In this document: positions 1 to 36,912 of the stretch, piece by piece | Position numbering within the stretch: position 1 is the first letter of the stretch | Layout: each line of letters starts with the position of its first letter | Assembly (NCBI GenBank): GCA_026710105.1 | Contig: JAPORR010000094.1 | Location: 1-36,912 of the forward strand | Length of the DNA: 36,912 bases | Direction: 5' to 3' | From: Alphaproteobacteria bacterium | GTDB lineage: Bacteria > Pseudomonadota > Alphaproteobacteria > Bin95 | Notes under the pieces: model-generated | What the model was told of the DNA's origin: nothing | The model's database searches: none | Seen by the model: only the letters and a program-made list of their open reading frames with translations | Position numbers and translations under genes: made by a program

Positions 1-102
1 GCGCAAGCAGGCGACGGCTCTGCGCCCCATCCCGGCTCCGCTTCGCAACACCACGCAGATCAGCGGCATCAAAGTCTCCACGCAACGGAAGTGCAACTCC
101 CA
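1..102 (-). CDS. IS630 family transposase, N-terminal fragment
   Basis: Reading leftwards from an ATG at 102-100, the frame is open to the window edge, giving about 34 residues that begin MGVALPLRGDFDAADLR and continue into an RRLLA motif. This is the usual opening of IS630-type DDE transposases: a short strand, then a helix with the RRLLA motif of the N-terminal helix-turn-helix. A GGAGG ribosome binding site lies six bases upstream of the ATG. The catalytic DDE residues would be outside the window, so it cannot be said whether the transposase is intact. The family call rests on the recognised N-terminus only. Confidence 0.65.
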
Positions 103-194
103 TAACAACCCTCCAATCCAAGGCTCACATCTTGAATCAGAAATCGGGCCGGCAGGGAATCCCCCTCATGAGTCAGTGGCAACCGCCTCTGGTA
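1..194. mobile_element. End of an IS630-type insertion sequence (partial)
   Basis: The left edge of the window holds the beginning of a transposase gene whose product looks like IS630 family, read leftwards out of the window. The stretch between its start codon and the neighbouring gene (103-194) should contain the inverted repeat and the TA target dinucleotide typical of this family. The other end is outside the window, so the repeat cannot be confirmed. The boundary is therefore unresolved; 194 is an upper bound. TA dinucleotides at 193-194 and 196-197 touch the stop codon of the adjacent gene, so the element may have inserted exactly at that gene's 3' end. Confidence 0.5.
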
Positions 195-674
195 TTATCC
201 TTCCGGGTCGCCATGGATGGCGAATTGTTCGAGGCCGGCTTCTTGAGATTTTATAGCACGGAAGCTCTCGCGGACACCTGCTTCCGTGAGTTCGCGTGCG
301 ACCGTCAGGAGCGTGTTGGGCGTGTGGTCCTCGCAGAGTTCGGCCATATGCGCCATTTCTTCCTGCGCGATGGGCAGTGCCGCCTCAATGGAGGGCGCGC
401 CGTAAATCTGGACGAAATGCTCGGCGAGACGCCCGGCCAGGGCCTCGAACTCTTCCCCCCGGATTGCGGTAACAGCGACGAAGGTGACGCGCCCAAAGGT
501 TTCGATACCAAGCCAGCCGTTGGCGAAGGCTTGCCGCGCTTTGCCAACAAGATCTGCCTCGCTCCAGTTGGAGAATTCGAAACCGCCTGGAACGCACCAT
601 TCGCCAGTGCGCGCCGGGCTGTGGAAGATCCTCATATCGCTTTCGTCGAAATGGATGGCGCGCGCGAGATTCAT
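195..674 (-). CDS. DUF6505-like protein of unknown function
   Basis: A 159-residue protein with no signal peptide or membrane segment, so probably cytoplasmic. I recognise the N-terminal half (MNLARAIHFDESD, then a segment with EFSNW and GKARQAFANGWLG) as the family called DUF6505. No enzyme motif is visible. The start ATG overlaps the stop of the upstream ligase-like gene by four bases (ATGA), so translation is probably coupled. It is the last gene of a four-gene set with a Mrp carrier and a ligase-fold protein, which suggests a role in building or loading a cofactor-bearing enzyme. That role is inference. Its stop codon abuts the IS element, so the C-terminus could have been altered by the insertion. 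The family name is from memory. Confidence 0.7.
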   Translation of the reverse strand: MNLARAIHFDESDMRIFHSPARTGEWCVPGGFEFSNWSEADLVGKARQAFANGWLGIETFGRVTFVAVTAIRGEEFEALAGRLAEHFVQIYGAPSIEAALPIAQEEMAHMAELCEDHTPNTLLTVARELTEAGVRESFRAIKSQEAGLEQFAIHGDPEG

Positions 675-1387
675 TTGTTTTCCCCTCGTTCCAGCAGGCT
701 GGACAGCGGCAGCAGCTTCGTAGCCCCGCCCTTGCGCAGCAGCATGCCGAAGCGCTCATCTACGCCGACGAAGAGGCCTGTCTGGCCGTCCACCGTGACG
801 TCCTCACCAATGCCGTGGGCGAGGCCGCGCCACTCGCTGTGCAGCGGACCCACCCCGTCATCGGACCAGCGGTTGATCCAGACCAGGGTATGGCGCGCCC
901 AACTCTCCAGCAGTCCATCGGGCGCGACCTCTACGCAGCCTTCTTCGTAAAGCGATGTCCTGTCCGGTGCAGCGCCGGGCATTTCCCCATCGCCGGCGAT
1001 GAGTGGCACTTCAAGGCCGACGACCAGCCAGTCTGGCGATTCTTCCGCCACGCAATCGGCAGCGGCGGCGCGGAGCCGCCCGCAGGATGCACCGTTCACA
1101 AGGATATCGCCCCACCAGGTAAGATGCACGGCGACTTCCGGCGGCGCGAGCGCGCCGAGCGCATTCTGGAAGCCGACCCCGCAGGCCGGCAGCATCGCCA
1201 TCGCATCCTCCAGCACTACTTCTGGGGCGAACACGATGGCCGCCGCCAGCCGGTCCGCGCGGATATTGTAGATGATGGTTCCACCGTCGCAGCCCAGCGC
1301 CGCGAGCGCGCAAGCCTTGGCGAAGGGGTCCGTACGCCCTTCGACGGCCTCACCACGTAACAGTGGCGGAAAGACGGGCCCGCTCAT
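671..1387 (-). CDS. Biotin/lipoate-protein-ligase-fold protein (DUF4444 type), probably catalytically degenerate
   Basis: A 238-residue cytoplasmic protein that resembles the biotin/lipoate ligase superfamily. The segment WWGDILVNGASCGRLR (residues 91-106) corresponds to the WPNDI...GRKLAGIL region of true biotin ligases. The last ~50 residues fit the small C-terminal domain called DUF4444. Two hallmarks are missing: no glycine/arginine-rich nucleotide loop (GRGRxGR) occurs in the N-terminal half, and the position of the catalytic lysine appears to be Ser101. The protein may therefore bind a cofactor, nucleotide or partner rather than ligate. It overlaps the mrp stop and the DUF6505 start by four bases each. 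Family membership is fairly sure; the loss of catalysis is inferred from a by-eye alignment. Confidence 0.75.
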   Translation of the reverse strand: MSGPVFPPLLRGEAVEGRTDPFAKACALAALGCDGGTIIYNIRADRLAAAIVFAPEVVLEDAMAMLPACGVGFQNALGALAPPEVAVHLTWWGDILVNGASCGRLRAAAADCVAEESPDWLVVGLEVPLIAGDGEMPGAAPDRTSLYEEGCVEVAPDGLLESWARHTLVWINRWSDDGVGPLHSEWRGLAHGIGEDVTVDGQTGLFVGVDERFGMLLRKGGATKLLPLSSLLERGENK

Positions 1388-2445
1388 CCGGCCTCGGTCT
1401 CGATCATGTATTGCGCGATGCGGCGGAAGGCTGCTGCTTCGGGCGAGGTTGGTCGTGACACCACTATGGGCGCGCCGCCATCGGAGGCAAGTCGGATGCC
1501 GAGTGCCAGCGGAATCTCGGCGAGCAACGGGATGCCGAGCTTCTCCGCCTCAGCACGCACGCCGCCATGACCAAACAGATGCTCCTCATGTCCGCAATTG
1601 GAGCAGATATGTGTGGACATGTTTTCGATCATGCCAAGGATCGGGACGGACATCTTGCGAAACATGTCCACGCCCTTGCGGGCGTCGAGCAGCGCCACGT
1701 CCTGCGGGGTCGAGACGACGATCACGCCAGTGACCTCGGCGTTCTGCGAGAGCGTCATCGGCACATCGCCCGTGCCGGGGGGCAGGTCCACCAGCAGGAC
1801 ATCGAGCGCGCCCCATTGCACCTGGTTCATCATCTGTTGCAGGGCGCCCATCAGCATTGGCCCGCGCCAGACGACCGCCTCGTCCTCGCGTGTCATCAGC
1901 CCTATGGACATCATGGTGACGCCGTGGTTGCGCAGCGGCAGGATGGTCTTGCCGTCCGGCGAAGCCGGGCGACCGGAAACACCGAGCATACGGGGCTGTG
2001 ACGGCCCATAAACATCGGCATCGAGTAAGCCGACGCGGCGCCCCTCGGCTGCCAGCGCCGCCGCCAGATTGGCGGTGACAGTGGATTTGCCAACGCCGCC
2101 TTTGCCGGACGCGATGGCGACAATGCGATCCACGCCCGCTATCCGGCGAGGACCGGCGGGTTCGGGCCGGCGCCCCAAATCGAGTTCTGGTGAAGCCTCA
2201 CGGTGGGCGGTCATCACAGCGGATACTTGCTCGACGCCCGGTACAGCGCGCACTGCCGCTTCCGCTTTGGCGCGTACATCTTCCATGAGTTCGGCGCGCG
2301 CCGGGTCGATCTCCAGCACAAACCGCACTGAGCCGCCGTCCACGGTTAACGCCCGCACCGGGCCGGCGGAGACAAGGTCTTGTCCGCTGATCGGGTCGGT
2401 GACACCCTTGAGCGCCGCCAGCACCGCCTCGCGCGTCGTGGTCAT
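1384..2445 (-). CDS. mrp: Mrp/ApbC/NBP35 family iron-sulfur carrier ATPase
   Basis: A 353-residue P-loop ATPase that carries or transfers [4Fe-4S] clusters to target enzymes in the cytoplasm. Residues 1-80 form a MIP18/DUF59 domain; a short linker leads to the ATPase domain at about 105-350. The deviant Walker A motif SGKGGVGKST includes Lys120. The cluster-binding pair is Cys281 and Cys284 (CSNC). The switch region DVLLVDLPPGTGD lies at about 215-227. The start ATG overlaps the DUF6494-like gene by four bases, and the stop overlaps the ligase-like gene by four. Mrp proteins are often general carriers, but placement inside this coupled set suggests a dedicated role here. Domain calls are secure; the client protein is unknown. 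Confidence 0.93.
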   Translation of the reverse strand: MTTTREAVLAALKGVTDPISGQDLVSAGPVRALTVDGGSVRFVLEIDPARAELMEDVRAKAEAAVRAVPGVEQVSAVMTAHREASPELDLGRRPEPAGPRRIAGVDRIVAIASGKGGVGKSTVTANLAAALAAEGRRVGLLDADVYGPSQPRMLGVSGRPASPDGKTILPLRNHGVTMMSIGLMTREDEAVVWRGPMLMGALQQMMNQVQWGALDVLLVDLPPGTGDVPMTLSQNAEVTGVIVVSTPQDVALLDARKGVDMFRKMSVPILGMIENMSTHICSNCGHEEHLFGHGGVRAEAEKLGIPLLAEIPLALGIRLASDGGAPIVVSRPTSPEAAAFRRIAQYMIETEAG

Positions 2446-2645
2446 TCCGCCTTCCCGTCGATATGTCCTTCGACGCTGTGGATAAGATCGAGCCCGTCCA
2501 CAGTCAGTACCATGCGGGCAGCAAAACTCTTGCCCGTTGTCTGCTCTACCCCGGCCTTGCGCATGGCCTCCTCAATCGCCTGTTGCGAGGTAACACCGAC
2601 CTGCTTCAGGAATTTGCGCATCGACATGTTGAAATCGTCGCTCAT
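2442..2645 (-). CDS. Small DUF6494-like protein
   Basis: A 67-residue protein beginning MSDDFNMSMRKFLKQVG. The in-frame ATG at 2669 was rejected because a clear GGGAGGA ribosome binding site lies eight bases before the ATG at 2645. The core FNMSMRKFLKQVGVTSQQ matches the small family I know as DUF6494. The family name is from memory and no function is known to me. The protein is hydrophilic with a probable amphipathic N-terminal helix and no cysteine or metal motif. It is the first gene of the four-gene set and overlaps mrp by four bases (ATGA). Confidence 0.75.
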   Translation of the reverse strand: MSDDFNMSMRKFLKQVGVTSQQAIEEAMRKAGVEQTTGKSFAARMVLTVDGLDLIHSVEGHIDGKAE

Positions 2646-2671
2646 CGGACTTTCCTCCCGCATCTTCATCC

Positions 2672-2699
2672 GAGTCTGGCAGAAGTTTAGCCTAGACTC
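2672..2699. promoter_or_regulatory. Inverted repeat in a divergent promoter region
   Basis: In the 112-base space between the divergent DUF6494-like gene and the cytochrome gene, GAGTCTGGC (2672-2680) is mirrored by GCCTAGACTC (2690-2699), leaving one bulged base and a nine-base spacer. Its position suits an operator controlling both directions. It could equally form an RNA hairpin in the minus-strand leader. Each arm contains a GANTC site, the CcrM methylation motif of alphaproteobacteria. No convincing -35/-10 pair could be placed. Confidence 0.35.
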
Positions 2700-2757
2700 T
2701 CCGCTATGTCCGCGCGGCTGCTAGGCTGGCCCTTTCCTCAGCGGGGGAGGGATGGTT

Positions 2758-3525
2758 ATGCCGCTTCGATATGCACTTGCATTGGCCGTGTTGCTCGCGG
2801 GCGCGGCAGCCGACGCAGAGGCGCAGGAACGCCGCATAACAGTGGCGGCGAGCTCTGATCTGATCGAGAGCGGACTGCTGAATCACATGTTGCCGCGCTT
2901 CTCGCTGAAGACCGGTATACGCACGACTCCGATCCTGCTTGAACCAGATTCTGGAGCGGATGTCCTGGTCGGGTCGGCGGTGAACAAAGGCCGTCCAGTC
3001 TTCCGGAGCGGTGAGACTGTCTATCGGGCCGGCTTCGGCCGCGGCACGCAAATGGCGCTGGCGCAACGCTTTCTCGACTGGCTCACCTCCGATATCGGCC
3101 AGCGCGCCGTGGCGTCCTTCGCGCCTGGCGGCAGATCGCTATATGCGCCGGCAGCGGGCACCGAGACGGCGGCGGAGGGGCTGGCAGTGACGGGTGATAC
3201 GATAGCGGGCGCGCGCCTGGCGTTGGTCCATTGTGGGCGTTGCCATGTCGTCGGGCCGAAGAATCGCATGGGCGGCATCGGCTCTACGCCTTCCTTCGCC
3301 ATGCTGCGCACGCTCGACGACTGGGAACGCCGTTTCCGCGCCTTCTTCACGCTCAATCCACATCCCGCCTTCACACAGGTATCCGGAATCACGTTACCCT
3401 TCGACGAGGCGCGCCCGCCGCCCATCGCGCCGCTCGAGATTGCGCCCGCTGACATCGACGCTATCACCGCCTATGTCGCCGTGCTGGCACCTGCAAACCT
3501 GGCTGAGCCGCTCGAATACCGATAA
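2758..3525 (+). CDS. Exported fusion: shortened substrate-binding-protein domain and c-type cytochrome
   Basis: A 255-residue exported protein. The ATG at 2758 is chosen over the one at 2752 because the GGGGGAGG site at 2743-2750 is seven bases from the former and only one from the latter. Residues 1-22 form a signal peptide ending near AEA. Residues 26-125 look like parts of a periplasmic binding protein of the tungstate/molybdate or phosphate type: the opening strand ITVAASSDL, and later FLDWLTSDIGQRAVASF. This is about half the usual size of such a domain. Residues 145-250 are a class I cytochrome c domain with heme motif CGRCH at 159-163. The axial methionine is not certain. It is divergent from the Mrp gene set, suggesting a periplasmic electron-transfer partner. 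The actual partner is unknown. Confidence 0.8.
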   Translation: MPLRYALALAVLLAGAAADAEAQERRITVAASSDLIESGLLNHMLPRFSLKTGIRTTPILLEPDSGADVLVGSAVNKGRPVFRSGETVYRAGFGRGTQMALAQRFLDWLTSDIGQRAVASFAPGGRSLYAPAAGTETAAEGLAVTGDTIAGARLALVHCGRCHVVGPKNRMGGIGSTPSFAMLRTLDDWERRFRAFFTLNPHPAFTQVSGITLPFDEARPPPIAPLEIAPADIDAITAYVAVLAPANLAEPLEYR

Positions 3526-3540
3526 TTCCCACCGCACTAT

Positions 3541-3559
3541 GCCGTCCCGTCCGGGCGGC
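3541..3559 (+). terminator. Possible hairpin after the cytochrome gene
   Basis: Fifteen bases after the cytochrome stop codon, GCCG-T-CCC pairs with GGG-CGGC around a GTCC loop, with one bulged T. There is no following T run, so it is a weak candidate for a factor-independent terminator; it may only protect the 3' end. Confidence 0.25.
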
Positions 3560-3678
3560 GAAACCCGCTGCTATCCGCTCGGCACTGACCCTTGGGGCCC
3601 CTCGGCATTGGCGAAACGGATGGAATGCGGAATGCTGGGGTCGCCAGCCTGCCGAGAAACCGCCGCGGACAGATACAG

Positions 3679-6270
3679 ATGAAGCCCGCCCGATCCGCCA
3701 GCAGCACGCCGATGATGGCGCAATATCTCGCTATCCGCGAAGAGCATCCGGGCTACCTGCTGTTTTACCGGATGGGGGATTTCTATGAACTGTTCTTCGA
3801 GGACGCTGTGGCGGCTGCGGGCGCGCTCGACATCGCGCTCACCAAACGCGGGCGCCATGACGGCCGAGACATACCGATGGCGGGCGTACCGGTCCGGGCG
3901 CATGAAGCTTATCTGGAGCGGTTGATCCGCAAGGGGTTCAAGGTTGCCATATGCGAGCAAACCGAGGATCCGGCGGAGGCGCGCAGGCGCGGCAGCGGCG
4001 CGGTGGTGGCGCGTGAGGTGGTGCGGCTGGTCACGTCGGGCACGCTGACCGAAGACGGATTGCTGGACGCGCGGCGGCACAACTATCTGGCCGTCCTGGC
4101 GGAGGAGGGCGGCGCGGCAGCGCTTGCCTGGGCTGACATATCTACCGGCGAATTCCGGGTTGAGAGGGTCGGGCTGCAGGACCTGCCGGCCCTGCTTGCG
4201 CGGATCGAGCCCTCCGAACTGGTCCTGCCTGAGAAGCTACTGGACGCGGTCGCCTTCGAAGCCGCGATGACACCGCTGCCAGCCGCGCGGTTCGATGATG
4301 ATAATGCACATCGGCGCCTATTGGAAGCATTTGGGGTCGCGACGCTGGAAGGCTTTGGGCGCTTCGATCGCGTCGAGACTGCAGCCTGCGGGCTTCTGGT
4401 CGATTACCTGGAGCTTACCCAGAAGGGCCGCCTACCTCGCCTGGAGCGGCCTCGGCCGTCCAGCTCTGGCGAGGTACTTGAGATCGACCCCGCCACACGG
4501 CGCAATTTGGAGTTGACCGCAACACTTGGCGGAGAGCGTCGGGGTAGCCTGCTTTCTGCAATCGACCGTTCGCGTAGCGCCGCCGGTGGGCGGCTGCTGG
4601 CCGCATGGCTCGCTGCGCCGCTGACCGATCCGGGCGCGATTGCCGCCCGCCACGATGCAGTGGACCGGTTCTGCCGCGAAGAGGCACTCCGCCGGGACCT
4701 TTCTGGCCGGCTTGAGCGCGTACCCGACATGGAGCGAGCTCTCTCGCGGCTCGGCCTCGGCCGCGGCGGCCCACGCGATCTCGCCGCGATTCGCGACGCG
4801 CTTCGGCTGGCGGGCGAGGCCGCCGGCTTGTTCGATGCGCCGCCGCCTCTGCTGGCGGAGGCCTGCACCGCGCTCCGGGGCCATGAGAGGATGGCAGAGG
4901 CACTGGCGGCGGCGCTGGGCCCCGAACTGCCGGCGGCCGTGCGCGACGGTGGCTTCGTGGCCCCCGGCTATGATGACGAACTCGACCGGCTGCGCGCACT
5001 CCGCGACGACAGCCGTAGGACCGTGGCGGGGCTTCAGGCACGCTATGCGGCCGAGACCGGCGTTGCCGCACTCAAGATTCGCCACAACAATATCCTCGGA
5101 TATTTTGTTGAGGTCACACAGGCCGCCTCGGATCGCCTGATGGCCGACGATGTCTTCATCCACCGCCAGACCATGGCCAATGCCATACGCTTCACCACGG
5201 TGGAACTCGGTAAACTGGAGGCGCAGATTGCTGGCGCGGCCGAGCAGGCACTTGCGGGGGAACTCGCCATCTTCGAACGCCTTGTGGCCGGGGTGTTGCA
5301 GCAGGGTGCTACGATCGCGGCGGCGGCAGCGGCACTCGCCCTGCTCGACGCCGTCTGCGCACTTGCCACCCTTGCGGTCGAATGCAATTGGAGCCGCCCG
5401 CTGGTGGACGACAGTTTTGCCTTCGAGGTTGAGGGCGGGCGCCATCCGGTCGTCGAGGCGGCGCTGGACGAGCCGTTCGTGGGCAATGATTGTGACCTCT
5501 GTCCGGAACAGAGGCTCTGGCTGGTGACGGGGCCGAACATGGCCGGCAAGAGCACGTTCCTGCGCCAGAATGCGCTCATCGCCATCCTGGCCCAGATGGG
5601 CGGGTTCGTGCCGGCGGAACGCGCACATATCGGGGCGGTGGACCGATTGTTCAGTCGCGTCGGTGCATCGGACGACCTCGCGCGCGGCCAGTCGACCTTT
5701 ATGGTTGAGATGGTGGAGACGGCAGCGATCCTGAACCAGGCCAGCACGCGCTCGCTGGTGATTCTCGATGAGATCGGGCGCGGCACGGCGACTTTTGACG
5801 GCCTCTCCATCGCTTGGGCGGTGGTGGAGCAGCTTCACGAGGCCTGCCAGTGCCGTGCGCTGTTTGCGACGCATTACCATGAATTGACCCTCCTGGCCGG
5901 CAAGCTCGAGCGCCTGGCACTCCGCACCATGCGGGTCAAGGAATGGCAGGGCTCGGTCGTCTTTCTACACGAGGTCGTGCCGGGTGCGGCGGACCGATCC
6001 TATGGCATCCATGTTGCCCGCCTCGCCGGTTTGCCGCGCCCCGTAGTGGAGCGCGCGGAGGAAGTGCTGCGCCTGCTGGAAACTGGCGAGCAGGGTGGTG
6101 CCGTCGCACGCCTCGCTGAAGACCTGCCGCTCTTTGCCGCCGCCCGCAACCCGCCCGCAACCAGTCCGTCCGAAGCCGAACAGGCGCTTGCCGCCCTAGA
6201 CCCGGATGCGCTCAGCCCTCGGGAGGCGCTGGAACGGCTCTATGATCTGAAGCGGCTGCTGGACCGGTGA
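3679..6270 (+). CDS. mutS: DNA mismatch repair protein MutS
   Basis: MutS recognises base mismatches and small loops and starts methyl-independent or MutL-dependent repair. With the ATG at 3679 the protein has 863 residues, close to the usual 850-910. The frame is open upstream to a TTG at 3592 and an ATG at 3625, but family alignment starts just before MMAQYLAI. The mismatch-contacting Phe and Glu of the DFYE motif are F35 and E37. Connector, core and clamp domains follow. The ATPase domain has Walker [10 protein letters not shown] (Lys624) and Walker B ILDEIGRG (Asp697, Glu698), then the conserved ATHYHEL motif. The C-terminus ends in the typical [15 protein letters not shown] helix. No strong ribosome binding site is seen. 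It seems to be transcribed alone or with oxyR. Confidence 0.97.
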
Positions 6271-6362
6271 GGTCGTCGGCTGCACGGTGACGCAGGCCGT
6301 GACCTTCTGAATGAGTTCGCTAGGATAAGGCGTTTCGATGCCTTGGGCGGGAGGCCAGCCGC

Positions 6363-7355
6363 TTGCCTATCACGCTGCGCCAATTGCGCTATTTCCAAGC
6401 CTTGGTCGAGCACGGCTCCTTCAGCCGCGCCGCTGAAAGCGTATTAGTATCGCAGCCCGCGCTATCGCTCCAGATTCGCGAGCTGGAGGCGGTGCTTGGC
6501 GGGCCACTGGTCGAGCGGAAGAGCCGGGGGATTCACCTCACTCGACTCGGCCGCGAAGCGCATGACCAGGCTCTTCGGGTTCTGGACGAGACCAATTTCC
6601 TCGAGCGCCTTGGGGAACAATTCGATGACGGCTGGGCACCGGTCGCTCTTGGTATCCTTTCGACTCTGGCACCCTACCTGCTGCCGGGTCTCTTGGCGCG
6701 CCTGCAGGAAACAACACCTCGCATCGAGCCTGTCGTCGTCGAGGCGACTGGTGATGAGTTGGTATCGGACCTCCAGTCTGGCCGTCTCGACGCCGCTATT
6801 CTCTCGCTGCCGCTCGGCATGGTCGAGCTGCCTGAGCAGGAATTGTTCGAGGATCGGTTCCTGGTTGCAGGCCGTGCCGGGCCTGTGGATGCCGTCCGCT
6901 CGCATGCCGAAGTGCCGCGTCCCGAAGACTTGGCGCGGGCCGATATCGGGCCGCTGTTGACCCTGACGGCCGGGCATTGCCTCGCCGACCAGGTGTTGGG
7001 CGTCTGTTCGATGTGGCGCCAGCAGGAGGTCCACCGCGGCTGCGGATCATTGGCGACGCTGTCGCGGCTGGTTGCCGGCGGGTCAGGCATTACGCTGCTG
7101 CCGGAATCCGCTGTGGCCTGCGAAAGCGCCCTGTCTCCTGACCTCCGTTTCATGCGTTTCGCTCCGCCCGAGCCGTCGCGGTCCATCGGCCTGATCCACC
7201 GCCTTGCCGCCCACGGCCAGCGCTGGATCGAGCCGCTGGTCGAAGCAGTAGCAGACACCGGGCGGGATCTGACGGCTCAAGCCCGCCAACTGGTCGCCGA
7301 ATCACCGCCACCTCAATCGAAGCGCGACAGCCGCTCGCGCGCCACGCCGCCATAG
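6363..7355 (+). CDS. oxyR: OxyR-type LysR family hydrogen peroxide sensor
   Basis: A 330-residue LysR family regulator. It starts at TTG 6363, eight bases after a GGGAGG site; no in-frame ATG is better placed. Residues 6-65 are the winged helix-turn-helix. Residues 92-300 are the effector domain. The OxyR signature GHCLADQVLGVC gives Cys206 and Cys215, nine residues apart as in E. coli Cys199/Cys208. Peroxide is therefore likely sensed by disulfide formation. The C-terminal tail of about 25 residues is rich in Pro, Ser and Arg. No catalase, peroxiredoxin or other usual OxyR target is adjacent in this window. The identification is strong because both redox cysteines and their context are present. 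Confidence 0.9.
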   Translation: MPITLRQLRYFQALVEHGSFSRAAESVLVSQPALSLQIRELEAVLGGPLVERKSRGIHLTRLGREAHDQALRVLDETNFLERLGEQFDDGWAPVALGILSTLAPYLLPGLLARLQETTPRIEPVVVEATGDELVSDLQSGRLDAAILSLPLGMVELPEQELFEDRFLVAGRAGPVDAVRSHAEVPRPEDLARADIGPLLTLTAGHCLADQVLGVCSMWRQQEVHRGCGSLATLSRLVAGGSGITLLPESAVACESALSPDLRFMRFAPPEPSRSIGLIHRLAAHGQRWIEPLVEAVADTGRDLTAQARQLVAESPPPQSKRDSRSRATPP

Positions 7356-7834
7356 GACGCGCAGCATTGGCGGATGAAGCCGGCGCGACCCGGAGTCGGG
7401 GCGGCAGGACAGCTATGACGGCGGGGAGCGCCTGTCTGTCGGGCCTCACTGCCTTACGCGCCTTCTGTCATATCCCTCCAAACCCTCATGGTGTACGCGG
7501 TGCTGTACCACCCCGTATCATGAAAACAGGAGCCAGCCGCGCGGGTAGGACTTCGAGCCTATACGGGGTAGCCTACCGGCCACAGTCTGCAAGACGGGCG
7601 CCGCAGATGGTGACGGCCAGGCACCTCGAAGCAGCGTTTCGACGGCGATGGGAGTTTTTGCGCCCGAACCCCCGGTATTTTGACGGCAAATCATGCTTCC
7701 GCCTTCGTTTCCGGCTAGCGCCCCGCGGGGTTGCCAAGGCCCGGGTCGACTGACAGGATCATAGGTACAGAGCCATGAATATTGATGCTGCCGGTGGGAA
7801 CCGCAGCAATCGCAGCAATCGGGAGACAAAGAGA
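7356..7834. other. Non-coding region between oxyR and the transporter
   Basis: These 479 bases hold no gene I can support; the open frames have biased, low-complexity translations and no ribosome binding site. The stretch should include the end of the oxyR transcript and the transporter promoter. Visible structure: an inverted repeat at 7510-7569 (listed separately), an 11-base near-palindrome GGTAGCCTACC at 7567-7577, a perfect palindrome CCCCGCGGGG at 7721-7730, and a tandem CGCAGCAAT repeat just before the ribosome binding site of the binding-protein gene. No convincing -35/-10 pair was found. Confidence 0.5.
7510..7569. promoter_or_regulatory. Inverted repeat upstream of the ABC transporter
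   Basis: ACCCCGTAT at 7510-7518 is exactly mirrored by ATACGGGGT at 7561-7569, separated by 42 bases. A nine-base perfect match at this distance suggests two operator half-sites or the base of a structured leader. Inside the loop, TAGG and CCTA could pair further. The regulator is unknown. Confidence 0.3.
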
Positions 7835-9427
7835 ATGCGCTTGAAATCGATCGCCGCCGTTGCCCTGGCCAGTGCTGCCATCGGGGCTCACATGCCGGCG
7901 CAGGCCGAGACATTCCGATGGGCCTTCCAGGGTGATGTGCAGACTATGGACCCGCACGGGCTGTTTGAGACGATGACGCTAGGCTTCCAGCGCAACATCT
8001 ATGAAGGTCTTGTCATCCGCAACGAGACCATGGAGACGGTGGGTGCGCTGGCTGAGTCCTGGGAGAATATCTCGCCCAAAGTCTGGCGCTTCAAGATCCG
8101 TGAAGGTGTCACGTTCCACAATGGCAACCCGCTGACCGCCGAGGACGTGGCGTTCTCCGTCGAACGCATCCGCTCGGAAGGCTCGGACCTGAAAGTAGTC
8201 GCCGGGCTGATCGAGAAGACCGAGGTCATCGACGACTACACGATCGATTTCCATACCCCGAACCCTGACCCGATCCTGGTGAATCAGCTCGAGATCTTCT
8301 ACATCATGGACCGAGAGTGGGCCGAGGCGAACGGGGCGCTCGAAGCTACGAATGTCAAGGGTGGTGACGAGGGGAATTTCGCCAATCTCAACGCCAATGG
8401 CACAGGCCCCTTCAGGCTGGTCGAACGCCAATCGGGCGTGAAGACCCTGCTGGAACGCAACCCGGACTATTGGGGGCGCGCGCCGACGAATGTTACCACC
8501 GCGGTGTTCACTCCGATCGGCCAGGACGCGACGCGCGTGGCGGCCCTTATCTCGGGCGATGTTGACATGGTCTATCCAGTGCCGGTGCAGGACTGGGAGC
8601 GGCTGGAAGGGGCCGACGGCGTGGCGCCGCTGGCAGGGCCCGAGGCGCGCACCATATTCCTCGGTTTCGACCAGGATCGCGCCGAGCTTCTCTATTCGAA
8701 CATCAAGGGCAAGAACCCATTCAAGGACATGCGTGTGCGCCAGGCCTTCATGCACGCCATCAATGTTGACGCCATCAAGGCCAAGGTGATGCGGGGTGCC
8801 TCGCAGCCGACCGGTCTGATGGTGGCGCCGGCCGTCAACGGCTTCAACCCGCAGCTGAACGAGGCGCGCCCTGCCTACGATGTCGATAAAGCGAAGGCGC
8901 TGATGGCGGAGGCGGGCTACGCCGACGGGTTCGAAGTCACGATGGATTGCCCGAACGACCGTTATGTCAATGATGAGAAAATCTGCCAGGCAGCGGCTTC
9001 CATGCTGGCACGAATCGGCGTGAAAGTGGACTTGCTGGCCCAGACCAAGTCCAAATATTTCGGCAAGGTGCTGGCGCAGAACAATTACGACACCTCGTTC
9101 TTCTTGCTGGGCTGGACGCCATCGACATTCGACAGCCATAATCCACTGAGTGCGCTGATGTCCTGCCGGCAGGGAGGTATGGGGGCCTTCAACCTCGGCG
9201 GCTATTGCAACGAACGCGTCACTGAGCTGACCCGGATGATCCAGGGCGAGACCGACCAGGCCAAGCGTCAGGCCATGATCGATGAGGCTTTCGAGATCCA
9301 CCTCCAGGAAGTCGGCCATATCCCGTTGCACCAACAGCCGCTGTCCTGGGGCGTTTCCGACAATGTGACTGTGGTGCAGCGCCCGGACAATGTGCTGGAC
9401 CTGCGTTACGTGATGGTCGGGAATTGA
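7835..9427 (+). CDS. Periplasmic peptide-type substrate-binding protein (SBP family 5)
   Basis: A 530-residue extracytoplasmic binding protein of the DppA/OppA family, which delivers a ligand to the permeases encoded downstream. The start at 7835 is preferred over the ATG at 7775: a GGGAG site lies nine bases upstream, and the product then begins directly with a signal peptide (basic MRLK, hydrophobic core, AQA cleavage near residue 24). The mature part starts ETFRWAFQGDVQTMDPHG, the family's opening strand. FKIREGVTFHNGNPLTAEDV is the recognisable family 5 motif. Ligands of this family include peptides, nickel, sugars and opines, and the sequence does not settle which. A long hairpin follows the gene and probably keeps its expression above that of the permeases. 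Confidence 0.92.
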   Translation: MRLKSIAAVALASAAIGAHMPAQAETFRWAFQGDVQTMDPHGLFETMTLGFQRNIYEGLVIRNETMETVGALAESWENISPKVWRFKIREGVTFHNGNPLTAEDVAFSVERIRSEGSDLKVVAGLIEKTEVIDDYTIDFHTPNPDPILVNQLEIFYIMDREWAEANGALEATNVKGGDEGNFANLNANGTGPFRLVERQSGVKTLLERNPDYWGRAPTNVTTAVFTPIGQDATRVAALISGDVDMVYPVPVQDWERLEGADGVAPLAGPEARTIFLGFDQDRAELLYSNIKGKNPFKDMRVRQAFMHAINVDAIKAKVMRGASQPTGLMVAPAVNGFNPQLNEARPAYDVDKAKALMAEAGYADGFEVTMDCPNDRYVNDEKICQAAASMLARIGVKVDLLAQTKSKYFGKVLAQNNYDTSFFLLGWTPSTFDSHNPLSALMSCRQGGMGAFNLGGYCNERVTELTRMIQGETDQAKRQAMIDEAFEIHLQEVGHIPLHQQPLSWGVSDNVTVVQRPDNVLDLRYVMVGN

Positions 9428-9434
9428 CCTGACA

Positions 9435-9497
9435 TGCAGGTTTGAGAGGCGGATTCGAGGGGTGGGCCGGCGGTCCGCCCCTTCGTCTCTCCCTGCA
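9435..9497 (+). promoter_or_regulatory. Large intergenic hairpin between binding-protein and permease genes
   Basis: Nested pairings build one long stem-loop in the mRNA. The outer TGCAGG (9435-9440) pairs with CCTGCA (9492-9497). GAGAG (9444-9448) pairs with CTCTC (9487-9491). The inner GGGGTGGGCC (9459-9468) pairs with GGTCCGCCCC (9472-9481), with two G-U pairs and a three-base loop. No T run follows, so simple termination is unlikely. Such structures after binding-protein genes are known to stabilise the upstream message and reduce expression of the permeases. Confidence 0.6.
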
Positions 9498-9623
9498 GGC
9501 GTGGGCCGGGTTTCAGGGGCCGCCGGGCACGCAGATGTGGAGTGCCGCGTGTCCTGGCGCATAAAGGAATAAAGAGGATACGGACCCGGGGCGTCTTCGA
9601 CGCGACGGGGGGTGGATAGTGGC

Positions 9624-10604
9624 ATGATCGGCTTCATCGCGGCACGGCTTCTGCAATCGATCATCGTCATGCTGGCGGTTGCGCTGATCGCGTTCGCATT
9701 ATTCCGCTTCGTGGGTGACCCGATCAACAACATGGTCGGCCAAGACACGACGCTTGAGGAGCGCGCCGAGCTGCGTGAGCGCCTCGGACTCGACGATCCA
9801 TTCCCTGTTCAGTTCGCTCGTTTCGCCATCAATGCAGCCCAGGGCGAGTTCGGTTTTTCCTACCAGCACCGCCGCCCGGTCAGCGCGCTGATCACGGAGC
9901 GGTTCCCGGCCACGATGGAGCTGGCCCTGGTCTCGGCAATCCTTGCAGTCGCCGTTGGGATACCCATGGGGGTCTATACGGCCCTCAAGCGCTATGGCCT
10001 ATTGAGCCGGTCCTTCATGACACTCTCGCTAATCGGCATCTCGCTGCCGACCTTCCTGATCGGGATCCTGCTGATCCTGTTCTTCGGGGTCATACTACGG
10101 TGGCTACCGACCTTTGGGCGGGGCGATGTCATCGCGATCGGCTGGTGGACCTCCGGCCTTCTAACGGCTGACGGCCTGCGCAGCCTTATCATGCCAGCGA
10201 TCACACTAGCGCTCTTCCAGATGACCTTGATAATGCGGCTAGTGCGTGCCGAGATGCTAGAAGTGCTGCGAACGGACTTTGTTAAATTCGGCCGCGCCCG
10301 TGGCCTTCCGGACAGCCATGTGCATTTCAGTATCGCGCTCAAGAATACACTGGTCCCGGTCATCACGATCACGGGGCTGCAGCTCGGCTCGATCATCGCC
10401 TTTGCGATCATCACCGAGTCTGTCTTCCAATGGCCCGGTATGGGGTTGATGTTCATCCAGGCGGTGGCGGAGGTCGATATCCCGGTGATGGCCGCCTACC
10501 TCGTCTTGATTGCCTTCTTCTTCGTGGTCATCAACCTGATCGTCGACTTGCTCTATTTCGCAGTCGATCCCCGCTTGCGCGTCGATCGGGCCGGAGGACA
10601 CTGA
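9624..10604 (+). CDS. ABC transporter permease, DppB/OppB type
   Basis: A 326-residue inner membrane permease. The ATG at 9624 fits a GGGGTGG site nine bases upstream; a GTG at 9612 is possible and adds four residues. The N-terminus MIGFIAARLLQSIIVMLAVA is the typical first membrane helix. It is followed by the short periplasmic domain with LGLDDPFPVQFARF, then about five more helices. The EAA-type loop that contacts the ATPase is at VKFGRARGLPDSHV. The stop overlaps the start of the next permease gene by one base (TGATG). It pairs with that permease to form the translocation channel. Substrate unknown. Confidence 0.93.
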   Translation: MIGFIAARLLQSIIVMLAVALIAFALFRFVGDPINNMVGQDTTLEERAELRERLGLDDPFPVQFARFAINAAQGEFGFSYQHRRPVSALITERFPATMELALVSAILAVAVGIPMGVYTALKRYGLLSRSFMTLSLIGISLPTFLIGILLILFFGVILRWLPTFGRGDVIAIGWWTSGLLTADGLRSLIMPAITLALFQMTLIMRLVRAEMLEVLRTDFVKFGRARGLPDSHVHFSIALKNTLVPVITITGLQLGSIIAFAIITESVFQWPGMGLMFIQAVAEVDIPVMAAYLVLIAFFFVVINLIVDLLYFAVDPRLRVDRAGGH

Positions 10605-11542
10605 TGGCTGAAGACGCCGGTCCTAGACTCGGGCGCCGCCTGCCAGACGTCTTCCAAGGTGATATCTGGCATTCCTTCACGCGCGCGCCGATCGTCGTGC
10701 TGTCGGCGGCCTTTCTGGTTGTCGCCTTCCTGGCGGCCGCCTTCGCGCCCTGGGTGGCCCCCTACGACCCGTTCGACCTGGCAAGCCTCGACATCATGAA
10801 CTCGGTCATGGCGCCAGGCGAGAAAGGCTTGGCGGGCGAGACCTTCTGGCTCGGCACCGACGATCAAGGCCGAGACGTCCTATCGACGATCATCTACGGC
10901 GCGCGCATCAGCCTGGTAGTGGGGATTGCGTCCGTGCTCTTCTCCCTAGTCATGGGCGTTGGGCTGGGGCTGGTATCGGGCTATGTCGGCGGGCGGCTCG
11001 ATGCATTCATCATGCGCGTCGCGGATATCCAGCTCAGTTTTCCGGCGATCCTGATTGCGTTGCTAATCGACGGGGTGGCGCGTTCACTGATGCCGAGGGA
11101 CATGCATGACGAACTGGCCTTTTATGTGCTGATCTTCGCCATCGGGATCTCGGGCTGGGTGCAGTATGCGCGCACGGTGCGCGGCTCGACCATGGTCGAG
11201 CGCGACAAGGAATATGTACAGGCTGCGCGTGTTATCGGCATGGGGTCCGGGCGGATTATCTGGCGCCATGTGCTGCCGAATGTGACTGGGCCAGTCTTGG
11301 TCATCGCGACGATCCACCTGGCGATCGCAGTTATCACCGAGGCGACACTGAGCTTCCTGGGCGTCGGCATACCACCGACGACGCCGTCACTCGGCACATT
11401 GATCCGGATCGGAAATGATTATCTGTTCAGCGGTGAATGGTGGATCACAATGTTCCCCGGGGTCGCCCTGGTATTGTTGGTCCTCGCAATCAACCTCTTG
11501 GGTGACTGGCTTCGTGATGCCCTGAACCCGAAGTTGCGGTGA
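10604..11542 (+). CDS. ABC transporter permease, DppC/OppC type
   Basis: A 312-residue inner membrane permease. The frame is open further upstream, but the ATG at 10604 has a GGAGGA site five bases before it and overlaps the previous stop. The N-terminal OppC region includes a cytoplasmic stretch, a first membrane helix (VVLSAAFLVVAFLAAAFAP) and the motif FWLGTDDQGRDVLS, which marks this family. The EAA loop is VQAARVIGMGSGRIIWRHVLPN. The C-terminus ends GDWLRDALNPKLR, also a family hallmark. It forms the channel together with the DppB-type permease. Only seven bases separate it from the ATPase gene. Confidence 0.94.
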   Translation: MAEDAGPRLGRRLPDVFQGDIWHSFTRAPIVVLSAAFLVVAFLAAAFAPWVAPYDPFDLASLDIMNSVMAPGEKGLAGETFWLGTDDQGRDVLSTIIYGARISLVVGIASVLFSLVMGVGLGLVSGYVGGRLDAFIMRVADIQLSFPAILIALLIDGVARSLMPRDMHDELAFYVLIFAIGISGWVQYARTVRGSTMVERDKEYVQAARVIGMGSGRIIWRHVLPNVTGPVLVIATIHLAIAVITEATLSFLGVGIPPTTPSLGTLIRIGNDYLFSGEWWITMFPGVALVLLVLAINLLGDWLRDALNPKLR

Positions 11543-11549
11543 CAGCGAT

Positions 11550-13268
11550 ATGAGCCTGCTCGATGTCAGGGGCCTACAGGTTGAATTTCCTTCAAGGCGC
11601 GGCCATGTCGTCGCGGTAAGGGACCTGACGATCACGGTCGAGCCAGGTGAAATCTTGGGTATCGTTGGCGAATCGGGTGCAGGCAAGTCAACGATTGGGA
11701 ACGCGGTCGTCGGGCTGTTAGAGCCTCCCGGACGCGTATCGGGCGGCGAAATCCGCCTGCAAGGAGAGCGGATCGACAATCTCCCCGACGCTCTGAAGCG
11801 TGCCTTGAGAGGCCGCAAGATCGGCATGATCTTCCAGGATCCGCTGACCTCGCTCGACCCGCTGCGTACGATCGAACGCCAGCTTGTCGATACGATCGAT
11901 TACCACCTGAAATTGGGTGAAGAGGCGGCCGTGGCCCGCGCGGTCGGGCTGCTGGATGCGGTCGGCATTCCAGATCCTGCGGTGCGGATCAAGCAGTATC
12001 CACACCAGTTTTCAGGCGGTATGCGGCAGCGGGCAGTCATTGCGCTGGCGCTGTGCGCCGACCCCGAACTGGTGATCGCGGACGAGCCGACTACGGCGCT
12101 GGATGTCAGCGTGCAGGCGCAGATTCTCGACCTCATGAAGGGTCTCTGCTGGGATCGGCAGGTGGGCATGATCCTGATTACCCACGACATGGGCGTGATT
12201 GCCGAGATGGCCGACCGCGTTGCAGTGATGTATCGGGGCCGGGTAGTCGAGACGGGAACAACTGCGCAAGTGTTGGGCGCCCCTGCGCATGACTATACGC
12301 GGTCCCTGATCTCGGCGGTGCCACGCCCGGATGTAAAGGTTCCACGCTTCCCAAGGGTTACCTATATTGAGGATGCGGCTGAGCTCCCGGAAGACTTCGA
12401 CCTCTCGACGCACTGGCTGGGGCAGGCTCGCAACTTCGGGGCGGGCCATGCGGAACTGGTGCGCCTCGAGGACGCGTCCATGCGCTTCACCACCACGCGC
12501 TCAATGTGGAAATCCAGGCGCCGTTATCTGGATGCTGTGGACCGGGTGAGCTTCGAGATTCGCAACGGCGAGGTCTTCGGTCTGGTCGGCGAGTCGGGGT
12601 CGGGCAAATCCACGGTCGCGCGGATGATAACCGGAATCTACCGCCCGACCGGCGGCCGGATCCGGTTTGGAGACACCGAGCTTACGGCTCTGCAGAGTCG
12701 GGCTGCGGCGGCACCCTATCGCCGCCAGATGCAGATGGTGTTCCAGGACCCATTCTCGTCTCTCAATGGACGCATGCGGGTACGCGACATCGTTGCTGAG
12801 CCCATCCATTTCCACAAGCTGGCGCCCACCCGCGCGGAAGCAGCGCGCATTGTCGACCAATTGTTGGATGTGGTGGGATTGGGCGCACAGGCGGCGCAGC
12901 GCTTCCCGCACGAATTTTCAGGTGGGCAGCGCCAGCGGATCTCAATTGCACGGGCGCTAGCAACCCGGCCCCGATTCCTGATCTGCGACGAGCCGACATC
13001 AGCCCTGGATGTCTCGATCCAGGCGCAGATCCTGAATCTCCTGAAGGACCTTCAGCAGGAACTAAATCTGACGATGCTCTTCATCAGTCACGATCTGCCG
13101 GTGATCCGCCAGATGTGCGACCGAGTGGGCGTGATGCGTCACGGTAAATTGCTAGAAGTCGCCGCTACCGATGCGCTCTTCGAGAAGCCCAAGCACGCCT
13201 ATACCCGTCATCTATTGTCGCTGATGCCGAAACTCGAGAGGATCATGCAGCCCAAGATGGCGGAGTAG
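11550..13268 (+). CDS. ABC transporter ATPase with two fused nucleotide-binding domains (DppD-DppF/GsiA type)
   Basis: A 572-residue cytoplasmic protein with two complete ATPase domains in one chain. The first half (about 1-270) has Walker A GESGAGKST, signature SGGMRQR and Walker B LVIADEPTTALD. The second half (about 305-565) has GESGSGKST, signature SGGQRQR and LICDEPTSALD. Each half ends in the oligopeptide-transporter C-terminal motif near HDYTRSLISAVP or HAYTRHLLSLMP. Both halves keep all catalytic motifs, so both sites should bind and hydrolyse ATP. Most peptide transporters encode these as separate proteins; fused forms such as GsiA and YejF are known. It closes the transporter operon and converges on ubiB 24 bases later. 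Confidence 0.94.
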   Translation: MSLLDVRGLQVEFPSRRGHVVAVRDLTITVEPGEILGIVGESGAGKSTIGNAVVGLLEPPGRVSGGEIRLQGERIDNLPDALKRALRGRKIGMIFQDPLTSLDPLRTIERQLVDTIDYHLKLGEEAAVARAVGLLDAVGIPDPAVRIKQYPHQFSGGMRQRAVIALALCADPELVIADEPTTALDVSVQAQILDLMKGLCWDRQVGMILITHDMGVIAEMADRVAVMYRGRVVETGTTAQVLGAPAHDYTRSLISAVPRPDVKVPRFPRVTYIEDAAELPEDFDLSTHWLGQARNFGAGHAELVRLEDASMRFTTTRSMWKSRRRYLDAVDRVSFEIRNGEVFGLVGESGSGKSTVARMITGIYRPTGGRIRFGDTELTALQSRAAAAPYRRQMQMVFQDPFSSLNGRMRVRDIVAEPIHFHKLAPTRAEAARIVDQLLDVVGLGAQAAQRFPHEFSGGQRQRISIARALATRPRFLICDEPTSALDVSIQAQILNLLKDLQQELNLTMLFISHDLPVIRQMCDRVGVMRHGKLLEVAATDALFEKPKHAYTRHLLSLMPKLERIMQPKMAE

Positions 13269-13292
13269 CAGCCTTCTCTACGGCTCTGCGCG

Positions 13293-14801
13293 TCAATCGA
13301 AAAGCAGTGCCGCCAGCAGGATCAGGAATGCGAGGCCGCCGAGAAGGCCCTGGATCTGGACTGGGATGCCTCGCCGCCGCGTCGTCTCGTCCTCCGCGAG
13401 GCGCTCCAGCGTCCTGTCAATACGGTCCATCGCCGTGAAGAAGCGATCGAAGCGTCCGCGCAGTTCCACTGCTGCGCGGCGGGCGCGGCGAGAGGGGTGG
13501 AGCCGGTCCAGCATCCAGTCCTCGATTAGCGGGCGAGCCATTTCCCAGATATTCACACTCGGGTTGAGCCGCCGGCCCATGCCCTCCGCCATCAGCATGG
13601 TTTTTTGGAGCAGTAGCAATTGCGGCTGGGTCTCCATCCTGAATTGCGTAGTGATCCGGAAGAGCTGCTGCAGCAGGCGGGCAACTGAAATCTCGTTCAG
13701 CGGCCGTTCGAGAATCGGCTCGCCAATGGATCGGGCCGCCTGGGCGAACAACGCCTCAGACTGGTCCGACGGCACATAGCCCGCACGGAAATGCACCGCC
13801 GCCACGCGCTCGTAATCGCGAGAGAGAAAACCCAGTAACATCTCAGCCAGATATTCCCGCGTCGGGCGGTCGAGCCGACCCATAATACCGAAATCCACCG
13901 GCACGATGGCACCGTCAGAGGCCACGAACACATTGCCTGCATGCATGTCGGCGTGGAAGAAGCCGTCCCGAAACACCTGCTTGAAAAAGACCTCCGCCGC
14001 GACTGCAAGGATGGCGTCGGGGTCATGCCCGCTGTCCCGGAGCGCCTCCACTTCGTCCGCTGGCAGGCCGTCCACCTGCTCTAGGGTGAGGACACGCCGT
14101 GAGGTGCGCCGCCAGTCCACTGACGGAACCCGGAATTGCTCCTCGCCCTTGAAATTCGCTGCCAGTTCGACAGCGGCAGCGGCCTCCAGCCGAAAGTCCA
14201 TTTCAATGCGCACGCTCTCCGCGAAAGTCTGCACGACATCGACTGGATGCAGCCGCCTCGCGAGCGGTGCAACCCGCTCCAGCCAACGTGCGACCCAGAG
14301 GAACATGCGTAGATCGTTCGCGACCGCCTGCTCGATTCCCGGGCGCAGTATTTTGACCGCCACCGCATCACCCGCCGGCGTCCTCGCAAGATGGACCTGG
14401 GCAATGGAGGCAGTAGCCACGGCTTGGGTCTCAAAATGCGCAAACAGCTCTTCGAGCGGCACCTCGAATTCTTCCTCAATGCGCTGACGAATGGTCTCGA
14501 AAGGCAGCGCCGGCAGATGGTCCTGCAGATCGGCGAGGTCGTCCGCCACTTCCTCACCTAGCAGATCGGCGCGGGTCGAAAGTGCTTGACCGAATTTAAC
14601 GAAGGTCGGCCCCAGCTTCTGCAGGGCATCAGCGAGCCGCTCACCCCGCCGCCGGCCGGGCTGCTTCCTGCTGACTAGACGCGCCAGCATGGCCGCGGTC
14701 TCCAGACCCTGGGCGAGTTCGAGGGGCCAGAGCGCATCGTGCTGGGCGAGCGTCCAGCCGATGCGTCCAAGTCGCAGGATGTGGCGTGCGAAGCCGAGCA
14801 T
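13293..14801 (-). CDS. ubiB: UbiB, atypical kinase-like protein of ubiquinone biosynthesis
   Basis: A 502-residue membrane-associated member of the UbiB/ABC1/ADCK family, needed for coenzyme Q synthesis, probably as an ATPase that makes lipid intermediates accessible. The frame is open to 15011, but that extension lies inside ubiE. The ATG at 14801 gives the normal start MLGFARHILRLGRI and sits one base after the ubiE stop. The family's KxGQ motif is at residues 69-72 (KFGQ), and the alanine-rich loop ATASIAQVHLA follows near 126. The kinase-like HADMHAGN and VDFGIMG motifs are present. The C-terminal hydrophobic helix is at about 480-502. It forms an operon with ubiE. Confidence 0.95.
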   Translation of the reverse strand: MLGFARHILRLGRIGWTLAQHDALWPLELAQGLETAAMLARLVSRKQPGRRRGERLADALQKLGPTFVKFGQALSTRADLLGEEVADDLADLQDHLPALPFETIRQRIEEEFEVPLEELFAHFETQAVATASIAQVHLARTPAGDAVAVKILRPGIEQAVANDLRMFLWVARWLERVAPLARRLHPVDVVQTFAESVRIEMDFRLEAAAAVELAANFKGEEQFRVPSVDWRRTSRRVLTLEQVDGLPADEVEALRDSGHDPDAILAVAAEVFFKQVFRDGFFHADMHAGNVFVASDGAIVPVDFGIMGRLDRPTREYLAEMLLGFLSRDYERVAAVHFRAGYVPSDQSEALFAQAARSIGEPILERPLNEISVARLLQQLFRITTQFRMETQPQLLLLQKTMLMAEGMGRRLNPSVNIWEMARPLIEDWMLDRLHPSRRARRAAVELRGRFDRFFTAMDRIDRTLERLAEDETTRRRGIPVQIQGLLGGLAFLILLAALLFD

Positions 14802-14802
14802 G

Positions 14803-15546
14803 TTAGAGGCGCCAGCCCTGATGTAGTGCAACGACGCCGCCGGAGAAGATATGCCAACCCACCCGGACAAAGCCGGCCGCGCGCATGCCTGCTGCCAGCG
14901 CCTCCCGGTCGGGGAACCGAGCGATGCTTTCGGCAAGATAGCGATAGGCGTTAGCGTCGCCCGTGACCAGCGCACCCAGGCGTGGCAGCGCGCCGAAGAC
15001 GTAACGCTCATAGAGGGCGTTCAGTGCCTGCGCCTCGACCTGCGAGAACTCCAGGCAGAAGAAGCGCCCGCCCGGCTTCAGCACCCGGCGCATCTCAGCA
15101 AGGGCCATCTCTCGACCGGTCACATTGCGCAGGCCGAAGGCGATCGTCACCGCGTCCTGGCTCATGTCGGGGAAAGGTAAGGCCTCGGCGTCTGCCACCG
15201 CCCAGCCGATGTCGAGATAGCCCCGGTCAACCGCCCGGTCGCGCCCGGCAGCGGCCATATCCTCATTGATATCGACGACGATGGCCTGCGCACCTTTCCG
15301 GGCAGCGGCGGCGGCGATGTCCCCGGTGCCGCCCGCCACATCCAGGAGCGCCATGCCGGAGTACGGCCGGAGCGCCCGGACCAGTGCCGCTTTCCAGAGC
15401 CGGTGGATGCCGAAGCTCATCAGGTCATTCATCAGGTCGTAGTGCGGTGCCACGCTGTCGAACACCCTGCGCACCAGCCGAGCCTTGTCTACCCTCGCCA
15501 CGTCGCGAAAGCCGAAATCGACAGAATCATTGCCCGTCCCGCTCAT
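14803..15546 (-). CDS. ubiE: UbiE, ubiquinone/menaquinone C-methyltransferase
   Basis: A 247-residue SAM-dependent methyltransferase that adds the C-methyl group to the benzoquinol ring during ubiquinone synthesis. The N-terminus has the family block VDFGFRDV...VRRVFDSVAPHYDLMNDLMSFG. SAM motif I is LLDVAGGTGDIA. The second family block is AVTIAFGLRNVTGREMALAEMRRVLKPGG. The C-terminus VVALHQGWRL is also typical. The ATG at 15546 has only an AAGG directly beside it as ribosome binding site, so the exact start is a little uncertain. The stop is one base from the ubiB start, so the pair is co-translated. It diverges from mutM. Confidence 0.95.
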   Translation of the reverse strand: MSGTGNDSVDFGFRDVARVDKARLVRRVFDSVAPHYDLMNDLMSFGIHRLWKAALVRALRPYSGMALLDVAGGTGDIAAAAARKGAQAIVVDINEDMAAAGRDRAVDRGYLDIGWAVADAEALPFPDMSQDAVTIAFGLRNVTGREMALAEMRRVLKPGGRFFCLEFSQVEAQALNALYERYVFGALPRLGALVTGDANAYRYLAESIARFPDREALAAGMRAAGFVRVGWHIFSGGVVALHQGWRL

Positions 15547-15620
15547 CCTTGGAAAGATAGTGAGTCTGCGCCGGGTTCGATAGGTTGTGCGTCATGGGGC
15601 GAACGCATTAGCCTGCCTCC
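15547..15620. promoter_or_regulatory. Divergent ubiE/mutM intergenic region
   Basis: These 74 bases must hold the promoters of both the ubiE-ubiB operon and mutM. No consensus -35/-10 pair or clear operator could be recognised. The call rests only on the gene arrangement. Confidence 0.4.
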
Positions 15621-16451
15621 ATGCCTGAATTGCCGGAAGTGGAGACGGTGGTGCGCGGGCTCGCAGGGGCGCTTGCGGGCCGGCGGCTCACGCGCGTCGA
15701 GCAGCGCCGGGCGGATTTGCGCTTTCCGCTGCCGGTACGTTTCGCGATGCGGCTGCAGGGGCGGCGTATGTTGGGGTTCCGCCGACGCGCAAAATATATC
15801 CTGACGGAGCTGGACGACGGTGCGACATGGCTTTCCCATCTCGGCATGTCGGGCCGAATGATTCTGGGCAAGGGCTCTGTGCCTGCCCTGGACCGCCACG
15901 ACCATCTGGTCTTCGAGACCGATGACGGACAGCACCTGGTCTATCGCGACGTGCGGCGCTTCGGTTTCATGGACCTGATCGAACCCGACGGGCTTGCTGG
16001 TCATCCGCGCCTGACTGGACTCGGTATCGAGCCGCTTGGACCGGAGTTGACTGGCCGCCGGCTGAGGGCGCTGTTCGTCGGCCAGCGCGCCCCGCTCAAG
16101 GCTGCCTTGCTCGACCAACGGCGCGTCGCCGGGCTCGGCAATATCTATGTCTGCGAGGCGCTGAACCGCGCCCAGCTTGATCCCAACCGCCCCTCTGGCA
16201 GCCTCTCGGCGGCCGAGGCACGCGCGCTTGCCAAGGCTGTGCGGCGAACGCTGGAGGAGGCAGTTGAGGCCGGTGGCTCCTCGTTGCGCGACTATGTGCA
16301 GGCGTCTGGCGAACTCGGCTATTTCCAGCATCGTTGGCGCGTTTACGGACGCGAGGGTGACCCCTGCCCCTGTGGGCGTAAGGGCGTCATCGTCCGGCGG
16401 CGGGTGCAGTCGGGCAGGTCTACCTTCTACTGCCCTGTCTGCCAGAGATAG
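15621..16451 (+). CDS. mutM: Formamidopyrimidine-DNA glycosylase (Fpg/MutM)
   Basis: A 276-residue base excision repair enzyme that removes 8-oxoguanine and ring-opened purines and cuts the abasic site by beta,delta-elimination. The start is fixed by the catalytic N-terminus MPELPEVE, where Pro2 is the nucleophile and Glu3 the acid. The conserved lysine lies in RRRAKYIL, and the helix-two-turn-helix spans roughly residues 130-235 (VAGLGNIYVCEAL). The C-terminal zinc finger has four cysteines, CPCG and CPVC. All catalytic residues are present, so an active enzyme is expected. No ribosome binding site is evident. It is divergent from ubiE, an arrangement I recall from other alphaproteobacteria. 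Confidence 0.97.
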   Translation: MPELPEVETVVRGLAGALAGRRLTRVEQRRADLRFPLPVRFAMRLQGRRMLGFRRRAKYILTELDDGATWLSHLGMSGRMILGKGSVPALDRHDHLVFETDDGQHLVYRDVRRFGFMDLIEPDGLAGHPRLTGLGIEPLGPELTGRRLRALFVGQRAPLKAALLDQRRVAGLGNIYVCEALNRAQLDPNRPSGSLSAAEARALAKAVRRTLEEAVEAGGSSLRDYVQASGELGYFQHRWRVYGREGDPCPCGRKGVIVRRRVQSGRSTFYCPVCQR

Positions 16452-16505
16452 CAAGACGATTTCCGGTAGGCTAACAAGAGGATGTCTAGCGGTGTGTCCG
16501 CGCAG

Positions 16506-16526
16506 GCTCCGGAACGATTACGGAGC
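16506..16526. other. Inverted repeat between mutM and the FAD oxidoreductase
   Basis: GCTCCG (16506-16511) is mirrored by CGGAGC (16521-16526) with a nine-base spacer. It could be part of the mutM transcript end or an operator for the following gene. No T run follows. The rest of the 152-base gap shows nothing further except the AAGGA ribosome binding site of the next gene. Confidence 0.25.
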
Positions 16527-16603
16527 TCGACGCCGCCCCTTCGATTGAGATACGGGCCCTGAAGTCCGCATTGCGGTGAAACAGAGCCCAGAAGGAATTT
16601 CGC

Positions 16604-19042
16604 ATGGACGCCCTGCAGCGCTCTGACCGCTCCGAAGATGAAGGGCCGGCGTCTGCCCTGCCATCCCACGCCTCTGTCGTCGTCATCGGCGGCGGCGTCA
16701 TGGGTTGCTCCACTCTCTATCATCTAGCGGCGATGGGTGCCGGCGATGCGATCCTGCTGGAGCGGAACCAGATTGCCTCCGGCACGACATGGCATTCGGC
16801 GGCGCAGGTGCGGGCGCTGCGCCATTCGCGCAACCTCACCCGCATGATTCGTTACTCGATAGACCTCTATTCCAGGCTAGAGTCCGAAACCGGGCAGAGC
16901 ACCGGTTGGATCGGCAAAGGGTCGCTGTCCATCGCGACGACCCCAGACCGTCTGGTCCATATCCGTCGCCAGGAGGCGCTCGCCCATGCCTTCGGTGTGG
17001 AAGCTGTCTCCATAAGCCCGGATGAGGCGAAAGAGCACTGGCCGGCGATGAATGTGGATGATGTACTAGGCGCAGTCTGGTCGCCGGGCGACGGCCGCGT
17101 CGGCCCCTCGGATGTCTCGGCGGCGCTTGCCAAGGCAGCCAGGACGCACGGCGCGCGGCTGTTCGAGACCGTGCATGTGACCGGCATACTCACCGGAAAC
17201 GGGCAGGTGCGCGGCGTCGAAACGGACGCGGGCGTGGTCATGTGCGAGGCGGTTGCAGTGTGCGCAGGGCTCTGGTCGCGCGAGGTCGCTGCGATGGGCG
17301 GCGCGCGGGCACCGCTACTCGCTTGCGAGCATTTCTACCTGTTAACCGGGCCGGTGGAGGGCATTGACGGCAATATGCCCACCCTATCCGACCATGATGG
17401 TCGGCTTTATATCCGCGACGACAGCGGGGGCCTGCTGATCGGCTGCTTCGAGCCCACGGGGAAACCAATCCTGCCTGGCACGCTCGGCGAGAATTTCGCC
17501 TTCGGCCTCTTGCCCGAGGACTGGGACCATTTCGAGCCGATGATGATGAATGCGCTGCACCGCCTGCCGGTGCTGGAAACTGCTGAGGCGCGGATGCTGC
17601 TCAACGGGCCTGAGAGCTTCACGCCAGACGGCATGTTTATGCTGGGCGAGACGGCGGAAACGCAGGGCCTATTCCTCGGCTGCGGCATGAATTCGGTTGG
17701 CGTCGCCTCCGCCGGCGGCGCGGGTATGAACCTGGCCCACTGCATCCTCCGCGGACATACCGCCTATGACCTCTCAGAAGCCGACGCCATGCGCTTCGCC
17801 CCAGTCTTCGATTCGGTCGAGCACCTGATGGCCCGTGCACCGGAAGTACTCGGGGCACATTACGAGATCGCTTATTCGGACCGGCAATGGGGCACTGCGA
17901 GGAACCTACGCCGCATGGCTCTCGATGCCGAACACCGCGCAGCCGGGGCTCATATGGGGCAGTTCTACGGCTGGGAGCGGCCCCTCTATTTTGGCAAGAT
18001 CGTCGAACCCGCGCTCAGCTTCGCCCGCCCGGACTGGTTTGAAAGAGTAAAGGACGAGGTGGTGGCCGCCCATGAGCGGGCCGCGGTCTTCGATCTGACC
18101 GCTTTTGGCAAGATCGAGGTCGAAGGCCCTGGGGCGGAGGCCTTCCTGGAGCATATGTGCGCCTCGAACATGGCACGGATGCCGGGCACGGCGATCTATA
18201 CGGCGGTGCTCAACGAGCGCGGAACCTATGAGAGCGACCTTACCGCGCTGCGCCTTGCTGCCGATCGCTATCGGCTCTACACCGGCGCGGCTGCCATACA
18301 GCGCGACCTTACCTGGTTTCGCCGACATGCCGGGGGCTTTGAGGTCGTGCTCCGCGACGCGACGGAGGATTACGCCGTTCTGGCCCTGATGGGCCCTGAC
18401 AGCGGCGGGATCGCGGCGGTATTGGGTGCGTCGGAGCTGAACATGCTCGGCTATTTCAGGCATGCAAGCGCCCAGATCGCTGGGTGCCGGGTGCGGGCCA
18501 CGCGTCTTTCCTATGTCGGCGAGGCTGGCTGGGAGCTGACTTGCCAGGCGGCGGACGCTGCTGCCATTCATGGGGCACTTTTAGAGGCTGGCGCGGTCCC
18601 GGCCGGCCTCCATGCGCAAACCTCGATGAGGATCGAAAAAGGTTACGCCGCGATGGGCCACGAACTCGACGGGGATATCGGGCCGGTTGAGGTGGGGCTA
18701 GACCGGTTCTGCTCGCGGAGGAAGCGCTATATCGGCTCCAATGCCCTTGCCGAGCGCCGTAAGACGGGACAGCGCAGCCTGGCGACAATCTTACTCGACA
18801 ACCCGGAGGCGCTGCCGCTAGGCCATGAACCGGTCCTCTTCGGCGGGCGCATTGCCGGCCAGACGACCTCTGCGGCCTTCGGCTACCGCATCGGCCGCCC
18901 GCTGGCGCTTGCCCATGTCTCAGGAGTGCCGGACGGTGCAGCCGTAGAGATCAACATTGCCCGCACCCGCCATGCTGCCCGCCTGCGCTTCGCCCCCGCC
19001 TTCGATCCCGCCGGCCGCCGCATGTGCACCGGTAGGGGGTAA
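16604..19042 (+). CDS. FAD-dependent oxidoreductase/GcvT fusion, dimethylglycine or sarcosine dehydrogenase family
   Basis: An 812-residue two-part enzyme. Residues 24-390 are a DAO-type flavoprotein domain with the dinucleotide-binding motif VVVIGGGVMG (Gly29-Gly34). His64 in GTTWH is at the place where related dimethylglycine and sarcosine dehydrogenases attach FAD covalently. Residues 395-445 form the linking FAO domain (HYEIAYSDRQWG). Residues 460-810 are GcvT-like and would bind tetrahydrofolate to trap the formaldehyde unit. The start has AAGGA seven bases upstream. No transporter or one-carbon gene is adjacent, so the substrate among N-methylated glycines, betaine derivatives or similar amines stays open. 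It is encoded convergently with ftsZ. The family call is secure; the substrate is not. Confidence 0.88.
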   Translation: MDALQRSDRSEDEGPASALPSHASVVVIGGGVMGCSTLYHLAAMGAGDAILLERNQIASGTTWHSAAQVRALRHSRNLTRMIRYSIDLYSRLESETGQSTGWIGKGSLSIATTPDRLVHIRRQEALAHAFGVEAVSISPDEAKEHWPAMNVDDVLGAVWSPGDGRVGPSDVSAALAKAARTHGARLFETVHVTGILTGNGQVRGVETDAGVVMCEAVAVCAGLWSREVAAMGGARAPLLACEHFYLLTGPVEGIDGNMPTLSDHDGRLYIRDDSGGLLIGCFEPTGKPILPGTLGENFAFGLLPEDWDHFEPMMMNALHRLPVLETAEARMLLNGPESFTPDGMFMLGETAETQGLFLGCGMNSVGVASAGGAGMNLAHCILRGHTAYDLSEADAMRFAPVFDSVEHLMARAPEVLGAHYEIAYSDRQWGTARNLRRMALDAEHRAAGAHMGQFYGWERPLYFGKIVEPALSFARPDWFERVKDEVVAAHERAAVFDLTAFGKIEVEGPGAEAFLEHMCASNMARMPGTAIYTAVLNERGTYESDLTALRLAADRYRLYTGAAAIQRDLTWFRRHAGGFEVVLRDATEDYAVLALMGPDSGGIAAVLGASELNMLGYFRHASAQIAGCRVRATRLSYVGEAGWELTCQAADAAAIHGALLEAGAVPAGLHAQTSMRIEKGYAAMGHELDGDIGPVEVGLDRFCSRRKRYIGSNALAERRKTGQRSLATILLDNPEALPLGHEPVLFGGRIAGQTTSAAFGYRIGRPLALAHVSGVPDGAAVEINIARTRHAARLRFAPAFDPAGRRMCTGRG

Positions 19043-19125
19043 GCCGGAAGTGTCAAGGCAGGGTGAATGCAACCGCGGCGAGGCTCAGCTTGGTGCACCA
19101 GTTCTGACAACACCGCCGGGAGGCC

Positions 19126-19141
19126 TGGAGCTTCCGCTCCA
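19126..19141. terminator. Hairpin between convergent genes
   Basis: TGGAGC and GCTCCA pair perfectly around a TTCC tetraloop, midway between the ends of the FAD oxidoreductase gene and ftsZ. The position suits a bidirectional terminator, but neither strand has a T run after the stem, so factor-independent termination is doubtful. Confidence 0.3.
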
Positions 19142-19176
19142 ACGCCAGACAGTTGATGCACGGTTTCTGGGCGACA

Positions 19177-20682
19177 TCAGTTGGCCTGGCGTTTCAGGAA
19201 CGCCGGAATGTTAAGTTGGTCATCATCCTCCGCCGGTGCGGGGACCGCCTTGCCACTGCCGATGCTCATTTCCAGAACGGACGCTTCCTTGGGGGTCTCC
19301 TCGGGTTCACGCCCTAGAAGGCCGGGCAGGCCGAACCAGCTGCGGCGTGGCGGCACAGGGGACTCTTCGGGTTCGGCTTTCGCCGGAGGATCGCGGAATA
19401 ATTGCGTCTTGCGTGGTGTGCTCGCACCTTCTGGAACGAAGGGCTTGCCGAAGGCTGGCTTGTAGGCCGGGGTAGCTTCCGCCTCGTCTTCCCTAATTTC
19501 CTCCGATGGGTCCGAAGCCTCAGCGACGGCTTCCTCGGGGGCCTGTGTTGTCGAACTCTCAGACGCTATCTCCTCTAGGACTGCGTCCCGAGCCGCCTCC
19601 ACCGGGGTTTCCAAGGGAGCTTCCGCCGTTTCTTCATCCACGATCTCGTCTTCCGCGAACGCTTGGATGGGAACGACATGCGAGGCGATCGGGTCCGTGA
19701 CACGTTTCAGTTCCGAATCGATACCGGTCGCGACCACGGACACGCGCATCTTGTTGTTCATGCTCTCGTCAAGCGTGGAGCCGAATACGATATTGGCGCT
19801 TTCGTCCACTTCCTGACGGATGCGGTTGGCGGCCTCGTCCACTTCCATCAAGCCCATGTCGAAACCGCCGGTAATGTTGATAAGCACCGCCTGTGCACCC
19901 CGCATGGAGGTATCGTCCAGAAGCGGGTTATCGATCGCGTCTTCGGCAGCTTCCCGGGCCCTGTCTTCGCCCTCGGCTTCGCCTGTGCCCATCATCGCCT
20001 TGCCCATCTCGCGCATGACGGAGCGGATATCCGCGAAGTCGAGATTGACGAGGCCCGGCTTTATCATCAGGTCGGTTACGCCGCGCACACCCGATTGCAG
20101 GACGTCGTCCGCCTTCTGGAATGCCTCGGCGAGCGTGGTTTTCGGATCGGCCACCTGGAACAGATTCTGGTTCGGGATAACGATCAGTGTATCGACGAAT
20201 TTGGCGAGCTCCTCGATGCCATTCTCGGCGGCCCGCATCCGGCGCGTGCCCTCGAAATTGAACGGCTTGGTCACCACCCCGACCGTCAATACGCCGCGCT
20301 CGCGCGCTGCTCGGGCAATTACCGGAGCAGCTCCGGTACCTGTGCCGCCCCCCATTCCGGCCGTAATGAACAGCATATGACTGTCTTCGATCTCGACCAT
20401 GACTTCGTCGAGCGCTTCTTCGGCGGCTGCCCTACCGATATCCGGCTCCGCGCCCGCGCCGAGGCCGTTGGTGAGATTAGCGCCAAGCCGGATGCGGTTG
20501 GGCGCGTCCGACAGGCCGAGCGCCTGAGCATCGGTGTTGGCGACCACGAACTCGACACCCTGGAGGGCGGAACGGATCATGTTGTTGACTGCATTGCCTC
20601 CTGCGCCACCGACGCCAATGACCGTGATTCGCGGCCTCATCTCGGCATAGTCGGGCGGAGAGTGAAAGGTAATTGCGCTCAT
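19177..20682 (-). CDS. ftsZ: Cell division GTPase FtsZ
   Basis: A 501-residue tubulin homologue that forms the Z-ring. The ATG at 20682 is eight bases after an AGGAGAA site, the best ribosome binding site in the cluster. The GTPase core (about 17-330) contains the opening [16 protein letters not shown] and the tubulin signature GGGTGTG at 111-117. It is followed by an acidic, low-complexity linker of about 150 residues and the conserved C-terminal peptide NIPAFLKRQ near 491-499, which binds FtsA and other partners. The long linker is usual in alphaproteobacteria. It is the last gene of the dcw cluster, 39 bases after ftsA. A GANTC site lies four bases upstream of its start codon. Confidence 0.98.
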
Positions 20683-20721
20683 TGGATTCTTCTCCTGTCA
20701 CTATATCGTTGGATTTCGTCA

Positions 20722-21957
20722 TCAGATGTTCTGGCGTATCCATGCACCGAAGCGGGCGAACAGATGTATAGGTGGTGCCAGATTGGGCATCGCATGCGAT
20801 GCCGGCGTGTTCTCGGTGCTGGCATGGACCAGCAGGCCGGCGCAGGCGGCATAGGCGGGCCCGGTCCGAGAGTCGGCGATCTGGAAGCCGGGCCCGATCG
20901 TTCCCGACCGGACCTGGCGCTCCAGCACTAGTTCGCCGAACCGGACGGCGCCGACGAGCTGGCTAGCTCCCCCAGCGAGGACAACCCGTCGACCCGCTTC
21001 AACCCGGGCATAGGTTTCGTCCAGGCGGGCGCGGACGCGCTCGAAGGTCTGCTCCGTGCGCGGTGTGACGATCTGTGTCAGATAGGGTGGAACCGCCTCG
21101 CGGCCATTTCTGCGATAGCTATCTTGCGTATCCGGAACCTGCAGTGGACTGGTCTCCATGGGCGAACCGTTGAGGCAGCTTGCCTCTTTGACCTTGATTT
21201 CTTCGGCCTCTCGGAAACTCAGGGAGAAGGCATAGGCAACATCTTCGGTCAGCCTCGCGCCACCTTTCTTCAGCACGTCCACGAAGGTCGCGCCGCGTCG
21301 GTCGAAGACGGCGAGTCCTGTAGTCCCGCCGCCCATATCGACCACGGTGATGCCGAGTTCGCGGTCCTCTTTGCTGAGCACTGCGAGGCCGGCGGCGTAT
21401 GGCGCCGGCAGGATCCCGGCGACTTCGACATGCGCGGCCTTCACGCAAGCCTCAAGATTAGCGATCGGCCCGGCTTCGGCGGTGATCGCATGCAGATCGA
21501 TGCCAATGTGCTTGCCATACATACCGAGCGGATTTTCGATGCCGTCCACACCGTCCACCGTGTAATGCAGCGGGCGGACCAGAAGCAGGCAGCGGTCATC
21601 GGTGTCTATGCGCGCATAAGCGTCGGCCTGGATCTGGCGGATATTTGCGGGAACGATCCTTGGCCCGGCGACCGGAACCTCTATGCGAATGCGCTGGCTT
21701 GCGGGGCGCCCGCCACTGGTCGCTACATAAATCTGCTGGATCTCAATGTCGGCCATGCGTTCCGCATGGGTGATCGCTGTGGCGATGGCTTTTCCGGCGG
21801 CGTGGATATCGACGACAGCGCCCTCGACAATGCCGCGTGAGGCCCGATCGCCTATGCCTATGACATCGAAGCGCCCGTCGTCGAGAACCCTGGCTATGAA
21901 GCAGCAAATCTTCGTGCTGCCGACATCCAGCGCCGCGACGATATTCTCCCGCGCCAT
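20722..21957 (-). CDS. ftsA: Cell division protein FtsA
   Basis: A 411-residue actin-like ATPase that anchors FtsZ to the membrane and recruits later divisome proteins. The longest frame begins at 22038, inside ftsQ. The ATG at 21957, four bases after the ftsQ stop, gives the family start MARENIVAALDVGSTKICCF. The nucleotide-binding phosphate loops are DVGSTK and VVDMGGGTTGLAVF, with the SHS2 subdomain between them. VLAGGASQLVGA is the adenosine motif. The C-terminus PPIHLFARFGAWIRQNI is the amphipathic membrane-targeting helix. All parts expected for a working FtsA are present. Confidence 0.97.
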   Translation of the reverse strand: MARENIVAALDVGSTKICCFIARVLDDGRFDVIGIGDRASRGIVEGAVVDIHAAGKAIATAITHAERMADIEIQQIYVATSGGRPASQRIRIEVPVAGPRIVPANIRQIQADAYARIDTDDRCLLLVRPLHYTVDGVDGIENPLGMYGKHIGIDLHAITAEAGPIANLEACVKAAHVEVAGILPAPYAAGLAVLSKEDRELGITVVDMGGGTTGLAVFDRRGATFVDVLKKGGARLTEDVAYAFSLSFREAEEIKVKEASCLNGSPMETSPLQVPDTQDSYRRNGREAVPPYLTQIVTPRTEQTFERVRARLDETYARVEAGRRVVLAGGASQLVGAVRFGELVLERQVRSGTIGPGFQIADSRTGPAYAACAGLLVHASTENTPASHAMPNLAPPIHLFARFGAWIRQNI

Positions 21958-21961
21958 GGCT

Positions 21962-22747
21962 TCAGCTCCGTTCCGCGGTTTCGTTTCCGGACATGCGTAG
22001 GACCATGCGACCGTCGAAACGCATGTCGATATGAGCAATCTCTCCGTCTAGCAGCCGGCGTTCGCGGTCGATTTGCGCCAGGCGTGCCCAAGCAGCTTCG
22101 GTCCCTTCTTCCGGCAACTTGATCTCGATCCGCCAGTCGAGATGGACGTTCCAGCGTCTCCCGGACACGAAAGTAAGCCCAGTGACGCGCCCGGCGAGGT
22201 CGGGTTCCTTGCCGAGCATAGTGAACATGGCGGGAGCAGCGACTGCAGCGCCAGCGCCGCGGACCACGGGCAAGTCGGCGAAGGCGCGCGGATCGAGGCC
22301 CGCTATCGTGTGGCCTGTACTGTCGATTACCGCGAAATCCCGGCCCTGATCCCAGACCGCCAGTTTTTTGCGCTCGACCAGGCGGACGACCAACACATCT
22401 GGAAGCGCCCGCTCCACTTCTGCCTGCTGCACCCAGGGCAGGGCTTCAATGCGTGTGCGTGCGGCGCGTATATCTACCGCAAGAATGGGTGACCCGGCGA
22501 CAGCTCCAAGAGCCCGCCGCACCTCTTCCTGCGTTGTCCGCGCGCGACCGACCACCAGCACTTCCCGGACCTGGAAACCGGCATGCGCGGAGAGGGCATA
22601 GGCCCGCTCCATGACGGCGCTGACTTGTCCGCCTACCCACTCGGCGCCGCCCAGCCGGAGGACTGCCGCCGTCACTACTGTTAGCAGGACCAGCGACGCC
22701 AAGCGCCCAAGCCACCGGCGACCGCGCCGGGCTTTCAGCAGTCGCAT
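21962..22747 (-). CDS. ftsQ: Cell division protein FtsQ
   Basis: A 261-residue bitopic inner membrane protein that links early and late divisome proteins through FtsB/FtsL. A basic cytoplasmic N-terminus (MRLLKARRGRRW) precedes one membrane helix at about 14-32. The POTRA domain spans about 56-125 (FQVREVLVVGRARTTQEEVRRAL), followed by the beta domain to about 240. The start codon lies inside the end of ddl, a 13-base overlap, and the stop is four bases before ftsA. Sequence conservation of FtsQ is low, but the topology and position between ddl and ftsA make the call firm. Confidence 0.95.
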   Translation of the reverse strand: MRLLKARRGRRWLGRLASLVLLTVVTAAVLRLGGAEWVGGQVSAVMERAYALSAHAGFQVREVLVVGRARTTQEEVRRALGAVAGSPILAVDIRAARTRIEALPWVQQAEVERALPDVLVVRLVERKKLAVWDQGRDFAVIDSTGHTIAGLDPRAFADLPVVRGAGAAVAAPAMFTMLGKEPDLAGRVTGLTFVSGRRWNVHLDWRIEIKLPEEGTEAAWARLAQIDRERRLLDGEIAHIDMRFDGRMVLRMSGNETAERS

Positions 22748-23637
22748 CGTGCTGCCTCCGTCATTAATCGCACGAGGTGCGGGAAATCGATGCCGACATG
22801 GGCGGCGATTTCCGGCACCAGAGAGAGCGGTGTGAGACCTGGTTGCGTGTTCACTTCCAGGAGGTAGAGTCCAGAGCCATGCTCGTCATATCGGAAGTCC
22901 GCGCGCGTGACTGACCGGCAGCCAAGCGCGGTATGGGCGCGCTCGGCGATATCAAGTGCCTGGGCTGCCACCTGGTCATCAACCGGCGCCGGGATCAGAT
23001 GCTCAGCGCGCGCTTCGGTGTATTTCGTGTCGTAATCGTAAAAGCCCCGATAGGGGCGGATTTCGAGCAGGCCGAGCGCCTGGCCGTCATTCACGGCGAC
23101 GGTAAGTTCACGGCCCGGGATGTATTGTTCGACCAGTGCTTTGTCGCCGAAGGGCCAGGTCTCGGTCGTCAGCGGGACGGCATTCGAGCCTTCCTCGACG
23201 ACGACGACCCCGACGCTCGAGCCCTCCGAAACGGGCTTGACGACATAAGGCGGCGGCATGACGTTATGCGCATGCCCGCAGCACACGACCTCGCCTTCAG
23301 GCACGGTGATACCGGCCGTCTGGAACACGGCTTTCGCTGCCGCCTTGTTCATAGCGAGAGCCGAGGCGCGGATACCGGAATGGGTGTAGGGAATGCCCAT
23401 GAGTTCGAGCAGTCCCTGTATGCAACCATCTTCGCCGAAGCGCCCGTGTAGGGCGTTGAACGCGGCGTCGGGCGCCGGGGTTAACCTTGTTGCCAGAGCC
23501 GGGATATCAGCGCCGACATCTATGGGATCAACCGTATAGCCAAGCGCCGTCAGTGCCTCGCACACGGCCCGGCCCGTGGTGAGTGACACCTCCCGCTCGG
23601 CGGACACGCCGCCCATAAGCACGGCAATCCTGTTCAT
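22735..23637 (-). CDS. ddl: D-alanine--D-alanine ligase
   Basis: A 300-residue cytoplasmic ATP-grasp enzyme that joins two D-alanines for the pentapeptide stem. The ATG at 23637 overlaps the murB stop (ATGA) and gives the family start MNRIAVLMGGVSAEREVSL, in which the glutamate is catalytic. The ALHGRFGEDGCIQGLLELMGIPYT block and the SVGVVVVEE loop are present. The C-terminus has the metal-binding EVNTQPGLTPLSL. The residues seen are those of D-Ala-D-Ala ligases of the DdlB type, with no sign of a D-lactate-type resistance variant. A 21-residue longer frame upstream was rejected because it lies inside murB. Confidence 0.97.
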   Translation of the reverse strand: MNRIAVLMGGVSAEREVSLTTGRAVCEALTALGYTVDPIDVGADIPALATRLTPAPDAAFNALHGRFGEDGCIQGLLELMGIPYTHSGIRASALAMNKAAAKAVFQTAGITVPEGEVVCCGHAHNVMPPPYVVKPVSEGSSVGVVVVEEGSNAVPLTTETWPFGDKALVEQYIPGRELTVAVNDGQALGLLEIRPYRGFYDYDTKYTEARAEHLIPAPVDDQVAAQALDIAERAHTALGCRSVTRADFRYDEHGSGLYLLEVNTQPGLTPLSLVPEIAAHVGIDFPHLVRLMTEAARCDC

Positions 23638-24536
23638 GCCGCTCCCCGGCGCCCGATGCGCTCGATTTCCCAGTCGAGGTTGATGCCCGTGGCGGCACAC
23701 ACACGAGCGCGCACATCTTCGCCCAAGTCCTCAAGATCGGCGGCGCTCGCCGAGCCGGTATTCACCAGGAAGTTGCAGTGCATCTCGGAAACCATCGCGC
23801 CGCCACGTCTCAGGCCCCGACAGCCCGCCTGGTCGATCAGCTCCCATGCCCTAGCGCCGGCTGGATTGCGGAAGGTAGAGCCGCCCGTGCGCGTACGGAT
23901 CGGCTGGCTGGCTTCGCGGGCGGACGCGATTTCGGCCATGTCGGTGCGCACTGCCTCGGAGGGGCGGCCTGCACCCTGGAAGCGTGCCGACAGAAAGATG
24001 CAGTCTCTGTCCAGGTCGTTGCCGCGGTAGCGGAAGGCGAAATCGTCATTGACGAAGCGTTCGATGCTGACCCGGCGCATCATTACATCGGCATCAAGCA
24101 GCACATCGGCGGTTTCGCGGCCATAGGCGCCGGCGTTCATAGCGAGGGCGCCCCCGACCGTACCCGGGATGCCGGACAGGAATTCGAGCCCGCCAATGCC
24201 GGCGTCCGCCGCAGCACGGGCGACATTGGTACAGAGCGCCGCTCCGCCAGCGACAATGGTTTCGCCCTCGGCGCGGATCCCGGCGAAGCCACGTCCGAGG
24301 CGCATAACAAGCCCTTCAACGCCGCCGTCCCGGATGAGCGTGTTGGAGGTGACGCCCAGGACTGTGAGTGGCACGTCGTGAGGCAATTGCGCCAACAGCG
24401 CCTCCAGGTCGGTGCGGTCCACGGGGCGGGCCATCGCTTCAGCCGGCCCGCCGACGCCAAACCAGGCGATCCGGTCCAACGGAGCCGAGGCGCTTATGCG
24501 CCCCCGAATGCAGGGCAGAGGGAAGCGCGGGATCAT
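23634..24536 (-). CDS. murB: UDP-N-acetylenolpyruvoylglucosamine reductase
   Basis: A 300-residue FAD enzyme that reduces the enolpyruvyl group with NADPH to give UDP-MurNAc. The ATG at 24536 overlaps the murC stop (ATGA); the longer frame to 24644 lies in murC. The FAD-binding block includes WFGVGGPAEAMARP, NTLIRDGGVEGLVMRLG and GLEFLSGIPGTVGGALAMNAGAYG. The catalytic serine lies in RTGGSTFRNP and the proton-donating glutamate region in GAMVSEMHCNFLVN. The short loop pattern is that of type II MurB. The order murC-murB-ddl is standard for this class. Confidence 0.97.
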   Translation of the reverse strand: MIPRFPLPCIRGRISASAPLDRIAWFGVGGPAEAMARPVDRTDLEALLAQLPHDVPLTVLGVTSNTLIRDGGVEGLVMRLGRGFAGIRAEGETIVAGGAALCTNVARAAADAGIGGLEFLSGIPGTVGGALAMNAGAYGRETADVLLDADVMMRRVSIERFVNDDFAFRYRGNDLDRDCIFLSARFQGAGRPSEAVRTDMAEIASAREASQPIRTRTGGSTFRNPAGARAWELIDQAGCRGLRRGGAMVSEMHCNFLVNTGSASAADLEDLGEDVRARVCAATGINLDWEIERIGRRGAA

Positions 24537-25918
24537 TTCCAGACGCCCCGCAGCGAAGCCGGTAGAGCATGGGCCCAGGTGGTGATCGAGCCGGCGCCGA
24601 GGCAGACGATAGTGTCGCCGGGAGCGGCCCATGAGCCGGCGCATGACGCGAGGTCTTCGGGCCCATCGATGGCCTTTACGTCTTGGTGGCCGCCGGCGCG
24701 GGTTGCGGCGACAAGTGCCTCCTGGCTGGCGCCGGCGATTGGCGCCTCACCGGCGGCATAGACCGGCGCGATCAACACCTTGTCGGCCTGAGAAAAACAA
24801 TGCGCGAACTCGTCGAGCAGCGCACTAAGCCGGGTGTAGCGGTGCGGCTGCATCACCGCCATGACCCGCCCGCATCCTGCTAGGCGTGCGGTGGCCAATA
24901 CGGCCGCGATTTCGGTCGGATGGTGGGCGTAATCGTCGATGATCCTCACGCCATCCACCTCTCCAGCGAGCGTGAACCGGCGCTGCACCCCCCGGAACTC
25001 GGCAAGCGCGCGGCGGATGGCGTCCTCCGAAATGCCCAGAAGATGGCCGACGGAAACAGCCGCGAGCGCGTTTTCCGCATTGTGGTGGCCTGGCACACCG
25101 ACTTTTAGATCCCGGATGCACGCGAGGCCTGATACATTGAACCGGCTGTTCGCAGCCTCCAGCACCAGTGTGTCGCCGCGCATATCGGCGTCGGGCGCGA
25201 AACCGTAGCGGAGCACTGGCCGCCGACACTGCGCTGCCAGCCGGCGCGCGCCCTCATTATCCGCGGATAGGATGATGCGACCGAAGGGCGGCACCGAGTT
25301 CGCGAACCGGACGAAGCACGCCTCGATTTCGGCGAGGTCGCGATAGTGCTCCATATGCTCGGCTTCGATATTGGTCACAATGGCGAGAGTCGTCGGCAGG
25401 TTGAGGAATGACCTGTCGCTCTCATCTGCTTCGATGACGGCCCAGGGGCCCTGCCCCAGCCTGGCATTGGAGCCGAGGCCTTCCAGAATGCCGCCATTCA
25501 CCACTGTCGGGTCTAGCCCACCGGCTTCGAGCACGGCCGCAATCATGGCAGTGGTCGTGGTCTTCCCATGCGTGCCGGAGACGGCGATGGGCCATGAGAG
25601 AGACGCGATCGCCGCAAGCGCCTCCGAGCGGTGAAGGACAGGGAGGCCGCGGCGGTGCGCCTCGTGCCTTTCCGGGTTGTTTTCGGGGACGGCAGTCGAG
25701 GCGACGACCGCTGCCGCCTCGCCGAGATTGATGGCGTCATGGCCGATCCTGACCTTCACACCAAGCGCTTCCAGCCGGGCCGTATTACCACTGGCTTGCA
25801 CATCGCTGCCGCTCACGGGACAGCCAAGCTGGTGCAGCAATTCGGCGACGCCGCTCATGCCGATGCCGCCGATGCCAATGAAATGGAGTGGTCCGAAAGG
25901 AAGAGGGAACGGTCTCAT
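24533..25918 (-). CDS. murC: UDP-N-acetylmuramate--L-alanine ligase
   Basis: A 461-residue cytoplasmic ligase that adds L-alanine to UDP-MurNAc. The ATG at 25918 overlaps the murG stop (ATGA) and yields MRPFPLPFGPLHFIGIGGIGMSGVA, in which the HFIGIGGIGMS motif marks MurC. The ATP loop is VSGTHGKTTTTAM. The central domain includes EADESDRSFL and NIEAEHMEHY. The C-terminal domain has IIDDYAHHPTEIAAVL, another MurC hallmark. Length and motifs are normal. Confidence 0.98.
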   Translation of the reverse strand: MRPFPLPFGPLHFIGIGGIGMSGVAELLHQLGCPVSGSDVQASGNTARLEALGVKVRIGHDAINLGEAAAVVASTAVPENNPERHEAHRRGLPVLHRSEALAAIASLSWPIAVSGTHGKTTTTAMIAAVLEAGGLDPTVVNGGILEGLGSNARLGQGPWAVIEADESDRSFLNLPTTLAIVTNIEAEHMEHYRDLAEIEACFVRFANSVPPFGRIILSADNEGARRLAAQCRRPVLRYGFAPDADMRGDTLVLEAANSRFNVSGLACIRDLKVGVPGHHNAENALAAVSVGHLLGISEDAIRRALAEFRGVQRRFTLAGEVDGVRIIDDYAHHPTEIAAVLATARLAGCGRVMAVMQPHRYTRLSALLDEFAHCFSQADKVLIAPVYAAGEAPIAGASQEALVAATRAGGHQDVKAIDGPEDLASCAGSWAAPGDTIVCLGAGSITTWAHALPASLRGVWK

Positions 25919-26952
25919 GGTGTGGCCTCCCGCATTTGCGAGAGAACAAAGTCCACAAGTGCACCCGCTGCGTCCGGCCTGCCGAAGCACCGTGCGGCGG
26001 CGGCCGCCTGGGCAAGCTGTCCGGGCTCAGCGAGGCAGGTTTCGACGAGTTGGCGCAACCGGTCTGGGGTGAAGTCCCGGTCCTGGAGCAACCAGCCTCC
26101 GCCAGCTTCGACGACCGCCCGCGCATTGGCGCTCTGGTGATCGTCGGTCGCATGGGGGTAGGGCACGAGGATGGCAGGGCGGCCGGCCGCCGAAAGCTCC
26201 GCCACGGTGGAGGCACCAGCTCGGGCGATGACCAGATGGGCCATACCGAGCGCGTTTGCCATGTCTTCAATGAAGGGCTCAAGACGCGCCTCGACACCCT
26301 GGCGTCGGTAAGCTTCGCGGGCCACTTCCAGATCTTCCGCACGGCATTGCTGGTGCAAAGCAACTCGCCCGGCGAGAGGGCCGAGGGCTGCCGGCAGAAT
26401 CTCCGAGAACAGACGTGCGCCTTGGCTGCCGCCGAAGACTAGGAGCCGTAGCGGTTCGCTTGGCGCAGGGGGTACGTAAGCGCGCTCGCGCAGCGCGGCG
26501 ATCTCCGCCCTGACAGGATTACCGACCAGCCGGTCTCCTAGACCGGGATAGCCGGCGGCGATCTTGACCCGGCCGCGCGCCAATACTCGATTAGTCCGGC
26601 CGAGCACGGCGTTCTGTTCGTGCAGCACCGTCGTCAGGCCTAGCCAGCGGGCCGCGAGCACGGTCGGCGCAGAGGGATAGCCGCCAAAGCCGACGACGGC
26701 GCGTGAGCACGTTTTCGCGAGCACCCGGCGGGCGTCGAACACGCCGAGCCCGAGTTGCATCAGGCCGGACGGGCTGCGGGGCGAACCAGCGCGGATGGTA
26801 TACACCGGTGCATCACCGGCAAAGGCGGTACCGCGCCTGTCAGTGACGGCGATGGCCGTCTCGCTGCGTGCAGCGAGGCAGGCGGCGAAGGCGCGGGCGG
26901 GAAAAACATGGCCCCCCGTGCCGCCGGCGGCGATGGCGATGGGGCCGACCAT
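25915..26952 (-). CDS. murG: MurG, lipid II synthase (GlcNAc transferase)
   Basis: A 345-residue peripheral membrane glycosyltransferase that transfers GlcNAc from UDP-GlcNAc to lipid I, making lipid II. The ATG at 26952 shares one base with the ftsW stop (TGATG); the longer frame is inside ftsW. The N-terminal glycine loop is AAGGTGGHVFPA. The second loop is VFGGSQGARLFSEILP. The donor-binding motif is VIARAGASTVAELSAAGRP, followed by PYPHATDDHQSANA. All hallmarks of an active MurG are present. Confidence 0.98.
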   Translation of the reverse strand: MVGPIAIAAGGTGGHVFPARAFAACLAARSETAIAVTDRRGTAFAGDAPVYTIRAGSPRSPSGLMQLGLGVFDARRVLAKTCSRAVVGFGGYPSAPTVLAARWLGLTTVLHEQNAVLGRTNRVLARGRVKIAAGYPGLGDRLVGNPVRAEIAALRERAYVPPAPSEPLRLLVFGGSQGARLFSEILPAALGPLAGRVALHQQCRAEDLEVAREAYRRQGVEARLEPFIEDMANALGMAHLVIARAGASTVAELSAAGRPAILVPYPHATDDHQSANARAVVEAGGGWLLQDRDFTPDRLRQLVETCLAEPGQLAQAAAAARCFGRPDAAGALVDFVLSQMREATP

Positions 26953-28076
26953 CACAACACCTCCGCCTGCCCGTAACGGCGCCGGTTGAGCGCCAGCACA
27001 AAGCCGAGCGTGATCGCAGCGGCACATAACGACGAGCCGCCATAGCTAAGAAATGGCAGAGTGGTGCCCTTGGTCGGGATGACTTCCAGCGCAGATGCCA
27101 TATTGATGAATGCTTGGAGCCCGAAGCTTGCTAGCAGCCCGGCGACGGCTAGGAAGGCAAACAGGTTCTCCTCCGCCATCAGCCGGAACGCGCCCCGACA
27201 GACGACAAGGCCGTAGAGCCCGATTACGGCGACGCAGACCAGGAGTCCGAACTCCTCGCCGAGGACCGCGAAGATGAAATCCGCATGCGCGTCCGGTAGG
27301 GTTTCCTTGACGGTGCCTTCGCCAGGTCCCTGCCCGACAAGCCCTCCCTGGCGGAAAGATTCGAGCGAACGGCCGATCTGGTAGCGATCGCTGCCACCCC
27401 CATCTAGGAAGGCATCGACGCGATTCGAGACATGGCTGAAGCCGAAATAGGCAACGACACCGCCGATTGCGGCCGCCAGGACAAGAGCCGCCAGTGCCAG
27501 TGCTGGCATGCCGGCCAGCGCGAATTGTCCAAACCAAACCGAAACGACCATGAAGGTCATGCCGACATCCGGTTGCAAAAGCAGGGCAGTGGAGACGACA
27601 GCCAGCAGTGCGGCGGCGATCCAGAGGGCGCGAGAGCCGACAACGATGCGGTAATGTGCGAATAGCCAGGCGGACATCACAGCCATGCCTGGCTTCAGGA
27701 ATTCCGAGGGCTGCAAGCCGATAATTCCAAGCGACAACCAGCGCTGAGCGCCTTTATTCTCGGACCCGACAAAGGCTGTCGTTAGCGTCAGCAATAGGGC
27801 GCCGATGCATACCAGGCCCGCGACCTGGAGCACCTGGACCGGGCTGAGCAGGGCACAGCCGGCCAACAGCGCGAGGGCGACGGGCAGGAACAAGGCGTGT
27901 TTGAACAGGAAGTGAAAGCGCGGCGCGCCGTTGAGTTCGGCAACGGCCGGCCCGGCCGTTGCGATCAGCACGACGCCGAGCGCGACCAGGGCTGAGACAG
28001 CACCGATCGTCACCCGGTCTACCGTCCAGACCCATTGAGCGGTCCAACTCCGGTCTGTGCGGGGCATGAGGCTCAT
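26952..28076 (-). CDS. ftsW: FtsW, septal peptidoglycan polymerase (SEDS family)
   Basis: A 374-residue polytopic membrane protein of the SEDS family, the glycosyltransferase that polymerises lipid II at the septum together with FtsI. About ten membrane helices can be seen. The conserved loop GAQRWLSLGIIGLQPSEFLKP and the motif LPDAHADFIFAVLGEEFG, which holds the catalytic aspartate, are intact. The C-terminal family block is IPTKGTTLPFLSYGGSSL. The start at 28076 overlaps the murD stop (ATGA). Position between murD and murG supports FtsW rather than RodA. Confidence 0.97.
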   Translation of the reverse strand: MSLMPRTDRSWTAQWVWTVDRVTIGAVSALVALGVVLIATAGPAVAELNGAPRFHFLFKHALFLPVALALLAGCALLSPVQVLQVAGLVCIGALLLTLTTAFVGSENKGAQRWLSLGIIGLQPSEFLKPGMAVMSAWLFAHYRIVVGSRALWIAAALLAVVSTALLLQPDVGMTFMVVSVWFGQFALAGMPALALAALVLAAAIGGVVAYFGFSHVSNRVDAFLDGGGSDRYQIGRSLESFRQGGLVGQGPGEGTVKETLPDAHADFIFAVLGEEFGLLVCVAVIGLYGLVVCRGAFRLMAEENLFAFLAVAGLLASFGLQAFINMASALEVIPTKGTTLPFLSYGGSSLCAAAITLGFVLALNRRRYGQAEVL

Positions 28077-29332
28077 GCGGCGTCTCCCACAAGCCCGCGC
28101 ACGGCTATGCGGAAGGCGTTGCCGCGTGCCTCGAAACTATCCCACTGGTCGAAGGAGGCGGCCGCGGGAGCCAGCAGCACGACCTCACCGGGCTGTGCAT
28201 CGCGATGGGCGGCCGCCAGCGCTGTATCGAGATCGCCCAGGCGTTCGCATGCGGCATGTCCGGCAAGCGCGTCTGCGAATGTGGCTTCAGAGGCGCCGAT
28301 GAGATAGGCCTTTGCGATCCGCCCGAACCAGGGCCGGACCACGTCGAGGTTATCCGTTTTTGCCTCACCGCCGGCGATCCAGCGCACACGGTCGAAACTT
28401 GCGAGCGCGAAGGCCGCCGATTCCGGATTGGTCGCCTTGCTGTCGTTCACATAGCGCACACCGGCGATCTCGCCGACCGTCTCCATCCGGTGCGGTAGGC
28501 CACGGAATCCCTCCATGGCGTCGTGCGCATCCTTGTGGTCGATGCCGAGCGCGGCGAGCGCGGCGAGCGCGGCGGCCGCATTACGGCGGTTGTGTAGGCC
28601 AGGCAGGAAGGGGAGGGCAGGGCCATCGTCGCCGGTGATGACGACAGTTCGCCCTTCAGTGCGCAGGTGGGCCGCCAGCCGGCGGCACCAGGGGTCGCTA
28701 TCACCGATGACGACGGTCGCCCGGTTCCCAAAGATGCGTGCCTTGTCGGCGGCATAACGGTGCATCCCGCCATGTCGGTCGAGATGGTCGGGAGCGATAT
28801 TAAGCAGTACCGCGACATTGAAGGCGGGGCGCGCCATGAGCGCGAGCTGGTAGGAGGACAGTTCGAGCGCATAGACACCGCCACGGTCGAGTGCTGGCAG
28901 CCCGAGTGCTGCCGGGCCGAGATTGCCGCCAACAGCATAGGGCACGCCCAGACGGCCGAGCGCATGCCCGATCAGGGCGGTCACCGTCGATTTGCCGTTG
29001 GTACCTGTGACACCGACGAAGCGGCTTTCCGGCATGGCTTCGGTCAGCAGGGAGATATCCGCTTCCGGCCGGACATGGGCGGCATAGGCCTTGAGGGCGA
29101 GCGGGTGAGGGCGCGGATGAAGATGGGGTATGCCGGGACTCCAGACCAGTCGGTCCAGCCCGGAGGGATCGAAGGGCGGCACTGCGCCGAACTGCCGGCG
29201 CAACTCCTCGCGGTCGTCCCAGACATGGAGATATGCGCCGGCGGCGGCAAAGGCAGCCACCGCCGCTTGCCCGGACCGGCCGAGTCCCACCACGCCCACC
29301 TCGGCGCCGCGATATGCCGGCAGAGGGATCAT
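28073..29332 (-). CDS. murD: UDP-N-acetylmuramoyl-L-alanine--D-glutamate ligase
   Basis: A 419-residue cytoplasmic ligase adding D-glutamate to UDP-MurNAc-L-Ala. The frame is open to 30445, but everything above 29332 lies in another frame of mraY. The ATG at 29332 overlaps the mraY stop (ATGA) and gives [23 protein letters not shown], the usual MurD beginning with the GLGRSG loop. The ATP loop is [20 protein letters not shown] and [11 protein letters not shown] follow, then [27 protein letters not shown], the diagnostic MurD segment. It appears fully functional. Confidence 0.97.
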
Positions 29333-30417
29333 CGTAGCTTCAGCGTGGCGAGCCCGGCCAGCGCCAGGACCACAGCGACGATCCAGAAGCGGATGACGAT
29401 GGTCGGCTCTTTCCAGCCCTTCTGTTCGAAATGGTGGTGCAGCGGTGCCATGCGGAACACGCGCTTGCCGGTAAGCCGGAATGAGGCCACCTGCATGATG
29501 ACCGAGACGGCCTCGAGGACGAACAGCCCGCCCACGATGGCAAGCACTAGTTCGTGCTTGGTGATGACGGCGACCGAACCCAGCGTGCCGCCACAGGCGA
29601 GCGAGCCGGTATCGCCCATGAACACCATGGCTGGTGGCGCGTTGTACCAGAGGAAGCCAAGGGACGCCCCCACCAGCGCGCCAAGCAGCACCGTAAGTTC
29701 GCCGGCGCCGGGGACCGGGTGGATCTGCAGATATTCCGCGAATACGGTATGGCCTGCGAGATAGGCGATGAAGCCGAAACACCCTGCGGCTATCATCACC
29801 GGCACGATTGCGAGCCCGTCGAGCCCGTCGGTCAGATTGACTGCATTCGACGACCCGGTCATCACCAGCACGCCGAAGGGCACGGCGAACCAGCCGAGAT
29901 CGATCACCAGGTCCTTGAACATTGGAATCGCGAGGCCATAGCCGAGGGGGGCGCCGACAATCTCCGCCGCTGCGATAGCTGCTGCCGCGCTTACTACGAT
30001 CTGCACCGCGAGTTTCGCCTTTCCAGGCAGGCCGCGGCTGCTGCGGCGTGCGACCTTCAGATAGTCGTCCGCAAAGCCAACCAGGCCGAAGCAGAGCGTT
30101 ACCGCCAGCACGATCCATACATAGCGATTGGCGAGGTCGGCCCAGAGCAGTGTGCTGGAAACAAGCGCTGCGAGGATGAGCGTGCCGCCCATGGTCGGCG
30201 TGCCGCGCTTGGTCTCCAGGTGGGATTTCGGGCCATCCTCGCGAATCGGCTGACCTTCGGCCTGTCTGGCGCGCAGCCAGGCGATCATGCCGGGGGCAAG
30301 CAGGAAGCTGAGTGCAAGCGCGGTCAGCGTCGCGGCTCCAGACCGGAAAGTAATGTAGCGGAACAGGTTGAAAAGCTGGAAGTCCTCTGCCAGCGGCGTG
30401 AGCAGGTTGTAAAGCAT
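29329..30417 (-). CDS. mraY: MraY, phospho-MurNAc-pentapeptide translocase
   Basis: A 362-residue integral membrane enzyme that transfers phospho-MurNAc-pentapeptide to undecaprenyl phosphate, forming lipid I. About ten membrane helices are visible. The active-site motifs are present: GFADDYLKV with the double aspartate, [13 protein letters not shown], and the HHHFE motif in [12 protein letters not shown]. The N-terminus [25 protein letters not shown] is typical for alphaproteobacteria. The gene begins six bases after murF and overlaps murD by four bases. Confidence 0.98.
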
Positions 30418-30423
30418 AGCCGC

Positions 30424-31791
30424 TCAACCCCCTGCACCTGCGCAACGCTCAAGCGCCTCGATCACCGCCTTCATGTTCACGCCCAGCGAACCCTTGACGA
30501 GAACGATATCACCGGGCGCAACGGTGTCCGTTACAAGGGGGGCGAGCGCGGCGGCGTCGGGGCGGTGCGCGCCCTGCCGATCAGGCGCCAAGCGGTCGAA
30601 TAGTCGGCGCATCCCGGATCCGGCTGCGAAGACGAGATCGACCCTGGAGGCTTCGAGTGGGGCGGCGAGCTCGTCATGGGCACGGCCAGAATCGCTGCCG
30701 AGCTCGAGCATGTCACCTAGAACCGCGATCCGCCGGCCGCCGGGTCCAGGTTTGGTGAGGCCGAGCACCCGGAATGCCGCATCCATTGCAGCGGGGCTCG
30801 CATTGTAGCTCTCGTCGATCAGTGTCCAGCCGCCCATATCCCGTCGGCCGCCGCGGCCTGCGGGTGGATGGAACGCAGCCAGGACCTCGGGGTCGGGAGT
30901 CACGCCGAAGGTGTCAAGCGCCAACAGCACGCCGACGGCATTGAGTGCCCAGTGCGCGCCCGGCGCGCCCAGCCGGAAATCGCATCGCTTGCCCCGGATT
31001 TCCGCTGCGATGTTACTGCCGGTGGCGTCAAGGGAGGCGTGAATCAACACTGCGTCACCCGCCCGGCGTGAGAAACGCAGGATTTCAGCTCCGGCGCGTT
31101 TCGCGGCAGCTTCAAGGCATTCGATATGAGGGGTGTCCGCATTGAGAATGGCTGTGCCACCGGGCTCCAGGCCCTCGAATATCTCGGCCTTGGCGTTGGC
31201 CACCTCCTCGAGATCGCGGAAAAACGCCGTATGCGCCGGGGTGATCGCGGTTATCAATGCCGTATGGGGACGGACCAGGTGTGAGAGTGGGGCGATCTCG
31301 CCTGCATGGTTCATGCCGAGTTCGAAGACACCGTAGGCCGCGTCGCGTGGTAGGCGCGCGAGGGAAAGCGGAGCCCCCCATTCATTGTTGAGATTGCCCT
31401 GGCTGGCCTCCGTACGGCCGGCGCGAGACAGTAGGCGGCAGAGTAGGTTCTTGCAGCCTGTCTTGCCGACGCTGCCGGTGATGGCGGCAATGCGCGCCGT
31501 CGAGCGCATGCGGGCGGCGCGGGCGAGCGCATAGAGGCCTGCGCGCGTGTCCATAACATGGAGCGTGGGCAGATCGGCGTTGTAATCGCGGCTCACCATT
31601 GCCGCCACCGCACCGCCCGCCAACGCCTGGCCGACGAAGCAATGCCCGTCGTGATTCGGCCCGGCGACGGCGACGAAGAGATCCCCGACAGAAACCGTAC
31701 GGCCATCGATGGCAACGCCCGAGGCTTCCCAGTCTCCCTGAGGCGTGCCGCCGGTGGCGGTGGCGGCTTCGCTCGCGGTCCAGAGCGTCAT
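30424..31791 (-). CDS. murF: UDP-MurNAc-tripeptide--D-alanyl-D-alanine ligase
   Basis: A 455-residue cytoplasmic ligase that adds D-Ala-D-Ala to the UDP-MurNAc-tripeptide. The N-terminal substrate domain includes GVAIDGRTVSVGDLFVA. The ATP-binding loop is ITGSVGKTGCKNLL, with Lys110; the residue after KT is glycine (Gly112), where Mur ligases usually have serine or threonine. The NNEWG motif, the ELGMNHAGEI segment and the C-terminal IDESYNASPAAMDAAF are typical MurF blocks. The ATG overlaps the murE stop (ATGA). Since no other murF is seen and the rest is normal, it is probably active despite the substitution. Confidence 0.96.
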   Translation of the reverse strand: MTLWTASEAATATGGTPQGDWEASGVAIDGRTVSVGDLFVAVAGPNHDGHCFVGQALAGGAVAAMVSRDYNADLPTLHVMDTRAGLYALARAARMRSTARIAAITGSVGKTGCKNLLCRLLSRAGRTEASQGNLNNEWGAPLSLARLPRDAAYGVFELGMNHAGEIAPLSHLVRPHTALITAITPAHTAFFRDLEEVANAKAEIFEGLEPGGTAILNADTPHIECLEAAAKRAGAEILRFSRRAGDAVLIHASLDATGSNIAAEIRGKRCDFRLGAPGAHWALNAVGVLLALDTFGVTPDPEVLAAFHPPAGRGGRRDMGGWTLIDESYNASPAAMDAAFRVLGLTKPGPGGRRIAVLGDMLELGSDSGRAHDELAAPLEASRVDLVFAAGSGMRRLFDRLAPDRQGAHRPDAAALAPLVTDTVAPGDIVLVKGSLGVNMKAVIEALERCAGAGG

Positions 31792-33230
31792 GCTGCCTGC
31801 TTTGCTAATTGCCGCGCGACAGCACGGTCGTCGAAGGCGTGAACCTCGGTGCCAACAATCTGGCTCGCTTCATGCCCTTTCCCGGCAATCAGTAACGCGT
31901 CGTCGGGCCCAAGGCCCTCCATGCCCGTGGCGATGGCCACCTTCCGGTCGCCAATATCCGCCGCGCCGGGACAGGCCGCGCGGATGGCAGCCCGGATCGT
32001 TGCCGGGTCTTCGCCGCGCGGATTGTCATCGGTGACGATGGTCCGGTCGGCCAGCCGGTGCGCCACGGCTCCCATTTCCGCCCGCTTGCCCGTATCGCGG
32101 TCGCCACCGGCGCCGAATACCAGAACGAGCCGACCGCGCACGAATGGCCGCAGCGCTTCCAGCACGGCGGTGAGAGCGCCCGGCTTGTGGGCGTAATCGA
32201 CATAGACCGGAGCACCCGATGGGGCGCGCGCTGCAAGTTCGAGCCGGCCCCGGACGCTGCGCAGGCCCTCCAGGCAGGCGACGACGGCGTGCGGGTCGTC
32301 ATGTCCGCCCGCTACGGCGCCGAGCGCGGCAAGCGCATTCTCCGCCTGGAACACCCCAATAAAGGGCATGCGGGCGCGGTGGTGGCGGCCGAGAAGCCGG
32401 AACGAGACGAGCTGTCCCGCTTCCGTGGGCTCAAGATGCTCGATCGCGATATCCAGCCCTGGCCCCCTTCGCCCGTAACGCCAAACATCATGTCCGGCGG
32501 CGCGCGCCGCTTCGCCAACCGCCGGGCCGGCCGGATCGTCTGCATTGACGACTGCAAAACCACCGGGCGGCATGACCCTGCGGAACAGGCCGAGCTTCGC
32601 CTCCAGATAGCTCTCAAGATCGCAATGGTAGTCGAGATGGTCGCGTGAGAGGTTGGTGAACACGCCCGTCGAGACTGTCACGCCGTCCAGGCGATACTGG
32701 TCGAGTCCGTGGCTGGACGCTTCCATCGCCACGCGGTCGATGCCCGCTTCGGCCAGCCGGGCGAGGTCATGGTGCAAGGCGACGGGATCGGGCGTGGTGA
32801 GCGCGCCTGCGCGGCACAGCCCCGGCGCGATCAGGCCGAGCGTGCCGAGACTGGCTGCCGACAGGCCGAGCAGGCGCCAGAGTTGTCGGATGAACTCTAC
32901 TACTGACGTCTTGCCACTGGTGCCGGTGACGGCGACCATTTTCGCCGGTTGGACCCCGAAAAACCGTGCCGCCAGTCGAGCGAACAGCCGGCGGGGGGTT
33001 TCATCAAGAATGACCGTGATGCCGGCCGGAAGCATGTCGGCCGCTGTGCCGGCCGGCACAAGGATCGCCTTGGCGCCCCTCGCGATCGCGTCCGGAATGA
33101 AGGCGCGACCGTCCGTCCGACCTCCCGGCACGGCCATGAACAAATATCCTGGCCGCACATCCCGGGAATCAGCAGTCATGCCGCAGATGCCGAGCGCCTG
33201 GAGATCTATCGGATGCCCCGCCGGGGACAT
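31788..33230 (-). CDS. murE: UDP-MurNAc-L-Ala-D-Glu--meso-diaminopimelate ligase
   Basis: A 480-residue cytoplasmic ligase adding the third stem residue. The ATP loop VTGTSGKTS has Lys107. DNPR at residues 402-405 is the motif that selects meso-diaminopimelate, so a Gram-negative type peptidoglycan is expected. The block EASSHGLDQYRLDGV and the VYVDYAHKPGALTAVLEAL segment are standard MurE. The ATG shares one base with the ftsI stop (TAATG). The N-terminal domain is slightly short compared with E. coli but includes the conserved TADSRDVRPGYLFMAVPG region. Confidence 0.97.
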   Translation of the reverse strand: MSPAGHPIDLQALGICGMTADSRDVRPGYLFMAVPGGRTDGRAFIPDAIARGAKAILVPAGTAADMLPAGITVILDETPRRLFARLAARFFGVQPAKMVAVTGTSGKTSVVEFIRQLWRLLGLSAASLGTLGLIAPGLCRAGALTTPDPVALHHDLARLAEAGIDRVAMEASSHGLDQYRLDGVTVSTGVFTNLSRDHLDYHCDLESYLEAKLGLFRRVMPPGGFAVVNADDPAGPAVGEAARAAGHDVWRYGRRGPGLDIAIEHLEPTEAGQLVSFRLLGRHHRARMPFIGVFQAENALAALGAVAGGHDDPHAVVACLEGLRSVRGRLELAARAPSGAPVYVDYAHKPGALTAVLEALRPFVRGRLVLVFGAGGDRDTGKRAEMGAVAHRLADRTIVTDDNPRGEDPATIRAAIRAACPGAADIGDRKVAIATGMEGLGPDDALLIAGKGHEASQIVGTEVHAFDDRAVARQLAKQAA

Positions 33231-34903
33231 TAGGCTTCCCCGTCTGTGAACAGCTGCGACAGAAACGGTTCGGGCACAATGTCTTGCATCCAGGCGTCCG
33301 AGTCCGGCCCGGCCGTGGGCAGGTTAAGGATCGGTCCGACACGGGGGATCACGGCACCCGCGACCGGAACAGCGTTCCAAGCGGCAGTCGCAAAGCCAAA
33401 GGTCTCCTTGCGGGCCTTTGGCTCGTCCAGCATGATGAAAATCGAATAGCGAGGTTCTGCGATCGGGAAGACCCCGACAAAGGAGCTCAGTCGCTTACTG
33501 CGGTCATAGCGCCCGTTCACCACCTTTTCAGCTGTGCCAGTCTTGCCGCCGACGGGATAAGAGGCATTGTCTGCTCTGGATCCGCTTCCCCGAAGGACAA
33601 CCTGGCGCATCATCCATCGCATCTTGTCGGAGGTCTCGGGAGAAAAGACCCTCTGGACCTGCGCCGGTGCGGCGCGCCTCAGCAGGGTGACAGGCACGGC
33701 TACACCGTCATTCGCCAGCGCCCCAATTGCTGCTGCGGTCTGAAGGGGGCTGACGGACAGGCCGTGGCCGAAACCGACCGTCATTGTCGTCAGGGGACGC
33801 CAGGTTCGCGGCACGATCGGATGGCCAACTTCTGGAAGTTCCAGGGCCGGCCGGCTCATTAAGCCTAGCTTGTCGAGATAGTCCCTGAAAACCGTCGCCC
33901 CGATTTTTTCCGCGATCTGTGCTGCGCCGATATTGGATGAATGAATGATGACCTCGGCGGCGGACAGCACCCGGTTCTGACCTCGATAATCGCCGATTCT
34001 GTGCCCAAACGCCCTGATAGGGGTGGTGGCGTCGAAGCGGCTCGTCAGGCTCGAAATGCCCTGGTCGAGCGCTGTAGCGAGGGTGAGCAGTTTGAACGTC
34101 GATCCCATCTCGGCGACCAGAAGCGAAGCCCGGTTGGCTTGCGTCTCGTCCATGCTTGCCTGGCGATTAGGGTCGAAATCGGGTAATGAGACCATCGCCT
34201 GCACTTCGCCCGTGCGGATATCGAGCACCAGGCCGGCAGCGCCAATGGCCGAGAAATACTCCATCGCCCGCGCCAGCTCCTCGCGGAGGATGTGCTGGAT
34301 GCGAATATCCATGGAAAGCTGCACGCTTTGCGCCGGGTCGGACAGAATGGCGTTGAAGCGTTGTTCTGCGCCGGCATTGCCGACCGGGCCTGCATCACTC
34401 GGTTTGGTGCGCCCGACCACATGGGCTGTGAGCCGCCCGTACGGATAGATACGCATGTCTTCGGGCTTGAGGCCGATGCCGGGTAAGCCGAGATCGAGCA
34501 CGGCTTTCTGGTCCTGCGGAGTGAGGCGTCTCGCGACGAAGACGAATTTCCGGCTGAGCGACAGGCGCTGGCGTATCTCCTCGAAACTGAGCCAAGGCAG
34601 AGCGCCTGCAAGCTGGGCCGCCACCACCTCGACATCGTCGATCTGCGGCGGCCAGGCGACCAGCGCTCGTGAAACGATGCTGGTCGCGAGCAATCGCCCG
34701 TTGCGGTCGATAATATCGCCCCGCTGCACTGGGTGCTCGGAGCGGACCTGTTCAGTAGATGGCTGCTTGTCTGGAGTCAGCGTGCTGAGCCCGACTAGCT
34801 TGACGGACAGGATCGAGAGGCTCGCAGCGAAAGCGAGGATACCGAACGCAAGGCGCTTGCGGGCGAGCGCGAGGGCGGGCGATGGGGAGCGGTGCCGGTT
34901 CAT
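33230..34903 (-). CDS. ftsI: FtsI (PBP3), septal peptidoglycan transpeptidase
   Basis: A 557-residue bitopic membrane protein that cross-links septal peptidoglycan with FtsW. The ATG at 34903 overlaps the ftsL stop (ATGA) and has GGAAGAG upstream; a GTG two codons earlier is the alternative. One membrane helix follows the basic N-terminus (about 16-38). The pedestal domain includes RGDIIDRNGRLLATS. The transpeptidase domain has the three penicillin-binding motifs: STFK with the acylated Ser268 and Lys271, SSN at 322-324, and KTG starting at Lys454. No inactivating change is seen. It is a beta-lactam target. Confidence 0.97.
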   Translation of the reverse strand: MNRHRSPSPALALARKRLAFGILAFAASLSILSVKLVGLSTLTPDKQPSTEQVRSEHPVQRGDIIDRNGRLLATSIVSRALVAWPPQIDDVEVVAAQLAGALPWLSFEEIRQRLSLSRKFVFVARRLTPQDQKAVLDLGLPGIGLKPEDMRIYPYGRLTAHVVGRTKPSDAGPVGNAGAEQRFNAILSDPAQSVQLSMDIRIQHILREELARAMEYFSAIGAAGLVLDIRTGEVQAMVSLPDFDPNRQASMDETQANRASLLVAEMGSTFKLLTLATALDQGISSLTSRFDATTPIRAFGHRIGDYRGQNRVLSAAEVIIHSSNIGAAQIAEKIGATVFRDYLDKLGLMSRPALELPEVGHPIVPRTWRPLTTMTVGFGHGLSVSPLQTAAAIGALANDGVAVPVTLLRRAAPAQVQRVFSPETSDKMRWMMRQVVLRGSGSRADNASYPVGGKTGTAEKVVNGRYDRSKRLSSFVGVFPIAEPRYSIFIMLDEPKARKETFGFATAAWNAVPVAGAVIPRVGPILNLPTAGPDSDAWMQDIVPEPFLSQLFTDGEA

Positions 34904-35301
34904 CGCCACTCTTCCGCGCTTGGGGAAAAGGACAGGCGGGACGGCGTCTCCGTCGGGAGTCCGGAGATGGAATCACCGTCCCGCCCGGCGCGAACCCTGT
35001 TTCGTGGCGGCTCGGGAGCATTGGCCGTCCGAGCTGGGAGGAAGCTCGACCGGTGAAGCTGATCCGCCTCGATGGGAACAAGGCTCAGGGCGCGCGCGTT
35101 CTGAATTTCAAGGGTTTGCGGCTGCGTGAGATATGCAAGTTCGCTGCGCAATACCTGGATACGCTCGCGCTCAGCGAGCACCAGTTGGTTGAGTTCGGCC
35201 AATTGCTCCTTGTGGTCACGAACATGGTCGCTGACCGTGAAGAGCCCGGCCGCCATCGCCGCCGCGCTGACGCACCAGAAGGCTGTTGTTCTGGTGCTCA
35301 T
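34900..35301 (-). CDS. ftsL: FtsL-like division protein
   Basis: A 133-residue small bitopic protein. A short cytoplasmic N-terminus is followed by one membrane helix (about 7-25) and a coiled coil at about 28-60 (DHKEQLAELNQLVLAERERIQVLRSEL, described here in parts: heptad leucines at regular spacing). The tail is Pro/Arg-rich and probably disordered. Sequence conservation of FtsL is very low, so the call rests on topology and its place between rsmH and ftsI. It overlaps both neighbours by four bases. It would form the FtsQLB complex that activates FtsWI. Confidence 0.85.
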   Translation of the reverse strand: MSTRTTAFWCVSAAAMAAGLFTVSDHVRDHKEQLAELNQLVLAERERIQVLRSELAYLTQPQTLEIQNARALSLVPIEADQLHRSSFLPARTANAPEPPRNRVRAGRDGDSISGLPTETPSRLSFSPSAEEWR

Positions 35302-36224
35302 GCTGCGAGCTTCTCGGCGGCGCGCATCCGGGCAGAGCGCGCCCGGGGGTTGGCGGCAATTTCAACGGCACCGGGCCGGACGGCGCGGCGATGCAGGAGC
35401 CGGAAGGAAGCCTGCGGCGGCGTGGCTTCGGGCGGCCGATGGCGGGATCCGCTGGGAAGCGTGCCGCTGCGCGCGCGCAGGAAATGCTTGACTGCGCGAT
35501 CCTCCAGGGAATGAAAGGAAACCACGGCGAGCCGCCCACCCGGTGCGAGAATTGTTTCCGCCGCCGCCAGCCCGCGCTCGAGCTCGCCGAGCTCGTCATT
35601 GACGGCGATACGCAGCGCCTGGAAGGTCCGTGTTGCTGGATGGATCCGGCTATCTGCTGGCGTGATGCTTGCGATGAGGGCTGCGAGACGGTCCGTCGTG
35701 AGGATCGGCGCCTCGCGGCGTGCGGCGACGATCGCGCGGGCCACCCGGCGGGCGCGCGGCTCTTCGCCATAGCGGCGAATGAGGTCGGCAAGCTGGTCTT
35801 GGTCGAGGCCGGCGATGAGGTCGCCGGCCGTCGGCCCTTCGACGCTCATGCGCATGTCGAGCGGTCCGGGTGCAAAAGAAAAACCCCTCTGCGGGTCGTC
35901 GAGCTGCGCCGAGGACACGCCGAGGTCGAACGCAACGCCGTCCGCCGGTGCGAAGGCTTCGTCGAACGCAATGCTTTCCAGTTCGGAAAACCGCGCGTGG
36001 CGGAAGCGGAAGCGGCCGCCACAATCGCGGCCGAGGGCAGCCGCGGCACTTTCTGCCGCCGGGTCGCAATCCAGCGCCAGTACCCGGCAGGGCGCCGAGG
36101 CCAACAGGGCGCGGGAATAACCACCGCGGCCAAATGTGGCGTCAACATAGTGCCCACCGGCTCGCGGACCAATGGCAGCAACGACCTCCGGGGCCATGAC
36201 TGGAATGTGCCTGCCGGTGGTCAC
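35298..36224 (-). CDS. rsmH: RsmH (MraW), 16S rRNA m4C1402 methyltransferase
   Basis: A 308-residue SAM-dependent methyltransferase modifying C1402 of 16S rRNA in the decoding centre. The longest frame starts at 36311 in mraZ. The family start TTGRHIPVMAPEVV points to GTG at 36224, which overlaps the mraZ stop by four bases (GTGA). The SAM loop is YVDATFGRGGYSRALL. The family motif GVAFDLGVSSAQLDDPQRGFSF and the C-terminal LAVVSFHSLEDRAVKHFL are present. The last 40 residues are basic. No clear ribosome binding site precedes the GTG, consistent with coupling to mraZ translation. Confidence 0.96.
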   Translation of the reverse strand: MTTGRHIPVMAPEVVAAIGPRAGGHYVDATFGRGGYSRALLASAPCRVLALDCDPAAESAAAALGRDCGGRFRFRHARFSELESIAFDEAFAPADGVAFDLGVSSAQLDDPQRGFSFAPGPLDMRMSVEGPTAGDLIAGLDQDQLADLIRRYGEEPRARRVARAIVAARREAPILTTDRLAALIASITPADSRIHPATRTFQALRIAVNDELGELERGLAAAETILAPGGRLAVVSFHSLEDRAVKHFLRARSGTLPSGSRHRPPEATPPQASFRLLHRRAVRPGAVEIAANPRARSARMRAAEKLAA

Positions 36225-36730
36225 GACTCGAACTCTGGCTGGAGGAATCCGCCAAAGCGGATGAGCTTTCTGGCTTCTTCGTCGAGCTCGTCGGTTACCT
36301 CGCTGATCCACTTGTCGTGCGTGGCCGGCTTCCAGATCTCGATGATGTCCACGGTGCCGATGAAGCGGACTTCGCTTTCAATGCCGCAGGTCTGGCGGAA
36401 GTCCTGTGGGAGTAGCAGGCGACCCTGCGCGTCGATCTGCGCATCTCGTGAACTTCCGACAAAGAGACTGACGATCTTGCCCGAGTCGATCGATTTGCCG
36501 CTCGCGCTTCTGACATCCTTCAGCTTCTGATGAATGTCCTTAGCCCAATTTTGCAGGTATCTCTCTTCGCAGAAAAATATGGCATCGCGGTCGTCGAATA
36601 CAGGCGCTGCCAGCAACCGCATCTCGGCATCCTGGGGAATTGAGCGCCGATGAGCCGCAGGCACAATGACCCGGCCCTTGGCATCCAGTTTCGCGTCATA
36701 TCGACCCGAGACCCGCACAGGAAATTCCAC
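36221..36730 (-). CDS. mraZ: MraZ, transcriptional regulator of the dcw cluster
   Basis: A 169-residue DNA-binding protein with two AbrB-like MraZ repeats, each with the DxKGR-type motif: LDAKGRVIVPA at about residues 16-26 and IDAQGRLLLPQ near 99-109. It forms a ring and represses its own operon. No ATG is available; GTG at 36730 gives MEFPVRVSGRYDAKLD, but it abuts a GGGAG sequence too closely for a normal ribosome binding site. GTG at 36718 with GGGAGG eleven bases upstream is the alternative and shortens the product by four residues. It is the first gene of the cluster. Candidate binding repeats lie 38-73 bases upstream. Confidence 0.95.
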   Translation of the reverse strand: MEFPVRVSGRYDAKLDAKGRVIVPAAHRRSIPQDAEMRLLAAPVFDDRDAIFFCEERYLQNWAKDIHQKLKDVRSASGKSIDSGKIVSLFVGSSRDAQIDAQGRLLLPQDFRQTCGIESEVRFIGTVDIIEIWKPATHDKWISEVTDELDEEARKLIRFGGFLQPEFES

Positions 36731-36746
36731 CTCCCGCGTTTCAGCT

Positions 36747-36763
36747 AAGGGGTTCTAACCCTT
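36747..36763. other. Hairpin in the mraZ leader
   Basis: AAGGGGTT (36747-36754) pairs with AACCCTT (36757-36763) across two bases, with one extra G. It lies between the CCA(C/T) repeat array and the mraZ start. The loop is too tight for the full stem, so a shorter 5-6 base stem is likely. It may be an additional control element or chance. Confidence 0.25.
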
Positions 36764-36768
36764 TCTAG

Positions 36769-36804
36769 CCACTTCACTCCATATTACATCCACTTTCAAC
36801 CACT
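36769..36804 (-). promoter_or_regulatory. Probable MraZ operator: four direct repeats
   Basis: Read on the coding (minus) strand, AGTGG, AGTGG, ATGGA and AGTGG recur with TGG steps of 10, 11 and 10 bases (plus-strand CCA at 36769, 36779, 36790 and 36800). MraZ is known to bind short TGG-type direct repeats spaced by one helical turn upstream of its own gene. Position, orientation and spacing all fit, so this is probably the autorepression site of the dcw operon. The exact bases differ from the E. coli TGGG repeats. Confidence 0.65.
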
Positions 36805-36815
36805 GCGATAGGATT

Positions 36816-36821
36816 CGTCAA
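36816..36821 (-). promoter_or_regulatory. Possible -35 element of the dcw promoter
   Basis: TTGACG on the minus strand, just upstream of the repeat array, matches a -35 box. No good -10 is seen 16-18 bases downstream (best TTGAAA/TGAAAG). A GANTC methylation site overlaps at 36812-36816. From 36822 to the window edge nothing else is recognised, apart from an AAGCCGC-T5 sequence that could be the end of a terminator lying outside. Confidence 0.3.
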
Positions 36822-36912
36822 GCCCGACCTCCGAAAAAATTAGCGGCGGGCGCCATTCTTCATTGTTGCCGGAAAATCTGGATAAGAACAAAAAGCGGCT
36901 TCCCTTAGGTTA

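Follow-up and report, generated by a model that had tools for sequence, protein, structure and literature searches.

The DNA upstream of mraZ in an alphaproteobacterial dcw cluster contains a four-box array of direct repeats that very probably represents a true MraZ operator. It is best explained as the MraZ operator at the dcw promoter, in a host genus whose MraZ and operator form a lineage-specific pair (probability of approximately 0.88). The stretch of DNA analysed, referred to as the window, is one whole contig of 36,912 bases, and the dcw cluster, on the minus strand, occupies its right end. MraZ occurs widely among bacteria. The observations comprise the presence of the array, its retention across the genus, and its orientation relative to that in the rest of the class, together with the counts of its steps, the predicted fold of the MraZ protein, and the divergence of that protein. 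The contrast in array orientation between the host genus and most of the class is the most informative outcome.

Table 1 Features of the window and the evidence for their assignment
Feature	Position	Strand	Remarks
mraZ, MraZ transcriptional repressor	36221..36718	minus	stop codon 36221-36223; GTG start in all five genomes
rsmH (mraW), second dcw gene	35298..36311	minus	TIGR00006, 266 bits; true start uncertain within open frame
ftsL	34900..35301	minus	NF049847
ftsI-type penicillin-binding transpeptidase	33230..34909	minus	several PBP models below cut-offs; name from position
murE	31788..33230	minus	Mur ligase domains; assigned by gene order
murF	30424..31791	minus	Mur ligase domains; assigned by gene order
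mraY	29329..30417	minus	MraY-type domain
Four-box putative MraZ operator array	36769..36803	minus	GTGG 36803, GTGG 36793, ATGG 36782, GTGG 36772; steps 10, 11, 10
Degenerate fifth box AGGG	36759..36762	minus	one 10-bp step downstream of fourth box; relaxed-core search
TTGACG, possible -35 element	36816..36821	minus	unvaried in all five genomes; box 1 begins 18 bp after its start

The array lies on the minus strand, which is the sense strand of mraZ. Four TGG-centred repeats with steps of 10, 11, and 10 directly upstream of mraZ, as described in the first-pass annotation of this DNA, are present at 36769–36803 and read GTGGTTGAAA GTGGATGTAAT ATGGAGTGAA GTGG, one of the four cores being ATGG instead of GTGG. 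The order leading to mraZ is TTGACG, 12 nucleotides, GTGGTTGAAA GTGGATGTAAT ATGGAGTGAA GTGGCTAGAA AGGG. The array contains at least three direct RTGG repeats at 10–11 bp steps and immediately precedes mraZ, the first gene of the dcw cluster; direct RTGG repeats placed one helical turn apart in this position constitute the MraZ box. An additional relaxed-core box one step past the last box also occurs at three other loci of the host genus (L008, L009, and L010), and L007 has GAGG at the fifth-box position, as read by eye.

It is highly improbable that the repeats arose as a fortuitous series of TGG triplets or form the site of another regulator. Single RTGG cores are abundant, with more than 300 per strand in the window, and the spaced pattern with up to three mismatches is expected 0.58 times per window and is present in 45 of 100 shuffles; therefore, the match with zero mismatches alone counts. 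When both strands of the window were searched, the only chain of at least three RTGG boxes at 10- or 11-bp steps was the mraZ site. Chains of at least four boxes have a mean of 0.01 per window in 200 first-order Markov windows, and none of 20,000 simulated 182-nucleotide upstream regions contained such a chain. In the whole genome, two-box pairs show no excess (388 versus 490 in a reversed-pattern control), and GTGG-RTGG-RTGG has 11 matches versus 6 in the control. Two overlapping three-box matches, which amount to four boxes, occur in the genome at the mraZ site alone, although the three-box pattern begins with GTGG and ATGG-led chains would show in part only. Other regulators act on the mraZ promoter in some Alphaproteobacteria, as illustrated by the CtrA motif listed for mraZ of Sinorhizobium meliloti in the part of a published study considered here (PMC3616915). 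Nevertheless, the array is kept in all five readable genomes of the host genus while its spacers and steps change, and it stands in front of mraZ like its counterparts in other bacteria, which argues against a chance run.

The host genus is represented by eight genomes, five of which have a readable mraZ upstream region, including two that are nearly identical (L009 and L010; MraZ identity of 99%). Loci L001–L005 are the same sites as L006–L010 and were dropped before the counts. Of the other three genomes, one has an rsmH match that begins right at the edge of its contig, and the remaining two lack a match to rsmH as well; a loss of mraZ is not concluded. The alignment of upstream regions from related genomes, proposed with the first-pass annotation as a check, yields sense chains of four to five boxes at 10- or 11-bp steps in all five readable genomes, with both the position and the repeat character retained. 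The steps of the five arrays are 10-11-10, 11-10-11, 11-10-11-11, 10-10-11, and 10-10-11.

The consensus of the 21 boxes in the host genus is AAAGTGGYTG. The GTGG/ATGG core without a third G, noticed previously in the window, extends to the genus: 86% of the boxes have C or T at position +4 and none has G, whereas G occupies this position in 78% of boxes from other Alphaproteobacteria and in 47% of those from non-alphaproteobacteria. Position +6 is G in 90% of the host-genus boxes. Steps of 11 bp make up 8 of 16 intervals in the host genus, as opposed to 2 of 87 in the non-alphaproteobacterial arrays and 14 of 308 in those of other Alphaproteobacteria. At least one such step is present in five of five, 2 of 37, and 11 of 109 arrays, respectively. 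Fisher tests on the 11-bp steps give values of 2e-6 against the non-alphaproteobacterial and 1e-6 against the other alphaproteobacterial arrays, for five species that are kin to one another and not independent. The contrast in spacing is smaller at long range, because among pairs of boxes separated by four intervals, those 41 bp apart outnumber those 40 bp apart in the two comparison groups (17 versus 6 and 56 versus 45). The mean step in the host genus is 10.5 bp, and the helical repeat of relaxed DNA is 10.5 bp. Judged by these sequence comparisons, the combination of the GTGG core with 10- and 11-bp steps is distinctive of the host-genus array.

The sequence TTGACGA precedes the array in all five readable genomes without variation. 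The first box is positioned 18 bp after TTGAC in four of the genomes and 7 bp after it in one. No good -10 element was found in the window at the usual spacing from TTGACG, a scan of the region for sigma-70 consensus promoters gave no match, and the hexamer TATCCC is absent from the position 17 nucleotides after TTGAC in the host genus. The contig ends 91 bp past TTGACG. A short hairpin with a run of T residues behind it lies just upstream of TTGACG (36841–36855, minus strand), and the host genus conserves this run. The hairpin and T run are possibly the terminator of a gene past the contig end.

The array stands ahead of an alphaproteobacterial dcw cluster, as previously annotated, with the gene order mraZ, rsmH, ftsL, ftsI, murE, murF, and mraY. 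The likely start of mraZ is the GTG at 36718, which gives a protein of 165 residues and, unlike the GTG at 36730, is present in five of five host-genus genomes. The window MraZ matches Pfam PF02381 with 64.5 bits, above the cut-off of 23, the match to its second half being a stretch only. It scores below the NCBIfam equivalog cut-offs, with a best value of 72 bits against 162, and TIGR00242 gives 61.4 bits against a cut-off of 98.35. Residues D12..R16 and D96..R100 are kept and are invariant across 35 sequences; we take them to represent the D-x-x-x-R motif in each of the two AbrB-like halves. The AlphaFold model of the protein has a pLDDT of 86.5, and its comparison with the PDB retrieved 16 chains with E ≤ 0.001, all of them MraZ entries (including 1n0e and 1n0f). 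The two AbrB-like halves with their motifs and the predicted MraZ fold are those of the family, of which the window protein is a diverged member.

The orientation of arrays was counted strictly, as chains of at least three RTGG boxes within 300 nucleotides upstream of mraZ, with identical upstream regions counted once. All five host-genus arrays are in the sense orientation. By contrast, in other Alphaproteobacteria 109 loci have inverted arrays, one has a sense array, and 55 have no chain (n = 165), and the six loci from sister genera have no chain. Non-alphaproteobacterial Pseudomonadota have 37 sense arrays, none inverted, and 21 loci without a chain (n = 58). The loci were taken mostly from the top of score-ordered match lists of limited length and are not a random sample. 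One search gave matches in 241 of 289 genomes, some of which were examined. In an earlier count, none of 558 shuffles reached three boxes on either strand. The inverted arrays include those of S. meliloti (L271), Sinorhizobium sp. K101, and Shinella (L273), whereas the array of Tistrella is inverted by the relaxed core only. The array of the window may well define the MraZ recognition sequence for the host genus, as suggested by the first-pass annotation for its lineage; however, it is not typical of Alphaproteobacteria, with 109 of 165 loci inverted. Among the matches listed in titles and abstracts of open-licence literature, no description of inverted alphaproteobacterial MraZ arrays was found.

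Scoring with position matrices built from loci of families other than that of the host recovers the orientation in sister genera, where five of five scorable loci are inverted (p 0.005–0.010; sense strand p 0.12–0.95). The sixth sister-genus locus, L196, begins inside the gene and was dropped from the scoring. With the non-alphaproteobacterial matrix, the sense strand of all five host-genus loci reaches p = 0.005, the floor of 200 simulations, while the opposite strand gives p 0.11–0.86 with this matrix and 0.05–0.80 with the alphaproteobacterial one. The two types of box are not sharply distinct, because the alphaproteobacterial matrix also fits the host-genus sense strand weakly (p 0.005–0.06). 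Among seven loci of family f13, the scores indicate a clear inverted array in three, a weak one in two (L202 and L197), neither orientation in one, and a sense array in one (L151). L151 carries three GTGG boxes in the sense orientation, the first of them approximately 212 nucleotides upstream of the start of the MraZ domain, and may be another locus that departs from the inverted pattern. The examined loci of family f23 (L020, L166–L172, L174, L186, and L187) have no MraZ array. They have a long conserved leader ahead of mraZ, which resembles the long UpsM leader of Rhodobacteraceae as presented in an excerpt of the published work (PMC5089854). RNase P RNA was rejected as the identity of the conserved element, with no Rfam match in L166, L167, and L172. 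Sense GTGG chains are also present in Escherichia coli (L195, three boxes), Bacillus velezensis (L262, three), Bacteroides finegoldii (L260, three), and Nonomuraea (L263, four); in two more loci of other phyla, the chains comprise two boxes (L261) and one box (L264). The comparison of these sequences suggests that operator orientation is largely a trait of lineages and has been reversed, and that the spacing of the boxes is able to change.

The core of the inverted alphaproteobacterial arrays is ATGGGATA on the strand opposite mraZ. In 67 of the 109 inverted arrays, TTGAC is located inside the array or up to 12 nucleotides upstream of it, and 44 of the 67 have TATCCC as the hexamer 17 nucleotides after TTGAC. 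This -10-like hexamer is a MraZ box in reverse reading. In S. meliloti strain Ak57, a start 7 nucleotides after the -10 element would give a predicted leader of 171 nucleotides; the portion of the literature considered reports a leader of 170 nucleotides from public sequencing data (PMC5089854). The operator and promoter therefore seem, from their sequences, to form a single element at a large proportion of the inverted loci. In the 37 non-alphaproteobacterial arrays, 20 of the 29 distances found from TTGAC to the first box are 35–38 bp. The array of the window has neither ATGGGATA opposite mraZ nor a box-derived TATCCC. It shares with the inverted arrays of S. meliloti and Shinella the RTGG boxes approximately 10 bp apart before mraZ, often near TTGAC, but differs in its sense orientation and its GTGGYTG boxes.

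MraZ boxes of Escherichia coli were reportedly described by Eraso et al. in 2014. Like the window, the E. coli locus has GTGG boxes repeated directly ahead of mraZ on the sense strand of this gene; however, it contains three GTGGG boxes with steps of 10 and 10, as opposed to four GTGGY boxes, one of them led by ATGG, with steps of 10, 11, and 10. The first box follows TTGAC(G) by 37 bp in E. coli and by 18 bp in the window. The four repeats of the window had been regarded as including an extra one, but this number is not special: four repeats are common, as in Burkholderia cenocepacia according to the available part of the report (PMC7761207), in Mycoplasma genitalium according to the title of entry 9sz7, 'CryoEM structure of MraZ in complex with 4 box promoter from Mycoplasma genitalium', and in the inverted alphaproteobacterial arrays, 62 of 109 of which have four or more boxes. 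In the same part of the Burkholderia report, purified MraZ shifts a fragment in which four direct repeats were then found; the repeats are spaced by 10 bp, because they consist of 7 nucleotides with 3-nucleotide spacers, and lie downstream of a putative -10 element (PMC7761207). The window differs from Burkholderia in its mixed 10- and 11-bp steps and in the placement of its boxes over the expected -10 element. The MraZ site of Mollicutes, as quoted in PMC8475190, is a series of AAAGTG[T/G] repeats, which share the AAAGTGG-like core with the window. The MraZ operators named in the portions of the cited literature considered are those of E. coli, Bacillus, Burkholderia, and mycoplasmas.

We infer that MraZ binds the array and represses transcription, and that the protein and operator changed jointly. 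MraZ, as an oligomer of AbrB-like halves, would sit on successive RTGG boxes spaced approximately one helical turn apart. The bound protein would block the promoter and thus repress its own operon. In the window, where the boxes begin 18 bp after the start of TTGACG, the protein on its boxes would lie over the -10 and start region. The orientation and GTGG core in the host genus make its operator similar to those in the non-alphaproteobacteria examined and unlike those in most of the class, and the MraZ of the genus is strongly diverged.

The mraZ gene of the host genus may be native and fast-evolving, with the sense operator rebuilt in place, perhaps after the loss of a box-derived -10 element; this reading has a little less than an even chance. 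An import of mraZ and its operator as a block from outside the Alphaproteobacteria, in which the sense orientation is that of the donor and the inverted operator was replaced, is a minority prospect that nevertheless deserves consideration. Import would account for an ordinary RsmH beside an unusual MraZ: host-genus RsmH has mean identities of 54% to sister genera and 53% to other Alphaproteobacteria, comparable to the 55% among the latter, whereas host-genus MraZ has a mean identity of 23% to both groups. The corresponding MraZ identities are 30% between sister genera and other Alphaproteobacteria and 37% among other Alphaproteobacteria. However, low identity is not unique to the host genus, since pairs from sister genera are as low as 24%. 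The orientation and GTGG core are of the non-alphaproteobacterial kind, and host-genus MraZ proteins score evenly on the alphaproteobacterial (71–75 bits) and non-alphaproteobacterial (69–75 bits) profiles, unlike those of sister genera (74–112 versus 40–51 bits). Held-out MraZ sequences of either side favour their own profile by 62–126 bits. Against import, five MraZ proteins from other phyla favour the non-alphaproteobacterial profile by 23–51 bits, which host-genus MraZ does not, and MraZ of family f13 is likewise even between the profiles. The total GC content of mraZ is 57.3%, compared with 64.3% for the window and 68.2% for rsmH, which is consistent with import, but the GC3 of the two genes is equal (70.9%), as would be expected of a native gene. 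No donor was found: the best match outside the genus is 52.8 bits among the matches listed, and there was no donor match in viral contigs. In the donor search of the plasmid collection, the 20 of 33 matching records that were listed include Bacteroidota (64 and 61 bits), Klebsiella (56), and E. coli (54–55), values too close to discriminate.

Phylogenetic trees of MraZ bear on both accounts, and the larger and smaller trees disagree on the placement of the host genus. The larger tree places it with sequences from non-alphaproteobacteria and families f13 and f23, away from its own family (support 88), which speaks against a native gene. However, the grouping with sister genera is not rejected (p-AU 0.47), and the smaller tree puts the genus on the alphaproteobacterial side (support 89); the non-alphaproteobacterial placement is not rejected either (p-AU 0.78). 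The stem branch of the genus is very long, with 2.9 and 2.6 changes per site in two trees, and one sister genus (g3, L030) is also on a long branch (2.9), as would suit a native gene that evolves rapidly. The retention of TTGACG together with the absence of the TATCCC of other Alphaproteobacteria also points to rebuilding in place. Nonetheless, a native origin demands that the orientation, core, step length, and protein all changed within one genus while RsmH stayed ordinary.

A more specific proposal, which is unlikely although it merits mention, is that Alphaproteobacteria have an inverted MraZ operator fused to the promoter, with the backward box TATCCCAT serving as the -10 element, and that the host genus left that state for GTGGYTG boxes on a 10.5-bp repeat. 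The odds of this proposal are lowered because the spacing at long range narrows the contrast. If it were true, host-genus MraZ would bind one face of relaxed DNA, unlike the 10-bp geometry elsewhere. The natural operator variants that emerge from the comparison of orientation and spacing could be used to test how the MraZ oligomer reads direct repeats and whether the orientation of the operator towards the promoter matters for repression.

Two peculiarities of the source records were encountered. The first 50 bases of L196, on a contig of genome G012, are an apparent adapter, presumably of the Nextera sequencing type, and would be an assembly artefact. L260, L262, L264, and L271 come from PLSDB records labelled as plasmids that contain annotated mraZ and rsmH, and these records look like chromosomal pieces or mislabelled chromosomes.
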